Shown: positions 1-64,000 of the stretch, in pieces
Layout of the letters: each line of letters opens with the position of its first letter
How positions within the stretch are numbered: the stretch's first letter is position 1
Source: Salsipaludibacter albus
GTDB lineage: Bacteria; Actinomycetota; Nitriliruptoria; Nitriliruptorales; Nitriliruptoraceae
Direction: 5' to 3'
DNA: 64,000 nucleotides
Assembly: GCF_019798055.1 (NCBI RefSeq)
Contig: NZ_JAHOPH010000007.1
Coordinates: 1 to 64,000, forward strand
The notes under the pieces: generated by a model
The model's input: the letters and a program-made list of their open reading frames with translations, nothing else
What the model was told of the DNA's origin: nothing
The model's database searches: none
Translations under genes and position numbers: made by a program

Positions 1-816
1 TCCGGCCCGCCACCGGCGCCGTCGACACCGACCGGGCCCGACTGGTCGACCCCGCCCCGGTCGTCGCGGGCCGGCGTGATCGCCGGCGTGGTCCTGGCCG
101 TCATCGTCGTGGTGGCGGCGGGCGTGCTGGCCGTGGCCCTGGACGGCGCCGGCGAGGAGCGCACCGACACCTTCCCCGACGTCGAGGCCGTGACACTCGA
201 CCTCCGCACCGCCGACGTCGAACTGGTCGTCGGCGACGCGGTCACCGTCCACAGCGAGGTGCGAACGGGACGCCTCGGTGGCACGGCCAGCACCGAGGTC
301 GTCGACGGGCGCCTGCGGGTCTCCTACGAGTGCCGGCTCTTCGCGGGCCTGGGGTTCGGGCTGGGCTGCTCGGGCGAGTACCGGATCGTCGTGCCACCCG
401 GCATGGTCGTCGACGGCGCCACGGGCAACGGCGACGTCCGCGTGACCGGCACGAGCGGGCCGGTCACGCTGCGCACCAGCAACGGCCAGGTCCACCTGGC
501 CGAGGCCACCGGCCGGGTCGAGGTCCACACCTCCAACGGGCGGATCGTGGGGACCGACCTGGCCACCTCCCAGCTCGACGCGTCGACCAGCAACGGCAGC
601 GTCGTGCTGGGCTTCGCGGTGGCCCCGGACCGGGTCGGCGTGGACACCTCCAACGGCGCCATCGAGGTGGTCGTGCCCGACGACGGGAGCGCCTTCGCGC
701 TCGACACGGACACGTCCAACGGCGACGTGACGACGTCGGTGCCCACCGATCCGTCGTCGCCACGCCAGATGCGGCTGCACACCTCCAACGGCGACGTGAC
801 GGTCCGCGCCCGCTGA
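1..816 (+). CDS. DUF4097-type membrane-anchored surface protein (5' partial)
   Basis: The frame is open from the first base, so the N-terminus lies outside the window; GTG at 76 is only the first start-like codon inside it. The visible part has a short proline/serine-rich segment, one hydrophobic transmembrane stretch (about bases 79-145) and then a beta-strand-rich region. That region carries a T-S-N-G motif six times at roughly 20-residue intervals (LRTSNG, VHTSNG, ASTSNG, VDTSNG, TDTSNG, LHTSNG), the signature of DUF4097/DUF4098 right-handed beta-helix repeat proteins. The inferred topology is a small cytoplasmic N-terminus, a single membrane span and an extracytoplasmic beta-solenoid. DUF4097 proteins often sit beside stress or PadR/HxlR-like regulators, and an HxlR gene ends just downstream on the other strand. 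The exact function is unknown. Confidence 0.8.
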   Translation, partial: SGPPPAPSTPTGPDWSTPPRSSRAGVIAGVVLAVIVVVAAGVLAVALDGAGEERTDTFPDVEAVTLDLRTADVELVVGDAVTVHSEVRTGRLGGTASTEVVDGRLRVSYECRLFAGLGFGLGCSGEYRIVVPPGMVVDGATGNGDVRVTGTSGPVTLRTSNGQVHLAEATGRVEVHTSNGRIVGTDLATSQLDASTSNGSVVLGFAVAPDRVGVDTSNGAIEVVVPDDGSAFALDTDTSNGDVTTSVPTDPSSPRQMRLHTSNGDVTVRAR

Positions 817-848
817 TCACCCGATGCCCTGCCGGGTCGGACGGGACC

Positions 849-867
849 GGGGGCGAGGTCAGCCCCC
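849..867. terminator. GC hairpin between convergent genes
   Basis: GGGGGC and GCCCCC arms (849-854 and 862-867) flank a 7-nt loop between the convergent ends of the DUF4097 gene and the HxlR gene, overlapping the HxlR stop codon. There is no T-run, so it is a terminator-like structure rather than a canonical intrinsic terminator. Confidence 0.4.
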
Positions 868-1566
868 CACGGAGATCGACGTCACGGCCTCGGGGCCGGG
901 CCGCGGGGTCGCCGCGAAGTCCGACAGGAGGAACCACTCGGGCAGGGCCGAGCGCAGTCGCGACGGCCCCTCGACGACCAGGTCGCCACTCCGCGTGGCG
1001 TCGGCCCAGCCGATGTCGCCCCGCCAGACCTGCACCATCGTCCGCAATGGGGCGAGGACGCGGACGTGCACCTCGAACCCGGGATCGTGGTCGCAGATGT
1101 CGACCTCGTCGGTCACGACCGCCCACCAGTCACGGGCGGCGGGCTCGAGGTCCGGGAAGGTGAACCCGATGACTGTCCGGCCCGGCGGCATCCGATCGAC
1201 CGCGATGTTGCGTCGCAGGTCCCACATCAACAGGTGCGGGTCGAGGTCCTCCTCCCCCAGCTCACCGATCCAGCGGATGCCCCACTGGCCGAGCGCCTCG
1301 ACGATCGGGACCAGCTCGCGACCCGCCTGGGTCAGCTGGTAGGTGACCCGGTTGCCGTGCTCCCAGCGCTCCACGACGCCGGCTCGGCCCAGGGTCCGCA
1401 GTCGCTTGGACAGCAGGGTGGGCGACATGTTGGGCACGCCCCGTCGGATGTCGTTGAAGTGTTGGCTGCCGGCGATCATCTCCCGGACCACCAACATCGT
1501 CCAGCGTTCGTCCAGCAGTTCCATCGCCTTGGCGACGGGGCAGAACTGCCCGTAGCTGCTCGCCAT
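859..1566 (-). CDS. HxlR-family transcriptional regulator
   Basis: A 235-aa winged-helix regulator. Residues 1-105 match the HxlR fold: the N-terminal FCPVAKAMELLDERW segment, the recognition region around GVPNMSPTLLSKRLRTL, and the wing ERWEHGNRVTYQLT. The remaining ~120 residues form the extra C-terminal domain (SCP2/sterol-carrier-like) seen in long actinobacterial HxlR proteins, which probably binds a hydrophobic ligand. The ATG at 1566 is chosen because GGAGGTGG lies about 5 nt upstream; the frame is open much further upstream but without a better start. It is divergently transcribed from the methyltransferase at 1846 across 279 bp and may regulate it. Confidence 0.85.
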   Translation of the reverse strand: MASSYGQFCPVAKAMELLDERWTMLVVREMIAGSQHFNDIRRGVPNMSPTLLSKRLRTLGRAGVVERWEHGNRVTYQLTQAGRELVPIVEALGQWGIRWIGELGEEDLDPHLLMWDLRRNIAVDRMPPGRTVIGFTFPDLEPAARDWWAVVTDEVDICDHDPGFEVHVRVLAPLRTMVQVWRGDIGWADATRSGDLVVEGPSRLRSALPEWFLLSDFAATPRPGPEAVTSISVGG

Positions 1567-1845
1567 GCGGTCCACCTCCGACCGGGATCGTCGTTCGGCC
1601 AGCGGGCGCGCCGGGCACGTCGAGCGGCGCCGGGTCCGTGGGCACGGCGGGGTGCGTCGCCCGAGATCCTCGTCGGCCCACCAGGCACGGTAGGAGTCGG
1701 CGGTGGTCCTGCACAGGGGTGGTACAGATCCTGGAGCGGGTGGGTCCAGATCGCGCACTGGCGACCCGACGTCCCCGCCCCGCATCGTGGGTGCACGCAC
1801 GAGGACCGGACACCGCCGGTCGGACCCACGAACACGGAGATCCTG

Positions 1846-2931
1846 ATGAGCACCACGACCGCACCCACGACCACCACGTCGACCGGCCAGCCCTTCGCCG
1901 GTGACGCCGACGCCCGACCGACGCTGGCCGAGCAGGCACCGGTCGTCCTCGGCCACCTGGCGGGCCACGTCGGCCATCGCACCGTCCTGACCGGACTGCG
2001 CCACGACCTCCTGGCCACGCTGGCGGACCACCCGGGGGCGACCTCGGACGAGCTCGCCGACCGGCTCGACCTCGACGACTTCTACACGTCGGTGTGGTGC
2101 CGTGGCGCGATCGCCACGGGCTTGATCGAGCGGGACGGCGAGGGGCTGCGACTCGCCCCGCACATGGCCAGCCTGTTGCTGGACGAGGACTCGCCCGCCT
2201 ACGTCGGCGGGGTGTTCGAGGTGTTCGCGCGGCCCGAGGTGTTCGACGCCTTCGACGAACGACTCGCCACCGGGGACCGGACCTGGTGGGACCAGACCAG
2301 CGACGAGTGGATCGAGGCGGTGGGCGGGACCGGACGTCCGTTCTACACCCGGTTGGTCCCGGACGGGCTCGCCCACGTGCCCGGCCTGGTGGATCGACTC
2401 GAGGACGGGTGCCGCGTACTGGACATGGCCTGCGGGACCGGGGCTGGCGTCCTGCGGCTCGCCGCGACGTGGCCCGACTGCGAGGTCGTGGGGGTGGACG
2501 GGGACGCCCGGTCCCTGGAGGTCGCGCGGGGCCGTGCCGAGTCCGCCGGCGTGGGCGACCGGGTCACGTTCGTGCACAGCCCACTGGAGACCTTCACGTC
2601 GGACCGTCCGGCCACGCTGGTCGTCAACAACATCTCGATGCACGAGTGCCGCGACATTGACGCCGTCATGTCGCGGGTGGTCGCGGCCCTCGAACCGGGT
2701 GGCTGGTTCGTGATCTCGGACCTGCCTTTCCCGACGACCGACGAGGGACTGCGCACGGCGGCCGGACGGATCATGAGCGGCATCCAGTACTACGAGGCCC
2801 AGATCGACGACCAGCTCCTCCCGCGGTCGTTCTACGACGAACTGCTGCAACGCCACGGGTTCGTCGACCTGGGCGCGGCCGAGCTGACCCCGGTCCACGC
2901 CCTGACCTGGGGCGCCACGCCGGCGGACTGA
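1846..2931 (+). CDS. SAM-dependent class I methyltransferase
   Basis: A 361-aa protein. The N-terminal ~110 residues look like the winged-helix/dimerisation domain of small-molecule O/N-methyltransferases (DELADRLDLDDFYTSVWCRG). The Rossmann methyltransferase core begins at motif I, VLDMACGTGAG (191-201), followed by the acidic loop VVGVDGD and a motif-IV-like VVNNISMHE. Length and order fit the methyltransferases that modify hydrophobic metabolites. The ATG at 1846 follows CGGAGATCCTG; the open frame continues upstream but has no ribosome-binding site. It is alone on its strand and divergent from the HxlR regulator, an arrangement typical of an inducible modification gene. The substrate cannot be read from the sequence. 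Confidence 0.8.
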   Translation: MSTTTAPTTTTSTGQPFAGDADARPTLAEQAPVVLGHLAGHVGHRTVLTGLRHDLLATLADHPGATSDELADRLDLDDFYTSVWCRGAIATGLIERDGEGLRLAPHMASLLLDEDSPAYVGGVFEVFARPEVFDAFDERLATGDRTWWDQTSDEWIEAVGGTGRPFYTRLVPDGLAHVPGLVDRLEDGCRVLDMACGTGAGVLRLAATWPDCEVVGVDGDARSLEVARGRAESAGVGDRVTFVHSPLETFTSDRPATLVVNNISMHECRDIDAVMSRVVAALEPGGWFVISDLPFPTTDEGLRTAAGRIMSGIQYYEAQIDDQLLPRSFYDELLQRHGFVDLGAAELTPVHALTWGATPAD

Positions 2932-3038
2932 CGCGGTGGGCGCGGGGTCCGACGGCCACGGCGCGTGGTCCGGCGGAACCCCGAGCCGTCCACAGGTGAA
3001 TCCATCTTCGATGTCTTTCATGCTGTATCGTTCCAGAG

Positions 3039-3428
3039 GTGGAGTTCGCCGACCCGGAGCGGGGCATGATCGATCCGCCGATCGTCGACTGGGAGGACGT
3101 GGCGTTCGACCGTGCGGCAGCGCGGGAGGCCGCCCGGGCCTGCCGACGACTCGCGCGCCTCCTCGACCGGGTCGCCACCTGGCACCACGGCTCGACCTCC
3201 GCACTCCTGGACACGTGGCAGGGGAACCTGGCCGTCCTGTTCGCCAACGAGGACCGGATCCTGGTGGAGCACATGGCCGTGGCGGCCGACGACCTCCTGC
3301 GGTGTGCATCTGGCCTCGACGAGGCCGCGGAAGCCGCCGGTGAGGAGCAGGCACGTCGCGAACGTGGCCGGGAGGACTGGTGGGCGTGGGATGCGCGACG
3401 ACACGACGCCCGACGGGTGGCCGGATGA
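3039..3428 (+). CDS. Small helical WXG-motif protein (ESX-like)
   Basis: A 129-aa, almost entirely helical, charged protein. A W-Q-G tripeptide (residues 60-62, DTWQGNLA) sits between two long helices, as in WXG100/ESX hairpins, and a Trp pair lies near the C-terminus (EDWWAW). The length is slightly above the usual ~100 aa. It starts at GTG 3039 (weak AGAGG upstream), and its stop overlaps the next start as ATGA, so the two genes are translationally coupled. A low-GC stretch with a possible -10 (TGTATC, 3024-3029) precedes it. Role inferred: partner or chaperone of the large protein encoded next. No type VII core genes (EccC ATPase, EccD) are in the window. A fortuitous W-x-G in an unrelated helical protein remains possible. 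Confidence 0.6.
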   Translation: MEFADPERGMIDPPIVDWEDVAFDRAAAREAARACRRLARLLDRVATWHHGSTSALLDTWQGNLAVLFANEDRILVEHMAVAADDLLRCASGLDEAAEAAGEEQARRERGREDWWAWDARRHDARRVAG

Positions 3429-5446
3429 GCGACCACGTCGTCTTCGACCCCGACGCCCTGGCCGGTCACGGCGACGGCGTGGCCGACGCCGTGGACGAGC
3501 TGCGTCGTGCGGTCCGTGACGTCGATGGCGCACTCGACGACGCGCAGGCGTCGGGCCACGTCGGTTCCTGGGCCCCGGGGTGGTTCCGGCCGACCGACCA
3601 CCAGGACCTGCCCCGTCGACTCGGTCAGCTCGGCGCGTTCACGTCCTGGCTGGCCGAGCGCGCGGCCACCCTGGACGTGAACGCCGACGGGCTCGTCCAG
3701 GCAACGCCGGGGTGGGCGGACTCGCTGCGCAGCGGACTGCTGTTCGACACCCGCGAGCGCATCACCGCCGGTGCTCAGTTCGGCCGGTGGGCAACGGGAC
3801 ACCTCCACACTCCGCCCACCGAGGTGGTGTGGGGCAGGTGGCTGCTCCTGGCCGACGACCCGACCTTCGCCGCCGCCGCCCTCCTGGCGATCGGCGGTGT
3901 GCCGGGGCTCGTCGACGCACTGCTGGCGGCCCACCACCGGCTCGCACCAGGGGTCGCGGGGCCCGACCTGCCCGGTGCCGACCCGGGCCGGATCGGCGAC
4001 GCCGCTCCCCTGCCCATCGAGCTCGACCGCGTCGTCCGGCTGCTCGGGGGCACGCTGGGCGCGTCCACCCGGTCGGGCGACTGGACGGATCGCGACACGG
4101 CCACACTGTCCGGTCTCCTGCGGGCTGCGCCGGGCGACGAGGACTTCGCCCCGGGGAGGGCGGCTGCCGTCGGGATCCTGGCCGGGGCGGGACAGATGGC
4201 GCCGCCGGTCCTGGCCAACCTGCTCGCCACGGCGGTCGCGGTCGAGCAGTCCGACGGCGGCATGGCGGCCTGGGCCCGTCGTGCGGCGGGGGCCGACACG
4301 GCACCGTGGCCACGGGCCCTGCGCGACCGGGACGGACAGGTCGCCACCGACGTGACCTCGTCACTGCTGGCCGCGGCCGACACGCCCGACCAGGCGCTGG
4401 CCCTGTTCCGGGTCGGCCCGACCGTGCCGGGCCCACTCGGCGCACCGGGACGCGTGGACGCCACCCTGTCCCACCTCCTGCTCGACCACGCCTTCGACGA
4501 GGTCGGCTGGGACCGGCTCTCCGCGGTGCTGACGACGGCGGTGACGGCCAACCGGGGACGTGGCGACACGGGACTGGCCGCGGCCGGGGTGGCAGCCCAG
4601 GCGACGACCCTGGCAGCGACCCGCATCCGTCGGACCGGCGCCCTGCCCGCTCCGCTGCGCCCGGGCATGACGGCGCTGCTGGACGACACCATGCACGCGG
4701 TCGTCCCGACGATGGCCGGCGTGGACCCGGCCGACTGGGTCGCGCAGACGCCCGATCCGTGGACCTACCGCGATGCCGGCGTGCATCCGGGCGGCCTGCC
4801 CGTGCAGCCACGCCTGGCCGCCGCCGACGTGGAGGTGGTCGTCGAACGGCTGGGGTCGGACCTCGAGGCGATCGAACGGCTGACCCGTTCGGCGATGGCC
4901 ACGTTGCCGGTGTTCACCGGCGCGGCCGGTGCGACCGGTGACGTCGAGACCATGGCCACGACCGCCGCACCCGTCGGTCGGGCCGTCGGTGTGATCCTCG
5001 GTGCCGGGCACGCGGGGGTGGTCGTCGACCATCGCGCGGCCGAGCGGCACCGCACGGGGCTGTCGAACGTGGGAGCGGTCCTCGGCCTCCTGCCGGTCCC
5101 CGCCGTCTCCGCCGCCGGTGTCGCGATGCAGCAGGTGGCGCAGCACGACCTCATCGTGCACGAGTCAGCCGTCCCCGAGGACTACGCCGGACGGTCCACG
5201 GAGCTGGCCGAGCGGCTCCGCCTCGGCCTGCTCGACCACATGCTCGTGGAGGGGGTGTTCCGCGTCGTGCCGGACGCGGCCGTGCGCCGCGACGCCGACG
5301 GTCTCGTGGTCGGGTTCCGTCACGGCAGCGGGGCGTTCGCCAGCTGGCCGGTCCACGACCCGGCCGCGGCCGACGCCATGGTGTCTGCCCAGGTGGTCGC
5401 ACACGCCGTGGTGACGAACGGCCCGCCCGCGGCGGCGGACGACTGA
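3425..5446 (+). CDS. Large ESX-like substrate candidate / hypothetical 673-aa protein
   Basis: A 673-aa alanine-rich helical protein with no signal peptide. It begins VVFDPDALAGHGDGVADAVDELRRAVRDV-, resembling the N-terminal helix of WXG/LXG-type proteins, then carries long helical arrays resembling large actinobacterial proteins encoded beside WXG100 genes (a DUF6571-type assignment should be tested). The region around residues 530-575 contains a glycine/alanine-rich hydrophobic stretch (VGAVLGLLPVPAVSAAGVAM) that could insert in a membrane. Start ATG 3425 overlaps the upstream stop (ATGA). No enzymatic motif is recognisable. Inference: secreted or surface partner of the upstream WXG protein; a cytoplasmic scaffold is the alternative. 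Confidence 0.7.
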   Translation: MSDHVVFDPDALAGHGDGVADAVDELRRAVRDVDGALDDAQASGHVGSWAPGWFRPTDHQDLPRRLGQLGAFTSWLAERAATLDVNADGLVQATPGWADSLRSGLLFDTRERITAGAQFGRWATGHLHTPPTEVVWGRWLLLADDPTFAAAALLAIGGVPGLVDALLAAHHRLAPGVAGPDLPGADPGRIGDAAPLPIELDRVVRLLGGTLGASTRSGDWTDRDTATLSGLLRAAPGDEDFAPGRAAAVGILAGAGQMAPPVLANLLATAVAVEQSDGGMAAWARRAAGADTAPWPRALRDRDGQVATDVTSSLLAAADTPDQALALFRVGPTVPGPLGAPGRVDATLSHLLLDHAFDEVGWDRLSAVLTTAVTANRGRGDTGLAAAGVAAQATTLAATRIRRTGALPAPLRPGMTALLDDTMHAVVPTMAGVDPADWVAQTPDPWTYRDAGVHPGGLPVQPRLAAADVEVVVERLGSDLEAIERLTRSAMATLPVFTGAAGATGDVETMATTAAPVGRAVGVILGAGHAGVVVDHRAAERHRTGLSNVGAVLGLLPVPAVSAAGVAMQQVAQHDLIVHESAVPEDYAGRSTELAERLRLGLLDHMLVEGVFRVVPDAAVRRDADGLVVGFRHGSGAFASWPVHDPAAADAMVSAQVVAHAVVTNGPPAAADD

Positions 5447-5505
5447 GGGCGACGCCTGGGCGTGCACCGACGGTGCGCGATCGAGGAGGTGTGGACGTCG
5501 CCGGG

Positions 5506-6348
5506 CTACGACGCCTGGTCGGCCACGTCGTCGCAGGTGTCGGACCACACCCCCAGCTCGGCGTCGCGGGCGGACTGTTGCGCCGCGGTGAACTCCTCGA
5601 CGTGGGCGACGTTGGGTGGATGGGTCGACACGACCGCCAGCCCCGCCGCCACCAGGTCCTCGTTGACGAACAGGTCGTCGTCGGCCCGGTGGAGGTAGAC
5701 CAGCGGACGGCCGTACCGGTCGAGCTCCTCGACGTCGGTCGTCACCCGGACCCGGGAGCCGGGCGGCACCAGCTCGGCCAGGCGGTCCGTCGCGGCCTGC
5801 GCCAGGCACTCCGGACCCTCCGGGGCCGACAGTTCCGGCGTGTCGATCCCGATCAGTCGAGCCCGCTCGTCGAGACCGTCCAGCCACAGCGTGTCGCCGT
5901 CGACGATCCGCTCGACCGTCGTCACCCGGCCGGTGGCCGAGCGGTCCTCGGTGGGCGCGGGCGATGCCGGGCTGTCGGCGTCGTCGGCTCCCGTCTGCGG
6001 CGCCGTCGTCTCCGCTGGCGGGGTCGTCTCCGGGTCCAGGGGCGCGAACAGCACGTCGGTCTCGCCGAACATCTCGTCGTCGAGGTCGGCCGGCGCGAGC
6101 GATGCCAGCAGCGCGGCCACCGCCAGCAACCACGGGACGCCGACCACCGCCGCCAGCACGACCGCGGCCCACTGCACCGCCTGCGGGGTGCCGGGCTGGT
6201 TGCGAGCCCGGCTCGCGAGGATGAACGGCCACCCGACGAGCCACAGGACCACCCGCACCGCCAGGGGCCAGGTGACGAACCGGGGCCACAGTGGCGTGGG
6301 CTCGTCGCGTGACCGCCCGGGTGGCCCCGGACGCTGGTCGCTCGACAT
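5506..6348 (-). CDS. Membrane-anchored thermonuclease (SNase-like)
   Basis: A 280-aa protein. The N-terminal third has two hydrophobic segments (about residues 28-46 and 58-85) and is followed by an acidic Pro/Thr-rich linker and a C-terminal staphylococcal-nuclease-like domain (about 140-275). Visible TNase signatures are VDGDTLWLDG, RARLIGIDTPE, RYGRPLVYLH and VNEDLVAAGLA, including the Arg and Asp/Glu positions used for Ca2+-dependent phosphodiester cleavage. The domain is predicted to face outside the membrane, where such enzymes degrade nucleic acids. A paralogue with the same TM-linker-TNase plan lies at 40641-41957. It ends convergently with the WXG pair and seems monocistronic. Confidence 0.85.
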   Translation of the reverse strand: MSSDQRPGPPGRSRDEPTPLWPRFVTWPLAVRVVLWLVGWPFILASRARNQPGTPQAVQWAAVVLAAVVGVPWLLAVAALLASLAPADLDDEMFGETDVLFAPLDPETTPPAETTAPQTGADDADSPASPAPTEDRSATGRVTTVERIVDGDTLWLDGLDERARLIGIDTPELSAPEGPECLAQAATDRLAELVPPGSRVRVTTDVEELDRYGRPLVYLHRADDDLFVNEDLVAAGLAVVSTHPPNVAHVEEFTAAQQSARDAELGVWSDTCDDVADQAS

Positions 6349-6439
6349 CTACTCCCCCTGGCCGGTCACCGCGTGGACCGCACAGGGTGCCACCTCGACC
6401 GCGCGGCCCGCGGTGCGTGCTGCAATGTGGACGCCGACG

Positions 6440-6491
6440 CGTCGAGTGTGCGGATCCGGGCCGTCCGTGGCCGCGATCGGCACACTCGACG
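6440..6491. repeat. Long inverted repeat (12-bp perfect outer arms)
   Basis: CGTCGAGTGTGC (6440-6451) is exactly complementary to GCACACTCGACG (6480-6491). After one mismatch the stem continues inward with GATC/GATC (6453-6456 with 6475-6478), and a GGCC/GGCC inner stem (6459-6462 with 6469-6472) closes a 6-nt loop. The whole 52 bp can fold into one cruciform or hairpin. It could be a terminator, a protein-binding site or a dispersed repeat. Confidence 0.7.
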
Positions 6492-6517
6492 TTGTTTGGC
6501 GAGGGCGACACGGTCCT

Positions 6518-6568
6518 GGAGAAGAGCCAACCCCGGAGAAAAGCCAACCCCGGAGAAAAGCCAACCCC
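6518..6568. repeat. Three tandem 17-bp repeats
   Basis: GGAGAAAAGCCAACCCC is repeated head to tail three times (6518-6534 with one A-to-G change, 6535-6551, 6552-6568). It is A-rich relative to its surroundings and lies 26 bp from the long inverted repeat. There is no spacer between units, so it is not a CRISPR array. It may be iterons for a binding protein, a slipped-strand minisatellite, or part of a repeat element. Confidence 0.85.
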
Positions 6569-6655
6569 CGGCTCGACGTGACGGGGCGGCGTCGGTCGGG
6601 TGCCGGGGGTTGGTGATGCCAACGCTACGCACCGCCCCGTGGCCCACGTGGGCGG

Positions 6656-6683
6656 CCCCGGTCCTCGATCTCCGGGACCGGGG
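6656..6683 (-). terminator. Candidate terminator of the SnoaL-like gene
   Basis: CCCCGGTCC (6656-6664) pairs perfectly with GGACCGGGG (6675-6683) over a 10-nt loop, about 80 bp downstream of the stop codon at 6761. No U-tract follows. Confidence 0.4.
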
Positions 6684-6760
6684 TCACACCGTCGAACGGA
6701 TCGCCGACCCGGTGGTTGCGGGACCCCACCGAACGCCCGAAACCCGGGTCCCACGATCTG

Positions 6761-7180
6761 CTACGGGCCGGTTCCCGGATCCGGTCGCGCGGCCCGCTCG
6801 AGCTGCGCTCCCATCAGCCGGTGGACCAGTTCGACGGCCTGCAGCGGCCGCAGCATCACCGTGAACTCGTCGATGCGTCCGTCGTCGTCGAAGTGGACCA
6901 GGTCGACCCCGTTGACGTGCGTTCCGTCCAGTTCGACGACGAACTCCAGGGCGACGTCGTGGGCACCCCGGATGTCGCGGACGTAACGGAAGTCACCGGA
7001 GAGGAGGACGTCGAAGGCCGCCCGCAGATAGCCCGCGGTCACCGCACGTCCCTCCTGTGGCGTGTGCACGACCGGTGACCGGAACACGACGTCGTCGGCG
7101 AGCAGGTCGTCGAGTCCCGACGGGTCCCGGTGCTCCACGAGGTCGTGCCAACGATCGATCGGGTGCCGATCGGCCTCCAT
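6761..7180 (-). CDS. SnoaL/NTF2-like protein
   Basis: A 139-aa alpha+beta protein of the SnoaL/NTF2-like superfamily. Its opening helix (HPIDRWHDLVEHRDPSGLDDLLADDVVF), the short motif FRSPVVHTPQEGR and the closing strands (GVDLVHFDDDGRIDEFTVMLRP) are typical of nuclear-transport-factor-like proteins and SnoaL polyketide cyclases, which form cone-shaped hydrophobic pockets. Start ATG 7180 follows GGGAGA. It lies downstream of, and codirectional with, the molybdopterin oxidoreductase, separated by 143 bp. The ligand or reaction is unknown. Confidence 0.75.
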   Translation of the reverse strand: MEADRHPIDRWHDLVEHRDPSGLDDLLADDVVFRSPVVHTPQEGRAVTAGYLRAAFDVLLSGDFRYVRDIRGAHDVALEFVVELDGTHVNGVDLVHFDDDGRIDEFTVMLRPLQAVELVHRLMGAQLERAARPDPGTGP

Positions 7181-7323
7181 GCCTGGTCTCCCACGGTCCT
7201 GCCCGGCCGATGCCGGGTCCTGGAGGAGCAGTCTGGTCGCTGGTCGCGCATGCTGCCAGTGGTCGTCGGCCGCGGTCCCGGCCCCCGTTGCTGGAGCCGG
7301 TGGGCGCCCGAGCGTCGGGCCGG

Positions 7324-9543
7324 TCAGGCCGCCGTGACGGACACGGGCACGGCGGTCAGCGCGGCCGTGCCCGACAACGGGTCCAGGGTCGTCGACGACA
7401 TCAGCAGGTTGACGTTGGCGCCGGGGCGGTCGCCGGCGACGTCCAGCTCGATCCCGTCCAGGTCGTGGCCGAACCCGTGTGGCAGCGAGACCACGCCGGG
7501 GCGGATGTCGTCGGTCACCTCGACCGGCACGGTCACGGCACCGTCGTCGGTCGACACGAGCGCGTGCCCGCCGTCCGACAACCCCCAGGCGATCGCGTCG
7601 TCGGGGTGGACCTGCAGCGTGCAGAGGTCCCTGGTCCCACGCAGGTGGGGCAGGTTGTGCATCCACGAGTTGTTCGTGCGGAGGTGGCGGCGCCCGACGA
7701 GCAGCGGACCATCGGACTGGGCGTCGCGCAGGGCCACCAGCCGCGCGACGTCCGCCATGATGGCGGCCGGTGCGAGCTCCACCCGCCCCGACGCCGTGGT
7801 CAGGACGTCGGGGATCCGAGGCTCGAGCGCGCCGAGGTCGATCCCGGACGGAGCCGCCTCCACCGCGGCCATGCTCAACCCGTCCGGCGCGTCGCCGAAC
7901 CCGTCGCCGTACGGACCCGAGCGGAGCATCAGGTCGAGCAGACGCTCGGGACCTCGGCGTGGGGCGACTGCCGCCAGCAGGTCCTCGGCGGTCCGCTCGC
8001 CGGTGCGTGCGGCCGGCCGCGACGCCAACTGGCTCGCCAGCCGGTGGGCGACCAGGTCGTCGGCATCGGCCGCGGGGACGTCGGGGCCGGCGCCCTGCGC
8101 GATCGCGGCCAGCCGCAGCAGGATGTCCTCCTCGGCCATCGCGTCGTCCGGCAACGGCAGCGGCGCCCGCGTGTAGACCGCGGCGTCCCGGATCGCCAGC
8201 GCGGCGAAGGCGAGGTCGTAGTGGGCCCGGTACCGGCTGGCCGGTGGTGGCAGGATCACGTCGGCACGCCGCGAGGTCGCGGTGACGTACGGGTCGACCG
8301 CGACCATGAAGTCCAGCTCGGCCAGGGCAGCGTCCAGGGCGCCGCCGTCGGGCGTCGACAGCACCGGATTGCCGGCCACGCACACGAAGGCCCGGACCTG
8401 GCCTTCCCCCGGCGTGGTCATCTCCTCGGCCAGCGCGGCGGCGGGAAGCTCACCCAGAACCTCGGGATGGCCGGACACCCGTGACCTCCACCGTCCGAAC
8501 CTCGTCGGCGGACGCCCGGTGCGGTCCTCGTGGGCCGGGTTGGGGAACATCGCGCCACCCGCCCGGTCGAGGTTGCCGGTCAGGACGTTGCAGACGTCGA
8601 CCAGCCACGACGCCAGCGTGCCGACGGTGGTCGTGGTCGTGCCGATGCGTCCGTACACCACGGCCCGGTCCGCCTTCGCCACCGCCCGGGCGAGGTCGCG
8701 GACCACGTCGGCGTCGACCCCGCAGGCCGGCGCGACGACGTCGGCGTCGAACCCGGCCAGCGCGTGGTCCACCTCCTCGACCCCGTCGACGTGGTCGGCC
8801 AGGTCACCCAGGTCGACCAGGCCCTCGTCGAACAGCGTGCGCACCATCCCGGCCAGCAGCAGGGCATCGGTGCCGGGGCGGATCGCGACGTGCTGGTCGG
8901 CCTTGGCGGCCGTGCGCGACCGCCGGGGGTCGATCACCATCAGCTGCCCGCCGCGGGCCTGCAGGTCGCGGATGCGACGGCCGACGTCCGGGACGGTCCA
9001 CAGGCTCCCGTTGGACATCAGCGGGTTCGCACCGAACGCGACCAGCAGGTCGGTCCGGTCGATGTCGGGCACCGGGATCGCGAGCGGATCGCCGAACAGC
9101 TCGGCGCAGGACCGGTGCTTGGGCATCTGGTCGACGGTGCTGGCGGTCGCGACGTTGCGCGTGCCGAGGGCCTGGCGCAGGACCCGTCCGTAGAGCTGTC
9201 CGGCCAGCGTGTGCACGTTCGGGTTGCCCTGGTAGAGCGCGACGGCATCGCGGCCGTGGGTGTCGAGGATCGGGCGGAGGTGTGCGTCGACGTGGGCGAA
9301 CGCCTCGTCCCAGGTCACGTCGCGCCAGGTGTCGCCGTCGCGGATCCGTGGCGTGGTGAGCCGGTCGGGGTCGTGGTCGAGCTCGCGCAGTGCCGCACCC
9401 TTCGGGCAGACGTAGCCGCGCGACAGGACGTGGTCGTCGTCCCCGCGGACCCCGACGATCGTGTCGCCGTCGAGCTCGAGCACCAGCCCGCAGGTGGCCT
9501 CGCACAGTGGACAGATCCGTCGCGCCGTCGTCGTCACGTCCAC
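7324..9543 (-). CDS. Molybdopterin-dependent oxidoreductase with N-terminal 4Fe-4S site
   Basis: A 739-aa member of the DMSO-reductase (MopB) superfamily, similar in plan to M. tuberculosis Rv0197. The N-terminal 4Fe-4S motif is C11-x2-C14-x3-C18-x28-C47. The Mo-bis-MGD domains follow: GNPNVH, the STVDQMPKH segment with Cys147 close to the expected molybdenum-ligand position, FGANPLMSNGSL, and the C-terminal MopB domain with LRTNNSWMHNLP and DDIRPGVVSLPHG. There is no Tat signal, so it is cytoplasmic. No electron-transfer subunit, FdhD sulfurtransferase or cofactor-biosynthesis gene lies nearby, so both substrate and redox partner are unknown. GTG or ATG choice at the 5' end does not affect the cluster motif. 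Confidence 0.88.
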   Translation of the reverse strand: MDVTTTARRICPLCEATCGLVLELDGDTIVGVRGDDDHVLSRGYVCPKGAALRELDHDPDRLTTPRIRDGDTWRDVTWDEAFAHVDAHLRPILDTHGRDAVALYQGNPNVHTLAGQLYGRVLRQALGTRNVATASTVDQMPKHRSCAELFGDPLAIPVPDIDRTDLLVAFGANPLMSNGSLWTVPDVGRRIRDLQARGGQLMVIDPRRSRTAAKADQHVAIRPGTDALLLAGMVRTLFDEGLVDLGDLADHVDGVEEVDHALAGFDADVVAPACGVDADVVRDLARAVAKADRAVVYGRIGTTTTTVGTLASWLVDVCNVLTGNLDRAGGAMFPNPAHEDRTGRPPTRFGRWRSRVSGHPEVLGELPAAALAEEMTTPGEGQVRAFVCVAGNPVLSTPDGGALDAALAELDFMVAVDPYVTATSRRADVILPPPASRYRAHYDLAFAALAIRDAAVYTRAPLPLPDDAMAEEDILLRLAAIAQGAGPDVPAADADDLVAHRLASQLASRPAARTGERTAEDLLAAVAPRRGPERLLDLMLRSGPYGDGFGDAPDGLSMAAVEAAPSGIDLGALEPRIPDVLTTASGRVELAPAAIMADVARLVALRDAQSDGPLLVGRRHLRTNNSWMHNLPHLRGTRDLCTLQVHPDDAIAWGLSDGGHALVSTDDGAVTVPVEVTDDIRPGVVSLPHGFGHDLDGIELDVAGDRPGANVNLLMSSTTLDPLSGTAALTAVPVSVTAA

Positions 9544-9564
9544 TCCCGGTCCCGTGCGCCCAGC

Positions 9565-11280
9565 CTAGGTCGCCCCGTCGCGGCCCTCATGGCGGGGGGT
9601 GTCGTCGACCTGCTCGGCGAGCCAGGTCCGGTAGCCGTCCAGCGCCGTCGGCAACGTCGGGAACACGCGATCCCGGCCCAGCTCGGCGAGGAACCCGGCC
9701 CGGTCCAGCTGGACGGCGAGGTCCTGCTTGACCCGGGCGAGTGCCAGCACGATCCCCCGGTCGACGAGCTGGAGGCGCAGGGCCTTGAGCCCGTCGACGG
9801 CGGTGCTGTCGACCTCCACGTTCGCCTCGACGTTGAGCACCAGCCAGCGGACGGGCCCGTCGACGGCCTCGACCTGGTCGATCGCCGCGATGGCGCGCCG
9901 GCGGAAGTCCGCCGCGTTGGCGAAGAAGAGCGGGGAGTCGTAGCGGTACACGACCAGCCCCGGCAGCGTCTCGGCCTCGGGGTAGTCGTCGACGTCGTGC
10001 ATCCCGGCCAGGCCCGGCACCAGTCCCTGGATTGCGTCGTGCGGCCGCGCCACCCGGACCAGCAACTCGGCGACCGACAGGACGACGGCCACGACCACGC
10101 CGACGAGGATGTCGAGCACCAGCACGGACACCGTGGTGGCCAGCGCCAGCAGCACCTCTGCGCGTCGGAACCGGGCCAGCCGCACGAACGCCTGCCGGTC
10201 GATCAACCGCCAGGCGGCGTGGACGACAAGGGCCCCCAGCGCGGCGAGCGGGAACGTCGCGAGCACGGGGCGGAACAGGAACAGGGTGGCGACCACCGCG
10301 GCCAGGGCGACCACCGAGTACAGCTGGGTCCGGCTGCCGGCGTCGTCGCCCAGGGCGGTCCGCGACCCGCTCGAGCTGATCGGCATTCCCTGGGTGAGCG
10401 CCACGCCGAGGTTGGACACCCCCAGGGCGGCCAACTCACGGTTGGCGTCGACCTCCTCGCGCCGTCGGACCGCGAACGAGCGGGCAGTCAGGACGTTGTC
10501 CGTGTACCCGACCATCATCAGCCCCAGTGCGGGCCAGACCAGCATGCCGACGTCGGTGGTCGACACGTCGGGCACCCGGGGCAGGGGCAGGCCGGACGGG
10601 ATCTGGCCGACGACGTCCAGCCGATCGGCCCACCCGGCGGCGGCGACCAGCGCCGATGCCCCGAGCACGACCAACAGTGACCCGGGGGCACGCGGCCACC
10701 AGCGTGAAATCCCGGCCAGCAGCGCAAGCACGGCCAGCGACAGTCCGGTGGTCACGGGATCGATCGTGTCCATGGCCCCCACGAACGACACGAGCCGATC
10801 GAGCACGGACCCGCCGGTGACGTCCGCGCCGGTCAGGGTGCCGAGTTGGCTGACGATCATCGTGATCGCCACGCCCGACATGTAGCCCACCAGCACGGGA
10901 TGGGACAGCAGGTCGGCGATGACACCGAAGCGCATCACCCAGGCGACCAGGCACCACAGGCCCATGAGCCCGGCGAGCAACGCCGCCAGCGCGACGGCCC
11001 GCGTCGGGTCGCCCCGGGCGAGCGGGCCGATCGCGACCGCGGTCATCAACGCGGTCGTGGATTCCGGCCCGACCGACAGCTGACGCGACGACCCCAGCAC
11101 GGCGTAGATGGCGAGCGGGACCAGCAGCGCGTACAGCCCCGAGGCGACCGGAAGCCCGGCCAGTTCGGCGTAGGCCATGACCTGGGGCACGGCATAGGCG
11201 GCGACCGTGATCCCGGCGACGACGTCGCCGCGAAGCCAGGTCCGGTCGTCATCGCGCATGGAGGGGGCCGGCGTGCCCAT
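9565..11280 (-). CDS. SulP-family anion transporter with STAS domain
   Basis: A 571-aa membrane protein of the SLC26/SulP family. It opens with WLRGDVVAGITVAAYAVPQVMAYAELAGLP, the family signature in TM1-2, followed by about 12-14 hydrophobic segments. The repeat-centre motif lies near SFAVRRREEVDANRELAALGVSN, and a cytoplasmic STAS domain fills the last ~130 residues (VVYRYDSPLFFANAADFRRR, VEVDSTAVDGL). Likely substrates are sulfate, bicarbonate or dicarboxylates. Start ATG 11280 follows GAGGAG with 7-nt spacing; the frame is open further upstream. It is divergent from the beta-CASP nuclease across 200 bp. Confidence 0.88.
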   Translation of the reverse strand: MGTPAPSMRDDDRTWLRGDVVAGITVAAYAVPQVMAYAELAGLPVASGLYALLVPLAIYAVLGSSRQLSVGPESTTALMTAVAIGPLARGDPTRAVALAALLAGLMGLWCLVAWVMRFGVIADLLSHPVLVGYMSGVAITMIVSQLGTLTGADVTGGSVLDRLVSFVGAMDTIDPVTTGLSLAVLALLAGISRWWPRAPGSLLVVLGASALVAAAGWADRLDVVGQIPSGLPLPRVPDVSTTDVGMLVWPALGLMMVGYTDNVLTARSFAVRRREEVDANRELAALGVSNLGVALTQGMPISSSGSRTALGDDAGSRTQLYSVVALAAVVATLFLFRPVLATFPLAALGALVVHAAWRLIDRQAFVRLARFRRAEVLLALATTVSVLVLDILVGVVVAVVLSVAELLVRVARPHDAIQGLVPGLAGMHDVDDYPEAETLPGLVVYRYDSPLFFANAADFRRRAIAAIDQVEAVDGPVRWLVLNVEANVEVDSTAVDGLKALRLQLVDRGIVLALARVKQDLAVQLDRAGFLAELGRDRVFPTLPTALDGYRTWLAEQVDDTPRHEGRDGAT

Positions 11281-11480
11281 CCGGGGCTCCTCGCGGTTCG
11301 CGCCGAGCGCAGGTCGAGCCGGGGCGGAGGCAGGTGCGGTCCGCCGGGTTCCCACGATAGGTCGTCGCCGGGCCACGACAGCGGCCCGAGGACCATGGTG
11401 TGTCGGGACCTTCTGCCCTGACGTTCCATCGCGCGACCCCGTCCACTGGTCCACGTCGGCCGTGCAGGGAGGAGTCGCCA

Positions 11481-12872
11481 ATGGTCCGCTGCGTCCCGAC
11501 TCTGACCTTCCTGGGTGCGGCCGGCACGGTCACCGGCAGCAAGTTCCTGCTGGAGTTCGACGGCCACCGGGTCCTGGTGGACTGCGGACTCTTCCAGGGG
11601 CTCAAGCACCTGCGCCGGCGGAACTGGCAGCCCCTTCCCGGCCACGTCGCCGACCTCGACGCCGTGGTGCTCAGCCACGGCCACCTCGACCACTGCGGCC
11701 ACCTCCCGCGGCTGTACCGGCAGGGCTTCCGTGGGCCGGTGCACGCCAGCCCGGGAACCATCGACCTGGCCGGCATCGTCCTGCCCGACTCGGGCCACCT
11801 CCAGGAGGAGCAGGCCACCCACGCCAACCGCCATGGCTGGTCCAGGCACGACCCCGCCCTGGCCCTGTACACCGAGCAGGACGCACGCAACGCCCTCGAG
11901 CTGTTCGTGCCGTTGCCGCACAACGTGCGCCGCGAGGTCGCGCCCGGGATCGTCGTCGAACTCGCACGGGCCGGCCACATCCTCGGCTCGAGCATCGTCC
12001 GGGTCCAGCTCGGTGGGACGTCCGTCACGTTCAGTGGCGACCTCGGGCGTCCGACCCATCCCCTGCTGCGGGCGCCCGAACCCGTCGGCGACACCGACTG
12101 GCTGGTCGTGGAGTCCACCTACGGCGACCGCACCCACGACGACGCCGGCGCGGTCGAGGCCCTGCGTGACGTCATCACCCGGACGATCGACCGTGGCGGC
12201 ACGGTCGTCATCCCGGCGTTCGCGGTCGACCGCACCGAGGTGCTGCTGCACCACCTGGGTCGGCTGCACGATCGCGGGGAGCTCCCGGACGCGCCGATCT
12301 ACGTGGACAGCCCGATGGCCCTGGCCGCCCTGCGGGTGTACCGCGACGCCATCGCGGCCCGGTCGGAGGAGTTCCGCCCCTCCGTCCTGGCCGATCCGAC
12401 CCCGTTCCTGGACGAGCGGGTCACCGAGGTGCTCGACCCGGAGGGCTCGAAGGCGATCACCCGGTCGCGGGAGCCCAAGGTCGTCGTGTCGGCGTCGGGC
12501 ATGGCGACCGGCGGGCGGGTCGTCCACCACCTGGCCGCGTTCCTCCCCGACCCGGCCAGCAGCGTGGTGCTGGTCGGCTTCCAGCCCCAGGGGACCCGTG
12601 GTCGGTCCCTGCTGGACGGCTCGACCGAGCTGAAGATGATGGGACGCTACGTCCGCGTCCGCGCCGAGGTGGTCGACGTCGCGGCGTTCTCGGTGCATGC
12701 CGACGCCGACGAACTCATGGACTGGGTCGCCACGTCGTCGCGGGCACCGCGCGGGGTGTTCGTCGTGCATGGCGAGGCCGATGCGGCGACGGCACTGCAC
12801 GACCGCATCGAGGAGGAGCTGGACTGGACGGCGGTCGTCGCCCGCGACGACGAACGCGTCCTGCTGGGCTGA
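11481..12872 (+). CDS. MBL-fold beta-CASP RNA metallo-hydrolase
   Basis: A 463-aa metallo-beta-lactamase/beta-CASP nuclease of the bacterial/archaeal CPSF-like group. Zinc ligands are in SHGHLDHCGH (H66, H68, D70, H71), the GHILGSS histidine and SGDLG. The beta-CASP motifs are STYGDRTHDD, PAFAVDRTEVLL and SASGMATGGR, and AFSVHADADEL supplies the C-terminal ligand (FSVHAD rather than the usual FSGHAD). It probably processes RNA endo- or exonucleolytically in the cytoplasm. Start ATG 11481 is set by a strong GGGAGGAG. It is convergent with the DUF6544-like gene and probably monocistronic. Confidence 0.88.
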   Translation: MVRCVPTLTFLGAAGTVTGSKFLLEFDGHRVLVDCGLFQGLKHLRRRNWQPLPGHVADLDAVVLSHGHLDHCGHLPRLYRQGFRGPVHASPGTIDLAGIVLPDSGHLQEEQATHANRHGWSRHDPALALYTEQDARNALELFVPLPHNVRREVAPGIVVELARAGHILGSSIVRVQLGGTSVTFSGDLGRPTHPLLRAPEPVGDTDWLVVESTYGDRTHDDAGAVEALRDVITRTIDRGGTVVIPAFAVDRTEVLLHHLGRLHDRGELPDAPIYVDSPMALAALRVYRDAIAARSEEFRPSVLADPTPFLDERVTEVLDPEGSKAITRSREPKVVVSASGMATGGRVVHHLAAFLPDPASSVVLVGFQPQGTRGRSLLDGSTELKMMGRYVRVRAEVVDVAAFSVHADADELMDWVATSSRAPRGVFVVHGEADAATALHDRIEEELDWTAVVARDDERVLLG

Positions 12873-12921
12873 CCGCGGACGGCGTTCCGGCTGCCGGCGG
12901 GCAGGCGGGCCACTGCGGCGC

Positions 12922-13728
12922 TCAGGTGTCGAGCAGGACCGGCGGGCGGTCGAGGTCGACGGCCAGGTTCGGGAAGCGGGCGTCGGTGATCGCGAACTCG
13001 AGGAACTCGCCAGCGGCCTGGCCGCGGGTGCCGTGGTCCCACCCGACCCGCCCGGCCGTCGGGATCGTGACCCCGTCGAAGGTGGCGTGGTCGGTGAACG
13101 TGCCCCCGAAGACGTGCCACCCGAAGACCCCCGTTTCGGGGTCGCCCCAGCGGTCGAGCTCCAGCTCGCGCAGCCGTCCGGTGTCGTCGACCGTCACCAC
13201 GACGTGAACCTCGTGGCCCTCGATGGTCAGGACGACCACCGCGCGCCGATCGTCCAGCCCCAGCCAGGTCGCCCCCAGCGCCGGGAGCAGTCCCTGGGGC
13301 GCCCACGCCACGGTCTCGGCGGCCATGCGCCCGATCGTGCTCAGGTCCACGTCGGGACCCACCGCGTGGGCAACGGGCACCCGCCCCCACAGCCAGAAGT
13401 CCAGCCCCGCGCGGCCACGCCACAGCAGGTCGGAACCAGAGACGGTCAGGGGCCGGGGCCCGACGCGGGCCGCCCACACCATCCCGCGACCGACGTGCAG
13501 CACCTGGCGGGCCGTGAACGACATCCAGGCCCGGAGTCGGATCCGGCCTTCCATCGCGAGCACCACGATCGGCGACAGCGCCACCCCCGGTTCCAGGGCG
13601 AACTCGAGCAGCCGTCGAGCGGGCGCCGGCAGGTCGGCCACGTCGGCCGGGTCGAAGCGGCCCACCGCCGGTGTCAGCGTGGTCAGCTCGTGCCAGGCCT
13701 GCCACGTCGTCACGTCGTGCCCGTGCAT
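12922..13728 (-). CDS. DUF6544-like hypothetical protein
   Basis: A 268-aa protein without a signal peptide. It opens with LPAPARRLLEFALEPG, continues with beta strands such as VVVLAMEGRIRLRAWMSFTARQVLHVGRG, and has the conserved centre MAAETVAWAPQGLLPALG, which I associate with the DUF6544 family (lipoprotein-like beta-barrel fold, unknown function). Start ATG 13728 is preceded by GGAGG at 5-6 nt. Its upstream region is the repeat-rich gap shared with the GNAT gene, so both may be controlled from there. Confidence 0.65.
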   Translation of the reverse strand: MHGHDVTTWQAWHELTTLTPAVGRFDPADVADLPAPARRLLEFALEPGVALSPIVVLAMEGRIRLRAWMSFTARQVLHVGRGMVWAARVGPRPLTVSGSDLLWRGRAGLDFWLWGRVPVAHAVGPDVDLSTIGRMAAETVAWAPQGLLPALGATWLGLDDRRAVVVLTIEGHEVHVVVTVDDTGRLRELELDRWGDPETGVFGWHVFGGTFTDHATFDGVTIPTAGRVGWDHGTRGQAAGEFLEFAITDARFPNLAVDLDRPPVLLDT

Positions 13729-13861
13729 CTCGACCTCCGGTGCCAGCGCGGTTCGAAGACTGTGCCCAGCATGGACGCCCGGACGTGCCGGGACAGGTGC
13801 CGAGAGTCCCCACCTCGGAAGGACCATCGCGCCCTGTCCGGGGCCTTCGTCGCCGCCGTGC

Positions 13862-13960
13862 TGGCGTTCCACCCGCGTCCTGCACGGGTCCAACGCCACA
13901 CCGGCCCCTTGTCCCTGCCATGCTGGCGTTCCCCCCGGACCACGTGCGGGTCGAACGTCA
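13862..13960. promoter_or_regulatory. Paired 14-9-14 inverted repeats in a divergent promoter region
   Basis: Two copies of the same imperfect palindrome, 62 bp apart. Copy 1 has arms TGGCGTTCCACCCG (13862-13875) and CGGGTCCAACGCCA (13885-13898), 12 of 14 paired. Copy 2 has TGGCGTTCCCCCCG (13924-13937) and CGGGTCGAACGTCA (13947-13960), 11 of 14 paired. Both have a 9-bp centre. They occupy the 307-bp gap between the DUF6544-like gene (-) and the GNAT gene (+), which otherwise holds no gene. They look like tandem operators of a dimeric repressor, or folded attenuators. Confidence 0.6.
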
Positions 13961-14035
13961 TCGGAACGGCTCCGTCGGCGTAGGCTCCGGGAACAGCGAC
14001 CGTTCCGGATCGGCCGCCTGTTCACGGGGGCCGCC

Positions 14036-14635
14036 ATGGCCGGCGACACGGGAAACCACGCGCCGGCCGACGACGGTGTCGTCGTGGTCACCGATCGCCT
14101 GGTGGTCCGGGCCTTCCGCGCCGACGACCTGCCGGAGGTCGTCGCACTGCACGCCGACCCCGAGGTCATGCACCACATCACCAACGGCGTGGCCGAGGAC
14201 CCCGACGAGGTGGCCGCGTGGCTCGACCACTGGGTGGAGGTTGCGCACCGCGATCTCGACACCGGCTGCTGGGCGGCCGTCGACCGGTCGTCGGGACGCT
14301 TCGTCGGCTGGTTCCACCTGTTCCGCGACGACCCGCCGGCCACGGACACGCTCGAACTGGGTTACCGGCTGCGCCGCGACGCCTGGGGTCTTGGTCTGGC
14401 CGCCGAGGGCTCCCGAGCGTTGGTCGACCGCGCGTTCGCCACCACCGACGCCGCCCGGGTCCGCGCCGAGACGATGGTGGTCCACACCGCCTCGCGGCGG
14501 GTCATGGAGAAGGTCGGCATGCACCTGGTCCGGGTCTTCGACGCCGACTGGCCGGTGCGGATCCCCGGTGACGAGCACGGCGACGTGGAGTACGCCATCG
14601 ACCGGGCCGACGGGAACACCGGGCCCGTCACGTGA
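14036..14635 (+). CDS. GNAT-family N-acetyltransferase
   Basis: A 199-aa acetyltransferase of the RimJ/RimL-like group (Acetyltransf_3). Recognisable pieces are VTDRLVVRAFRADDLPEVVALHADPEVM, GWFHLFRDD, the acetyl-CoA-binding strand-loop ELGYRLRRDAWGLGLAAEGSRALV (with R-x-x-W-G-x-G-x-A) and the C-terminal RVMEKVGMHLVRVF. It transfers an acetyl group from acetyl-CoA to a protein N-terminus or a small amine; the substrate is unknown. Start ATG 14036 lacks a strong ribosome-binding site. It sits downstream of the paired inverted repeats. Confidence 0.85.
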   Translation: MAGDTGNHAPADDGVVVVTDRLVVRAFRADDLPEVVALHADPEVMHHITNGVAEDPDEVAAWLDHWVEVAHRDLDTGCWAAVDRSSGRFVGWFHLFRDDPPATDTLELGYRLRRDAWGLGLAAEGSRALVDRAFATTDAARVRAETMVVHTASRRVMEKVGMHLVRVFDADWPVRIPGDEHGDVEYAIDRADGNTGPVT

Positions 14636-14647
14636 CGGCCGCTGGCC

Positions 14648-15913
14648 TCACCGCCCGTGGTCGCCCTCGGCGCCTGCGATCCCCGGGAAGGTGGTCGTGG
14701 CGACCGTCTCGGCCACGACGCGACCCCGGCTGACCACCCACCGCGGGGCCTCGTGGTGCCGCAACACGTCGAGCACGCGCTCGTGCTGGTGCACGACGAG
14801 GTTGGCGGGTCGCCCCTCGGCAAGGACGTGGCCGGAGATCCCGAGCACGTCGGCTGCCCGGGTCGTGACCAGGTCGAGCAAGCGCTCCTGCTGCGGCCCG
14901 GAGAGCCAGCCCAGTGCGTGGGCGCACAGGAAGGCGATCTCCAGCATGCTGTGACGGCCGAACGGGTAGTAGGCGTCGGAGATGTCGTCCTGGCCGAGCG
15001 CGACCGGGACGTCCAGCGAGTCGAACAGGTCGACGGGGAGGTGCAGCGGCCCAGTCTGGGGATCCGACACGAAGGCCAGCCCGGCTTTCCCGGCCAGTCC
15101 CGCGAGCTGCAGTTGCGATGGCCGTTCGTAGGTGCCGACCGCGCGGGCGTGGCAGGCCACGCCGAGTCCCACCAGGTCGTGGTCGAGCATGCCCACGGCC
15201 AACATCTCGGTGGTGCGCAACGCCGGGTCGCCGGCGTCGTCGGTCAGCATCGCGACCCGCCGGCCGGTGCGGGCGGCAAGTTCGCAGGCCCAGTCGACGT
15301 GGCGCTGCTGGTCCCGGACCGAGTGCTCGATCCACGGGATGCCCCCGACCACGTCCGCGCCGAGCTCGATCGCCTGCTCGCCCAGCTCGGCCGCACCGGG
15401 GTCGCGCACGACGCCGTCCTGCGGGAAGGCGACGACCTGGACGTCCAGGACGTCGGCAAACTCGGCGACGGCGTCGAGCACGCCGTGCAGCCCCTCCAGG
15501 CCACCGGTCGTGTCGACGTCGACGAACGCCTGGAGGTGGAGGGTGCCGTGGCGGACCGCCTCGACCAGGGCACGGCGGACGTTGGGCGTGATCCACGCAC
15601 GGTCGTAGTCCTCCTTGACCGTGCGGGCCACCTCGATGGCGGTCATGGCGGACCCCATCGAGCCAGCGGTGTAGGCACCGAGTGCGCCGTCGCCCACGCG
15701 GTCCAGCGAATGGACCTTGTCGAGGTGCATGTGCCCGTTGACGAACGACTCGGTGACCAGCCGCCCGTCCGCCTCCAGCACCGCCGCACCGTCGACGGCC
15801 CCGACGTCGACCACCCCCGCGTCGGCGATCGCGGTCACGCGTCCCTCGTCCACCACGAGGTCGACCACGCGCCCGTCGCGCAGTCGTGCTGCCCGGACGA
15901 CCAGTGCTGCCAT
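14648..15913 (-). CDS. Amidohydrolase, cytosine-deaminase-like, with altered metal site
   Basis: A 421-aa TIM-barrel amidohydrolase. It has the N-terminal metal motif H61-M-H63-L-D-K of cytosine deaminase-like enzymes, the barrel histidine in VACHARAVG (H255) and GQDDISDAYYPFGRHSML, which matches the CodA GHDDVFDPWYP segment. Where CodA has V-H-C-D-E (metal-ligand His and catalytic Glu), this protein reads M-L-T-D-D (222-226), so one metal ligand is Leu and the acid is Asp. Start ATG 15913 overlaps a GGAGG site at 4-5 nt. It may belong to a distinct subfamily with another reaction or metal use; annotation as a cytosine deaminase is not justified. Confidence 0.8.
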   Translation of the reverse strand: MAALVVRAARLRDGRVVDLVVDEGRVTAIADAGVVDVGAVDGAAVLEADGRLVTESFVNGHMHLDKVHSLDRVGDGALGAYTAGSMGSAMTAIEVARTVKEDYDRAWITPNVRRALVEAVRHGTLHLQAFVDVDTTGGLEGLHGVLDAVAEFADVLDVQVVAFPQDGVVRDPGAAELGEQAIELGADVVGGIPWIEHSVRDQQRHVDWACELAARTGRRVAMLTDDAGDPALRTTEMLAVGMLDHDLVGLGVACHARAVGTYERPSQLQLAGLAGKAGLAFVSDPQTGPLHLPVDLFDSLDVPVALGQDDISDAYYPFGRHSMLEIAFLCAHALGWLSGPQQERLLDLVTTRAADVLGISGHVLAEGRPANLVVHQHERVLDVLRHHEAPRWVVSRGRVVAETVATTTFPGIAGAEGDHGR

Positions 15914-16032
15914 GCTGCCTCCGCTCATGGATGGCGCGAACCTACTGACTCCAGGTTGCGACATCCTCCAGAGCGCGTACGCGCCCGCGGACGACCGCGC
16001 GTCGAGCCGACCGGCGGTCTAGGGTCCATTCC

Positions 16033-16470
16033 ATGTTCTGGCAGGTGACGATCGACGCGAACGAACCGGCCCGGCTCGCCCGGTTCTGGTCGGCAGCCCT
16101 GGGCTACGAGCCCCGGGTCCCGACCGAACCGTCCACGCCCTGGTGGGACCACTACCGGGGCCGGCTCGGCGAGGCCGACGCGTTCACCGACCGAATCTTC
16201 GACCCCGACGGTCGTCGACCGCCGATCTGGTTCCAGCAGGTCCCGGAGTCCAAGGCCGGCAAGAACCGGGTCCACCTCGACCTGTACCCCACCGAGCGCG
16301 ACGACCGCCTGTCCCAGGAACGCCGGGTCGAAGTGGTCGACGCGACGGTCGAGGAACTGGTCGCACTCGGGGCGACCGTCGTCCGTCGCGACCGCGACGA
16401 CGACCCGGACGACCCGTTCTACTACGTCGTGATGCAGGACCCGGAGGGCAACGAGTTCTGCGTCAGCTGA
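16033..16470 (+). CDS. VOC-superfamily protein
   Basis: A 145-aa protein with glyoxalase/bleomycin-resistance-like beta-alpha-beta-beta-beta repeats: WQVTIDANEPARLARFWSAALGYE at the start, KNRVHLDLYPTERD in the centre and YYVVMQDPEGNEFCVS at the end. The metal-site residues are H in VHLD and E in NEFC, partly conserved. It opens a run of same-strand genes (VOC, VOC, DUF1963) and is divergent from the amidohydrolase. Substrate unknown. Confidence 0.82.
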   Translation: MFWQVTIDANEPARLARFWSAALGYEPRVPTEPSTPWWDHYRGRLGEADAFTDRIFDPDGRRPPIWFQQVPESKAGKNRVHLDLYPTERDDRLSQERRVEVVDATVEELVALGATVVRRDRDDDPDDPFYYVVMQDPEGNEFCVS

Positions 16471-16555
16471 CCGGCTGCCATGCGTCCGATGAGTCGACGA
16501 CCCGTGCAACGTCCACCTCGGCAGACCCGTGAGCCAACCTCCTGAGGAGAACACG

Positions 16556-16987
16556 ATGCTGTGGAGCCTGGAAGTCGTCGTCCTGCCGGTGAGCGACATC
16601 GAACGCTCGATCGCCTTCTACCGCGACCAGGTCGGGTTCCACCTCGACCACGACACGGTGACCGAGCACATGCACGTCTGCCAGCTCACCCCACCCGGCT
16701 CGGGCTGCTCGATCGTGCTCGGCGACCTGCCGGCCCACCAGGACATGGAGCCCGGGTCACTGCGCGGCCTGCAGTTGGTCGTGTCCGATGCCCAGCAGGC
16801 CCACGACGAGCTGGCGGGGCGGGGCGTGGAGGTGGACGACATCCAGGTCATCGACCCACGGGACGGCGGCACGTTCTTCGGGTTCGCCGACCCCGACGGC
16901 AACACCTGGGCCGTCCAGGAGATGAAGGTCCGCGCGGACCAGCCCCTGCTGGGCAACGCTGCCCCCGGGACATCCGCCGACGACTGA
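16556..16987 (+). CDS. VOC-superfamily glyoxalase-like protein
   Basis: A 143-aa VOC protein: SLEVVVLPVSDIERSIAFYRDQVGFHLD opens the first module and GTFFGFADPDGNTWAVQEM closes the second. The ATG at 16556 is chosen over a GTG at 16529 because CTGAGGAG lies 5 nt upstream of it. It is not closely similar to the VOC gene before it, so this is not a recent tandem duplication. Such single-domain proteins usually dimerise to build a metal site for lyase, dioxygenase or drug-sequestration functions. Confidence 0.82.
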   Translation: MLWSLEVVVLPVSDIERSIAFYRDQVGFHLDHDTVTEHMHVCQLTPPGSGCSIVLGDLPAHQDMEPGSLRGLQLVVSDAQQAHDELAGRGVEVDDIQVIDPRDGGTFFGFADPDGNTWAVQEMKVRADQPLLGNAAPGTSADD

Positions 16988-17011
16988 GCCACCGTGACGT
17001 GAGGAGCGGTC

Positions 17012-17905
17012 GTGGGACTGCTGGACAGGTTCCGTCGTCGACCGGACGAGTCGTCCGGTCACCACGACGAGGACGCGTTCGACGCCGCGACACTCGAGGC
17101 CGCGGTCGCGGACCTGTGGCAGCCGTGCGTCCTGCTGCGCCCGACCGGCGAGGCGCCGTCACGCGCGTCGGGATCCCACGTCGGCGGGCACCCGTGGATG
17201 CCGCCCGGCTCGGCCTGGCCGACCGACCCCGCAGGCCGGCCGCTGGTGTTCGTCGGACAGTTCGACCTCGGCGACCTCCCCAGGCTCCCGGACTTCCCCG
17301 ACACGGGCCTCCTCCAGTGGTTCGTGCGGGCCGACGACACCCACGGCCTGACGTTCGACGACCAGGCCGGACGCGTGGGGTTCGCCGTCCGGTGGTTCTC
17401 CGAGACGTCCGGCGACTCCTCGGCCGCCCCGTCCGATCCGGTGCCGGACCGGACCGACCCCGACGCCGGCTGGGACCTGTTCCCCATGGAGGTCGGCGCG
17501 GACGGGCCGATCGCCGTGGCAGGCGTCGCGGCTCGCTGCCTGCCACGCTTCGTCGCGGTCCCCGACGATCGGCATCCGCTCCTGCGTCGGTACGCGACCC
17601 AGCTGGGCGAGGACCCGGACGACCTCGACTTCGTCTGGGAGGAGTACGTGGCCGGGCCGTCCAGCCCACTGGACGTCGGGCGCGGCTCGATGCTGGGCGG
17701 CGCCGCGGCGTTCACGCAGTTCGATCCCCGTGGCACGGGGGCCTACGCCGCCGCGGACGATCCGGCCGGTCGACAGCTCGTCCAGCTCGACGCCGACGAG
17801 TTCGGTGGCTGGGGCGACCTCGGCATCGCGCACCTGTTCGGTGACCCAGGGGCCCTGGCCCACGGCGACACCTCGTCCATCACCTACCACTGGGACTGCT
17901 CGTAG
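17012..17905 (+). CDS. DUF1963 (YwqG-like) protein
   Basis: A 297-aa soluble protein with features of the DUF1963/YwqG family: SHVGGHPWMPPGSAWPTDPAGRPLVFVGQFDLGDLP near the N-terminus, a central segment with LLQWFVRADDTHGL, and the C-terminal LLQLDAD-type strand (VQLDADEFGGWGDLGIAHLF). It begins at GTG 17012 behind GAGGAG and lies 24 bp after the VOC gene, so it is probably cotranscribed with it. The family's biochemical role is unknown. Confidence 0.75.
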   Translation: MGLLDRFRRRPDESSGHHDEDAFDAATLEAAVADLWQPCVLLRPTGEAPSRASGSHVGGHPWMPPGSAWPTDPAGRPLVFVGQFDLGDLPRLPDFPDTGLLQWFVRADDTHGLTFDDQAGRVGFAVRWFSETSGDSSAAPSDPVPDRTDPDAGWDLFPMEVGADGPIAVAGVAARCLPRFVAVPDDRHPLLRRYATQLGEDPDDLDFVWEEYVAGPSSPLDVGRGSMLGGAAAFTQFDPRGTGAYAAADDPAGRQLVQLDADEFGGWGDLGIAHLFGDPGALAHGDTSSITYHWDCS

Positions 17906-17955
17906 CGGTCGACCCCGCCGACCCGCCCGAGCCGATCCCGCCGACCACGTCCCGG

Positions 17956-18513
17956 TCAGTCGACGCGGCGCCAGGACTGGCGCACGATCCCGGAGTCGAA
18001 GACGTGCTGGTCGGCCAGTCGCAGGCGGAACGGCACCCGCTCGGGCCAGAACCGGCGGCCGCCACCGACCACGACCGGGAACACCACCGGCGCGAACTCG
18101 TCGACGAGGTCGACCAGCGAGGCGGCGAGGTCCGCTCCCCCGACGTGCAACGGGCCGTCGACCTCGTCGAGCAGCCGGACGACCGTGGCACGGGCGTCGG
18201 CACGACGCACCAGGGTCACGCCGTCGGGGGCCTCGGCCACGGTGTCGGAGAAGACCCAGCGTGGAGTCTCGACGTAGGCCCGGGCGAAGTCGGCGGCGAT
18301 GGCCGGCACGTCGTCGCGCGTGGCGATGTCGGTCCAGTACGGCTCCATCATCTCGTGGAGCCGCCGGCCGTACAGGAGGCCAGCCGACGCACGCGTCTCG
18401 GCGTTGGCCGCCGCGTGGACGTCGTCAGGTGGCGAGGAGAAGTCGATCGAGCCCTCGGCGTCGGCGATGAAGCCGTCCAGCGACACGTGCATCGAGTAGA
18501 CGAGCCGGCCCAT
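17956..18513 (-). CDS. RibD C-terminal/dihydrofolate-reductase-like protein
   Basis: A 185-aa NADPH-dependent reductase-like protein of the RibD_C superfamily: LVYSMHVSLDGFIAD (family start), LLYGRRLHEMMEPYW, and PLHVGGADLAASLVDLVDEF with the conserved GG. ATG 18513 is supported by GGAGG at 5 nt. Proteins of this family reduce pteridine-like or unknown substrates. It is divergent from the ArsR operon and may share the intergenic control region. Confidence 0.85.
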   Translation of the reverse strand: MGRLVYSMHVSLDGFIADAEGSIDFSSPPDDVHAAANAETRASAGLLYGRRLHEMMEPYWTDIATRDDVPAIAADFARAYVETPRWVFSDTVAEAPDGVTLVRRADARATVVRLLDEVDGPLHVGGADLAASLVDLVDEFAPVVFPVVVGGGRRFWPERVPFRLRLADQHVFDSGIVRQSWRRVD

Positions 18514-18670
18514 CCCAACCTCCACGTCTCTGCGCGGTCCGCGTCGATCGAGCGCGGACCACCTCGACGCGACGATAGGCGCGCGAGGGGTGGCCCGCGC
18601 GGGCCAGGCCGGGTCCGACGGGGCCACGTCGACCCATCTTCTGACGTCTCACCCCGCTTGACTTTCCCCC

Positions 18671-18690
18671 CTACAACCATATGGTTGTAG
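18671..18690. promoter_or_regulatory. 20-bp perfect palindrome, probable ArsR operator
   Basis: CTACAACCAT joined to ATGGTTGTAG is a perfect 20-bp palindrome covering the first possible start codon of the ArsR-type gene. The ACAACCATATGGTTGT core recurs in front of ArsR genes that precede SRPBCC proteins (recollection of the family), so autorepression is likely. The overlap with ATG 18681 suggests that the transcript starts inside or beyond the site. Confidence 0.8.
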
Positions 18691-19037
18691 ATATGCAGAT
18701 TGCTCCCCCGGACTACGACCGCATCTTCGGTGCACTGGCAGACGCCACCCGCCGGGACATCGTCCGTCGCGCCGTCGACGGCCAGGAGGGCATCAGCGAA
18801 CTGGCAGCCCACTACCCCATGAGCTTCGCCGCCGTGCAGAAGCACGTCGCGATCCTCACCGACGCCGGGCTCGTCACCAAGCAACGCCAGGGTCGCCGCA
18901 AGGTGGTCCGCACCAACCGCGAGGGGCTGCGCGTCGCGCGTCGCCTGCTCGACCGCTACCAGGAGCAGTGGACCGCGCGGGTCGACCGCATGTCCGCCCT
19001 CCTGGCCGAAGACCCCCACGAGGAGCCCCCGACATGA
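18681..19037 (+). CDS. ArsR-family winged-helix repressor
   Basis: A 118-aa regulator: YDRIFGALADATRRDIVRRAV, then ISELAAHYPMSFAAVQKHVAIL as the recognition helix, and the wing KQRQGRRKVVRTN. It has no Cys-rich metal motif, so it belongs to the SRPBCC-associated metal-independent subgroup. ATG 18681 lies inside the palindrome; ATG 18693 is an alternative, and no ribosome-binding site favours either, which is compatible with leaderless translation. Its stop overlaps the next start (ATGA). Confidence 0.88.
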   Translation: MVVDMQIAPPDYDRIFGALADATRRDIVRRAVDGQEGISELAAHYPMSFAAVQKHVAILTDAGLVTKQRQGRRKVVRTNREGLRVARRLLDRYQEQWTARVDRMSALLAEDPHEEPPT

Positions 19038-19546
19038 CCGTCACCGCCGTCCACAAGGACCTCGACGCCCTGACCATGCGCGTCGAGGCCGAGTTCCCCG
19101 CGCCGCCCGAACGCGTCTGGCAGCTGTGGGCCGACCCACGCCAGCTCGAGCGCTGGTGGGGACCGCCCACCTACCCGGCCACGATGACCACCCACGACCT
19201 GCGACCCGGTGGACGGGTCGACTACCACATGACCGGACCCGAGGGCGACCAGTTCCACGCCTACTGGGACGTCGAGGAGGTCGACGCGCCCACCCACCTG
19301 GTCGTGTACGACGGGTTCGCCCACGACGACGGACGGCCCAACGACGACTTCCCCCGCAACCGGATGCACCTGGCCATCACCGCGGTCGACGACGACCGGA
19401 CCCGGATGACCATCGTCACCGACTTCCCCGACCTGGCGTCCATGGAGCAGGTCCTGGCCATGGGCATGGAGGAAGGCCTCACCGCAGCGATCGGCCAGAT
19501 CGACGACCTCCTCGCCGAGGACGTCGCGGCGCCCACCGGCGCCTGA
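19034..19546 (+). CDS. SRPBCC (AHSA1-like) protein
   Basis: A 170-aa START/Bet v1-like fold protein of the AHSA1 type: FPAPPERVWQLWADPRQLERWWGPPTYPAT is the family hallmark, with the C-terminal long helix MEQVLAMGMEEGLTAAIGQIDDLL. It is translationally coupled (ATGA) to the ArsR repressor. Such proteins bind hydrophobic ligands in a large cavity, and the ArsR partner presumably senses the same or a related compound. Confidence 0.88.
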   Translation: MTVTAVHKDLDALTMRVEAEFPAPPERVWQLWADPRQLERWWGPPTYPATMTTHDLRPGGRVDYHMTGPEGDQFHAYWDVEEVDAPTHLVVYDGFAHDDGRPNDDFPRNRMHLAITAVDDDRTRMTIVTDFPDLASMEQVLAMGMEEGLTAAIGQIDDLLAEDVAAPTGA

Positions 19547-19589
19547 CCCCACCGCCACGGCGGAACCCCCACACACGGACGAGACCACG

Positions 19590-20498
19590 ATGAGCGACAC
19601 CACCACCAACGATCCGCAGGCCGGGACCACCAGCCACGAACTGGACGTGCCCGGCGCGACCCTGGCGTGGGACCTGCGCCCGGGAACCGACCCGGACGCA
19701 CCGATCCTCCTGATGACCGGTCACCCCATGGGCGCGGGCGGGTTCGGGACCCAGGCGTCCCACTTCACCGACCGGACCGTCATCACCCACGACCCGCGCG
19801 GGGTGGAACGCAGCACCGCCGAGCCCTCGGACCTGCCGCTGGTCGAGCGGTGCGTGGCCGACCTGCACGCCCTGCTGGGCGCCGTGCGCGACCAGGTCGG
19901 CGACCGACCGGTGGACGTCTTCGCCAGCAGTGGCGGGGCCGTCAACGCGCTCGCCCTGGTGGCGGCCCACCCCGACGACGTCCGCACCCTGGTGGCCCAC
20001 GAACCACCGACCCTGGGCGTCCTCGACGACGCCGACGCCGCCAACGCCGCCTGGGCCGCCGTCCACGACACCTACATGGCCCGGGGCTGGGGCCACGGGA
20101 TGGCCCACTTCATCGCACTGACCAGCCAGGAGGGCGAGTTCCCCGACGACTGGTCCGACGAGCCCGTCCCCGATCCGGAGATGTTCGGGATGCCGACCGC
20201 CGACGACGGTTCGCGGGGCGACCCGCTGCTGTCCCAGGACGAGACCGGGATCCCCAGCCATGAGCTGGACCTCGACGCCGTCGCGGCCGCGCCCACCCGG
20301 GTCGTCATCGCGGTCGGGGCCGAGACCGGCGACACGATGACCGGGCGCACGAGTCGGGCGGTCGCCGCCCGGCTGGGCACCGAGGCGGTCGAGTTCCCGG
20401 GTGGCCACGGTGGGTTCCTCGGTGGCGAGTACGGCCAGATGGGCGAACCCGATGCGTTCGCCGCGGCCCTGCGTGCCGCACTCGACGCCACGGCCTGA
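19590..20498 (+). CDS. Alpha/beta hydrolase
   Basis: A 302-aa alpha/beta-hydrolase: LLMTGHPMGAGGF (oxyanion-hole region), DPRGVERS, nucleophile elbow F-A-S-S-G-G (Ser at the centre; Ala replaces the usual first Gly), and the C-terminal catalytic His in FPGGHGGFLGGEY. It is 43 bp behind the SRPBCC gene and probably the third gene of the ArsR operon, so it likely acts on a related small molecule. It ends convergently with the PLP decarboxylase at a shared hairpin. Confidence 0.85.
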   Translation: MSDTTTNDPQAGTTSHELDVPGATLAWDLRPGTDPDAPILLMTGHPMGAGGFGTQASHFTDRTVITHDPRGVERSTAEPSDLPLVERCVADLHALLGAVRDQVGDRPVDVFASSGGAVNALALVAAHPDDVRTLVAHEPPTLGVLDDADAANAAWAAVHDTYMARGWGHGMAHFIALTSQEGEFPDDWSDEPVPDPEMFGMPTADDGSRGDPLLSQDETGIPSHELDLDAVAAAPTRVVIAVGAETGDTMTGRTSRAVAARLGTEAVEFPGGHGGFLGGEYGQMGEPDAFAAALRAALDATA

Positions 20499-20511
20499 CC
20501 CGGCTCACTCG

Positions 20512-20556
20512 CTCCGCGCCGTCGATCGGTCCCTCGGATCAGTCGACGGCGCGGAG
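20512..20556. terminator. Bidirectional terminator-like hairpin
   Basis: CTCCGCGCCGTCGA (20512-20525) and TCGACGGCGCGGAG (20543-20556) are perfectly complementary 14-bp arms around a 17-nt loop between two convergent genes; the right arm extends into the last codons of the decarboxylase. There is no T-run. Confidence 0.6.
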
Positions 20557-21966
20557 TCGCGCGTGGGCCTGGAGGAGGGCGGCCACGGTCCGGTCGACGT
20601 CGTCGGTGTCGGTCGCCCAGTGGCTGACCGAGATCCGCACGGCCGGTCCCCCGCCCCACGCCGCATGGGTCGGGTAGGCCACACCGTCGGCCTGGACGGC
20701 CGCCAGCACTGCCGGGGTGTGGGTCGTGGCCTCGCCCGCGTCGTCGACGAAGCGCACGAGGACCTGGTTGAGCTCGACCTCGTTGAGGACCTCCACGCCG
20801 TCCTGGGCATCCAGCAGGCGGGCACAGCGGACAGCCATGTGGTGCGTGCGCTCGACGACCTCCACGACCCCGGCCCGGCCGAGCGACGCCAGCGTCGCCC
20901 ACACCGGCACGCCCCGCGCGCGGCGGCTCATCTCCGGTGCCCAGTCCCCCGGGTTGGCCATGGCCTCGTCGATGACGAGGTAGTCGCCCGCCATCGAGAA
21001 GGCCCGGCGGTGCGCGGCCGCGTGCCGGGTGATCGCGATCCCGCAGTCGTAGGGCGTGTTGAGCCACTTGTGGGCATCGGTGGACCACGAGTCCGCCCGT
21101 TCGACGCCGGCGAACGACGGCCGCAGCCTCGGCGACGCCATCGCCCACAGCCCGACCGCCCCGTCGACGTGCAGCCACACCCCACCCGGCGGATGGTGCT
21201 CACGGACGTCGTCGAGGACGTCGGCGATCGCGTCGAAGTGGTCGATGCCCCCCGTGTGGACGTCGCCCGCCTGCACGGTGACGATCAACGGGCCCGGCGC
21301 ACCGGCCACCGCCGTCGCGAGCGCGTCGGGGTCGATCCGTGCGTTCGCGTCCGTGTTCACGCGCACGAGGCGATCCTGGCCGAGGCCGAGGATCCGCAGC
21401 GCCTTGCCGACGGCCGTGTGGGTGTGGTCACTGCCGATCACCCGCACGGCCGGCCCCCCGACGAGGCCACGTGACTCGACGTCCCAGCCGTGGGCCTGCA
21501 GCACCGCATCGCGGGCCGCAGCCAGGCACACCAGGTTGGCCATCGTCCCGCCGGTCACGAACCCGACACTCGCGTCCTCGTCGAACCCCAGCAGTTCGCG
21601 GATCCAGCGGGCCGCGACGTGCTCGATGGCCGTGGTCGTCGGGGTCGGCGTGGCCATCCCGGCGTTCTGGTCCCACGTGGACACCAGCCAGTCGGCGGCC
21701 AGCCCCGCGGGGGTGACCCCGCCCATCACCCAGCCGTGGAACCGGGGCGAGTTGATCGCCAGCAGTCCCGGCTCGGCCCGGGCGACGAGGTCGGCCACCA
21801 CCGTCGAGGCGGCGGACGGACCGCTGGGCAGCGGTCGGTCGAACGCGGCCAGTTGTTCCGCCAGGTCGGCGTCGGGCCGGATCGGCCGGTCACCCACCCC
21901 GTCGAGCCAGCGTCGTGCTGCCGTCGCAGCGAGGTCCAGCGGTCCCTGCCAGTCCGGTCGTTGCAT
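20539..21966 (-). CDS. PLP-dependent group II decarboxylase (aromatic-amino-acid type)
   Basis: A 475-aa fold-type I PLP enzyme of the pyridoxal-dependent decarboxylase family. Visible motifs are FVTGGTMANL (phosphate-binding loop), DHTHTAVGKAL (H181 stacks on PLP), WLHVDGAVG (D268) and the Schiff-base lysine in STDAHKWLN (K300). Length matches tyrosine, tryptophan and L-DOPA decarboxylases. Substrate cannot be fixed: HVDGA replaces the common HVDAA. ATG 21966 is the start. It is transcribed alone, divergent from the cupredoxin gene. Confidence 0.87.
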   Translation of the reverse strand: MQRPDWQGPLDLAATAARRWLDGVGDRPIRPDADLAEQLAAFDRPLPSGPSAASTVVADLVARAEPGLLAINSPRFHGWVMGGVTPAGLAADWLVSTWDQNAGMATPTPTTTAIEHVAARWIRELLGFDEDASVGFVTGGTMANLVCLAAARDAVLQAHGWDVESRGLVGGPAVRVIGSDHTHTAVGKALRILGLGQDRLVRVNTDANARIDPDALATAVAGAPGPLIVTVQAGDVHTGGIDHFDAIADVLDDVREHHPPGGVWLHVDGAVGLWAMASPRLRPSFAGVERADSWSTDAHKWLNTPYDCGIAITRHAAAHRRAFSMAGDYLVIDEAMANPGDWAPEMSRRARGVPVWATLASLGRAGVVEVVERTHHMAVRCARLLDAQDGVEVLNEVELNQVLVRFVDDAGEATTHTPAVLAAVQADGVAYPTHAAWGGGPAVRISVSHWATDTDDVDRTVAALLQAHARLRAVD

Positions 21967-22064
21967 GTCCCCACCTTTGGCCGCCGTCGACTCTACGCGT
22001 CATGAAGCCACGTTCGGTGGAGGAGGCTCGATCGATGCCTCATCGACCCCGGAGCGGCCAATCC

Positions 22065-22087
22065 CTCACCCTCATGTCGAGGGTGAG
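22065..22087. promoter_or_regulatory. 9-bp inverted repeat upstream of the cupredoxin gene
   Basis: CTCACCCTC (22065-22073) and GAGGGTGAG (22079-22087) are perfect complements with a 5-bp centre, about 100 bp before the DUF2231-cupredoxin start and about 100 bp before the divergent decarboxylase start. It may be an operator for either gene. Confidence 0.5.
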
Positions 22088-22189
22088 ATCCCTGCACGGG
22101 ACCCATCGATTGGTTCGTGAACGGATGAACGTCACGGAGTGACGGCACGTAGCGTGTGCCGACGGAACCTCTCACTCACGGAGACGTCC

Positions 22190-23443
22190 ATGTGGCTGTT
22201 CGACGGTCTGCCGCTGCACCCGCTGGTGGTGCACGCCCCGGTGGTGCTGATCCCGCTGGTCGCGACCGGCCTGGTGGCCTGGGTGGTGTGGCCATCGACG
22301 CGAAAGTGGCTTGGGCCGGTCCTGGCGGCGCTGGCGGTCGGCGCCGCCGCGACGGCCGTCCTGGCCACGCTGACCGGTGAGCAGTTGGCCGAGGTCCTGC
22401 AACGCGGCGACGCGGTCGAGGTCCACGAGGAGCGTGGCGAACTGACCCGGCTGGTCGCGATCGTCATGGCGCTGGGCGTCGTGGGGCTGGCAGCGGTGGA
22501 CCGCTGGGCGACGGAGTCGTGGGCGGCCACGTCGCGCCTGCCGGGCATCGTGGTCACGGTGGTCGCACTGGCGGCGACCGTCGGCGTCGGGCTGACCGGT
22601 CACTCCGGTGCGACCCTGGCCTGGGAGGACAAGATCGACGCGGCGCTGGGCGCGGACGGCGACGACGCGACCGCCGCCCCGGCACCGACGACCCCGGTGC
22701 CGTCGGTCGCGGCCACCCCTCCCCCGACCTCGCCGGGGCCCGACCCCGCACCAACGCCCGGTTCCGTCGCCGTCGAGGAACTGGTCGACGTGGTGCTGGG
22801 CGAGTGGACGATCGTGATGAGCGTCGACGAGGCACCACCGGGACCGACCAGGTTCCGGATCCGCAACGCCGGCACCCACACCCACGCCTTCCGGATCCGC
22901 ACACCCGGCAGCGGCGGCGACCGCCAGGAGTGGCGCTCGGACCCGATCGCTCCGGGCGAACAGGTCGAGGTCGAGTGGGACCTCCCGACCGGCGACCTGG
23001 AGGTCGACTGCCCGGTCGAGGACGAGGCCGGGGAGCACGACGCCCTGGGCATGGAGGCGGTGCTGACCGTGCGCGAGGGCGCGCCGCCGGTGACGTCGGC
23101 CGCTCCCCCGCCGTCGGGCAGCGACGACCGGGCCACGGCCGCCCCGGACCCCGGCACGACTCCGGGTCCGGCCGAGCCGGCGCCGGACCGATCGGCGGGC
23201 GCGGTCACGATCGACATCAGCGCGTTCGCCTTCGTCCCGCCCGAGGTCACGGTGCCGGTGGGCACCGAGGTCACCTGGGCCAACCAGGACCCGACCGCCC
23301 ACACCGCCACGGGCGACGACTTCGACACCGGCACGGTGGCGGGCGGCGCGAGCGCCTCGACCACCTTCGACACGCCGGGCGAGTTCGCCTACGTCTGCAC
23401 GATCCACCCGTCCATGGAGGGCCTTGTCGTCGTGACCGGCTGA
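22190..23443 (+). CDS. DUF2231 membrane protein fused to two cupredoxin domains
   Basis: A 417-aa three-part protein. Residues 1-145 are a DUF2231 four-helix membrane domain (FDGLPLHPLVVHAPVVLIPL). After a Pro/Thr linker, residues ~195-295 form a cupredoxin-like domain with candidate type-1 copper ligands H230 or H232, C274, H283 and M288. After a second linker, residues ~337-417 form a plastocyanin-like domain with ligands H371, C403, H406 and M409. The copper domains are predicted outside the membrane, where they could transfer electrons or hold copper. DUF2231 proteins occur in respiratory/redox contexts. Start ATG 22190 follows GGAG. Confidence 0.85.
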   Translation: MWLFDGLPLHPLVVHAPVVLIPLVATGLVAWVVWPSTRKWLGPVLAALAVGAAATAVLATLTGEQLAEVLQRGDAVEVHEERGELTRLVAIVMALGVVGLAAVDRWATESWAATSRLPGIVVTVVALAATVGVGLTGHSGATLAWEDKIDAALGADGDDATAAPAPTTPVPSVAATPPPTSPGPDPAPTPGSVAVEELVDVVLGEWTIVMSVDEAPPGPTRFRIRNAGTHTHAFRIRTPGSGGDRQEWRSDPIAPGEQVEVEWDLPTGDLEVDCPVEDEAGEHDALGMEAVLTVREGAPPVTSAAPPPSGSDDRATAAPDPGTTPGPAEPAPDRSAGAVTIDISAFAFVPPEVTVPVGTEVTWANQDPTAHTATGDDFDTGTVAGGASASTTFDTPGEFAYVCTIHPSMEGLVVVTG

Positions 23444-23553
23444 GCGTGACCCGGGCAGGGCCGAGGGTCCGGGAGCTTGCGGGACCATCTCCGATCGCAG
23501 CCGGTCCCGGAACGGGTTCCATGGCACCACGCCCACTTCCTGGAGGTGTGACC

Positions 23554-24399
23554 GTGGACACCGCGGGCTGGCGCACCGGACCCGTGGCGATCACCGGCGC
23601 GTCCGGACAGGTCGGACGTGCGCTGCAGCAGCGGCTGGCCGACCTGCCGAACCCGGTGATCCCGCTCGAGCGCGACTGGCACCCGGACGACCTCGCCGCG
23701 GCCGAGGTGGTCGTCCACCTCGCCGGGACGCTGCTCCCCCAGCACCCCGACACGTATCGCTCGTCGAACCTCGACACGGCGACACGGCTGGCAGCGGCCC
23801 TGCCCGACACCGACGTCCGCCGGGTGGTGTTCCTGAGCTTCCTCGGCGCCGACCCGTCCGCCGAGAACCCCTACCTGGCGTACAAGGGACGGGCTGAGCG
23901 CGAACTGGCCGCGACCGGGATCCCCACCACCGTCGTGCGGTCGAGTCACGTCTACGGCCCACCGGAAGCACCGGGTCCGACCGCCTCGGCCCTGCTGACG
24001 GTCGACGACCGCCCCGTGCGCGTGCTCGGGAACGGGGCCCAGCTGGTGAGCCCGGTCGCGCTGGTCGACGTGGTCGAGGTCCTGGCCCACGTCGCCCTGG
24101 ACCCGACGGCGCCGACCGGCACCTTCGACCTCGTGGGACCCGACACCTTCACGCTCGACACGTTCGTCCGCGAGCTCAACGACGGCGACGCCACGATCCG
24201 CCACCTGCCCCGCTGGCTGGCCCGCGTGATGGCATCCGTCGTGCCGTCCCTGCCGCGACCACTGGTCGACGTCATGGTCGACGACGCCGTGTCGGCCGAC
24301 GCCGGGGTGCTGGCCGCCCACCTCGGGCTCGAACTGCACGACTTCGACACCGTGTGGCACCCCGGCCGTGCCGCCCGTCGCCTGCCCATCCCCGCCTGA
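23554..24399 (+). CDS. NAD(P)-dependent epimerase/NmrA-like SDR protein
   Basis: A 281-aa atypical/extended SDR. The Rossmann motif is VAITGASGQVGRAL, followed by VVHLAGTL and RVVFLSFLGAD; the Y-x-x-x-K pair appears as YLAYKGRAERELAATG (Y and K four apart), and VVRSSHVYGP follows. The fold resembles NDUFA9-like or NmrA-like proteins that bind NAD(P). GTG 23554 is chosen because GGAGG lies 7 nt upstream; GTG 23548 is too close to that site. It may be cotranscribed with the following ABC genes (26-bp gap). Confidence 0.82.
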   Translation: MDTAGWRTGPVAITGASGQVGRALQQRLADLPNPVIPLERDWHPDDLAAAEVVVHLAGTLLPQHPDTYRSSNLDTATRLAAALPDTDVRRVVFLSFLGADPSAENPYLAYKGRAERELAATGIPTTVVRSSHVYGPPEAPGPTASALLTVDDRPVRVLGNGAQLVSPVALVDVVEVLAHVALDPTAPTGTFDLVGPDTFTLDTFVRELNDGDATIRHLPRWLARVMASVVPSLPRPLVDVMVDDAVSADAGVLAAHLGLELHDFDTVWHPGRAARRLPIPA

Positions 24400-24425
24400 C
24401 TCCCGACCCCGAGAGGTGACGCCGG

Positions 24426-25418
24426 ATGGACACCGTGACCGTGGCGGACGAACGGACCGAGTCGGTCGGTGACCGAGCGCTCGTCGTCGAGACCCGCGGC
24501 CTGGCCAAGCGCTTCGGCGACGTCGAGGCCGTCCGGTCGGTCGACCTCGCCGTGCCGGCCCACTCGATCTTCGGCTTCCTGGGACCCAACGGGGCCGGCA
24601 AGACCACGACCCTGCGGATGCTCGTCGGACTGTTGACGCCCTCGGCCGGCACCGGCCGGGTGCTGGGCGCCGACCTGGCCGGCGACGGGCTGGCCCTGCG
24701 CCGACGGATCGGCTACCTCCCCCAGCAGCCACGGTTCTACCCCGACCTGACCGCACGCGAGACCCTGCAGTTCACCGCCGGGTTCTTCTTCCGTCCCGGG
24801 CCCGGCGTGGACCGGCGCATCGACGACCTGGTCGAGCTGGTGGGGTTGCAGGACCGGGCCGAGCGCCCGGTCGGGGCCTTCTCCGGCGGGGAGCGCCAGC
24901 GCCTCGGCCTGGCCCAGGCCCAGCTGCACGGTCCGGAGCTGCTGATCCTCGACGAGCCCGCCGCCGGGCTGGACCCGCTGGGCCGTCGGGACGTGCTGGA
25001 CCTGATGGAACGCCTGCGGGACCGGACGACGGTGCTGTACTCGACCCACATCCTCGACGACGTCCAGCGCGTGTCCGACACCGTGGCGATCGTGTCGCAC
25101 GGGACCATGGTGGCGCAGGCACCCATCGACCAGTTGCTGGCCGGCACCGAGGGGGCGGTCTACCGCCTGTCGACGCGGGGCCCGACCGCCGCGATCCGTG
25201 ACCGGTTGGCGCGACTGTCCTGGGTGCGCGACGTGCAGGTCCACGGGGACCCGCACGCGGCCGACTGGGCCGTCGCCGTCGACGACGAGACAGCGGCCGA
25301 CCACCACCTGCTGCGCATCGTGCTGGAGGATCCGGCCCTGTCGGTCACCGACTTCGGGCGACGAACCTTCGAGCTCGAGGACGTGTTCCTGCGGATCGTG
25401 GAGGAGGCGACGTCATGA
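24426..25418 (+). CDS. ABC transporter ATP-binding protein
   Basis: A 330-aa ATPase of the DRA/CcmA-like exporter group: Walker A GPNGAGKT, Q-loop YLPQQPRF, signature FSGGERQRLGLAQA, Walker B LLILDEPAAGLDPLG, H-loop YSTHILDDVQ. A C-terminal ~100-aa extension follows. It energises the membrane partner encoded next; its stop overlaps that gene's ATG by 4 nt. Substrate is unknown, probably a lipid, peptide or drug exported from the cytoplasm. Confidence 0.92.
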   Translation: MDTVTVADERTESVGDRALVVETRGLAKRFGDVEAVRSVDLAVPAHSIFGFLGPNGAGKTTTLRMLVGLLTPSAGTGRVLGADLAGDGLALRRRIGYLPQQPRFYPDLTARETLQFTAGFFFRPGPGVDRRIDDLVELVGLQDRAERPVGAFSGGERQRLGLAQAQLHGPELLILDEPAAGLDPLGRRDVLDLMERLRDRTTVLYSTHILDDVQRVSDTVAIVSHGTMVAQAPIDQLLAGTEGAVYRLSTRGPTAAIRDRLARLSWVRDVQVHGDPHAADWAVAVDDETAADHHLLRIVLEDPALSVTDFGRRTFELEDVFLRIVEEATS

Positions 25419-26257
25419 CCAGCCCGAGCCAGACACTCGACGCAGGCCTGTCACCCGGCGCGGGGTTGCGTACTCGGCCGGACCGTGGTCGGGGCACCGG
25501 CTTCACGACGATGGTGCGCCACGAGGGCCGGCTGTGGTGGGGGCGGCGCTGGTTGGTCCAGGCGGTGCTGTGGACCGTGCTGCTGGACGGGTTGCTGCTG
25601 GCCCTGCTGTGGATCGCCGAGCAGGCCGGGTCCTCCGGCATGCGCCTGGAGCAGCCCGCCGTCGGCGTGGCGGAGGTGTTCCCGCAGTACCTCGGGGTCG
25701 CGGTGCTGCTGTCGACCATCGGCGTGGTCGTGCTGTCACAGTCGGTGATGCTCGACGAGCGACGGGACGGGACCCTCGAGTGGGTCCTGTCCAAGCCCGT
25801 GTCGCGCACGGCCATCGTGCTGGCGAAGTTCACGGCGCACGTGCTCCCGATCCTGCTGGTGGTCGTGGTGGTCCCGTGGGCCGGGGTCTACGGCGTGCTG
25901 TCGTGGGCGTCCGGCGCGGCATGGCCGCTCGGCGAGTTCGCGGTCGTGGTTGCCCTGGTGGGCCTGTTGCTGGGGTTCACCGTGGCACTGACCCTGCTGC
26001 TGGGTACGTGGACGACCAGTCGTGGCCTGGTCATCGGGGTGCCGATCGCGGCGGGGATGGTCTACGACGGTGCGCATGCCCTGGTCCGCGACCTGGCCGG
26101 CCAGCTGCCCTTCCCGTGGGAGCTCACGACCTCGGCCACCGCGGTCGCGGCCGGCGCGGGCCTGGTGTCGGTCGTCCCGGTCGTCGCCACCGTGGGCTGG
26201 ATCGTCGCGGTCGTGGCCGCCACCGCATGGCGCTTCGAGCGCGAGGAGGTCGGCTAG
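25415..26257 (+). CDS. ABC-2-type transporter permease
   Basis: A 280-aa polytopic protein with about six hydrophobic segments. Its N-terminus lies in the cytoplasm (TTMVRHEGRLWWGRRWL), and the conserved DERRDGTLEWVLSKPVSRTAIVLAKF is the coupling-helix region typical of ABC-2/NosY-like permeases. It follows the ATPase with ATGA overlap and GGAGGAGG before its start. Together they form a complete exporter of two ATPases and two permeases. Confidence 0.88.
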   Translation: MTSPSQTLDAGLSPGAGLRTRPDRGRGTGFTTMVRHEGRLWWGRRWLVQAVLWTVLLDGLLLALLWIAEQAGSSGMRLEQPAVGVAEVFPQYLGVAVLLSTIGVVVLSQSVMLDERRDGTLEWVLSKPVSRTAIVLAKFTAHVLPILLVVVVVPWAGVYGVLSWASGAAWPLGEFAVVVALVGLLLGFTVALTLLLGTWTTSRGLVIGVPIAAGMVYDGAHALVRDLAGQLPFPWELTTSATAVAAGAGLVSVVPVVATVGWIVAVVAATAWRFEREEVG

Positions 26258-26367
26258 GGGCGAGGTTCCTGCGCGGCATGGCCCGCTCGGGCCTTGTCGC
26301 GCCGCCGCGCCTACGCCACGATCGAGGGTGCGAACCTGTCCCGACGCACCACGGAGGAGGAATCACC

Positions 26368-26805
26368 ATGGTCACCCACGACATCGAAGGATCCGAGTCC
26401 AGCGGCACCCGCGACGAGACGACGACGTCGCGGTCGCGGCTGATGGAGCGCGGCGACCGCGGCGGCACGGTCCGGCCATTCGCACCGGCGCTGGACGTGC
26501 GCGAGACCGAGGACGCCTTCACCCTCCACGTCGAGCTGGCCGGGGTGTCCCCGGACGACGTGGAGATCACCCTCGAGGAGAACGTCCTGGCGATCCGGGG
26601 CGAACGCTCCACGGGCGCGGAGATCGAGGACGGCACGTTCCGCCGGATCGAGCGCCACGTGGGCCGGTTCCAGCGCGCCGTCCGCCTCCCGGCACGACTC
26701 GACGGTGAGCACGTGTCGGCGCGCTTCGCCGACGGGGTCCTGACGATCACCATCCCGAAGTCCCAGGAGTCGCGCCCCCGACGGGTCCCGGTCGTGGCGT
26801 CCTGA
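26368..26805 (+). CDS. Hsp20/alpha-crystallin small heat-shock protein
   Basis: A 145-aa ATP-independent chaperone. The alpha-crystallin domain runs from about residue 40 (PALDVRETEDAFTLHVELAGVSPDDVEITLEEN) through LAIRGER and FQRAVRLPARLD to ADGVLTITIPK, with the terminal I-x-I/V-like tail. GGAGGAGG precedes ATG 26368. No HAIR/HspR or CIRCE element is visible upstream. The BON-domain gene follows, so both may be envelope- or heat-stress genes. Confidence 0.9.
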   Translation: MVTHDIEGSESSGTRDETTTSRSRLMERGDRGGTVRPFAPALDVRETEDAFTLHVELAGVSPDDVEITLEENVLAIRGERSTGAEIEDGTFRRIERHVGRFQRAVRLPARLDGEHVSARFADGVLTITIPKSQESRPRRVPVVAS

Positions 26806-26927
26806 CGGCTCCCGCCACGGGCGACGGCCCGTGGCGGGTCGGGCGCGCCGTCGCCCGTCGTCTCGGCTCCCTGCAAGGAACGACCGCGTGCTCGGGCCGG
26901 GCGCGCGAACCCGATCGGAGGTGCACC

Positions 26928-27602
26928 GTGAGGACCGACGAGGACATCAAGCAGGACATCATCGCCTCCCTGTACTGGGACGTCCGGGTGGACGCGGCCC
27001 GGATCGGCGTGTTCGTCGAGGACGGGCACGTACGGCTGACCGGGTCGGTGACGACCTACCGCTCGTGGGCAGCGGCCCGCGAGGACGCCCGGGTGATCAC
27101 GGGCGTGCGATCGGTCGCCAACCACGTCGAGGTGGAGATCTCCGCCGAGCTCGACACACCCACCGACGCGCAGTTGCGCGACGCCCTGGAGGAGGTGCTG
27201 TCGAGCGACCCCGACCTGGCAGCGACCGCCGTCGACGTGACCGTGGTCGACGGCCACGTCACGCTGTCCGGCACGGTCCCGACGTTCTGGGAACGCGAGC
27301 TCGCGAAGGTCGTCACCACCACGCTGCCGGGGGTCCGTGGCTGCACCAACGAGCTGGTGGTGGTGCCGGATCCCGACCGCGGCGACGCCGAGATCGCGCG
27401 GGCGATCGTGGACGCGCTGCGCCGCAACCGCCACGTGGACCTGACCGACCTCGACGTGTCGGTCGACGGCGGCGAGGTGACGGTCGGCGGTCCGATCGCG
27501 GACGACACGACCCGCGAGCAGGTCCTCGACGCCGCCCGCCACACCGAGGGCGTGACCGAGATCGTCGACAAGCTCGCCGTGCGAGACCGTCCTGGGTCGT
27601 GA
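26928..27602 (+). CDS. Triple BON-domain protein
   Basis: A 224-aa protein built of three BON domains in a row (about residues 1-75, 78-150, 155-222), each with the signature of a helix followed by V-x-V-x-x-G-x-V-x-L-x-G (HVRLTGSV, HVTLSGTV, EVTVGGPI). There is no signal peptide, so it is cytoplasmic or exported otherwise. BON domains bind phospholipid surfaces, and OsmY-like proteins respond to osmotic stress. GTG 26928 follows GGAGGTGCACC. It is near Hsp20 and probably stress-related. Confidence 0.85.
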   Translation: MRTDEDIKQDIIASLYWDVRVDAARIGVFVEDGHVRLTGSVTTYRSWAAAREDARVITGVRSVANHVEVEISAELDTPTDAQLRDALEEVLSSDPDLAATAVDVTVVDGHVTLSGTVPTFWERELAKVVTTTLPGVRGCTNELVVVPDPDRGDAEIARAIVDALRRNRHVDLTDLDVSVDGGEVTVGGPIADDTTREQVLDAARHTEGVTEIVDKLAVRDRPGS

Positions 27603-27706
27603 CCGGCCGAGACCCGTCCCGAACCTCCACGTATCAACCCGGTGGTGCCAGCCCTCGGGTCTGACGGGACCTGCCGGAGGGGCCGGCGCTCCCGGAAGGC
27701 ACCGAC

Positions 27707-28396
27707 ATGGCTCGCAACATCGGCACGTGGTGGATCAAGGACGGCATCGACGGGCGCCGCATCGAGGCACAGGGCTTCGGCTCGACGCTCGGCTCGCTCG
27801 GCGGCTTCGCCTGGACCCAGGACCACGGTGACGGCAACGTCCTCGAGAAGGACTTCGTCGACACGCCCAACCACACGGAGAAGACCGACACGGTCGACGC
27901 GATCATGATGTCGTCACACGGCAACCCGAACGGGTTCTCGGTGTCCGACGGGTCGGTCACGACGGCCGACGACGTCGACTTCGGCAAGTCCGACCTCGAG
28001 GTCTTCGCCACCCACGCCTGCAAGCTGCTCGAACACACCGGGTCCAACTCGGTCGGCCGGTGGATCCCGGCGTTCGAGCGTCTCCACTACATGTGCGGGT
28101 TCCACAACTCCAGCTACAGCGGTGGCGGCCAGAACGCCCGCGGCCAGTACTTCGCGATGTACGGGGCATGGCTGCACGAGGTGTTGGGCTTCTTCCCGCA
28201 CTACACGATCCGCGACGCGTGGCGGATCGCCAACGAGCTGGTCGAGGGCTCCAACGTCGAGTGGGCCTACCTCCGCGCCACCGGCACGACGTCGTCCGGG
28301 GCCTCGGCCAACACCTACAACGAGAAGCTCACCAGCTCCGAGCCCAACGACCCGACCCACGGCCGGACCTTCTGGACCAACCACGGCTCCTGCTGA
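27707..28396 (+). CDS. DUF6345-like protein with caspase-type His-Gly/Cys dyad
   Basis: A 229-aa protein without a signal peptide that resembles DUF6345 domains found in larger secreted actinobacterial proteins. Two sequence blocks stand out: DAIMMSSHGNPNG (His71-Gly72) after a hydrophobic strand, and DLEVFATHACKLLE (His103-Ala-Cys105) after the next strand. A His-Gly and an Ala-Cys at the ends of consecutive strands is the arrangement of clan CD cysteine peptidases (caspases, gingipains, CHAT). Whether it cleaves protein is untested. The next gene, 90 bp on, encodes a possible propeptide-like partner. Confidence 0.65.
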   Translation: MARNIGTWWIKDGIDGRRIEAQGFGSTLGSLGGFAWTQDHGDGNVLEKDFVDTPNHTEKTDTVDAIMMSSHGNPNGFSVSDGSVTTADDVDFGKSDLEVFATHACKLLEHTGSNSVGRWIPAFERLHYMCGFHNSSYSGGGQNARGQYFAMYGAWLHEVLGFFPHYTIRDAWRIANELVEGSNVEWAYLRATGTTSSGASANTYNEKLTSSEPNDPTHGRTFWTNHGSC

Positions 28397-28486
28397 GCCG
28401 CTGCAGGCTCGGCACCCCCGATCGGGGCCACCGACCTGCCCTGCACGACCACCACGCATTCCACCACGAGACCACGGGGAACCACC

Positions 28487-29416
28487 ATGGCACTTTCCAC
28501 CACTGACCTCAGGTTCGAGACCGACCTGCCCGACCTGCCGACGACCGTGCCGGTCGCCAAGCTCGCCCGCGTCGACCTCGACGAGCGCCGGCCGGCACTC
28601 GAGACCTTCGCCGAGCGACTGTCGCTGCGCGAGACCCGCCGGCTGGAGACGCCGCACGGCATGGCCCTGGCCACCGGGCAGGGCCACGTCGAGTACTTCC
28701 GCGCGAGCGGCGGTGTGCTGGCGATGACCGCCTCGGACCCCGCCGACGACGAGTTGCGTCGCTGGGACGACCTGGAGGAGGAGCGCGGGGAGGACGGCTC
28801 GACGACCTTCACGCTGGGCCGACGAGCGGCCGGCGAGGTGATCGACCAGGTCGGCGAGGTGCTCGAGGCAGCCCGCCTGCGGGAGGACCACCAGCTGCGC
28901 CCGACGGTCGAGCTCGAGCAGGTCACCCAACTCGACGAGGAGGGCACGGTGCTGCAGGCCGGCGCCGGTCGTGCCACGGTCCGCATCGGGTACGAGTTCG
29001 AGGGGCTCCCCGTGCTCGGCGCGGGTGCCAAGACCCGGGTCACGGTCGAGCCGGCGGGCCGACGTGGGCTCCGGGTCACGGGGGCGCTGCACGTGTGGCG
29101 CCGCCCGACCGAGACCGTCGACGTCGAGCTGGGCACCATCAAGGACGTGCTCGCGGCCGGGCTGCTCGACGACGTCGAGCTCCAGCGGTACCACGAGGCG
29201 GGCAGCGACATCGTCATCACCCACCTGGAGGTCGGCTACCTCGCGCTGCCGGCGATGGACCAGCAGGCGACGCTGCTGCCGACCGTCGACGTGCAGGGCC
29301 GGGTGAGCCTGCCCGACGACCGGCTCGAGTACTTCGAGTTCGCTCGCCACCACCGTGCCGCGTCGCCGCAGCGCTTTCGCGACCAGGGCATCTTCGACCA
29401 CCGCGTCGTGGCCTGA
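28487..29416 (+). CDS. Hypothetical partner of the caspase-like protein (propeptide-like)
   Basis: A 309-aa protein of unknown family, cytoplasmic by sequence. A segment near residues 125-200 has VELEQVTQLDEEGTVLQAGA and YEFEGLPVLGAGAKTRVTVEP, with the G-L-P-V-x-G-A-G-A-K element resembling the FTP/PepSY-like propeptide and N-terminal regions that precede protease domains, including some DUF6345 proteins. The split arrangement suggests a separately encoded inhibitor, chaperone or regulator of the preceding protein. Start ATG 28487 follows GGGGAACCACC. The family assignment is weak. Confidence 0.5.
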   Translation: MALSTTDLRFETDLPDLPTTVPVAKLARVDLDERRPALETFAERLSLRETRRLETPHGMALATGQGHVEYFRASGGVLAMTASDPADDELRRWDDLEEERGEDGSTTFTLGRRAAGEVIDQVGEVLEAARLREDHQLRPTVELEQVTQLDEEGTVLQAGAGRATVRIGYEFEGLPVLGAGAKTRVTVEPAGRRGLRVTGALHVWRRPTETVDVELGTIKDVLAAGLLDDVELQRYHEAGSDIVITHLEVGYLALPAMDQQATLLPTVDVQGRVSLPDDRLEYFEFARHHRAASPQRFRDQGIFDHRVVA

Positions 29417-29502
29417 CCACGCCGCGACGGCACGATCCCGGTCGCCGCCCCGTCGGGTCGACGCGCGTCCACGGCTTCGCCCCACCCCCGGGGGGCTGAC
29501 CG

Positions 29503-29583
29503 ATGACCACCTCCCTGCGCACCCGGGTCCGCAGCGCCATGGCGATCCTGTTCGCCCCCGCGCACGACCTGGCCGCCGGATGA
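29503..29583 (+). CDS. Candidate 26-aa leader ORF
   Basis: ATG 29503 begins a 26-codon frame (MTTSLRTRVRSAMAIL-) preceded by GGGGGG and ending at TGA 29581-29583, which overlaps the lipoprotein ATG as ATGA. It could be a translation-coupling leader peptide or a chance frame. Nothing else supports it. Confidence 0.3.
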   Translation: MTTSLRTRVRSAMAILFAPAHDLAAG

Positions 29584-30035
29584 CCCACGGACGCAGAGAC
29601 GGACGGGGGCGACCGGCCCGCGTGGCGGTGTGCGCGGTCTCCGTGCTGGTCGCGACTGCGCTGGCCGGGTGTCGCGGGCCGACGCTGGCGGACCTGGAGG
29701 CAGTGGCCGGGGACCTCGCCACCCCACCCGGCTGGGACCAGACCGGCGACGAGGCGGTCGCGGACTGCGACGACCCCACCGAGAGCTGTCCCCGGGTCGT
29801 GCGCAGCTACTCCGTGCCGGGCGACATCGACTTCGCGGCCACGTCCCGGGTCCTGGTGGCGGGTGACGACCTGGAGGTGACCGAGCCCCCCCTGCAGGGG
29901 TGCGGGGTGGCGCCGGAAGCCGGCTGCAGCCTGCGTGCCCGGCGCGACGACGTCGCCGTCCGCGCCACCGTCACCGACACGACCCCGGACGCCTACACCG
30001 TGTCCGTTCGCGTCACCGAGTACGTCGGCCCCTGA
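29580..30035 (+). CDS. Small secreted lipoprotein
   Basis: A 151-aa precursor. The n-region is arginine-rich, the h-region is VAVCAVSVLVATALAG, and L-A-G-C provides the lipobox, so the mature protein is lipid-anchored to the outer face of the membrane. The mature part has Cys pairs (ADCDDPTESC, QGCGVAPEAGC) that could form disulfides. No family recognised. Start ATG 29580 overlaps the short leader frame. Confidence 0.7.
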   Translation: MTHGRRDGRGRPARVAVCAVSVLVATALAGCRGPTLADLEAVAGDLATPPGWDQTGDEAVADCDDPTESCPRVVRSYSVPGDIDFAATSRVLVAGDDLEVTEPPLQGCGVAPEAGCSLRARRDDVAVRATVTDTTPDAYTVSVRVTEYVGP

Positions 30036-30080
30036 CTCCCGGCCCCGGCAGCTGACCCCGGAGGCCACGACCGGACGGGC

Positions 30081-30794
30081 TCAGGGCGTTCGGCGGTAGA
30101 CGATCGTGTTGCCCCGCCTGTCGACCATCCGGACCAGGCCGAGGTGGCGCAGGCAGTAGGCCATCTGCTGGGCCAGGCGGCGCCGAGACCCCAGGCCACC
30201 GGCCAGGTCCGCGGTCGTGAAGTCGACCGGGAGGTCGTCGGGCAGCAGGTCGAGCAGGTCGGCCGGCGTGTCGAACACCAGGTGGTCGACCACCTCGACC
30301 AGCCGTCGTTCCTCGACGACCCAGCCCCTGCGTCGCCACGCCCGGTCCGGGTCGTGCGTGCGGACCTGGTCCTCGCGGGTCATGACGACCTCGAGGGTGA
30401 GGTTGGGGTGGTCGAGCAGGTTGGGGAAGCTGACCAGCTCGGCGAACACGTGGGCCGGGGTGCCGTGCTTGGGCGACAGCCGTCGCGACAGGACCTCGCC
30501 CCCGTCACCGACCTTGACGATCGTGGTGTCGACCGGGATCGGGTGGACCAGTCGGACGTCATGATGGTCCAGCAGGTGGTCGAACTTGCGTCCCATGGAC
30601 GAAAAGCCGCTGGTCTGGATCTCGACCAGGGTGTCCCCCCGGACGAGGTCGGCCACGAACCCGTCGACCGCCACCTCGACACGGTCGCCGGGTCGTGCGT
30701 ACCAGCGCTTCAACGCCCGGTGGAGCGACCCCTCCCCCAGCGTCCCGACGTGCGGGGACCGGGTCGCCTGCTCGGGTGCCACCGGGTCCGCCAC
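30081..30794 (-). CDS. Nuclease-fold protein with C-terminal winged helix (DUF8091-like)
   Basis: A 237-aa protein. The N-terminal half has the pattern of a PD-(D/E)XK fold: helix LHRALKRWYARPGD, strands VEVAVDGFVADLV and DTLVEIQTSGFSSMGRKFDHLL (an E-x-Q variant of the E-x-K motif), then VRLVHPIPV. The C-terminal ~65 residues look like a winged helix (FTTADLAGGLGSRRRLAQQMAYCLRHLGLV). A DNA-related role is plausible, but the missing Lys leaves activity open. It follows the RND pump on the same strand with a 36-bp gap. Confidence 0.6.
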   Translation of the reverse strand: MADPVAPEQATRSPHVGTLGEGSLHRALKRWYARPGDRVEVAVDGFVADLVRGDTLVEIQTSGFSSMGRKFDHLLDHHDVRLVHPIPVDTTIVKVGDGGEVLSRRLSPKHGTPAHVFAELVSFPNLLDHPNLTLEVVMTREDQVRTHDPDRAWRRRGWVVEERRLVEVVDHLVFDTPADLLDLLPDDLPVDFTTADLAGGLGSRRRLAQQMAYCLRHLGLVRMVDRRGNTIVYRRTP

Positions 30795-30830
30795 TCGTCG
30801 TCGCCGCCGACGAGGCTAATGGGAGCCGAC

Positions 30831-33560
30831 TCAGCCGACCGGTGCCGGGGCCGGACGCGCCCGCGGGTCCTCGGTGGCCAGGTCCGGTTCCTGGTCGTCG
30901 GCACGGGACGGGGTCAGCAGCACCAACACGCTGGGCAGCACGACCAGGGTCGCGACCAGCGCGAGCACGATCATCACCGCGGTCAGCAGGCCGTAGGTGG
31001 CGAACAGCGGCATCGGTGCGAACGCCAGGATCCCGAAGCCGACCGCGGAGCTGACCGCCGAGGCGACCAGCGCCGTGCCGGTCCCCTCCCCCGCGGCCTG
31101 CACGGCGGCACGGGCGTCGCCACGCCGGCCGAGCTCCTCGCGGAACCGGACGATGTAGTGCACCGCGAAGTCGATGCCGATGCCGATCGACACGGCCCCG
31201 ATCGTCGCGGTGACGATGTTGAGTGCTCCCCCGATCAGCTCCATGACGGCGTACAGCCACGCGACCGTCATGAGGATCGGCAGGATCGACGCGACCGCGT
31301 AGCGGATGCTGCGCAGGAACGCGGCCGCGATCAGCAGGCACAGCAGCACCGCGATCGGCAGCGACACCGCCAGCGCACGGCTGGTCGCCTGCAGGGACGC
31401 GTCGCGCACGAACGAGCTGCCGGTCAGCTCGACCACGACCGCGGCTCCGTCGGCCTCGAGGTCCGCGCGGAGGTCGTCGATGATCGGTTGGAGGTCGGCC
31501 CGGGCCGCGCCGATGGACTCCTGGCTGCGGCTGTTGGTCATCCCCATCGCCAGCACGGTCGCGGCCGGCTGCCCGTCGAGGTCGACGGTCGAGGCCACGG
31601 TCTCCGGTGGCAGCACCAGCCGCTGGTCGTCCCCGGCCACCCCGTCGGTGGCCGCCACGTCCAGCAGGGCCTCCAGCTGGTCGCGCCCGTCGGGCACGCC
31701 GTCGCCGTCCGCGTCGACGACCTCCACCCCGGTGCGCTCGGCGACCAGGCTCCGGGCGGTGGTCGACGCCATCGTGGCCTCCACCACCGCGACGGAGCCG
31801 CCGTCCACCACGACCCCATCGGTGGACCGGGCCAGCACGTCGCTGTCGAGCGCCCGGATCTCGGCCACGGCGTCGTGGAGGTGGGCCTGGACCGTCGGGT
31901 CGGTGAGGTCGGCCTCGACGTAGAGCAGGGTGGGCTCGCCCTGGCGCGACCCGACGTGCTCGTCGAGCCGGTCGAGGCCCACGACGAAGTCGGAGTCGGC
32001 CGAGAAGTAGTCCTCGACGTCGAACCGGGTCGGGACCTGCAGCGCCAGCACGGTGGCGCCGGCCGTGACCGCCAGCGCCACCACGACGACCACCACGGGC
32101 CGCGACGCGACGGCGGCGATCCACCTCCCCATGGGGGCGGCCAACCGGTCGCCGGTCGACACCCGCATCGTCCGGTCGGGCTCGTCGACGGACCGCATCC
32201 GCCACCACGCCGGCCCGACCAGCGTGGCGAGCACGGTCACCACGAACAGCGCCACGCCCGCCAGCGGGGCGACGAACACCATCAACAGGACCGCCCCCAT
32301 CACCATCGACGCGGCAGCCACGGAGCCGACGACCCGCACGATCCCGGCCCGGCGACCCTCCGGCGGACGACCGAGCCGGTCGTCCAGCAGCGACACCGCG
32401 AGCGGGGTGGCGACGCCCAGCAGCACGAACGCGGCAGCCAGTGCGATCGCGGCACCCAGGCCGAAGTTGACGATCGACTCGATCCCCGAGGTGACGTTGG
32501 ACAGGAAGGCGGCCATGTCCGACGACAGCGCCAGCAGCAGGGCGGCGCCCACCGCGGCCATCCCGGTGACCAGCGCGCGGCGGGGCGGGTTGCCGGCCAG
32601 GCGCTCCTCGCGGTACCGACCGACGGCGTGGAAGGCGAAGTCGACCCCGAACGAGATCATCGCGATCGGGACGATCAGCGACAGCACCAGGTCGTCGTCG
32701 AAGCCGACCATGTGGGTCAGGCCCTTGAGCCAGATCATCAGCGCACCCAGCGCGACCCCGACCACGGCCAGGACCCAGTAGCTGCGGAAGGTCAGCCCGA
32801 CGATCAGCAGCACGGCCAGGACGGTCAGGCCGATGAACGGGCCGGCCAGCTGGCCCTGCTCCTGGGAGGTGAGGTTGACGTCGATCGCGACCCCGTTGAC
32901 CTCCATCCCGGTGGCGTCGGCCAGCACCGACTGCACGTCGCGGGCGTACTCCTCCGGCGCGGTGTCCCCACCGAGGTTGACCGCGTTGGCCCCGTAGCCC
33001 AGCGCGTCGTTGTCACCGAGGACCTGCAGGACGACCGCGGGGCTGGTCCAGCCGTCACCGGTCGCGGTGGCCTGGGTCGACAGGCCCAGGCCCGGGGCGT
33101 CGGCGCCGAGCTGGCCGATCACCGTCGCGACCGTGGCCTCGACCTGCGCGTCGGGGGTGTCGTCGATCCCATCGGGGAGGTTTGCGTCCACCAGGTCGGC
33201 GATGGTCAGCAGGCCCTCGATCGGCGTGCCGGTGGCCGGGTCGACCGTCGACAGCAGGGTCGGGCCGATCTCCGGGTCGGTGCGGACCGCGTCACCGGCG
33301 GCGTGGAGCCGTCGCAGGCTCGCGGCGTCCAGCACGTCGCCGTCCGGGTCGACCACGATGAAGTTCATCGCGTAGACCGGGGCCGGGAAGCGCTCGTCGA
33401 CCGCGTCGCGGGCGTCGAACACCGGGCCACCCGGCTCGGTCGAGGCGGTCTCGGTCGGGGCCATGGTGATCATCGGGATCGCCAGCACCCCGGTGATCAC
33501 GGCGAGGAGCACGAGCACCCCGACCCGGTGGCGGTCGAGTCGTTCCACGAACTGCTGCAT
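30831..33560 (-). CDS. RND-superfamily (HAE3/MMPL-like) exporter
   Basis: A 909-aa protein of two RND halves, each with one TM helix, an extracytoplasmic loop and five further TMs: TM1 at residues 13-32, the second helix cluster from ~210, and the second half from ~465. Diagnostic membrane motifs are VPIAMISFGVDFAFHAVGRY and IGAVSIGIGIDFAVHYIVRF. The second loop contains an EF-hand-like DADGDGVPDG. Probable proton-driven export of lipids, carotenoid/hopanoid-like or drug molecules. Start ATG 33560 is divergent from the TetR gene and its operator. Confidence 0.85.
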   Translation of the reverse strand: MQQFVERLDRHRVGVLVLLAVITGVLAIPMITMAPTETASTEPGGPVFDARDAVDERFPAPVYAMNFIVVDPDGDVLDAASLRRLHAAGDAVRTDPEIGPTLLSTVDPATGTPIEGLLTIADLVDANLPDGIDDTPDAQVEATVATVIGQLGADAPGLGLSTQATATGDGWTSPAVVLQVLGDNDALGYGANAVNLGGDTAPEEYARDVQSVLADATGMEVNGVAIDVNLTSQEQGQLAGPFIGLTVLAVLLIVGLTFRSYWVLAVVGVALGALMIWLKGLTHMVGFDDDLVLSLIVPIAMISFGVDFAFHAVGRYREERLAGNPPRRALVTGMAAVGAALLLALSSDMAAFLSNVTSGIESIVNFGLGAAIALAAAFVLLGVATPLAVSLLDDRLGRPPEGRRAGIVRVVGSVAAASMVMGAVLLMVFVAPLAGVALFVVTVLATLVGPAWWRMRSVDEPDRTMRVSTGDRLAAPMGRWIAAVASRPVVVVVVALAVTAGATVLALQVPTRFDVEDYFSADSDFVVGLDRLDEHVGSRQGEPTLLYVEADLTDPTVQAHLHDAVAEIRALDSDVLARSTDGVVVDGGSVAVVEATMASTTARSLVAERTGVEVVDADGDGVPDGRDQLEALLDVAATDGVAGDDQRLVLPPETVASTVDLDGQPAATVLAMGMTNSRSQESIGAARADLQPIIDDLRADLEADGAAVVVELTGSSFVRDASLQATSRALAVSLPIAVLLCLLIAAAFLRSIRYAVASILPILMTVAWLYAVMELIGGALNIVTATIGAVSIGIGIDFAVHYIVRFREELGRRGDARAAVQAAGEGTGTALVASAVSSAVGFGILAFAPMPLFATYGLLTAVMIVLALVATLVVLPSVLVLLTPSRADDQEPDLATEDPRARPAPAPVG

Positions 33561-33615
33561 CGGATGGTCCTGTCGGCTGTCGTCGAGCTGAGCGCCCGGG
33601 CGTCTATCTTGCCAT

Positions 33616-33665
33616 CGTCAAGTTGACGGTGTCCAGATCTTGCCCGACGATGTTGACGGTGTCAA
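33616..33665. promoter_or_regulatory. Probable TetR operators between RND pump and regulator
   Basis: CGTCAA-G-TTGACG (33616-33628) is a 13-bp palindrome. The 12-bp word GTTGACGGTGTC occurs at 33622-33633 and again at 33652-33663, exactly 30 bp apart, and the second copy extends to TTGAC-GGT-GTCAA (33653-33665). The region lies between divergent starts at 33560 and 33698, fitting binding of the TetR protein to both promoters. A TACGCT box (33685-33690) lies 7 bp before the TetR ATG. Confidence 0.7.
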
Positions 33666-33697
33666 GTCTGGAGGCCGGAACGGCTACGCTGATACGC

Positions 33698-34342
33698 ATG
33701 ACGACCGACACCTACCACCACGGCGACCTCCACCGGGCCCTGCTGGGCGCGGTGGACGAGATCGTCTCCGAGAAGGGGTTCCAGGACCTCAGCCTGCGTG
33801 AGGCGGCTCGCCGAGCGGGCGTGTCGCACTCGGCCCCGGCGCACCACTTCGGGGACAAGGACGGCCTGCTCGACGCCTACGCGATCGAGGGCTTCGAGTT
33901 GCTGACCGAGCGCTTCGACCGTGCCGCCGCCGGGGTCGACCGCGTCGACTCGGTCGCGGTGCTGGAGTCACTGGGGCGCGCCTACCTGTCGTTCGCCGTG
34001 GAGGACCCGGCCCACTACTCGGTGATGTTCAACCACCAGAAGTCCCACGACGAGTACATGGGCTCGGACCTCGCGGTCGCGGCCGACGCCTGCTTCGAGC
34101 GCCTGGCCCAGGCCGTCGGGTCGCTGGTGCGCGACGGCCGGGTGACCGAGGCCAACGCCCGCTACGTCGCGACGATGCTGTGGGGCACCTGCCACGGCAT
34201 CGCCGTGCTGTGGAACGACGACAAGCTCCCCCACTTCTACGAGGACCACACCTTCGACGAGGTCCTCGACGGCGTGATGGGCGTCATCCGCGGGCTGCTG
34301 CAGGGTGGAGCGGGCGCAGGACGAGATGCATCGGACCGATGA
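33698..34342 (+). CDS. TetR-family transcriptional regulator
   Basis: A 214-aa protein. The N-terminal HTH is YHHGDLHRALLGAVDEIVSEKGFQDLSLREAARRAGVSHSAPAHHFGDKDGLL, with the TetR recognition helix; the C-terminal ~150 residues (TetR_C/WHG type: HYSVMFNHQKS, ARYVATMLWGTCHGIAVL) form the ligand-binding and dimerisation domain. ATG 33698 seems leaderless, given the -10-like TACGCT 7 bp upstream. It probably represses the RND pump and itself through the repeats in the shared promoter. Confidence 0.9.
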   Translation: MTTDTYHHGDLHRALLGAVDEIVSEKGFQDLSLREAARRAGVSHSAPAHHFGDKDGLLDAYAIEGFELLTERFDRAAAGVDRVDSVAVLESLGRAYLSFAVEDPAHYSVMFNHQKSHDEYMGSDLAVAADACFERLAQAVGSLVRDGRVTEANARYVATMLWGTCHGIAVLWNDDKLPHFYEDHTFDEVLDGVMGVIRGLLQGGAGAGRDASDR

Positions 34343-34409
34343 GTCGGCCGGTCCCGGTCCGTCTGCCCCGGTGAACGACGACCACGACCCATCGACGACG
34401 GGACGAACC

Positions 34410-34781
34410 ATGTTCGACACGACCAGGACGTTCAGCGGATTCGCGGTGCCCGACCTCGCCGCGGCGAAGCGGTTCTACAGCGAGACGCTGGGTGTGGAGG
34501 TTTCCGAGGAGGACGGCCTGCTGACCCTGCACCTGGGGCCGGACGGCATGGTGGTGGTGTATCCGAAGCCGGACCACGAGCCGGCCGTGTTCACCATCCT
34601 GAACTTCCCGGTGGACGACATCGACCGGGCGGTGGACGAGCTTGCCGAGCGGGGGGCGGCGTTCCTCCGCTACGACGGCTTCGACCAGGACGCGCGGGGG
34701 ATCTCGCGTGGCGAGGGGCCGCCGATCGCCTGGTTCACTGACCCGGCGGGCAACATCCTGTCGGTCCTCGAGGTCACCTGA
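34410..34781 (+). CDS. VOC-superfamily glyoxalase-like protein
   Basis: A 123-aa single-domain VOC protein: FSGFAVPDLAAAKRFYSETLGVEVSEED starts the fold and PIAWFTDPAGNILSVLEV ends it. Two such units make a metal or ligand site. Start ATG 34410 has only a weak site (GGGACG). It lies 67 bp behind TetR on the same strand and could be cotranscribed with it. Confidence 0.82.
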   Translation: MFDTTRTFSGFAVPDLAAAKRFYSETLGVEVSEEDGLLTLHLGPDGMVVVYPKPDHEPAVFTILNFPVDDIDRAVDELAERGAAFLRYDGFDQDARGISRGEGPPIAWFTDPAGNILSVLEVT

Positions 34782-34843
34782 TCCGCGCCTGGGCTGTGCT
34801 CGGGGCCGACGGCGACGTGCTCCGGGCCGGGACGCCGACCCGG

Positions 34844-35395
34844 TCAGGTGGCCGGCGGCTGGTCCAGCACGCCGTCCAGGGCCTGCGCCACCGCCTGCTC
34901 CTCGATCGACCCCGCAGCCAGGTCGAGCCCGTCGAGCAGGTCGACCAAGGCACGTTCCTCCCACGCGAGATGGCTGGTGAGGATGGCACCGAGCCCGTCC
35001 AGCTCGCGCTCGAACGCGGCCACGTCGTCGACCTGGTCGGCGTCCCATTCGGCCGCGAGTGCCTCGAGCCGGACGACGAGCGACGCGATGAAGTCGTGGT
35101 CCTGCACGAGCTTGTCGACCGTGTCGGCCAGGCCGGGGTCGACGTCGAGCAGGACCCGGAACATCCCGGCGTCCTCGCCCTCGTGGTGGGCCCGCAGCGC
35201 CCGGCAGAACGTGAGGCAGTGCGCCCGGGGCGTCATGCCCGCCGGCGTCGCGGGGCCGTCGCCGCGCACGGCGGCACGGAGGTCGTCGAGACGATCCCGC
35301 AACTCGTCGTGCACCTCGACCAGCTCGCGTCCGAACCGACGGACCCGGTCGTCGGCGTGGCCGGTCACCACGGGGCGACCGGATGGGTGGACCAA
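34844..35395 (-). CDS. Hemerythrin-like domain protein
   Basis: A ~183-aa four-helix-bundle protein with the di-iron ligand set of hemerythrin/HHE domains: VHDEL, HHEGED, VQDHDF and SHLAWEE. These bind O2, NO or iron and act in redox sensing. The start is uncertain: TTG 35395 gives the longest product without a strong ribosome-binding site, and internal GTG codons near 35370 are alternatives. It lies 13 bp downstream of the coiled-coil membrane protein, so the two are probably one transcript. Confidence 0.8.
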   Translation of the reverse strand: MVHPSGRPVVTGHADDRVRRFGRELVEVHDELRDRLDDLRAAVRGDGPATPAGMTPRAHCLTFCRALRAHHEGEDAGMFRVLLDVDPGLADTVDKLVQDHDFIASLVVRLEALAAEWDADQVDDVAAFERELDGLGAILTSHLAWEERALVDLLDGLDLAAGSIEEQAVAQALDGVLDQPPAT

Positions 35396-35408
35396 GGAGT
35401 CGCTGGGC

Positions 35409-35843
35409 TCACTGTGCGAGCGTCAACACGGCCCAGACCAGGCCCGTCAGGGTGAACATCGCCCCCAGCACGGCGAAGATCAGGAGCCGCTGTCCGTCGG
35501 CCATCTCCCGCCGCAGCTCGCCGCCCAGCGTGGCCACCTCGGTCCCGACGTCCGTTCGGAGGTCGGCCATCTCGGTCCGGAGATCGGTGCAGAAGTCAGC
35601 CATCTCGGTCTGGAGTTCGGCCATCCCGGTCCGGAGATCGGTGCGAAGGTCGGCCATCTCGGCGCGGACACCGGAGATCTGCGCGTCGACGCGGTGACCG
35701 AGGGCGTCGAGGTCCTGCTTCGTGGCGACGTCCGCCCATCCCACCGGTGGCAGCAGCTCCATGAGCGTTCCCGTGGCCTCGGGTCCCAGCGTGCGTTCGA
35801 GCTGTCCGTACAGCTCGTGCCGAGCCCGTTCGTCGACTGCCAT
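35409..35843 (-). CDS. Coiled-coil protein with C-terminal transmembrane helix
   Basis: A 144-aa protein. Residues 1-45 (ELYGQLERTLGPEATGTLMELLPPVGWADVATKQDLDALG) form a conserved helical head; residues 50-110 are an 11-residue-like repeat (LRTDLRTEMADLRTD) with strong heptad pattern and matching repeated DNA (GGTCCGGAGATCGGTG); residues 118-140 are a TM helix. Similar tail-anchored coiled coils resemble DUF1640 proteins. Start ATG 35843 has AGGGTGG upstream. It precedes the hemerythrin gene by 13 bp. Confidence 0.7.
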   Translation of the reverse strand: MAVDERARHELYGQLERTLGPEATGTLMELLPPVGWADVATKQDLDALGHRVDAQISGVRAEMADLRTDLRTGMAELQTEMADFCTDLRTEMADLRTDVGTEVATLGGELRREMADGQRLLIFAVLGAMFTLTGLVWAVLTLAQ

Positions 35844-36010
35844 GATGCCACCCTGCTGACGGGAATGCCCCGAGGGTGCCACGCCCGTGCCGGAGTCCTG
35901 CCCACCGTCCCGTCGCGTGTGGACGAACGGATCCCACGGCACGTCGACCCCGTTGACAGGTGGGCCGGGGCGCGCGATCGTGCAGCGAGGGCGACCGACG
36001 GAGGCGACCC

Positions 36011-36391
36011 ATGGTCGAGTTGAACCACACGATCGTGCACGTGCGCGACAAGCAGGCATCGGCGCGGTTCTACACCGAGCTGCTCGGGCTGGACGACCCG
36101 GTCCCGTTCGGCCCGTTCCTGGTGGTCGAGGTGGCCAACGGCGTGTCGCTGGACTTCGCCGACGACCACGGCGAGGTCCACGCGCAGCACTACGCCTTCC
36201 TGGTCAGCGAGGACGAGTTCGACGAGGTGTTCGGACGGATCGTCGACCGAGGCCTGGACCACTGGGCCGACCCGGGCAAGCGCCGGCCGGGCCAGATCAA
36301 CCGCCACGACGGTGGCCGCGGCGTCTACTGGGACGACCCCGACGGCCACGTCCTCGAGATCATCACCCGCCCCTACGGCAGCGGCCCCTGA
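36011..36391 (+). CDS. VOC-superfamily dioxygenase-like protein
   Basis: A 126-aa VOC protein: LNHTIVHVRDKQASARFYTELLGLDDP, AQHYAFLVSEDEFDEVFGRI and RGVYWDDPDGHVLEIITRPYG. Candidate metal ligands are His6, His in QHYAF and Glu in LEIITRP, the type I extradiol dioxygenase/fosfomycin-resistance pattern. Start ATG 36011 has GGAGGCGACCC before it. It is divergent from the coiled-coil gene. Confidence 0.85.
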   Translation: MVELNHTIVHVRDKQASARFYTELLGLDDPVPFGPFLVVEVANGVSLDFADDHGEVHAQHYAFLVSEDEFDEVFGRIVDRGLDHWADPGKRRPGQINRHDGGRGVYWDDPDGHVLEIITRPYGSGP

Positions 36392-36414
36392 CCCGACACC
36401 CCGGCCCGGCGTCG

Positions 36415-36858
36415 TCAGGAATCCAGGTCGAGCTGGGCCACGGGCTCGGCGCGGCCGCGGCTGGTGGCGGTGAGGACGACCGGCTCGTCGGCACACATCG
36501 TGACCTCCAGGAGGGCCTGCTCGCCGGCGGGGACCGCCACGGCCGACGGCTGAACCGTCGCGTCGCCGGGCGTCACCTCGATCTCGTAGTGGTCGTCGGC
36601 GGTGCCCACGTTGCGGAGTTCGACGTCGGCGACGACGCACCCGTCCTCTTCCCGCACGTCGACCGGGCCGTCCAACAACGCATCGTGGTCGCCGGTGAGG
36701 ACCCCGAGTTCGGACGCCTCCTCGAGCGAGATGCCCTCGGTGCCCGTTGTGATGGAGGAAGTGGGTGTGGGTGACGGCAGCACATCGGGCGTCGAAGCGC
36801 AGGCCGCAACGAGGAGCACTGCGACGACGATGCCCGTGGCGCGGTGGCGTCGGACCAT
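36415..36858 (-). CDS. Small lipoprotein with beta-sandwich-like domain
   Basis: A 147-aa precursor. It has a Lys/Arg-rich start, hydrophobic core GIVVAVLLVA and lipobox V-A-A-C. A Thr/Pro linker precedes a region of beta strands (CVVADVELRNVGTADDHYEIEV, LLEVTMCADEPVVLTA) resembling Ig-like or FxLYD domains. It is probably exposed on the outer side of the membrane. GGGGAGG precedes ATG 36858. Function unknown. Confidence 0.7.
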   Translation of the reverse strand: MVRRHRATGIVVAVLLVAACASTPDVLPSPTPTSSITTGTEGISLEEASELGVLTGDHDALLDGPVDVREEDGCVVADVELRNVGTADDHYEIEVTPGDATVQPSAVAVPAGEQALLEVTMCADEPVVLTATSRGRAEPVAQLDLDS

Positions 36859-37000
36859 GCTGGCCTCCCCGTCGTGGACAGCCCGTTCCCACCCGCCGCT
36901 GGGGGTGGTGCGGACCGTGCCCCGTCCGACGCGCGGACACGGCGAATGGTTGCGGGGTGCTGTCCGTTCTGCAGGAGGGTCGTCGGCTGCGAGGGGCGGC

Positions 37001-37028
37001 GCGGGCATGACGTCGTCGTCACGCCCGC
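37001..37028 (-). terminator. Terminator-like hairpin after the M14 gene
   Basis: GCGGGCATGACG (37001-37012) and CGTCACGCCCGC (37017-37028) pair at 11 of 12 positions around a 4-nt loop, 21 bp downstream of the M14 stop codon. Confidence 0.5.
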
Positions 37029-37048
37029 GCGCCCGCTTCAGTCCGACC

Positions 37049-38704
37049 TCACCAGTACTTGGGCAGCAGGTAGAAGTCGTCCGGGTCCAGGTCGTCGATC
37101 GACCCGTCCGCCATCCGCTCGGCGACACCGAACAGGCCTGCCTCCACGATCTGGGTCAGCTGGCCCATCTTCTTCTGGCCCCACGAGTTCGACTGGCCCC
37201 GCACCTCGAACAGCACGGTCGCCGACCCGTTCAGCGCGAACGCCGATCGTGCCTGCCCGGCGTAGTCCCGGTCGAACGAGTAGCCGTCCGCGGTCTGCGG
37301 GTGCAGGTACTGCGCGACGCCACCGTAGAACGGCGACGACTCGGCCTGGCCGTGGCCGGCGTGGTCCTGGATCCCCAGCGCGGCCGCGAGTGCGGCACGC
37401 TTCGAGGCGTCCTGGTCCAGCAGTGGGTACTCGGCGTAGCGGGGGTTGCCCGCGGCGTCGGAGCCCAGCGGCGGGTGGTCCAGCGCGACCGTGACGTACT
37501 GGCCCAGGTTGCTCTCGATGCTGACCGTCGCCGGCAGCCCGTCCTTCAATGCCTCGCCCGCGTCCTGGCCGATCTGCACGGCCGGGATGGTGATGGTGTC
37601 GTCGTTGCCACCGAGGTTGGTGGGCAGTCCCGGACGGTCGTTGACGACGATGACGCCGATCGCGCCCGCCGCCTGGGCGTTGGCGACCTTGGTGGTGAAG
37701 CCGCAGGTCCCGCGGTCGACCACGGCGATCGAGCCGGCCGGGAAGTCGACCAGCGGTCCGCAGGCCTCGGTGGGCGCGGCGCTGCCATCGTCGGCCAGCA
37801 CGGCGTCACCGCTGATCCCCTGCTTGGTCGGGTCGGGTCCGAACGACGCACCGGCGACCTCGTAGATGCCGGCTGCCGACGAAGGCTCGTCGACGGTGAC
37901 CAGGGCAGGGAACTCGTCGTTGACCTGGTCGCACGGGCCCTTGTGGTGCAGGTCGAGGTAGGTGTCGACGATCCCGAACTCCTCGGTCAGGTCGACGTAG
38001 AGGTCGCGCAGGGCACGGGCCTCGGGGGTGATGTAGAAGCCGGCCAGCTCCTGCTCACCGGGCATGTCGGCCTGGTCGGGCTCGTAGGTCAGGTCCGCGG
38101 CGAAGTCGCGGTTGACGTCGAAGCCCTGGTTGAACGCGCTGTAGTACCAGGCGTCCGGCTGGGCGTCGAAGCCGTAGTCCTCCATGACCTCCGACCACGG
38201 GTAGTCACTCTGGCGACGGTTCAGCTCGCCACCGTCGGGGTTGAACTTCGGGACGGCGACGATGGTGACGCCCTCGAGCAGTTCCTCGACCTCGGCGTTG
38301 CCACCGGAGGCCACGGTCCGCAGCATCTGCAGCAGCGCCTCGGTGCCGGTCTTCTCGTTGCCGTGGATCTCGCTGGTGACCAGCATCACGCGGTCACCGG
38401 TGCCGACCCGGGCGGACCAGATCTCGCGCCCGCGGTTGGAGTGGCCGATCACCTCGACGTCGACCCGGCCCTTGCTGTTGGCGTCGAGCGTCGCGAGCTT
38501 CTTGCCGAGCTCTTCGTGGCTGGTCCAGCCCGCGGCGGACGGGTCGTCGAGGTTGCCGCAGGCCGAGTTGGGACTGTCGGCCACCGCGTCGGTGGCACTG
38601 GTGAGGGTGACGAGGGTGGCCAGCATGGCCAGCACCAGCGGGATGGCGATGCGCCTGGCTCGTCGGGGCACGGTGGGGTGCACGGTGGAAACGGTCGTCT
38701 TCAT
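37049..38704 (-). CDS. Secreted M14 zinc carboxypeptidase with inserted PA domain
   Basis: A 551-aa precursor. A signal peptide (residues 1-43) ends near A-V-A-D. The M14 catalytic fold has SEIHGNEKTG (Zn ligands H114, E117), LHHKG (third Zn ligand) and VLFEVRGQ (catalytic Glu500). Between them, residues ~300-395 carry a protease-associated insert (GSIAVVDRGTCGFTTKVANAQAAGAIGVIVVNDRPG), so the catalytic domain is interrupted. It acts outside the cell, removing C-terminal residues from peptides or cell-wall peptides. ATG 38704 is behind GAGGAG. A sigma-70-like promoter and palindrome lie upstream. Confidence 0.87.
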   Translation of the reverse strand: MKTTVSTVHPTVPRRARRIAIPLVLAMLATLVTLTSATDAVADSPNSACGNLDDPSAAGWTSHEELGKKLATLDANSKGRVDVEVIGHSNRGREIWSARVGTGDRVMLVTSEIHGNEKTGTEALLQMLRTVASGGNAEVEELLEGVTIVAVPKFNPDGGELNRRQSDYPWSEVMEDYGFDAQPDAWYYSAFNQGFDVNRDFAADLTYEPDQADMPGEQELAGFYITPEARALRDLYVDLTEEFGIVDTYLDLHHKGPCDQVNDEFPALVTVDEPSSAAGIYEVAGASFGPDPTKQGISGDAVLADDGSAAPTEACGPLVDFPAGSIAVVDRGTCGFTTKVANAQAAGAIGVIVVNDRPGLPTNLGGNDDTITIPAVQIGQDAGEALKDGLPATVSIESNLGQYVTVALDHPPLGSDAAGNPRYAEYPLLDQDASKRAALAAALGIQDHAGHGQAESSPFYGGVAQYLHPQTADGYSFDRDYAGQARSAFALNGSATVLFEVRGQSNSWGQKKMGQLTQIVEAGLFGVAERMADGSIDDLDPDDFYLLPKYW

Positions 38705-38776
38705 GGGGGGAGAGCTCCTCGTGGGGGGTGTGATCTGCGCGATCACCGGGGAGCCGCCGGAGTGGCGACGCTGTCG

Positions 38777-38811
38777 ACGCTAGCCAGGTGGTGTTTGCCC
38801 GTGTCAAACAC
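38777..38811 (-). promoter_or_regulatory. Promoter and palindrome of the M14 gene
   Basis: On the minus strand TTGACA (38807-38802) and TAGCGT (38782-38777) are spaced 19 bp, 73 bp before the start codon. The -35 is embedded in GTGTTTG-N7-CAAACAC (38791-38811), a perfect 7-bp inverted repeat that may bind a repressor. Confidence 0.5.
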
Positions 38812-38915
38812 CGAGTCGGATTGGCCGGAACCCGTCCGAAGTCGTGCGCCCTGCGCGCCTGGGCGTCGGCTGGTCGGGGCCCGAGGTCTCGTCTTCGACG
38901 GTCCTCCGCACACGA

Positions 38916-38948
38916 ACGCCGCCCGCTGCGGACGGCAGCGGGCGGCGT
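38916..38948 (-). terminator. Strong terminator hairpin
   Basis: ACGCCGCCCGCTGC and GCAGCGGGCGGCGT are perfect 14-bp complements (38916-38929, 38935-38948) with a 5-nt loop, 24 bp beyond the stop of the secreted protein gene. On the minus strand it is followed by TCGTGTG. It isolates that gene from the downstream M14 gene. Confidence 0.7.
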
Positions 38949-38971
38949 GTTGCGTGGTCAGGCGTGCGGGG

Positions 38972-39778
38972 TCAGCTGGCCTCGCTGACCTGGTCCGCGA
39001 TGCACTGACCCTGGTTGCGGTAGGTGCCCTCGGCGAACGCGGTCTCCCAGCCGCCGTCCTTGCACGTCTCGGCCGTCACCTCGAAGTCGTAGGTGGTGTC
39101 GTTGAAGGTGAAGCCGTCCACGGCCGCGGTCAGTCCCGGGTTGCCCGAGCCCTGGCCGATGCCGATGCGCAGCACCTCCATGTCCGGGTTCGCGTCGAGG
39201 TAGGTCTGCAGCGACACGAACGAGTACGCGTCGACGCTGCCGACGGCGCGGGTGGACCACCACGTGGCCTGGCCGTCGTCGAAGGCGTCGAGGAAGACCC
39301 ACTCGTCGGACGCGATCGGGTCGGCCACCGGGTAGCCGTTGTAGGTCGGCTCGAAGACCATCGTCGCGAAGCCACCGTCCTCCAGCGTGCCGCCGTTGAA
39401 GTCGACGATCATCTGGATCGACGGGGTGAGGTGGTCAGCCGCGGTCGAGTCGGCGTCACGGAAGACGTGGTAGGAGATGTCGGTGATCGCGTCCGCGTCG
39501 ACGGGCTCGGCGAGGTTCAACAGGGTCGCTGCCTTGTCACCGCTCTCGGGTGTCCGCAGCACGACCGAGTCCTGGCCGAAGCCGTCCGGGGCCCCGAACT
39601 CGTCGTCGATGACCGGCGTGCCGTCGGAGGTGGCATCCGTGGCCCACTCCCCGGCGTCGACGTAGGGTTCCGCGCCGATGTCGTCGACCTGCTCGACGGT
39701 GGCGGCGCTGGCCGTTCCGGCCAGTGCGAGGGTTGCGGCGACCGCGATGCCGGTCGTGAATGTCGTCTTGGTGCGCAA
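38972..39778 (-). CDS. Secreted protein of unknown family
   Basis: A 268-aa precursor with a clear signal peptide (TFTTGIAVAATLALAGTASA, cleavage after A-S-A). The mature protein is acidic, aromatic-rich and beta-strand-like with few Lys, and has two Cys residues near its end (ETCKDGG, GQCIAD) that could form a disulfide. The segment TYNGYPVADPIASDEWVFLD resembles extracellular carbohydrate- or cell-wall-binding beta sandwiches, but no family is recognised. TTG 39778 is the inferred start, with AAGGA upstream. It is followed by a strong terminator. Confidence 0.7.
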   Translation of the reverse strand: MRTKTTFTTGIAVAATLALAGTASAATVEQVDDIGAEPYVDAGEWATDATSDGTPVIDDEFGAPDGFGQDSVVLRTPESGDKAATLLNLAEPVDADAITDISYHVFRDADSTAADHLTPSIQMIVDFNGGTLEDGGFATMVFEPTYNGYPVADPIASDEWVFLDAFDDGQATWWSTRAVGSVDAYSFVSLQTYLDANPDMEVLRIGIGQGSGNPGLTAAVDGFTFNDTTYDFEVTAETCKDGGWETAFAEGTYRNQGQCIADQVSEAS

Positions 39779-39912
39779 AGCGTGTGTCCTTGCTTCGAGT
39801 GTCGAGGCGCAGGGGTGACCGATCAACGATCACGACCCCCGTTGTGCCCCAGGTCGGATGCGGGCGACTGCGCGTGCCGGGTTGCGACACGCGGCGCTGC
39901 CCGCTCCTTCCA

Positions 39913-39942
39913 TGCGTATCGATCCCCTCGACGTCCTGTCAA
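39913..39942 (-). promoter_or_regulatory. Sigma-70-like promoter of the secreted protein gene
   Basis: Minus-strand TTGACA (39942-39937) and TACGCA (39918-39913) are 18 bp apart, upstream of the secreted protein gene, implying a ~130-nt leader. Confidence 0.4.
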
Positions 39943-39970
39943 GCACCGACGGTGGTCCCTGCCCCGACCG

Positions 39971-40507
39971 TCAGCGGAGGACGCCGTGGGGGTCATCGAC
40001 GACGATCGACGACGAGACCTTGTCGCAGACCGTCTGGTTGCGCCGGTCCCACAGCGGCATGAAGACGAGGATGAAGAACGTGAAGAGGAAGGCGAACCCC
40101 TGGATGATCGAGCCAACGATCCCGCGCATGAAGACCATCTGGGCCCAGCCGAGCGGGCGGAGGGTCTGCTGCGAGATCACCCGCATCCCCAGCAGCTGTC
40201 GGGCCGGCGTCTGGCCTCCCCCGGCCACGATCGCACCCCAGATCAGCCACCCGATCCCCAGGGTGACGAAGCTCAGCAGGCCGTCGAGGAGGTAGGACAC
40301 GAACTTCTTGCCGACCGAGGTGAGGTGGGTGCCCGCCGGGACGACGACATTTCGGTCGGCCGGAGCCGGCGCGACGAGCGGCGCCCGTGGGGCCGGGACG
40401 ACGGCGGCGTCCTGGCGCACCGGCGGCATGGGCTGGGTTGCCGACGCCGGCGGTGGGGGCGCGGGCTGGCCCTGCCACGGAGGACCGGGCGGTTGGCTGT
40501 TGGTCAC
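39971..40507 (-). CDS. RDD-family membrane protein
   Basis: A 178-aa protein with a Pro-rich cytoplasmic N-terminus (residues 1-55) and an RDD domain of three TM helices. The RDD signature is visible in modified form: LLDGLLSFVTLG (D in the first helix), TPARQLLGMRVI and RRNQTVCDKVSSSIVV (conserved D). RDD proteins are small membrane proteins of uncertain transport function. It is the next gene upstream, on the same strand, of the secreted protein. Confidence 0.8.
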   Translation of the reverse strand: MTNSQPPGPPWQGQPAPPPPASATQPMPPVRQDAAVVPAPRAPLVAPAPADRNVVVPAGTHLTSVGKKFVSYLLDGLLSFVTLGIGWLIWGAIVAGGGQTPARQLLGMRVISQQTLRPLGWAQMVFMRGIVGSIIQGFAFLFTFFILVFMPLWDRRNQTVCDKVSSSIVVDDPHGVLR

Positions 40508-40640
40508 GAGTGACTCCTCTGCCCCGGCTGCGCCGACACGACGTCGGACGACGGCGTGACCCTAGACGCCAGCCGACCCGTCTTCACCGGAACCGCGTCC
40601 CGGTCGCGCCGGATCCGTGTCCCGTCCGACCGCCAGGTCC

Positions 40641-41957
40641 TCACGACGAGTAGCTGAACTCGTCGACCACCGACCCACCAGCATCACGAAGCGTGGCGGT
40701 GTCGCCTCCCGAGTTGTTCCAGATCGCCTGGCCAGCTCCCTCGAAGTAGGCCGCTTCGCTGTCGTCACCCGGCCCGGTGTGAACCCTGAGTGCGCCACCT
40801 GGCGGGATGCGATAGCCCTGCGGGATGGTGATGCGATGGTCCTTGAGGTCCGTGACGCTCCAGCCGCCGACGTCGACCACGTTCGAGGAGTTGTTCTGGA
40901 TCACCACGTGCTCGCTGGTGTTGCGTTCGACGTCGTTTCCGGGTCCATCCCATTCAACCCTGGCAATGACGACTTCCGCGTCATGCTCCGGGCCGGTCCC
41001 GCCAGTGCTCCCTTGGTCGCGCGGCGACGGCGAGTCGTCCCCCGCCTTCGTGCCGTCCTCGCAGTCGCGCCCCCAGAGCCCTCGCGACGTCTCCCGGGCC
41101 GTGCGCTGGGCCGACCGGAAGTCCCCGACATGCGCCACGTTCGGGGGAAATGTGGCCAACTGGGCGAATCCTCGCGCCACCATGGCTTCATTGACGAACA
41201 GGTCGTCCGAGGCTCGGTAGAGGTAGACAAGGGGACGGTCGTACTGGTCGGTCCGTTCGACGTCGTACTCGATCCAAACCTCCGCGCCGGGCGGCACCAG
41301 TTCGGCCAGGGCCGCACTTGCCTCCGGCCCGAAACACTCGACCGGCCTCCCGGGCGCGACCGTCTCGGGTGTGTCGATCCCGATGAGCCGCGCTCGTTCT
41401 GGCAGTCCGGCGAGGTAGAGGGTGTCCCCGTCCACGATTCGCTCCACGGTCGTGCGATCCCGAGGCTGTTCGGACTGCTCGCGCGGGGAGGGCGACGTCG
41501 AGGGCGACTCAGCCAATGGCGAGCGCGACCTGGCACGAGGCGATGGAGTGGTGGTCGTCCCATCCGCCGTCGACGACGGCGGCGGCGTCATCGAGGGAGT
41601 AGGAGCCACCGTCTGCGGGGGTTCGGCTTGTCTGGTCGCTTCCGGCGGACGCTCCATGGAAGTCGACGGCGTCATGGAATCGGTCGCCTCGACCGCGGAA
41701 GGTGGCGGGGGCGGGTCTTGGCCGGACATGGCCGCACCGGCCACGCCCACACCGACAAGGGCCGCGAGCGCAGCCGCACCGACACCCACCGGGCCCCGGG
41801 CTCGGGCGATGAGCCACCAGGCGGGGAGGATCCACCATCCCACCAGCCACGCGAATACCTGCACCCACGTCGGCAAGCGACGGAACCACGTCCAGGAACG
41901 GCTCGCGACGACGGGCCACCCTCGACGGATGTCGGGGGCTGGCGGGACTCGTGACAT
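40641..41957 (-). CDS. Membrane thermonuclease with C-terminal lamin-tail domain
   Basis: A 438-aa protein with the same plan as the TNase at 5506-6348, plus an extra domain. Residues ~25-75 hold hydrophobic segments (VFAWLVGWWILPAWWLIA, VGVGAAALAALVGVGVAGA), followed by a long Ser/Thr/Pro linker and the SNase-like domain (VDGDTLYLAG, RARLIGIDTPE, YDRPLVYLY, VNEAMVARGFAQL). Residues ~335-438 form a lamin-tail (LTD) domain: ARVEWDGPGNDVERNTSEHVVIQNNSS, VGGWSVTDL, YRIPPGGALRVHTG. It probably hydrolyses extracellular nucleic acid and the LTD tethers it. GAGGTG precedes ATG 41957. Codon usage is less GC-extreme than in the first copy. Confidence 0.85.
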   Translation of the reverse strand: MSRVPPAPDIRRGWPVVASRSWTWFRRLPTWVQVFAWLVGWWILPAWWLIARARGPVGVGAAALAALVGVGVAGAAMSGQDPPPPPSAVEATDSMTPSTSMERPPEATRQAEPPQTVAPTPSMTPPPSSTADGTTTTPSPRARSRSPLAESPSTSPSPREQSEQPRDRTTVERIVDGDTLYLAGLPERARLIGIDTPETVAPGRPVECFGPEASAALAELVPPGAEVWIEYDVERTDQYDRPLVYLYRASDDLFVNEAMVARGFAQLATFPPNVAHVGDFRSAQRTARETSRGLWGRDCEDGTKAGDDSPSPRDQGSTGGTGPEHDAEVVIARVEWDGPGNDVERNTSEHVVIQNNSSNVVDVGGWSVTDLKDHRITIPQGYRIPPGGALRVHTGPGDDSEAAYFEGAGQAIWNNSGGDTATLRDAGGSVVDEFSYSS

Positions 41958-42064
41958 TGCATTCACCTCGAATCCAGCATGATGAAGGGAGACGTGTGCC
42001 CGCGTGGGTCTCCCGTCCTTCGACCGTAGGACTCGGTACCCAGCATGCCGACCCGTCGGAATCT

Positions 42065-42080
42065 TGCGACTGCAGTCGCA
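42065..42080. promoter_or_regulatory. 16-bp palindrome in the divergent promoter of the TNase/helicase genes
   Basis: TGCGACTG-CAGTCGCA is a perfect 16-bp palindrome, 36 bp before the helicase ATG and 108 bp before the thermonuclease start. It may be an operator controlling both genes. Confidence 0.6.
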
Positions 42081-42115
42081 CTCGCTCGCAAGGCTTGCCT
42101 GGCAACCTGGCGACC

Positions 42116-45100
42116 ATGACGACACCACCTGATCCGATCGTTGGCGCCTACGAGCGACTCATCAGTCGCTCGCTGGCAGCTCGCCTTGCCACCCTGGACG
42201 GGCGCGCACGGAGGGAAGACCTTGATCCCGCGGAGGCCTCGAGGCGACTGGCCGGAGTCGTGGAGCAAGCCCTCGTCGCCGCCTTCGAGGGCATCCCCAA
42301 GAGCCGTCGAACAACTGCGCAAGTCGAACTCGCCAACCAAGTCCTCGACTGGCTCGCCAACCAGGATGGCAGCGCAGCCGATCCCATCCAAGTGCCGGGG
42401 CAGGTGCTGCGGGCCATTGACCCGCCAGCAGGCTGGAGCAACCAGCCGGCGGAGCTTCCATCCATCCCGCTCCTCGACCATGACCTGCTGGCGAACTCGC
42501 CCGACGAGCCTCGCTTCGTCAACGCGCTGCTGAGTGAGTTCGCCACGGCGGATCGCATTGACGCCGTCGTCGCCTTCATCCGCAGGACCGGGCTCAACCT
42601 CATCCGCAACGGCGTGAAGGACGCTCGTGATCGCGGTGTCCCCATCAGGGTGCTGACGACGACGTACACGGGGTCGACCCAACGTGCGGCGATCGACTGG
42701 CTGGCGGACAACGGCGTCGAGGTCCAGGTGTCCTACGACACCAGGACGACACGGCTCCATGCGAAGTCGTGGATCATCCACCGTGACACCGGCTTCTCCA
42801 CGGCGTACGTGGGCTCGTCGAACCTGTCGCACTCCGCCCTGGTCGAGGGGCTGGAGTGGAACGTCCGGCTGGCACAAGCGGCCGCTCCGGACGTCTTCGA
42901 CAAGCTCACTGCGACGTTCGAGTCACTGTGGAACGACGACACCTTCGAGGCCTACGACCCGCAACGAGATGGTGAGCGATTCACACAGGCGATCGACGCC
43001 GGGCGGAGCGGCACCCCGATCACCGGGGTCTCCGGCCTCGAGATCCGGCCGTGGTCCTACCAACGGGAGATGCTCGAAGCCGTCGTGACGGAACGGCTGC
43101 GCTTCGATCGGCACCGCAACCTCGTCGTGGCACCCACCGGCACGGGCAAGACCGTGTTCGCGGCACTCGACTACCGGGCACTGCTCGAGGGCGACGGAGG
43201 CAACGAGCTCCCGCGCGACCCGACCCTGCTGTTCGTCGCACACCGCGAGAAGATCCTCAGCCAGTCGCTGCAGACCTTCCGTGATGTCCTCAAGCGAGGC
43301 GACTTCGGTGAACTCTTCGTGGGTGGCCAGCGGCCGAAGGCGTGGCGGCACGTCTTTGCGTCGATCCAGTCCCTCAACGCCCGCGACGTCGAAGAACTGG
43401 ACCCGGGGCACTTCGACGTCGTCTACGTCGACGAGTTCCACCATGCCAGCGCGCCGACGTACGAGCGGCTGCTCAACCACCTGCAACCACGCGAGGTCGT
43501 CGGGCTCACGGCGACACCCGAGCGGGCCGACGGGATCAACGTCAAGGAGTTGTTCGACGACCGATACGCCTTCGAGATGCGACTGTGGGACGCACTCGAC
43601 CAGCAGTTGTTGGTCCCGTTCCACTACTACGGCGTGGCCGACGGAACCGACCTTTCGAGCCTGGAGTGGAAGCGAGGCGGCTATCGGACGTCCGACCTCG
43701 AGAACGTGTACTTCCTGGACGAGAACGAACAGCGCACGTCAAAGGTCCTCGCGGCCCTGCATGACACGGTGGACGTTGCGTCGATGCGCGCCTTCGGATT
43801 CTGCGTCTCCGTGGCCCATGCCACATACATGGCCGAGCGCTTCCGACAGGCAGGCATTGCCGCGGAGGCCATGAGCGGTGAGACGCCACGGGACGAGCGG
43901 GAGCGCCAACTGCACGCCCTCCGGTCCGGCGAGCTCAGCGTCATCTTCGCCGTCGACGTCCTGACCGAAGGCGTCGACGTCCCGAGCGTGGACACCATCC
44001 TGTTGCTCCGTCCCACCGAGTCCGCCACGGTCTTCCTGCAGCAGATCGGCCGGGGACTCCGACTTCACCGGGACAAGGACGTCTGCCTGGTCCTGGACTT
44101 CATCGGACAACAGCACCGTCGCTTCCGCTCCGACCTGCGCCTGCGTGCCCTCACCGGCAGGTCGAAGGGCGAGCTGGTCGATGACCTCGAACATGGCTTC
44201 CCGCGGCTCCCGGCGGGTTGCCACCTCCAGCTCGACGCGGTCGCCGAGGAGTTGGTCAGGGCGAACCTCGAGCAGGTGATCTCGACGACGACCCTGGCCC
44301 TGTCGAAGGACCTCCGGGAATTGACCGACGTGGTCGGCCGGGAGCTCACGCTCCGCGACTTCCTGGACCATGCGGCGCTGGACCTCCACGACCTCTACGC
44401 CAAGTCCAGTTGGACCCAGGTCCAGCGCCTCGCCGGCTACGACCTCGCGCCTCCTGGTCCTCGCGAGACCGAACTCACCAAGGGCGTTCGTCGCCTGCTT
44501 GAGGTCGATGATCGGGAACGCATCGGAGTCATCGAACTCCTGGCCGAAGGAATCGAGATTCCTGCCGACGCCCGGGCGCAGCGGTTGGCGTCCATGGTTG
44601 CCTTCCCCCTCTTCGACGACGGCAAGGCGCCCGACACCCTGGAAGGCGTTGCAGCGGCACTTTCGCGTGAGCCAGCCATCGTGCAGGAACTGCGGGAACT
44701 CGCCGTCGAACTGGATGCCCGAGCCGACCACATCACTCGGCCAAGTCCACTGCCCGCCGAAGTGCCGTTGCACGTGCATGGGACCTACCGGCGAGAGGAA
44801 GTCCTCGTCGCGCTGGGTGACCGCGCGCTGGGGGACAGGATCTCGCACCGCGAGGGCGTCAAGTACATCAGGCCGTACAACATCGACGTGTTCATGGTGA
44901 CCTTGGAGAAGTCCGAGCGGGACTACTCCCCGACGACTCGCTACCACGACTACGCAATTTCCCGCGACCTGTTCCACTGGGAGTCGCAGTCCAACCAAAC
45001 CCGGACCTCCCCCACTGGCCAGCGCTACCTCGATGGTTCGTCAACCGTCCTGCTGTTCGTCCGCCGGACGAACAAGGTGGGCGGACGGGCGCCGGCGTAC

Positions 45101-45223
45101 ACGTTCCTCGGTCCGGTCTCGCATGTCAGCGACAAGGGCGAGAAACCGATCCAGATCACCTGGAAGCTGCAAACCCCCATGCCCGAGACGCTCTTCCGGA
45201 CCGCCAAGGCGGCCGGCGGCTGA
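42116..45223 (+). CDS. PLD-helicase protein with DUF3427-like C-terminus
   Basis: A 1035-aa multidomain protein. Residues ~115-290 are a phospholipase-D-like nuclease module with RLHAKSW (H215, K217) and YVGSSNLS. Residues ~310-700 are an SF2 helicase: APTGTGKT (Walker A, 340-346), VDEFHH (about 438-443), LTATPERADG, the second lobe GVDVPSVDT and motif VI QIGRGLR. The last third, including HGTYRREEVLVALGD, matches DUF3427. The combination is a DNA-remodelling/nuclease machine in the family of restriction- or defence-associated helicases. Start ATG 42116 lacks a strong ribosome-binding site. It is followed by a PLD nuclease gene. Confidence 0.87.
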   Translation: MTTPPDPIVGAYERLISRSLAARLATLDGRARREDLDPAEASRRLAGVVEQALVAAFEGIPKSRRTTAQVELANQVLDWLANQDGSAADPIQVPGQVLRAIDPPAGWSNQPAELPSIPLLDHDLLANSPDEPRFVNALLSEFATADRIDAVVAFIRRTGLNLIRNGVKDARDRGVPIRVLTTTYTGSTQRAAIDWLADNGVEVQVSYDTRTTRLHAKSWIIHRDTGFSTAYVGSSNLSHSALVEGLEWNVRLAQAAAPDVFDKLTATFESLWNDDTFEAYDPQRDGERFTQAIDAGRSGTPITGVSGLEIRPWSYQREMLEAVVTERLRFDRHRNLVVAPTGTGKTVFAALDYRALLEGDGGNELPRDPTLLFVAHREKILSQSLQTFRDVLKRGDFGELFVGGQRPKAWRHVFASIQSLNARDVEELDPGHFDVVYVDEFHHASAPTYERLLNHLQPREVVGLTATPERADGINVKELFDDRYAFEMRLWDALDQQLLVPFHYYGVADGTDLSSLEWKRGGYRTSDLENVYFLDENEQRTSKVLAALHDTVDVASMRAFGFCVSVAHATYMAERFRQAGIAAEAMSGETPRDERERQLHALRSGELSVIFAVDVLTEGVDVPSVDTILLLRPTESATVFLQQIGRGLRLHRDKDVCLVLDFIGQQHRRFRSDLRLRALTGRSKGELVDDLEHGFPRLPAGCHLQLDAVAEELVRANLEQVISTTTLALSKDLRELTDVVGRELTLRDFLDHAALDLHDLYAKSSWTQVQRLAGYDLAPPGPRETELTKGVRRLLEVDDRERIGVIELLAEGIEIPADARAQRLASMVAFPLFDDGKAPDTLEGVAAALSREPAIVQELRELAVELDARADHITRPSPLPAEVPLHVHGTYRREEVLVALGDRALGDRISHREGVKYIRPYNIDVFMVTLEKSERDYSPTTRYHDYAISRDLFHWESQSNQTRTSPTGQRYLDGSSTVLLFVRRTNKVGGRAPAYTFLGPVSHVSDKGEKPIQITWKLQTPMPETLFRTAKAAGG

Positions 45224-45290
45224 TGACGGGCGCCAAGACGCGACTGACCTGGCCACCCGCGGTGCGTCGTCCAGGAAGGCGGCAGCGGCA

Positions 45291-46196
45291 GTGACCGAGC
45301 CCCGAGCAGTATCCACCCGTCCCCGGGGAGACCTGCTTCCCGAACTGCGGGACATGCTGCGGTGCGCCGACGAAGCCACGATCGCCTCGGCCTTCGTCGA
45401 CACCCGCGGGATCCACCTCCTCGGTGACGAACTCGAGCGGCTCGGCTCCTCGTGTCGGTTGCTCGCGACATCCGTCTTCGGGGGCGACCGGACCCATGCA
45501 GCGATGGAGGCCGCTACCCAGATGGACGTCGACTGCCGACTCTTCAACCCCTCACGCGGCACCTTCCACCCGAAGGTCACCCTGGTGCGCCGGGATGGAG
45601 AGGCCTTCGCGATGGTCGGATCCGCAAACATCACCGCCGGCTTGGTCAGGAATGTCGAGGCCGACGTCGTCGTCGGCGGGTCCCTCGCGTTGGACGTCGA
45701 AGAGCGAGTCAGGTCTTGGTGGGAGAGTCCTGAGGCCAAGACCTGGGAGCATCCCGGCGGTCAGGTGCAGGACGTCATCAGCGTGGAGCTGTGGGCACTG
45801 CTGCGCGCCGCCCTGCGACCCGAGTCCGTCGTCCACACCGTTTCGAGCCGCAAGCCCAACCGGATCGCCCAGCTCAACCGCGCCGGGCTGTGGGTCGAGA
45901 CGGAACGCTCGCGACGCCTTGGGCGGGAACCAGAACTCGTGGAGCCCTGGATGCTGGACGTGGCCTGGGCAGCCCTCGTGGCAGACGGTGAACTCTCCAA
46001 CACGCGACTGTTGAACGACCTGCGAGTGCATCGATCGTCGTTTGTCTGCGCCGTCCTGTCGGAGTTGCCAGGCGTGGAGGTCGCGAGTCGCCGCCCCATC
46101 AGGCTTGTGCTGGACACGGCGGTCTCCCGGACGAACCCCGTATGGCCGGGCGTCGCAGCCGACCTCGATGGTGGTTACGACGTCGGAGACTCGTAG
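45291..46196 (+). CDS. PLD-like nuclease, partner of the helicase
   Basis: A 301-aa protein with a single phospholipase-D half-site: FHPKVTLVRRDGEAFAMVGSANIT contains H93-x-K95 and G110-S111-x-N113, and one such site normally requires dimerisation. Its C-terminal half is helical without a recognised family. GTG 45291 is preceded by AGGAAGG. It starts 67 bp behind the helicase, bridged by a 23-codon frame overlapping both genes, and probably works in the same complex. Confidence 0.75.
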   Translation: MTEPRAVSTRPRGDLLPELRDMLRCADEATIASAFVDTRGIHLLGDELERLGSSCRLLATSVFGGDRTHAAMEAATQMDVDCRLFNPSRGTFHPKVTLVRRDGEAFAMVGSANITAGLVRNVEADVVVGGSLALDVEERVRSWWESPEAKTWEHPGGQVQDVISVELWALLRAALRPESVVHTVSSRKPNRIAQLNRAGLWVETERSRRLGREPELVEPWMLDVAWAALVADGELSNTRLLNDLRVHRSSFVCAVLSELPGVEVASRRPIRLVLDTAVSRTNPVWPGVAADLDGGYDVGDS

Positions 46197-46398
46197 CCGC
46201 ACTTCGCGGTCGAGCAGAGCCGCGACCGTCGTCACGACAGCTCCGCGACACGCTTACGTACCGCGGGTCGCACAGACCGGGCCCGGCTCCTCGTATCACG
46301 ATCACCCGTCAGGGCCTCGCGTGTGGTGGACCGGCCACTCCGCGACGACCTCGCGCGTCCGGACGCCAACACGACACACGCGACCCGAGGAGCACCAC

Positions 46399-46914
46399 AT
46401 GGCCAGCCTGATGGACGAGCACTTCCGCGTCGACCAGCCGCGACCGCACGACATCGTGGACAACCCGCTCCAGATCGCGGGACTCGGCGGGGGTTTCGAG
46501 GCCAACATCGGCATCCGGGTCATCGACGGCAACGGTGACGCGATCGTCACGACGCACACGACGAACTCCAACCTCGCCAGCCAGTGGCAGGACACCGTCG
46601 GGCTGATGCACGTGCCGGCCACGGCGAACGGCCTGGTCGAGGTCGGTCCGGGCACGGGCGCCGACGAGGTCCCGGCGTGGGTCTCGATCCCGGTGATCTT
46701 CGGCATCGCGCTGGTGCACGAGTACTCGGGCTTCTACCTCTACACCGTGCAGCCAGGTGACACCCTCGGCGCCATCGCGGCCTCGGAGGCAGCCGGCGGG
46801 CTGTTCGACGACAGCGAGAGCTGGCACCCCATCCACCGCGCCAACTCCCACATCATTCACGACCCGAACAAGATCCGTCCCGGCATGGTGCTGCGCATCC
46901 CCTCGGCCTTCTGA
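46399..46914 (+). CDS. Gmad2-like domain plus LysM protein
   Basis: A 171-aa protein. Residues 18-100 resemble Gmad2 (spore-germination immunoglobulin-like) domains: DIVDNPLQIAGLGGGFEANIGIRVIDGNGDAIV. Residues ~117-170 form a LysM domain: YLYTVQPGDTLGAIA and HDPNKIRPGMVLRIP, with the two conserved strands and helices. LysM binds N-acetylglucosamine in peptidoglycan. No signal peptide is visible, so export is unclear. CGAGGAGCACC precedes ATG 46399. Confidence 0.75.
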   Translation: MASLMDEHFRVDQPRPHDIVDNPLQIAGLGGGFEANIGIRVIDGNGDAIVTTHTTNSNLASQWQDTVGLMHVPATANGLVEVGPGTGADEVPAWVSIPVIFGIALVHEYSGFYLYTVQPGDTLGAIAASEAAGGLFDDSESWHPIHRANSHIIHDPNKIRPGMVLRIPSAF

Positions 46915-46997
46915 GCAGAGCGGGTGTCGACGTCACCGCGGCGGGTGACTGGCCAAGTGGATCGGCCTCGTCGCCACCCGGGTCGAGCATCGCGGGC

Positions 46998-47426
46998 TCA
47001 CCAGAGCTGGGCCGGCAGTGTCCCGAGTCCGACCTCGCTGGCCCCAGCGTGCAGGCGGCGGTCCCAGGTCGCCATGACGGTGACGTCGGCGCCGAGGACG
47101 AGTGCACTCGCCAGGTGGATGGCATCGAGCGCACCAAGGGCATGACGCGGTGCCAGCATCCCCGCACGCCGTTCGACCTCGGCGTTCAGTTCGACGAGGC
47201 GCAGCGCAGCTCGATACGAGTCCCAGTGCTGGAGGGCACGGTCGTGGTCGTCCCCGACGAGGCGTCCGGCCCTCGTGGCGGAGGCCAGGGCAGCACACAC
47301 CTCGGGATGGACCACGCGGCTGGCAACGACCGCGTCGGCGCCGTCCCAGAGCGCCGCGACGTCGTCACTTCGCTGCTCGTCGACGAACAGCTTGACGAGT
47401 GCACTCGCATCGAAGTAGGCGATCAC
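46998..47426 (-). CDS. VapC-like PIN-domain toxin
   Basis: A 142-aa PIN-domain ribonuclease. The Mg2+-binding acidic residues are D in IAYFDASAL, E in VHPEVCAAL and D in LGALDAIHLASAL, plus the C-terminal D in MATWDRRL. Such toxins cleave tRNA or rRNA and stop growth. GTG 47426 overlaps the antitoxin stop as GTGA. Confidence 0.85.
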   Translation of the reverse strand: MIAYFDASALVKLFVDEQRSDDVAALWDGADAVVASRVVHPEVCAALASATRAGRLVGDDHDRALQHWDSYRAALRLVELNAEVERRAGMLAPRHALGALDAIHLASALVLGADVTVMATWDRRLHAGASEVGLGTLPAQLW

Positions 47427-47713
47427 GTCCGGTGGTCGTCGCGGTCCTCGACGACGGCCTCCGAGACGGGCTGCTCGGACCCATCGCCCGTCAGGGCCAC
47501 CCGGGGGCCGTTCACCGCTCGCGGACGTTGGCCGGTCGGTGGGCTGACCACACCGTCGGCAACCAGCCGGTCGAGCTGCGTCACCGTGTCCACCCCGACG
47601 AGCCTCGCAACGGGACGCCCGCGATCTGTCACGACCACCTCCTCACCGTCCTCGAGCCGCCGAAGCCAGTCCTTCAGGTCCCGCCGGAACGCCGAGACGC
47701 CAACCTCACCCAC
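47423..47713 (-). CDS. Phd/YefM-like antitoxin
   Basis: A 96-aa protein: VGEVGVSAFRRDLKDWLRRLEDGEEVVVTDRGRPVARLV is the Phd/YefM DNA-binding fold, and the acidic C-terminus wraps the toxin. GTG 47713 sits 5 nt behind AGGAGG. It ends inside the start of the PIN toxin (GTGA overlap). Two TGTACA boxes lie upstream and presumably bind the complex for autorepression. Confidence 0.85.
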   Translation of the reverse strand: MGEVGVSAFRRDLKDWLRRLEDGEEVVVTDRGRPVARLVGVDTVTQLDRLVADGVVSPPTGQRPRAVNGPRVALTGDGSEQPVSEAVVEDRDDHRT

Positions 47714-47723
47714 GGTTGCCTCC

Positions 47724-47752
47724 TGTACATCTACCTTCTGATCAACTGTACA
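47724..47752. promoter_or_regulatory. Twin TGTACA boxes, probable Phd/YefM operator
   Basis: TGTACA occurs at 47724-47729 and 47747-47752, 23 bp apart centre to centre, immediately upstream of the antitoxin. TGTACA is the core word of E. coli YefM operators, where two palindromes lie 12 bp apart, so this arrangement is related but wider. Confidence 0.6.
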
Positions 47753-47968
47753 GAAACCGCATTCGGAATCCTGACTGCAGGCCACGGCCCATGGTGGACC
47801 ATGACGAGGCCCCGCGGCTCGACGTTCCAACCGTGTGTGGACAACCAGGTGGCGACGAACCGAAAGCGCGAGGCAGGCTCGGCCCACGCCCAGGCGGTTT
47901 CAGATGGTTGATCCATACCCACCGGTCGCCAGGCGTGTGCTACACCGTCCACGTGGGAGGTGGATCTG

Positions 47969-48290
47969 GTGGCCAACGAACGCATCGGGATCAGTGAACT
48001 GCGGAATCACGCTTCCCGCTGGGGGTGAGTCGTGCCGAGCAGGGCCACCGGATCGAGATCACCAAACGCGGACGGCTGGTGGCCATGCTTTCGCCGGCGA
48101 GCGCCGGCGACGACCCCCTGGCCGAGATGGAGCGGGCCGGACGTGTCACGCGAGCCGTCAATGGATGGGAGCAGCCACCCCCACGTCGCGAGGCGGACGC
48201 CTCGACGACGGAGACGATCCAGTCCATGCGCGACCGTGACGCGGCCCGATGACCAGGGGTGACTTCTTGCGACTCGTGACCACGCCCGGC
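47969..48290 (+). pseudogene. Frameshifted Phd-like antitoxin with toxin remnant
   Basis: GTG 47969 (behind GGGAGGTGG) begins VANERIGISELRNHASRWG and stops at TGA 48026-48028. The rest of the Phd fold (GHRIEITKRGRLVAML...) continues in the next frame from 48025 to TGA 48250-48252. Adding one G to the five-G run at 48021-48025 restores a continuous antitoxin. Its stop overlaps ATG 48249, which yields only MTRGDFLRLVTTPG before TGA at 48291-48293, where a toxin should begin. It is a decayed module, or a homopolymer sequencing error affects the first part. Confidence 0.65.
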
Positions 48291-48332
48291 TGACCGAGCT
48301 CGGGCACGGCACGACGGCCCGGTCCCCACGGA

Positions 48333-49079
48333 TCACAGGTGCTTGCGGGCTTCCCGGCGCGACAGGCCCGACAGCCGGTCCTCGCGGTCGGCGACGAAGG
48401 TTCGGACCCAGTCGGGGTCGACGCGCGCGTACTGGCGCAGGGCCCAGCCGATCGCCTTGCGGACGAAGAACTCGTCACCGAAGGTCGACCCCTCGAGGTT
48501 GGCGTCGATGACGTCGGTGAGCAGGTCCAGGTCCGTGTCGGCCTTCGCCCCCAGTTGCGAGATGATCGCGACCCGCCGCAGCCACAGGTCGTCGGCGCGT
48601 GCCCAGTCGCGGATCGTCGGCGCGACCTCCTCCGGGTGGGTGGCCAGGACCTCGCCGACCAGCTTCGCGGTGGCGTCGACCAGGTCCCACCACGCCCCGG
48701 TCGTCACCAGGTGGGCGGCCAGCGGCAGCACGTCGAGGTCGTGCCAGCGGTGGTAGCGCCGTGCCAGCGCCAGCTCGATCGCGGCGTAGCGCTCCTCGCG
48801 ATGGGTGGCGTCGTCCCACAGCCGCAGGACAGCGACCTCCCACTGGTCACGATCCGTCAGCTCGTGGGCCGGGTCGCGCACGATCGGACCGACGATCCGC
48901 CGCATCTCCCCCATCGTCACGCCGTGGAACGGCATGGTCGACTTCATGTAGCGCTGCTGGCCAGCCGCCCGCTCGGGATCGGCATGGTCGGCCAGCCCCG
49001 ACCGGACCGCCGACACGACCTCGCGCGCCACGGCCGTGTCGCCGGCGTGGTGGTCAGCTTGGGAGGTCCGCGAGCTCAT
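48333..49079 (-). CDS. AlkD-like DNA alkylation-repair protein
   Basis: A 248-aa all-helical HEAT-like protein of the DNA-alkylation-repair (AlkD/AlkC) family: YMKSTMPFHGVTMGEMRRI, REERYAAIELALAR, HLVTTGAWWDLVDATAKLVGEVL, LWLRRVAIISQLG and FFVRKAIGWALRQYARVDPDWVRTFV. AlkD excises N3/N7-alkylpurines. ATG 49079 overlaps the stop of the DUF5615 gene (ATGA), so this repair gene is translated with a toxin-antitoxin module. Confidence 0.85.
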   Translation of the reverse strand: MSSRTSQADHHAGDTAVAREVVSAVRSGLADHADPERAAGQQRYMKSTMPFHGVTMGEMRRIVGPIVRDPAHELTDRDQWEVAVLRLWDDATHREERYAAIELALARRYHRWHDLDVLPLAAHLVTTGAWWDLVDATAKLVGEVLATHPEEVAPTIRDWARADDLWLRRVAIISQLGAKADTDLDLLTDVIDANLEGSTFGDEFFVRKAIGWALRQYARVDPDWVRTFVADREDRLSGLSRREARKHL

Positions 49080-49405
49080 CGTCGTGGCCAGTAGGGGCGT
49101 CGAGCCGGCTCGGGCACCCGCTCGGCCCAGTGCGCGAGCAGGTCCGCCAACGACGCCGCCATCGCACCACCGACGGGAAGCTGCCGCGTGAGGACGAACA
49201 CGATGGTGAGCTCGTGCTCGCCGGCAAAGTCTCGGACGTTCTCGGTCACGACGACCATCCCGTGGCTGCGCGCATGCTCGGCGACCAGGCTGTCGGGTGC
49301 ACCACCCAGCCCCAACTCCTGCACGTGGTGGGCCTCGATCGCGTGTTTGTCCCGAAGTCGTGCTGCAGCCGCCAGGGGCCACATCTCGTCCAACAGCACC
49401 TTCAC
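49076..49405 (-). CDS. DUF5615 PIN-like toxin candidate
   Basis: A 109-aa PIN-like protein with the DUF5615 pattern: VLLDEMWPLAAAARLR (acidic D/E pair), LGGAPDSLVAEHARSHGMVVVTENVRDF with the D and the T-x-N/D-x-D-F motif. GTG 49405 overlaps the antitoxin stop (GTGA) and its own stop overlaps the AlkD-like start. Probable RNase toxin. Confidence 0.8.
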   Translation of the reverse strand: MKVLLDEMWPLAAAARLRDKHAIEAHHVQELGLGGAPDSLVAEHARSHGMVVVTENVRDFAGEHELTIVFVLTRQLPVGGAMAASLADLLAHWAERVPEPARRPYWPRR

Positions 49406-49821
49406 CGGTACAGGGCTCGCCGTTCCGCGGCCAACTGCTGGCTGGCCTCGACCGCGGCCTCGTTGGCCTCGACCATGGCCATGACCTCGTCGCGATGTGC
49501 CGCGGCATAGGCAAGTGCCTGTTCGACCTGGACAGGCTGGAGTGGAGCCTCGGTCGTCAGCTGCCCGATCCGTTCGTCCTCCGACCCGGACAACTCGCGC
49601 ATGCGGGCCACGACCTCCCAGACATCCGGTCCGCCGGCCAGGCCGGCCCGCCGACGGTGAGCGGGGCCACGAAACACCACCATGGGGTGGTCACGGGTTG
49701 CGTGTGCCTCGTGGATCAGCCGCGACAGCACGTCCGTGGCGCTGACCCCGTGATCCTTGGCCAACGACGCCAACTGCTCCCTCGTCGCGTCCTCGAAGCG
49801 AAACGACGTGCTGCTCGGCAT
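49402..49821 (-). CDS. Ribbon-helix-helix antitoxin candidate
   Basis: A 139-aa protein: residues 1-45 (TSFRFEDATREQLASLAKDHGVSATDVLSRLI) are a ribbon-helix-helix DNA-binding domain; the rest, helical and acidic, would bind the DUF5615 partner. GAGGAG precedes ATG 49821. Three direct repeats of an 8-bp word lie upstream. Confidence 0.8.
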   Translation of the reverse strand: MPSSTSFRFEDATREQLASLAKDHGVSATDVLSRLIHEAHATRDHPMVVFRGPAHRRRAGLAGGPDVWEVVARMRELSGSEDERIGQLTTEAPLQPVQVEQALAYAAAHRDEVMAMVEANEAAVEASQQLAAERRALYR

Positions 49822-49831
49822 GCGGGCTCCT

Positions 49832-49877
49832 CGTAGCGCTCGATACCACAACGTAGCGCACCATCCCGACGTGGCGC
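49832..49877. promoter_or_regulatory. Three direct repeats upstream of the RHH antitoxin
   Basis: CGTAGCGC at 49832-49839 and 49852-49859, and CGTGGCGC at 49870-49877, are spaced 20 and 18 bp, matching two helical turns. RHH proteins typically bind such tandem sites. Confidence 0.5.
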
Positions 49878-49922
49878 AGAGCGTTCAGTCGTGGTGGCGG
49901 GCTGCCATCGGACCGCTCCGCC

Positions 49923-50330
49923 TCACGCATCGAGAAGGAGCGTGACCTCCAGGCCGAGGTGGCGACGCGCCAGGTGGGCCTGTCGCCGGTCCAGCGTGGC
50001 CAGCTCCAGCCCGTGGGACCGGCAGGTCAGCGCGATCAACAGGTCGTGGACGTTGCCGCCCAACTGCCAGGCGCTGCCGTTGCGCAGGACGGTGCGGTAG
50101 GCGTCGGCCGGGGTGACGGCCAGGCGTTCGACGTCGGCCCAGGGAGCCAGCGCCTGCTGGACGGTGTCCACGTCGAGGTTGAACGGTCCGGCGCGGAGGA
50201 CCGCCCATGCCTCTGCGACGACGATGCCCGGGACGGTGCCGGTGGACGCCGCGACCACGTGCGGCCGAGCGCGGTCGTGGAACTCGTGGGCCTCGACCAG
50301 ACCGGCCACCAGGACCGAGGTGTCGATCAC
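49923..50330 (-). CDS. VapC-like PIN-domain toxin
   Basis: A 135-aa PIN-domain ribonuclease: VIDTSVLVAGLVEAH (D at residue 3), IVVAEAWAVLR (E), NVHDLLIALTCRSHGLELATLDRRQAHL (two acidic positions). GTG 50330 overlaps the antitoxin stop (GTGA). Confidence 0.85.
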   Translation of the reverse strand: MIDTSVLVAGLVEAHEFHDRARPHVVAASTGTVPGIVVAEAWAVLRAGPFNLDVDTVQQALAPWADVERLAVTPADAYRTVLRNGSAWQLGGNVHDLLIALTCRSHGLELATLDRRQAHLARRHLGLEVTLLLDA

Positions 50331-50581
50331 CGCTGGTCCCGGTGCCGGTGGATCGCCGCGACGGCGTCGTCGTTGGGGATCGTGTCGGACGTCCCGAATG
50401 CCACCACCGGCAGGCCGTCTCGGGCCTGCCTGACGATCGCCGGGCGCAGGTGCTCCAGGGCGATCCCCTCGGGGGTCGGGATCAACTCGAGGACCCCGCC
50501 GTCGTGCAGCCCGAGTCGTTCCCGCTCGTGTTGCGGAATGACGATCCGGCCTTGGCGGTCCACCTTGACGGTTGTTCCCAT
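50327..50581 (-). CDS. AbrB/SpoVT-type antitoxin
   Basis: An 84-aa protein with the swapped-hairpin AbrB domain: TVKVDRQGRIVIPQHERERLGLHDGGVLEL, followed by a helical tail for toxin binding. ATG 50581 is preceded by GGAAGGAGGG. It overlaps the next gene by 4 nt. Confidence 0.85.
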   Translation of the reverse strand: MGTTVKVDRQGRIVIPQHERERLGLHDGGVLELIPTPEGIALEHLRPAIVRQARDGLPVVAFGTSDTIPNDDAVAAIHRHRDQR

Positions 50582-50765
50582 CGGGGCGCCCTCCTTCCAC
50601 GTCGATGCCATCCTAACACCATTGCGATGGGTTCCGATGGGACCGTGCCGATCATCGCGTGACGAACGAGGCGGTGCCCGTCGAGCCGTCCACGGTGGCA
50701 GCGGCCCTGGACGTGCCGGGGACGCCCGGATCTGGTCGACGAGGCACCGGACTGTCGTCCAGGGG

Positions 50766-51167
50766 TCAGGGAACCGGGGCGGACAGGAACTGGCAGGTGG
50801 TGCCGGGGGCGCCGACCAGGCGGAGGTCGAGCGTGGCCAGCGGCACGTCAAGTTGTTCGGCGATCGCGACGTACCAGGCGTCGTAGGACGTGACGTTCGC
50901 TCGCAGTTCCCACGCCCGCTCAGCGAAGGGCTCGAAGGGAAGCAGGTCCATGGCGAGCTCGACGAGGTCGGCATGGGCCAGTGATGCTGTATCGGGCGAC
51001 AGCTGGCCATGGCGTTCGGCCCGACGCAGGATGTTCGCCGCCTCGACCGGCAACAGGTGTGGAGCGACCAAGGGTTCAGCGGCCACAACGTCAGCCGCCC
51101 ACTGCCCAGCGGATCCGGAGTCCACGAGCGCGGCCACGACGATCGATGCATCGGCCACGACGGTCAT
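50766..51167 (-). CDS. VapC-like PIN-domain toxin
   Basis: A 133-aa PIN protein: VVADASIVVAALVDSG (D6), LLPVEAANILRRAERHG (E) and TSYDAWYVAIAEQLDVPLATLDLRL (two Asp). It is closest to FitB/VapC toxins with RHH antitoxins. ATG 51167 overlaps the antitoxin stop (ATGA). Confidence 0.88.
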   Translation of the reverse strand: MTVVADASIVVAALVDSGSAGQWAADVVAAEPLVAPHLLPVEAANILRRAERHGQLSPDTASLAHADLVELAMDLLPFEPFAERAWELRANVTSYDAWYVAIAEQLDVPLATLDLRLVGAPGTTCQFLSAPVP

Positions 51168-51397
51168 CGACGATCGATGTCCCGGTGCTCGATGATCTCC
51201 TGGGTGGAAAGCGCGGTCCCAGTGGACTCGACCCGTCGACGGGCACGACGAATCACCTCGGAGGGATCAGGACGCGCCGACACCGCGACCAAATGGGCTC
51301 GGAGATATTCCTGGAGTGACTGGCCGGACCTGGCAGCGCGGGCGGCGAGCTCGTCCCGAGCGGCGTCGGGAACGTCACGGATCGTGATGGCAACCAT
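51164..51397 (-). CDS. FitA-like ribbon-helix-helix antitoxin
   Basis: A 77-aa protein: VAITIRDVPDAARDELAARAARSGQSLQEYLRAHLV is the FitA/CopG-like RHH domain; the acidic tail ends IIEHRDIDRR. Its promoter holds a large inverted repeat that touches the ATG. Confidence 0.87.
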   Translation of the reverse strand: MVAITIRDVPDAARDELAARAARSGQSLQEYLRAHLVAVSARPDPSEVIRRARRRVESTGTALSTQEIIEHRDIDRR

Positions 51398-51434
51398 GGC
51401 TGCATCCTACAGCGGTTAGCTGCAGAATGCAGCC
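51398..51434. promoter_or_regulatory. 16-bp-arm inverted repeat, operator of the last TA module
   Basis: GGCTGCATCCTACAGC (51398-51413) and GCTGCAGAATGCAGCC (51419-51434) match at 14 of 16 positions across a 5-bp centre. It ends at the antitoxin start codon, so bound protein would block transcription and initiation. Confidence 0.75.
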
Positions 51435-51447
51435 ACTGTCACATTGG

Positions 51448-52440
51448 TCACGGGACCTCGATGGCGACGTTGCCGCGGGCGTGGTGGGACAGCATCTGGG
51501 CAACGGCGGCCGGTGTCTCGGCCAGTCGGTAGGTCCGGTCGATGACGGTCTCCACCTCCCCCGCCGCCAACAGGTCGGCCAGTTCGGTGAGGTCGACGCG
51601 GTTCACCTCAGCACGGATCGTCGCGACGTTGGTCGAGCCCAGGCCGAGCAGCATCGCCCTCGCCATCCGTGGCAGGCCACGCAGCAACCGCGTGCCCTGG
51701 CCGACCGAGTTCGGCACGAACAGCCCGTCCTCGGCCAGCAACCGCACCATCGCCTTCGGCGCGTGGTTCGCCACGTTGTCGAACACGACGTCGTAGCGCG
51801 CGTCCACCTCCGTCACGTCCTGCTCGGTGTAGTCGATGACGTGGTCGGCGCCCAGCGACCGCACGAGCTCGACATTGCGCCCCGAGCACACCCCGGTCAC
51901 CTCGGCACCCAGCCGGTGGGCGAGCTGGACCATGAACGTGCCGACCCCGCCGGACGCCCCGTTGACCAGCACGGTCGTCCCGGGCCCGATGTCGGCGACG
52001 TCGCGGACGCCGACCAGTGCCGTCAGCCCCGACATCACGCTGGCGGCGGCGTCGACCCAGCCCACGCCGTCGGGCTTCCGGACCAGGGTGTCAGCCGGTG
52101 CGGCCGCGTACTCGCAGAAGGTGCCCGGGGTGGCCAGCGAGTCGGCCCAGGACGAGCCGAACACCTCGTCGCCCGGTTCGAGGTCGGTGACGTCACGACC
52201 GACCTCGACGACCACACCGGCGAGGTCGCTGCCACGGGTCGGCGTCCTCGGGCGCCGCAGGCCGGCTTGCACCCGCAAGACCCAGGGCTCACCGACCGTG
52301 CCCAGCCAGTCCGGGGTGTTGACGCTGGTCGCGCGCACCTCCACCAGCACCTCGTCGGCCGCGGGCGTGGGACGCTCCACCTCCGCGAGGTGCATGACCT
52401 GCTCGGGTGGCCCGTACCGGTCTTGCACGATCGCCTGCAT
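51448..52440 (-). CDS. MDR-superfamily NAD(P)-dependent oxidoreductase
   Basis: A 330-aa zinc-independent medium-chain reductase of the quinone-oxidoreductase type: GSDLAGVVVEVGRDV, TVLVNGASGGVGTFMVQLAHRLGAEVTGVCSGRN (NADPH-binding G-x-x-G-x-x-x), and ELVRSLGADHVIDYTEQD. The usual zinc-site cysteines are absent. ATG 52440 is preferred for GAGGAG at 7 nt; an in-frame ATG at 52506 is an alternative. It lies after the MMPL gene on the same strand. Confidence 0.85.
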   Translation of the reverse strand: MQAIVQDRYGPPEQVMHLAEVERPTPAADEVLVEVRATSVNTPDWLGTVGEPWVLRVQAGLRRPRTPTRGSDLAGVVVEVGRDVTDLEPGDEVFGSSWADSLATPGTFCEYAAAPADTLVRKPDGVGWVDAAASVMSGLTALVGVRDVADIGPGTTVLVNGASGGVGTFMVQLAHRLGAEVTGVCSGRNVELVRSLGADHVIDYTEQDVTEVDARYDVVFDNVANHAPKAMVRLLAEDGLFVPNSVGQGTRLLRGLPRMARAMLLGLGSTNVATIRAEVNRVDLTELADLLAAGEVETVIDRTYRLAETPAAVAQMLSHHARGNVAIEVP

Positions 52441-52558
52441 GGTCGCGCTCCTCGAGGTCGGTTCGATCGTCGGGCGGGGTGTCGTGTCGGTACTCATCAT
52501 CGTCATCCTTGCAGGTGTGTGGGCGGCCGGGGTCGTCCCCGACCGCCGGGTACGTGGG

Positions 52559-54760
52559 TCAGCGGCGGCTGCCGGTCAGGACGCCGGGTTCGGTGGGCTC
52601 GCTCGGGCCGCCGAGACCCGCCGGGGTCGCGGGGACGGTGACGTCGACCGGTGCGCCCTCGATCGACGCGTGCGGCAGGATCCGGTCGAGCCAGCCGGGC
52701 AGCCACCAGTTGGCGCGGCCCATCAGCGCCATCGACGCCGGCACGATCACCATCCGCACGATCGTGGCGTCCAGCAGGATCGCGGTCGCCAGGCCCAGCC
52801 CGACCATGCGGACCAGGGGCGACGGGTCGAGGAAGAACGCGCCGAACACCGCCGTCATGATCAGCGCGGCCGAGGTGATGACCCGGCCGGTCGCCGAGAT
52901 GCCGCGCGCCACCGACTCGGCGTTGTCGCCGGTCGCCGTGTACTCCTCGCGGATGCGTGACAGCAGGAACACCTCGTAGTCCATCGACAGCCCGAACAGC
53001 ACGGCGAAGAACATCACCGGCAGTGGCGAGGCGACGACGACGGTGCCCTCCAGCCCCAGCAGGCTCGCGCCCCACCCCCACTGGAACACCGCGACCACCA
53101 CGCCGTACGCGCCGCCGATCGACAGCAGGTTCATCAGCGCGGCCTTCAACGGCACCGCGATCGAGCGGAACACGATCATCAGCAGCAGGATCGACACCAG
53201 CAGGATCGCCCCGATGAACAGCGGCAGGGTGTCGTCCAGCTGGGTGGTGAGGTCGTCGGTCATCGCGGTCAGCCCGGCCACGGCGACGTTGTCGGGGAGG
53301 TCGGCGCGGACCCGTGCGAGCGTGTCCGCGGTGGCGGGGTCGGCCGGGGCGGTCGTCGGGATGGTCGGCAGCACGACCGTGTCACCGGCCGGCGACACCA
53401 TCGGCGCCCCCACGAACGCGACGCCGGGGTCGGCGACGACATCGGCGGCCAGCGCGTCCAGCCCCGCCTCGTCGACCCCGTCCTCCTGCAGGTCGGCGAC
53501 CAGCAGCAGCGGCGCGTTGAAGCCCGGGCCGAACCCGTCGGACAACAGGTCGTAGGCCCGGCGGTGGGTCATCGTGGTCGGGTCGTCCCCGGCGTCGGGA
53601 AAGCCGGTCTCCATCGACAGCGCCGGCAGGGCCAGCGCGACCAGCACGGCGCTGGCGACCACCAGGTACGGCAGCGGCCGGGCCGACACGCGGTGGGCGA
53701 AGCGCCACCAGCCGGTGTCGTGCACGTCGCGGTACCCGGCGTGGCGACCACGCACGCGCAGCCGGTCGATCCGGTCGCCGAGCAGGGTGAGGATGGCGGG
53801 CAGCAGGGTCAGCGCCGCGGCGACGGCCAGCAGCACGACCAGCGACGTGGCGATCCCGATCGAGGCGAGGAAGCCCAGCCCGGTCAGGACCAGTGCCAGC
53901 ATCGCGATGACGACCGTCCCGCCGGCGAACAGCACCGCCGAGCCCGACGTCGACATCGCGGTGACCAGTGCGGCGTCGTTGGGTGTCCCGGACCGGCGCA
54001 GCTCCTGGTAGCGGGCGACGACGAACAGGGCGTAGTCGATCCCGACACCCAGGCCGATCATCGCGGCGATGGTCGGTGCCGACGTGGACACGTCCATGGC
54101 GTTGGCCAGCAGCGCGATCCCGCCGAGCCCGGACGCGACGGCGACCAGTGCCAGCGAGATCGGCACGAGTGCCGCGACGACCGTGCCGAACGCCACGACC
54201 AGCACGACCAGGGCGACGACCAGGCCGATCGCCTCGGCCGCGGCCGGTTCGGCCTCGGCGTTGATGAAGGCGGCGTCACCGCCCAGCTCGGCCTGCAGCC
54301 CGGCATCACGGGCGGCCGCGAGCGCGTCGTACGCCGCGGCCGGCGGGTCGGGGCCGAGCTCGGTCGCGGGCTCGTCGAAGGTGATCTCGGCGAACGCGAC
54401 CCGGCCGTCGGCCGAGACGGTGCCGGCCGCGAACGGGTCGGCGACGGCGGTGACGTGCTCGGTGGCACGGACCTCGTCGAGCGCCGTGTCGATGGCGTCG
54501 CGCCCTTCCTCGACGGTGGTGCCGTCGGGTGCGGCGAACACGGCCAGGGCGCTGCCACCGGCGGCTTCGGGGAAGCGCTCCTCGAGCAGCTCCATGGCGC
54601 GGGCGGACTGGCTGCCCGGTGCGGACAGGTCGTCGGTGAACGCGCCACCGATGCTGCCGGCGAGTGCGAGGATCAGGGCGACCAGCAGCGCCCAGGCGCC
54701 GATGGTGACCCAGGGTCGGCGGGCGCTGGTGGCCCCGAGACGGCGGACGAAGGTTGACAT
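52559..54760 (-). CDS. MMPL-family transporter
   Basis: A 733-aa RND-like protein with two repeats of one-plus-five TM helices: TM1 VTIGAWALLVALILALAG, then TMs at ~175-320, then TM7 near 365 and the last cluster at ~510-690. MMPL signatures include IAAMIGLGVGIDYALFVVARYQELRR and FFAVLFGLSMDYEVFLLSRIREEY. It exports lipids or antibiotics. It is divergent from the histidine kinase/response regulator pair, which is probably its controller. ATG 54760 follows GGGAG. Confidence 0.9.
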   Translation of the reverse strand: MSTFVRRLGATSARRPWVTIGAWALLVALILALAGSIGGAFTDDLSAPGSQSARAMELLEERFPEAAGGSALAVFAAPDGTTVEEGRDAIDTALDEVRATEHVTAVADPFAAGTVSADGRVAFAEITFDEPATELGPDPPAAAYDALAAARDAGLQAELGGDAAFINAEAEPAAAEAIGLVVALVVLVVAFGTVVAALVPISLALVAVASGLGGIALLANAMDVSTSAPTIAAMIGLGVGIDYALFVVARYQELRRSGTPNDAALVTAMSTSGSAVLFAGGTVVIAMLALVLTGLGFLASIGIATSLVVLLAVAAALTLLPAILTLLGDRIDRLRVRGRHAGYRDVHDTGWWRFAHRVSARPLPYLVVASAVLVALALPALSMETGFPDAGDDPTTMTHRRAYDLLSDGFGPGFNAPLLLVADLQEDGVDEAGLDALAADVVADPGVAFVGAPMVSPAGDTVVLPTIPTTAPADPATADTLARVRADLPDNVAVAGLTAMTDDLTTQLDDTLPLFIGAILLVSILLLMIVFRSIAVPLKAALMNLLSIGGAYGVVVAVFQWGWGASLLGLEGTVVVASPLPVMFFAVLFGLSMDYEVFLLSRIREEYTATGDNAESVARGISATGRVITSAALIMTAVFGAFFLDPSPLVRMVGLGLATAILLDATIVRMVIVPASMALMGRANWWLPGWLDRILPHASIEGAPVDVTVPATPAGLGGPSEPTEPGVLTGSRR

Positions 54761-54969
54761 GGTGGAGGCTCCCAGTGGAGGTGGCAGGGGTGGTTCGTGC
54801 ACTGGTCCCCATGCTCGGCCGGGACGTCGCCAACGTCGTCCGGCGCCGGGTTGGTCGTGCTCCCGTCGCGCGACGGGATTCCTCCGTGGTCGACCTCCGT
54901 CCTGGGGAGGAGGCAGGATCCGCCGTGCGTGGGACGATCCCGCGGTGGCCAGGGCGTAGGGTTCGACAC

Positions 54970-56262
54970 GTGACCGGACCGGTCCGTCGTCGACCCCGGA
55001 GCACCGTGGACACCGCCGCCCCGACCCGACCCCGCCCGCCGCGCGAGCTGACGCAGCGGGTCCGAGGGCCGTTCTCGCGCTGGCCGCGGGTCGCGGACGC
55101 CACGCTCGCCGTGGTCCTGTTCCTGTTCTCGCTGCTGTTGACCGAGGGCCCGGGCGACACGATGGTCCTGCGCGACCTGGGCGGCACCCCCGTACCGGTG
55201 CTGGTCGTCTTCGCGATCGCCGCGGCGGCCGTCTACTGGCGCCGCGCGTACCCCGTGCGGGTCGTGGCGGTGGCGATCGCGTCGTTGCTGGTGCTGCTGG
55301 GCAGTGGCTACGCCGACACCGGACTGTCCGTGATCGTCGCGCTGTACAGCGTCGGGCGCTACCACGACGCCGACCTGTGGGGCCGGGCCGCCGCGGTCGC
55401 CGCCAGCATCGTGATCGTGCTGGACGGGCTGACCGACGACCTGCCGTGGGGCGAGGTCGCCTTCGCGGTGGTCGTGATGCTGGCCTCGTGGTTCGTCGGG
55501 CGGTGGCGCCGGATGCGGGCCGAGCGGGCCGCGCAGTTCCTCCGCCAGCAGGAGGCCGAGGCCCGTCGTGCCGTCGCCGAGGAACGCACCCGGATCGCCC
55601 GTGAGCTGCACGACGTCGTCGCCCACCAGGTCAGCCTGATGACCGTGCAGGCCGGCGCCGCGCAGGCGGTCGTCGACGACGACCCGGTCGCCGCCCGCCG
55701 CGCGATGGTGGCCGTCGAGGAGACGGGGAGGCAGGCGCTGGACGAGCTGCGCCACCTCTTGGGGGTCCTGCGCCCGGACACCGAGGAGACCGGCCGCGAC
55801 CCGCAACCCGAGCTGGCCGACCTGCCTCGCCTGGCCGGTCGGGTGCGGGCCGCCGGGGTCGACGTGGTCCTGGAGGTGGAGGACGTGCCGGCCGACCTCC
55901 CGGCCCGGGTCCAGCTGTCGGCCTACCGGATCGTGCAGGAGGCCCTGACCAACGTGATCCGCCACGCCGGCAACGGCGCCCGGGCCCGGGTCGCCGTGCG
56001 GTGTGTCGCGGTGGACGGGAGGCAGGTCCTGGACGTGGAGGTGGAGGACGACGGCGGCGCGGGTGGGCCGGTGCCGGTGGCGGACGGCGGCCACGGGATC
56101 GTCGGGATGCGCGAGCGAGCCCTGCTGCTGGGCGGGGACCTGCAGGTCGGTCCGACCGCCGCGGGTGGCTTCCGGGTGATGGCGCGGCTGCCGCTGGACG
56201 CGAACGCGCCTTCGCCGGACGGCTCGCGGTCGAGGGTCGAGGAGGTCAGCCGTGGCCAGTGA
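54970..56262 (+). CDS. NarL-type sensor histidine kinase
   Basis: A 430-aa kinase. N-terminal ~170 residues contain four to six TM helices; the HisKA_3 dimerisation/phospho-acceptor box is RELHDVVAHQVSLMTVQAGAAQ with the H in ELHDVVAHQ; the HATPase_c domain has YRIVQEALTNVIRHAG (N box) and GGHGIVGMRERALLLGG (G box). GTG 54970 is inferred: a TAGGGT box lies 7 bp upstream, fitting leaderless initiation. It precedes its response regulator. Confidence 0.85.
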   Translation: MTGPVRRRPRSTVDTAAPTRPRPPRELTQRVRGPFSRWPRVADATLAVVLFLFSLLLTEGPGDTMVLRDLGGTPVPVLVVFAIAAAAVYWRRAYPVRVVAVAIASLLVLLGSGYADTGLSVIVALYSVGRYHDADLWGRAAAVAASIVIVLDGLTDDLPWGEVAFAVVVMLASWFVGRWRRMRAERAAQFLRQQEAEARRAVAEERTRIARELHDVVAHQVSLMTVQAGAAQAVVDDDPVAARRAMVAVEETGRQALDELRHLLGVLRPDTEETGRDPQPELADLPRLAGRVRAAGVDVVLEVEDVPADLPARVQLSAYRIVQEALTNVIRHAGNGARARVAVRCVAVDGRQVLDVEVEDDGGAGGPVPVADGGHGIVGMRERALLLGGDLQVGPTAAGGFRVMARLPLDANAPSPDGSRSRVEEVSRGQ

Positions 56263-57001
56263 CGAGCGCCGGTCCCCTGCCTCCGCCGCGGCGTCTGCTC
56301 CCGGTGGAGCCGAGGCCGCGACGTCACCGATCCGCATCGTGGTCGTCGACGACCAGGAGTTGGTGCGCAGCGGCTTCGCGATGGTGCTGGGCGTGCACGA
56401 CGACCTCGAGGTCGTGGGCGAGGCCGCCACGGGCACCGAGGCCGTCCGGGTCGTGCGTGCGGAGCGGCCCGACGTCGTGCTGATGGACATCCGCATGCCG
56501 GAGATGGACGGGCTGGCGGCGACCGCGGCCGTGCTGGACGAGGCCGACTGGGACCTGAAGGTCGTGATTTTGACGACGTTCGACCCCGACGAGTACGTCT
56601 ACGAGGCGTTGCGGGCCGGGGCCAGCGGGTTCGTGCTCAAGGACATCCCGCCCGCCGACCTGGCCAAGGCCGTGCGCACGGTCGCCGACGGCGGGGCGTT
56701 GCTGGCGCCGTCGATCACCCGCCGGCTGATCGGTCGGTTCGCCGGGCGGCTCGCGGTCGACGGTGCGGTGGCGGACCGGCTCGACCGCTTGACCGAGCGG
56801 GAGCGCGAGATCGTCCGGGCCGTCGCGCGGGGTGGGACCAACGCCGAAGTCGCCGACGAGCTGTTCATCGGCGTGGCGACCGTCAAGTCGCACGTGTCGA
56901 GCGTCCTGACCAAGCTGGGGCTGCGCGACCGCGCCCAGGTCGTCGTGTTCGCCTACGAGTCCGGCCTGGTCGAGCCCGGCGGCCACGACATCGGCACCTG
57001 A
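56252..57001 (+). CDS. NarL/FixJ-family response regulator
   Basis: A 249-aa two-domain regulator: receiver with VVVDDQELVRSGF, phospho-acceptor in VVLMDIRMPEMDGL, VILTTFDPDEYVYEALRAGASGFVLKD; C-terminal LuxR-type HTH ending LTEREREIVRAVARGGTNAEVADELFIGVATVKSHVSSVLTKLGL. GTG 56252 overlaps the kinase by 11 nt behind GGAGG. It probably regulates the divergent MMPL gene. Confidence 0.92.
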   Translation: MASDERRSPASAAASAPGGAEAATSPIRIVVVDDQELVRSGFAMVLGVHDDLEVVGEAATGTEAVRVVRAERPDVVLMDIRMPEMDGLAATAAVLDEADWDLKVVILTTFDPDEYVYEALRAGASGFVLKDIPPADLAKAVRTVADGGALLAPSITRRLIGRFAGRLAVDGAVADRLDRLTEREREIVRAVARGGTNAEVADELFIGVATVKSHVSSVLTKLGLRDRAQVVVFAYESGLVEPGGHDIGT

Positions 57002-57027
57002 CCGGCGGTGGACCGTCGGGCCAGGCG

Positions 57028-57735
57028 TCACCAGGCCTCGTCCGCATGGACGTCGACGACCAGGGCGTAGGCCTGGTCGGTGAGCAGGTCCAGGACCTCG
57101 CCTGGGTCCAGCCTCCTCCCGGCGGGGTCCCGGTACTGGTCGTCGCTGCGCGCGAGGGCCTCGTCGCGTGGACCGGTGAACGCGAGGGTGAGTTCGAGGT
57201 CGTCCTCGGCCGAGTTGTAGGAGGCCGGCGGCAGGTCCTGCGGTCCGTAGATCACGGGCTGGCCGTCCGGGTCGATGGACAGCTCGTGGCCCAGCAGTCC
57301 GAAGTAGTCCTCGGCGACGTGGGCGAGGCCCTGCGAGTCCTCTCGTTCCGACCGGCGGTCCGCCAGGCCCGTCGCCTGCAGGGCGTCGTCGAGCTCGGCC
57401 ATGTCCGCCCGGAACGTCGCGTCCGAGGGGACCGCCACGACGACGGCGTGCCCCACCACGCACGACAGGTCGAACGGATCGTCGCGCTTCCAGTCGTGCT
57501 GGCCCTCGGTGCAGTCGCGGTACGCACGGGTCGCCACCACCTCGGCGCCGGCGGGCAGTTCGGACCGGGCCACGCGGGCGAGCTCGTCGGCCGCGTCCTC
57601 GACCTCGATCGCGAGTTCGTCCAGGGCCGCCTGAACCTCCGCGTCGTCCGCGGTCGGCGCGTCGCCGCCACACGCGGCGAGCAGGGCCAGCCCGACCAGG
57701 ATCATGGCGGCGGCTCGTCCCCAGGTGACCTGCAC
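57028..57735 (-). CDS. Secreted lipoprotein of unknown function
   Basis: A 235-aa precursor: hydrophobic core AAAMILVGLALLAACG with lipobox L-A-A-C. The mature protein is acidic with few secondary-structure hints and two paired Cys (RDCTEG and LSCVVGH). GTG 57735 follows GGGGAG at 6 nt. It converges with the response regulator. No family recognised. Confidence 0.7.
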   Translation of the reverse strand: MQVTWGRAAAMILVGLALLAACGGDAPTADDAEVQAALDELAIEVEDAADELARVARSELPAGAEVVATRAYRDCTEGQHDWKRDDPFDLSCVVGHAVVVAVPSDATFRADMAELDDALQATGLADRRSEREDSQGLAHVAEDYFGLLGHELSIDPDGQPVIYGPQDLPPASYNSAEDDLELTLAFTGPRDEALARSDDQYRDPAGRRLDPGEVLDLLTDQAYALVVDVHADEAW

Positions 57736-57995
57736 GTCGCGCTCCCCTCGACCGTCCGTGTGCAGGGTCGCGGACGTCGCGCTCGCCGGCGTCAGGGATG
57801 CCCCGGAAGGGTTGCCGCACCTCGCGATCCGTGGCCCACGAGCCGGCAGAGCGAGCCGGACGGTCCTCGGCGTGCCCGGACCTTCGGCCCGTGCCGGGTC
57901 TGGCGGACCGGGCCTATCGTGGCAGCAGGCCGCCCACCGCGGATTCCTCACGGGCCGGCGGCGGGCAGACGCGACGACCAGACAGGAGCACCGCG

Positions 57996-58406
57996 ATGAC
58001 CGACCACGGACGCGAGCCGTACATCGTCGACATCGAGCAGACGACGCTCGACAACGCCACCTTCCGCACGACGCTGTGGACGGGCGAGCACCTGCAGCTG
58101 ACGGTGATGGGCATCGCGCCCGGCGACGACATCGGGCTGGAGGTGCACCCGGACAACGACCAGTTCCTGCGCCTGGAGCAGGGTCGCGGTCGCTGCCAGA
58201 TGGGCCCGTCCGAGGACGACCTGCCGTTCGACGAGGAAGTCTCCGACGACTGGGCGATCCTGGTCCCCGCCGGGACGTGGCACAACGTCACCAACATCGG
58301 CGACGAGCCGATGAAGGTCTACGCCCTGTACGGCCCGCCCGACCACGTCCCCGGCACGGTCCACCAGACCCACGACGACGCCCGCAACGACCCGAACGAG
58401 GACTGA
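57996..58406 (+). CDS. Cupin-domain protein
   Basis: A 136-aa single-cupin protein: LTVMGIAPGDDIGLEVHPDNDQFLRLEQGRGRC is the first cupin motif (metal ligand H in EVHPDNDQ), and LVPAGTWHNVTNIGDEPMKVYALY is the second (H in GTWHN). It binds a metal and may be an isomerase, dioxygenase or storage-like enzyme. AGGAG precedes ATG 57996. Confidence 0.88.
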   Translation: MTDHGREPYIVDIEQTTLDNATFRTTLWTGEHLQLTVMGIAPGDDIGLEVHPDNDQFLRLEQGRGRCQMGPSEDDLPFDEEVSDDWAILVPAGTWHNVTNIGDEPMKVYALYGPPDHVPGTVHQTHDDARNDPNED

Positions 58407-58512
58407 TCTCCGGGCCAGATCGGCGTACGAGCCCGGCCGCTCCGTCCGACGAGCGAATGCCCCGAGTGCTTGTGGCGCGCCTAGGGTGCGTGTCGGGGCG
58501 AGAGGGGCAGCC

Positions 58513-59388
58513 ATGCCGCAGGTCACGATGCGCGACGGCCGGGTGCTGGACGTGCAGGTCGAGGGACCCGACGACGGCCACGTCGCGGTGTTCTTCCACG
58601 GCACGCCCGGGTCGAGAGTGCCGCCACGCGACCTGGTGCGCTCGGCCATCCGTCACGGCCTGCGGTTCGTGACGTGGTCACGCCCTGGCTTCGGTGGGTC
58701 GAGTCGACTGCGTGGGCGGCGCATCGTGGACGTCGTGGCCGACACCGAGGACGTGCTGGCCCACCTCGGGGTGGACGAGTGCGTGGTCGGTGGTGGGTCG
58801 GGTGGCGGCCCGCATGCGTTGGCGTGCGGCGCCCGCCTGGACGCTGCCCGGGCCGTCCTGTGCAACGCCTGCGTCGCGCCGTTCGACGCGGAGGGACTGG
58901 ACTTCCTGGGCGGCATGGGCAAGGGCAACCACGATGAACTCGATGCCATCCTGGCTGGTGAGGACACGCTGAGGACCTATCTCGAGGCGGCGGTCGCCGA
59001 CATGGGCGACGTCACCGTCGACGACGTCCTGCGGTCGCTGTCCACCGTCCTGCCGCCGGTGGATCGGGCGGTGATCACCGCCGAGCTCGCCGAGGACATG
59101 GTGGCGTCGAGGCGCGAAGCCATCCGCACCGGGGTCGATGGGTGGCTGGACGACGACCTCGCCTTCGTGACCGACTGGGGATTCGAACTGGACGAGATCG
59201 AGGTGCCGGTGACCCTGTGGCAGGGCTCGGAGGACCTCATGGTCCCGTTCACCCACGGCCAGTGGCTGGCGGAGCGGATCCCCGACGTCCACGCCCACCT
59301 CGAGCAGGGAGAGGGCCACATGTCCATCGGCGTGGGCCACGTCGACGAGATGCTCGATGAGTTGGTCGAGCTGGCCGGCTGGGAGTAG
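58513..59388 (+). CDS. Alpha/beta hydrolase
   Basis: A 291-aa hydrolase: VAVFFHGTPGSRVPPRD (oxyanion region), nucleophile elbow G-G-S-G-G-G (GGGSGGGPHAL), acid near VTLWQGSEDLMVPF, and the C-terminal His in EQGEGHMSIG. It resembles cofactor-free esterases and dehalogenase-like hydrolases. AGAGGGGCAGCC precedes ATG 58513. It is 106 bp behind the cupin gene and could be its cotranscribed partner. Confidence 0.86.
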   Translation: MPQVTMRDGRVLDVQVEGPDDGHVAVFFHGTPGSRVPPRDLVRSAIRHGLRFVTWSRPGFGGSSRLRGRRIVDVVADTEDVLAHLGVDECVVGGGSGGGPHALACGARLDAARAVLCNACVAPFDAEGLDFLGGMGKGNHDELDAILAGEDTLRTYLEAAVADMGDVTVDDVLRSLSTVLPPVDRAVITAELAEDMVASRREAIRTGVDGWLDDDLAFVTDWGFELDEIEVPVTLWQGSEDLMVPFTHGQWLAERIPDVHAHLEQGEGHMSIGVGHVDEMLDELVELAGWE

Positions 59389-59460
59389 CTCCTGGGTGCC
59401 CGACCGCGACCAGGATCGAACAACCCACGAACAATCGGCTGTTGGTCAGGGCCACCGCCC

Positions 59461-59479
59461 GTCAGACGGGGGGTCTGAC
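59461..59479. promoter_or_regulatory. Hairpin in the leader of the CaCA exchanger gene
   Basis: GTCAGAC and GTCTGAC pair across a GGGGG loop, about 120 bp before the start codon in an otherwise empty 207-bp gap. It may be an operator or attenuator; no known riboswitch is evident. Confidence 0.35.
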
Positions 59480-59595
59480 CGACGAGGTCTCTCCAGTACC
59501 GTGCCGCGTCCGGCGTGCAGGTGCGCCGGGGCCGCACCGGATCGAGCCGACGAGCCACGGGTGGTTCGTCGACCGGAGTGCTGGAGGGCCGTGCA

Positions 59596-60615
59596 GTGGA
59601 CGTGATGTGGTCCGTGCCGGTCGCCGGGGCAGCGTTGGTGGTGGCCGGCGTGGTGCTGGTCACCGTGGGGGTGCGCTTCACCCACCTGGTCGACGAGCTC
59701 GCCGACCGCACCGGGATGGGCGAGGCCCTGGCCGGCGCGCTGCTGCTGGGCGCCACGACGTCGCTCCCGGGCCTGATCACGACGATCCTCGGCGCTGCGT
59801 CCGGCGAGGCCGGCTTCGCCATGAGCAACGCGATCGGCGGGATCGCGGCACAGACGGTGTTCCTGGCCATCGCGGACAGCTTCTACCGGCCCGTCAACCT
59901 CGAACACGCGGCGGCGTCGGTGCCCAACATGGTCCAGTCCATGGTGCTGGTGAGCCTGATCGGGCTCGTGCTGGGCGCCACGGGGTCGCCCGACGTCACG
60001 CTGCTGGGCATCCACCCGGCGACGTTCCTGCTGGTGGCCATGTACGTGTACGGGCTCATGCTGGTGCGTGACGCCCACCACAACCCGCGCTGGGCGCCGG
60101 AACAGACCGACAAGACCGTGGTGGACGAACCCGACGAGGAGCACTCCGGACGGGCCATGTCCCGGCTGTGGGTGGAGTTCGGCATCTCGGCGGCGGTCGT
60201 GGCCGCCACCGGCTGGGTCGTGGGGACCGCCGGCCTGTCGCTGGCCGACCAGACCGGCCTGTCCGGGTCGCTGGTGGGTGCCCTGTTCACCAGCGTCGTG
60301 ACGTCGCTGCCCGAACTGGTCACGGTCATCGCCGCCGTGCGCATCGGCGCCGTCACCTTGGCCGTGGGCGACATCCTCGGCGGCAACACCTTCGACGTCC
60401 TGTTCGTCGCGGCCGCCGACATCGCCTACCGGGACGGCTCGATCTACCACGCCGCCGACAGCTCCGCGTTGTTCCTCATGGCCGTCACGGTGGTGCTGGT
60501 GGCGGTCCTGGCCGCCGGCATGCTCCGTCGGGACGAGCGCGCCATCGGGTTCGAGGGCGTGGCGATCATCGGCTTCTACGCCCTCGGCATCACCTCGCTG
60601 GTCCTGGTCGGCTGA
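59596..60615 (+). CDS. CaCA-family cation/Ca2+ exchanger
   Basis: A 339-aa membrane protein with two homologous halves of about five TM helices. The alpha repeats are GATTSLPGLITTILGAASGEAGFAMSNAIGG and TSVVTSLPELVTVIAAVRIGAVTLAVGDILGGNTFD, with the S-L-P-E/G cores of sodium/calcium exchangers (YrbG-like). The first repeat has G where the canonical acidic E lies in the second, so ion coupling may be asymmetric. GTG 59596 is chosen for GGAGG at 8 nt. Confidence 0.87.
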   Translation: MDVMWSVPVAGAALVVAGVVLVTVGVRFTHLVDELADRTGMGEALAGALLLGATTSLPGLITTILGAASGEAGFAMSNAIGGIAAQTVFLAIADSFYRPVNLEHAAASVPNMVQSMVLVSLIGLVLGATGSPDVTLLGIHPATFLLVAMYVYGLMLVRDAHHNPRWAPEQTDKTVVDEPDEEHSGRAMSRLWVEFGISAAVVAATGWVVGTAGLSLADQTGLSGSLVGALFTSVVTSLPELVTVIAAVRIGAVTLAVGDILGGNTFDVLFVAAADIAYRDGSIYHAADSSALFLMAVTVVLVAVLAAGMLRRDERAIGFEGVAIIGFYALGITSLVLVG

Positions 60616-60676
60616 TCGGCCGCTTCGCCGTCGACCGCGCCCTGGCCAGCAGGTCGGCCGGCGCCGCCCGAAACCG

Positions 60677-60946
60677 TCAGGGCGCACCAGGGTCGAAGAC
60701 GTCCCACAGGGTGCGATCACAAACGGCGCACTCCATCGCCAGCGCACGCCGCGGCATCGGCTTCATCGGGCCCTGCCGAATCCTGTCCTCCGCTGCCTGC
60801 GCCGAATCCACACACTGGGCGCACACCACGTAGCTGCCCAATGCCGTGATCCACCCCATCGGCCGTTCAGGGCGGCCTGGTCGCGGACGGCCTCTTCCTG
60901 CCTGCGCCCGTTGACGACCCACTTCCTTGTAGCTCTCATCCACCAT
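60677..60946 (-). CDS. Small zinc-ribbon-like protein
   Basis: An 89-aa basic protein with two Cys pairs, YVVCAQCVDS and AMECAVCDRT, spaced to form a four-Cys zinc ribbon. Its basic N-terminal half (GRQRAQAGRGRPRPGRPERP) suggests nucleic-acid contact. ATG 60946 lies inside the end of the MazG-RusA gene (11-nt overlap) and GCGGAG precedes it. It is the last gene of the McrC operon. Confidence 0.6.
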   Translation of the reverse strand: MVDESYKEVGRQRAQAGRGRPRPGRPERPMGWITALGSYVVCAQCVDSAQAAEDRIRQGPMKPMPRRALAMECAVCDRTLWDVFDPGAP

Positions 60947-61946
60947 CGGCAGCTCCGCGCTTCGGAGTTGATCGTGGGTCAGCACCCGGGAACCGGATCG
61001 GGCCTGCACGCACGGTGAGGACCGAACCCGACTGCACACGGCGGACGGTCAGGCGTTCGACGAGGTGGTCGTTGGGGGTGAACGGCAGGTGTGCCTTCGG
61101 GTCCCGGCCGAGCAGCGGTGACAGGCCGTCGATGGTCGGCTTCATGATTCTTTCGAGCGATCGCTCCGTCCGGACGGCGATGTCGACCCAGGCCGGGCCA
61201 GTCACCTGGTCGGTGACCGCCTCGTCGACCGCAGCCTCCCAGGCCCCCATGTCGAACCCGCGACTTCCCGGAAGGGCGTTGAAGGCCACGATGAGAGCCG
61301 GGGCCTCGGCTGGTGGCAGGACGTCCGGATCGAGCGCCACGGTGACGCCGGGGATGTCGACCTCCTTCGTGACCACCAGGGCATCCAGGCCGCGATACCC
61401 CCACGAGCAGACACCGGCGTCACGGAGGCCGGCAAGCACGGGGCGTGCGAGGTTGTCGATGTCCACGTGGCGACGTGTCGAGGACAGGGCCAGTGCGATG
61501 CCCAGCCGAGAGCACGGGCTGCGTCCCGCGGCCGCCGTGGCGACGGCTCGGCGCCATTCCTTCTCGCGAGGATCCTCACCGGCGATGGGGGTACCTCGCA
61601 CGACGATCGGGGAGGTCGGATCGACGTCGGGGGCGGGGAACCGTTCGTCGTTGCGGTCGATCTTGGCATGGGCGGCGGCCGCCAGGTCCACGCCGAGGAT
61701 GTCGGCGAGTCGGACGAGGTAGATCGCGACGTCAGCCAGTTCGTCCCGGACGGCGTCAGCCTTGGCCGGGTCGTCCATGACAGCACTGGCCTCGTCCGGC
61801 GTGAGCCACTGGAATTCGGCGAGCAACTCGCCCGCCTCCCCCGCCAGCGCCATCGCGAGGTTGTCGGGCGTGTGGTACTGCCCCCAGTCACGGACGTCGG
61901 CGAAGCGTCGGAGCCGCGTCTGCAGGTCCTCGAACTCGGACGTCAC
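60936..61946 (-). CDS. MazG-like pyrophosphohydrolase fused to RusA-like domain
   Basis: A 336-aa fusion. Residues 1-105 match the MazG/RS21-C6 all-alpha NTP pyrophosphatase: GEAGELLAEFQWL (E37, E40), DELADVAIYLVRLADILGVDL (E69, D72) and KIDRNDERFP, with E-x-x-E and E-x-x-D metal sites. Residues ~110-336 contain SSTRRHVDIDNLARPVLAGL, whose D162-x-D164-N-L resembles the active-site motif of RusA Holliday-junction resolvases. The last ~100 residues have no recognised family. Coupled to the PLD gene by a 4-nt overlap. One part would cleave (d)NTPs and the other branched DNA; a MazG-only reading is the conservative one. Confidence 0.7.
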   Translation of the reverse strand: MTSEFEDLQTRLRRFADVRDWGQYHTPDNLAMALAGEAGELLAEFQWLTPDEASAVMDDPAKADAVRDELADVAIYLVRLADILGVDLAAAAHAKIDRNDERFPAPDVDPTSPIVVRGTPIAGEDPREKEWRRAVATAAAGRSPCSRLGIALALSSTRRHVDIDNLARPVLAGLRDAGVCSWGYRGLDALVVTKEVDIPGVTVALDPDVLPPAEAPALIVAFNALPGSRGFDMGAWEAAVDEAVTDQVTGPAWVDIAVRTERSLERIMKPTIDGLSPLLGRDPKAHLPFTPNDHLVERLTVRRVQSGSVLTVRAGPIRFPGADPRSTPKRGAADGG

Positions 61947-63085
61947 TCGTATCCCTCCCGCGGCTGAGCGGCCAAGGCCACCGAATCCGGAACCCCCAAT
62001 CCTCCGAGCTCGAACACCGTCGCCACTCCACCGAGATCGATGGTCTTGCCGGCGACGATGTTCGGCGCGAACGACACGCCGTTGGCACGGAGCTCGGCAA
62101 GGGTGACCGGCCGCTCGAGTTCGGTCATTGCCTCCAGGTGAATGATGCCGATGGCCGCCCCCGGTTCGATGTTGAGGCGGTCGTGCAGTTGCGGCAGTGT
62201 TGACACGCCCAGCAGGTGCCCGTAACGCCGATACGCCTCGCGAGCGTCGGCCACCTCGTAGTCGCCGGGATAGGTGGAGTAGCCCCGGATGGCGCGTTGT
62301 TCCTCGGGCACGGTCGCGTCCTTGACGAGGTGGAACAGGACCCCGCCCTCCGCGAGCGCGCGAAACTGGTTGGTGTTGCGTCGCCAGAACAACGCCCGGT
62401 CGGCTCCATCACGCTGCCGAAGCTGGAAGTCCCACCACTCGTCGTTCGTGATGGCGATGTAGCCGGGTGCACCGCGGGTCGAGCTGGCGGCGAGTCGTCC
62501 GACCAGTTGGCCAGTGCGTGCCTGCAGGCGCACGAGTCGACGCCGGTCCTCCCGTTCGAGCATGCGACGGTCACGGGCGCGCTGGCGATAGTGGTCCCAA
62601 TCGTGACTGCGACGCAGGTCTCGCAACGGCAAGCCGTGGTCCCAGACCTGCTCGAACCTGGCGCGCTGAGCATCGGCCCCTGGGGATGGATCACGCTCGA
62701 CCAATTCCTCGTACTGCTCGACGTTGGACGTCCAGCCCGCGCCGGTGAGGTTGGCCGATCCGCTGAGCGTGACGAGTTCGCCTGGTCGCTCGACGAGGTA
62801 GAGCTTCGGATGGAACTGGGACGCCGACAGTGCACTGCCGTCGGGCACGACACGGACGTCGAACCCGGCGTGCTCGAGCTGTTCGACCGCCTGAGGGTCG
62901 GTCACCCCGAACCCCAGTCCGACGACCGCACGGCTCCCGGAAGGGGGGCCGAGGCGCAACAGCCGCGAGACGCCCGAGGTCTTCGCGTAGGCAACGCCGA
63001 GGTGAGCGCGCGTCGACCCGTCGAACGCCACCCGCATGCGTTCCTCGAACGCCGTGACCTGGTTCAGGCCTGGCCGATACTCCAC
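61943..63085 (-). CDS. PLD-like nuclease with EVE/PUA-like C-terminal domain
   Basis: A 380-aa protein. Residues 1-150 contain FHPKLYLVERPGELVTLSGSANLTG, a single PLD active-site half (H92, K94, S110, N112). From about residue 205 the pattern GYIAITNDEWWDF, ADRALFWRRNTNQFRALAEGGVLFHLVKDA and IRGYSTYPG resembles EVE/PUA-type folds, which read modified bases in restriction systems. GTG 63085 is behind GGAGGAGG. It starts 24 bp after McrC, on the same strand. Confidence 0.75.
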   Translation of the reverse strand: MEYRPGLNQVTAFEERMRVAFDGSTRAHLGVAYAKTSGVSRLLRLGPPSGSRAVVGLGFGVTDPQAVEQLEHAGFDVRVVPDGSALSASQFHPKLYLVERPGELVTLSGSANLTGAGWTSNVEQYEELVERDPSPGADAQRARFEQVWDHGLPLRDLRRSHDWDHYRQRARDRRMLEREDRRRLVRLQARTGQLVGRLAASSTRGAPGYIAITNDEWWDFQLRQRDGADRALFWRRNTNQFRALAEGGVLFHLVKDATVPEEQRAIRGYSTYPGDYEVADAREAYRRYGHLLGVSTLPQLHDRLNIEPGAAIGIIHLEAMTELERPVTLAELRANGVSFAPNIVAGKTIDLGGVATVFELGGLGVPDSVALAAQPREGYE

Positions 63086-63109
63086 CTGGCACCTCCTCCG
63101 GCCGACACG

Positions 63110-64000
63110 CTAGGCACCGATTGGCACCTGCACACCTCGCGTGGTGCGTGATCGGTCGGCTGGCGACCGGAGGTGAGGTCGCAAAGCCTCGGCGAGTCGG
63201 TCGAGGGCGGCTTCGACGTCCGTGGGGGTGCCCCGAAGGGCCAGCTCATGGGTCTCGATGGCTGTGCCGCTTCCGATGACCTCAACGTGCTTCGGTGGCG
63301 GTCCGCCTTCTCGTTCGGCGTACAGGAGCGAGGACGCTGGGAGGCCCATGACCGTGCTGTAGGCGTGGGCTTGGTAGAGGTCGCCCGACCGCCCGCGGCC
63401 GCCCTCGAGCAGCTTGTACTTGACGTCGGCAACGTGCACCGGACGGCGGTTCCGGAAGAACACGATGTCAGGCTTCATCACCAGGTGCCGGTCGCGGTCG
63501 AACGCCGTCCTGGGCTCGCGTTCAACCGTCACGTCGTCGGGCATCCGACGACGGAGCCCCTCGGCCACGTGGTCCTCGAACACGGTGCTCATGTCGACGA
63601 GGAACGTGTCGCCGTGTGCAACCCCTGCGTGTTCGGCGATGAACCGTCGCGCCAGGATCAACCTGGCGAGGCGGGCCGGCGTCGCGTAGTGGCGATCCAG
63701 CCGCGTGAAGACGTGCCCATCGAGGGATTCCGGACGCGGTGCGCCATCCGACACCTCGTGCATGGCAGCAAGGTGCCCCCGCAGGAGGCGACGGATGCCG
63801 CGAGGCAGGTTGCGGTCCACAGCGGCGTCCACCGCAGCCGCCTTCAGGAACCGGTTCAGGTCGGTGTCGGCGGTGAACTCGTCGAAGTCGCACGGAGCAG
63901 GAACCGGTGGCCGATGCGGCGTGCGCGCCAGCTCGCCGAAGTCGAGCCGGCCCTGCACGCGGGTGACCCGGTCGTGGCGGTGCCGGTAGCTGTGTACGAG
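63110..64000 (-). CDS. mcrC: McrC-like restriction component (5' partial)
   Basis: The frame is open to the window edge, so the N-terminus is missing; 297 codons including the stop are visible. QGRLDFGELART and FDEFTADTDLNRFLKAA are characteristic of McrC, and KPDIVFFRNRRPVHVADVKYKLL supplies the PD-(D/E)XK nuclease core; DLYQAHAYSTVMGLPASSLLYAE is the family end. McrC is the nuclease partner of the McrB GTPase in modification-dependent restriction. McrB should lie just upstream of this gene, beyond 64000; I infer this from family organisation. Confidence 0.85.
   Translation of the reverse strand, partial: LVHSYRHRHDRVTRVQGRLDFGELARTPHRPPVPAPCDFDEFTADTDLNRFLKAAAVDAAVDRNLPRGIRRLLRGHLAAMHEVSDGAPRPESLDGHVFTRLDRHYATPARLARLILARRFIAEHAGVAHGDTFLVDMSTVFEDHVAEGLRRRMPDDVTVEREPRTAFDRDRHLVMKPDIVFFRNRRPVHVADVKYKLLEGGRGRSGDLYQAHAYSTVMGLPASSLLYAEREGGPPPKHVEVIGSGTAIETHELALRGTPTDVEAALDRLAEALRPHLRSPADRSRTTRGVQVPIGA

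What the first reader, a model, noticed from the sequence alone, without database searches (positions are those of the whole stretch)
60677..64000. McrC-led operon with a PLD-EVE-like protein, a MazG-RusA fusion and a zinc ribbon
Four same-strand genes are tightly packed (24-bp gap, then 4-nt and 11-nt overlaps) behind McrC. Classical McrBC is two genes; here the nuclease subunit is followed by another nuclease with a possible modified-base reader, a nucleotide pyrophosphatase fused to a junction-resolvase-like domain, and a small Cys4 protein. This looks like an extended modification-dependent defence system.
Basis: partly seen in the sequence, partly recalled or inferred. Interest (0 to 1): 0.85.

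Follow-up and report, generated by a model that had tools for sequence, protein, structure and literature searches.

The report
McrBC operon carrying extra nuclease and dCTPase
In an actinobacterial defence island, a standard modified-DNA-cutting system (McrBC) has gained three extra genes, including a second DNA-cutting enzyme and a nucleotide-destroying enzyme; this exact set is found nowhere else I searched, but pairs of the same kinds of enzymes recur in other bacteria, which makes their cooperation worth testing.

Summary
Four co-directional minus-strand genes (60677-64000) have the stated spacing, and the contig beyond the window supplies the missing McrB (64362-66830, 16 bp before McrC). 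It is a five-gene run beside a class 1 DISARM locus; McrBC-DISARM association is already published. The domain calls mostly hold. Gene 2 is a SauUSI/BfiI-type PLD nuclease; its C-terminal domain is not a detectable EVE domain but matches the N-terminal domain of HNH_2 endonucleases (hhalign 95%, P 2e-8). Gene 3 is a dCTP-pyrophosphatase (DCTPP1/RS21-C6) domain fused to a tandem RusA-like protein with one intact acid triad. Gene 4 is an orphan CxxC/CxxC ORF. The block is not a conserved system: no other genome searched has it. McrBC relatives in the class are two-gene pairs; the PLD protein occurs in five other Nitriliruptoria genomes beside different partners, mostly restriction genes; the MazG domain otherwise follows an SLFN-g3 helicase (7/7 in the class); the RusA part is a stand-alone chromosomal gene. 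It is best read as a mosaic operon. The surprising remainder: related dCTPase-like MazG genes sit in tight operons with reader-type nucleases in Nocardiopsis, Streptomyces and Priestia. I found no description of that coupling.

The parts
63110..64000 (-). McrC nuclease subunit (whole gene 63110-64345, GTG start, 411 aa; its partner McrB lies just outside the window at contig bases 64362-66830, minus strand, 822 aa)
   Evidence: McrC:: PF10117 4e-30; PDB 6ut5 McrC 2e-13; PD-(D/E)xK-like KPD...ADVKYK. McrB:: AAA_5 6e-23; GPPGTGKT, DEINR, NTADRS
61943..63085 (-). PLD-family restriction-type nuclease with a C-terminal recognition-type domain, 380 aa
   Evidence: invariant H92-P-K94 ... S-G-S-A-N112-L-T ... 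E123; best folds SauUSI, NgoAVII, BfiI
61979..62470 (-). C-terminal domain of the PLD protein, homologous to the N-terminal domain of HNH_2 endonucleases of Mesorhizobium and Deinococcus plasmids
   Evidence: hhalign A4 vs A5 prob 95.3, P 2e-8, 127 columns; controls 0.05-0.15%
61611..61946 (-). MazG-like dCTP-pyrophosphatase domain (residues 1-112 of the fusion)
   Evidence: 44% identity to mouse/human dCTPase structures incl. the 5-Me-dCMP and 5-methyl-dCTP complexes; E37, E40, E69, D72 aligned with E63, E66, E95, D98
61332..61610 (-). first RusA-like domain (residues 113-205), acidic triad D162, D164, D188 retained
   Evidence: the three Asp are invariant in five tandem relatives; fold matches RusA 1q8r/2h8c/2h8e, prob 0.90-0.96
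60987..61322 (-). second RusA-like domain (residues 209-320), degenerate (S263/E265 in place of the DxD pair, D293 kept)
   Evidence: same strand/helix order as the first in the model
60677..60946 (-). small ORF, 89 aa, with CAQC and CAVC pairs (zinc-ribbon-like); orphan, weak coding support
   Evidence: not passed by the codon-position filter

Best explanation
This is a mosaic restriction operon. A canonical two-gene McrBC type IV system in a defence island has had a free-standing PLD restriction-type nuclease inserted 24 bp behind McrC, and behind that a dCTP-pyrophosphatase (MazG) that lost its usual SLFN-g3 helicase partner and fused to a tandem RusA-like protein. Proposed working: the genes are probably expressed together. 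McrB (GTPase motor and reader) and McrC (nuclease) cut DNA carrying a modified, probably cytosine, base. The PLD protein, acting as a BfiI-like dimer, cuts DNA chosen by its C-terminal domain, independently of McrBC. The MazG domain hydrolyses dCTP or 5-substituted dCTP, lowering the supply of modified precursor for a phage and clearing modified nucleotides released by cleavage. The single intact RusA-like site may act on branched DNA. Shown: gene order, spacing, families, active-site residues, lack of conservation of the block. Inferred: co-transcription, substrates and any cooperation.
For: McrB-McrC present with motifs. Relatives of this McrBC in four other Nitriliruptoria genomes and Streptomyces plasmids carry none of the three extra genes. 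The PLD protein is found in five other Nitriliruptoria genomes with changing neighbours: 8 bp after a SauUSI-like type IV enzyme and before an HNH remnant (G050), overlapping an intact phosphorothioate-DNA HNH enzyme (G036; NF045808 333 bits, cut-off 180) or a remnant of it (G051), 185 bp before drmD-drmMI (G011), divergent from MazG (G062). MazG relatives follow SLFN-g3 in 7/7 loci; the window's genome has no SLFN-g3 and one MazG match. The RusA tandem is stand-alone elsewhere. No C5-cytosine methylase in the genome, so the host could tolerate a 5mC cutter. dCTPase identity.
Against: Co-transcription is inferred from spacing only. What base the McrB N-terminal region reads is unknown. The model of the PLD C-terminal half is of low to medium confidence. 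Related MazG genes are recurrently linked to reader-type nucleases, which argues for more cooperation than a chance mosaic.
Confidence: 0.62

Rival explanations
1. Coupled system: the dCTPase (MazG) is a functional partner of the modification-dependent nucleases. It destroys modified dCTP, either to stop a phage building nuclease-attracting or resistant DNA, or to keep modified nucleotides out of host DNA so that McrBC and the PLD enzyme do not attack self.
For: MazG overlaps by 4 nt an HNH enzyme with an EVE-like-looking N-terminus in Nocardiopsis flavescens; a homologous pair (45% identity) lies 8 bp apart in Streptomyces NBC_01724; N. eucommiae has the HNH enzyme, MazG and SLFN-g3 together; Priestia has MrcB_N (1.5e-51)-HNH overlapping MazG, then SLFN-g3. 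MazG is 44% identical to dCTPases crystallised with 5-Me-dCMP and dm5CTP; 5-methyl-dCTP hydrolysis by RS21-C6/DCTPP1 is noted in PMC10742078.
Against: In six of the 11 plasmid MazG neighbourhoods inspected I saw neither such a nuclease nor SLFN-g3 beside it. The Nitriliruptoria partner is a helicase, not a reader nuclease. No substrate was measured; canonical dCTP may be the target.
Confidence: 0.2
2. Pure juxtaposition: unrelated defence and housekeeping genes accumulated in an island and by chance share strand and tight spacing; only McrBC and the PLD enzyme act in defence, each alone, and the MazG-RusA fusion is a decaying by-product.
For: Block unique to one genome; RusA tandem lies in ordinary chromosomal contexts elsewhere, e.g. 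between a cysS-like gene and a CoA-disulfide-reductase-like gene, and is frameshifted or stop-interrupted in two genomes.
Against: MazG and first RusA-like active-site residues are intact; strong Shine-Dalgarno sequences precede PLD (GGAGGAGG) and MazG (GGGAGGG); PLD stays near restriction genes in most loci.
Confidence: 0.15
3. The PLD protein is a DISARM component (a DrmC equivalent) and the cluster is a DISARM extension.
For: Full class 1 DISARM gene set lies at 72044-91087; in G011 the PLD gene sits 185 bp before drmD-drmMI; McrBC-DISARM association is reported (PMC11090510, PMC12458937).
Against: The island already has its own drmC (E 1e-47); the window PLD protein has no DrmC match and carries a recognition-type domain; no DISARM gene was seen next to PLD in G036, G050, G051 or G062 (short contigs).
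Confidence: 0.03

Closest known systems
Canonical McrBC type IV restriction, including the branch associated with DISARM-like genes (Bell et al. 2024, PMC11090510; PMC12458937)
   Same: McrB AAA+ GTPase with NTAD signature, McrC PD-(D/E)xK subunit, neighbouring class 1 DISARM genes
   Different: three further genes directly behind McrC; the McrB N-terminal region has no Pfam match
PLD restriction enzymes: BfiI, NgoAVII/NgoFVII, nuclease domain of SauUSI
   Same: PLD nuclease domain with H-x-K...N...E signature, separate recognition-type domain, similar size to BfiI
   Different: C-terminal domain is not detectably B3 or EVE; it belongs with the N-terminal domain of HNH_2 endonucleases; no helicase
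dCTP pyrophosphatase DCTPP1 / RS21-C6 (all-alpha NTP pyrophosphatase, MazG-like)
   Same: 44% identity over about 100 residues, same fold, E/E/E/D metal site, aromatic residues W21, W47, Y76
   Different: fused to a RusA tandem; L12 where the mouse enzyme has H38; embedded in a restriction operon
RusA Holliday-junction resolvase
   Same: fold (prob 0.90-0.96) and three aspartates in the first domain
   Different: two RusA-like domains in one chain, only one with the intact triad; no Pfam RusA score above cut-off

Membership tests
McrBC type IV restriction system | McrB AAA+ GTPase with NTAD-type signature next to McrC | tested here: met
McrBC type IV restriction system | McrC family match and PD-(D/E)xK residues | tested here: met
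   PF10117 105 bits vs 23.9; KPD...DVKYK
McrBC type IV restriction system | modified-base reader in the McrB N-terminal region | tested here: inconclusive
   no Pfam match in residues 1-500; the region is shared with other McrB relatives
McrBC type IV restriction system | GTP-dependent cleavage of modified DNA | not testable with these tools
   needs enzyme assay
CoCoNuT (McrBC relatives) | variant NxD signature and coiled-coil CnuB/CnuC | tested here: not met
   signature is NTAD; coiled coils not computed
PLD restriction nuclease (BfiI/NgoFVII/SauUSI) | PLD fold with HxK...N...E signature | tested here: met
PLD restriction nuclease (BfiI/NgoFVII/SauUSI) | B3 recognition domain (BfiI, NgoAVII) | tested here: not met
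   C-terminal profile finds no PDB chain up to E 10
EVE domain protein | match to PF01878 or to an EVE domain | tested here: not met
   a PUA-like fold remains possible
DrmC (DISARM) | match to DrmC profiles | tested here: not met
   the real drmC is at 72044-72913
MazG-like dCTP pyrophosphatase | fold and E-x-x-E ... E-x-x-D metal site | tested here: met
MazG-like dCTP pyrophosphatase | dCTP or 5-methyl-dCTP hydrolysis | not testable with these tools
   needs enzyme assay
RusA resolvase | RusA fold and three catalytic Asp | tested here: met
   first domain only; residue correspondence to E. coli RusA is from memory
RusA resolvase | Pfam RusA score above cut-off | tested here: not met
   no match for the fusion; stand-alone relative 14.4 bits vs 22.8

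The most novel reading that the evidence does not exclude
dCTPase-coupled modification-dependent restriction: a recurring but undescribed pairing in which a DCTPP1-like MazG removes modified dCTP while a reader-nuclease (EVE-like-HNH, MrcB_N-HNH, or here McrBC plus a PLD nuclease) destroys DNA that already carries the modification, so that the cell attacks cytosine modification at both the precursor and the polymer level.
Probability: 0.18. Interest if true: 0.72.

Novelty: new variant of a known kind. Interest (0 to 1): 0.45.

Why it matters
The McrBC core and its DISARM neighbour are known. New here are a PLD nuclease family, seen only in Nitriliruptoria, whose recognition-type domain is shared with HNH endonucleases (a domain swap between two unrelated nuclease folds), a tandem RusA-like protein, and a repeated operon link between a dCTP-pyrophosphatase and nucleases that look modification-dependent. 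If that link is functional, it makes a specific idea testable: that some type IV restriction loci also police the nucleotide pool. MazG has been listed as a predicted but unvalidated defence domain (PMC13092281).

Tried and rejected
Conserved four-gene system: rejected, no second copy. DrmC-like role for the PLD protein: rejected by profile. EVE domain in the PLD protein: not found by Pfam, PDB search or hhalign with the EVE domain of a neighbouring gene. Phage origin of the PLD or RusA-like parts: no match in viral contigs for PLD, one weak PLD-domain match in phages, none for RusA. Sequencing-error fusion of MazG to RusA: the frame is continuous with matching codon-position bias, but reads were not available. 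Zinc protein as conserved partner: only chance-level matches. Pattern scan of viral contigs for the HNH-type domain: nothing. Paper searches for MazG with DUF2075 or with McrB/HNH: no description found.
Full report
Observation. The window is bases 1-64000 of contig C67 (145,779 bp) of a 97% complete, 4.25 Mb genome. The genome belongs to the class Nitriliruptoria of the Actinomycetota, inferred because class-mates with the PLD gene are named Nitriliruptoraceae and Egibacteraceae in the public records. Past the edge McrC starts at 64345 (GTG), and 16 bp further lies the stop of McrB (64362-66830). McrB has GPPGTGKT, DEINR and NTADRS; McrC has KPD...DVKYK. Gaps along the run are 16, 24, -4 and -11 nt. 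PLD and MazG-RusA have strong Shine-Dalgarno sequences (GGAGGAGG, GGGAGGG), the small ORF a poor one.

Surroundings. Upstream of McrB and divergent lies an EVE-domain protein of 621 aa (68191-70056, EVE 1e-6), whose C-terminal part looks Mrr-like by eye. Then come drmC (72044-72913), drmB (72808-74781), drmA (74778-78425), a drmMI-like region with an assembly gap (82404-86663; by sequence resemblance, not profiled), another PLD protein (86671-87900) and drmD (87932-91087): a class 1 DISARM gene set. Association of canonical McrBC with a DISARM-like cassette is reported by Bell et al. (PMC11090510) and repeated in PMC12458937, so this part is known. The window's genome has no C5-cytosine methylase (PF00145; the same search rings in 10 of 14 control genomes), which is compatible with a 5mC-cutting McrBC.

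Gene 2. Pfam sees only a sub-threshold PLD domain. An alignment of five full-length members (four relatives at 61-70% identity to the window protein) gives invariant H92-P-K94, N112 and E123. The PDB sequence search finds SauUSI and BfiI, and Foldseek of the model ranks SauUSI (4e-9), NgoAVII (3e-6) and, lower, BfiI (6e-4). So it is a restriction-type PLD nuclease. Its C-terminal 165 residues match nothing in Pfam or the PDB and only the PLD relatives themselves in 397 genomes of the phylum. From memory I recognised the motif 'FW...FxAL..G.LF...NIVxGK' in some HNH endonucleases. I recovered such sequences independently by a DNA pattern and tblastn, and hhalign aligns 127 columns at 95% probability, P 2e-8, against 0.05-0.15% for control comparisons. 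Thus the domain is shared by two unrelated nuclease folds, as expected of a recognition domain. That it reads a modified base is inference; EVE membership was tested and not met.

Neighbours of gene 2 elsewhere. G050: 8 bp after the C-terminal part of a SauUSI-like type IV enzyme (PADLOC mREase_IV 6.5e-70; gap to the longest ORF start) and followed by an HNH remnant. G036: overlaps the start of an intact phosphorothioated-DNA restriction enzyme (NF045808, 333 bits) and diverges from an SLFN-g3 helicase. G051: followed by a remnant of the same HNH gene. G011: 185 bp before drmD-drmMI. G062: divergent from MazG. These contigs are mostly short. Partners change but in four of these five loci are restriction or DISARM genes.

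Gene 3. Residues 1-112 are a MazG-like domain, 44% identical to mouse and human dCTPase, with E37, E40, E69, D72, W21, W47 and Y76 aligned to the enzyme's E63, E66, E95, D98, W47, W73 and Y102. The role of those residues in the mouse enzyme is from memory. Residues 113-320 are two RusA-like domains. The first keeps D162, D164 and D188, invariant in five relatives; the second is degenerate. Outside this genome the two halves are separate genes. The MazG half follows an SLFN-g3 helicase in 7 of 7 class loci inspected; the window genome has none. The RusA tandem stands alone in ordinary chromosomal contexts in another family of the class and was not found in the rest of the phylum sample, plasmids or phages. 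The fusion was seen only here.

McrBC elsewhere. Relatives with the same N-terminal region occur in G036, G040, G043 and G049 (31-41% identity for McrC) and in Streptomyces plasmids. None has the three extra genes nearby; in G043 McrC is followed instead by an HNH gene.

The wider pattern. Among plasmid relatives of the MazG domain I inspected 11 neighbourhoods. In four, MazG is close to an HNH enzyme with a reader-type N-terminus: Nocardiopsis flavescens (4-nt overlap), N. eucommiae (same gene cluster, MazG broken by a frameshift), Streptomyces NBC_01724 (8 bp) and Priestia aryabhattai (MrcB_N 1.5e-51 plus HNH, 4-nt overlap). SLFN-g3 is next to or near MazG in N. eucommiae, Priestia and Halomonas. 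The EVE-like nature of the Nocardiopsis/Streptomyces N-terminus is by eye only. No random-pair control was run, so the enrichment is suggestive. Library searches found no description of it; DefensePredictor lists MazG as a predicted, unvalidated defence domain (PMC13092281).

Interpretation. The five genes are most likely one transcription unit that arose by shuffling of modules in a defence hotspot. McrBC should restrict DNA with modified bases; the PLD enzyme should be an independent restriction nuclease; the MazG domain should trim the (modified) dCTP pool. Everything about substrates and cooperation is inferred.

Noticed in passing
L027, L028, L029, L030, L031, L032, L033 (MazG loci): A two-gene operon, SLFN-g3 (DUF2075) helicase followed by a dCTPase-like MazG, recurs in 7 of 7 inspected Nitriliruptoria loci and partly in Halomonas, Nocardiopsis and Priestia; it looks like a candidate defence pair.
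   Followed up: partly
contig G000:C67 72044-91087 (outside the window): Class 1 DISARM gene set (drmC, drmB, drmA, a drmMI-like region with an N gap, drmD) with an extra PLD protein on the opposite strand between drmMI and drmD.
   Followed up: partly
contig G000:C67 68191-70056 (L002:8192-10054): EVE domain fused to a C-terminal region that looks like an Mrr-type nuclease, divergent from McrBC; probably another modification-dependent enzyme.
   Followed up: no
L101:2428-5743 (Priestia aryabhattai plasmid): MrcB_N-HNH nuclease, MazG and SLFN-g3 helicase in one compact run; a three-gene version of the same theme in Bacillota.
   Followed up: partly
L066:3843-8069: An McrB relative of 1408 aa with an insertion of about 600 residues between its N-terminal region and the AAA+ domain.
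   Followed up: no
L026 about 8193-8665 and G011:C21:989378-990009: Frameshifted or stop-interrupted copies of the tandem RusA-like gene, suggesting it is dispensable in some relatives.
   Followed up: no
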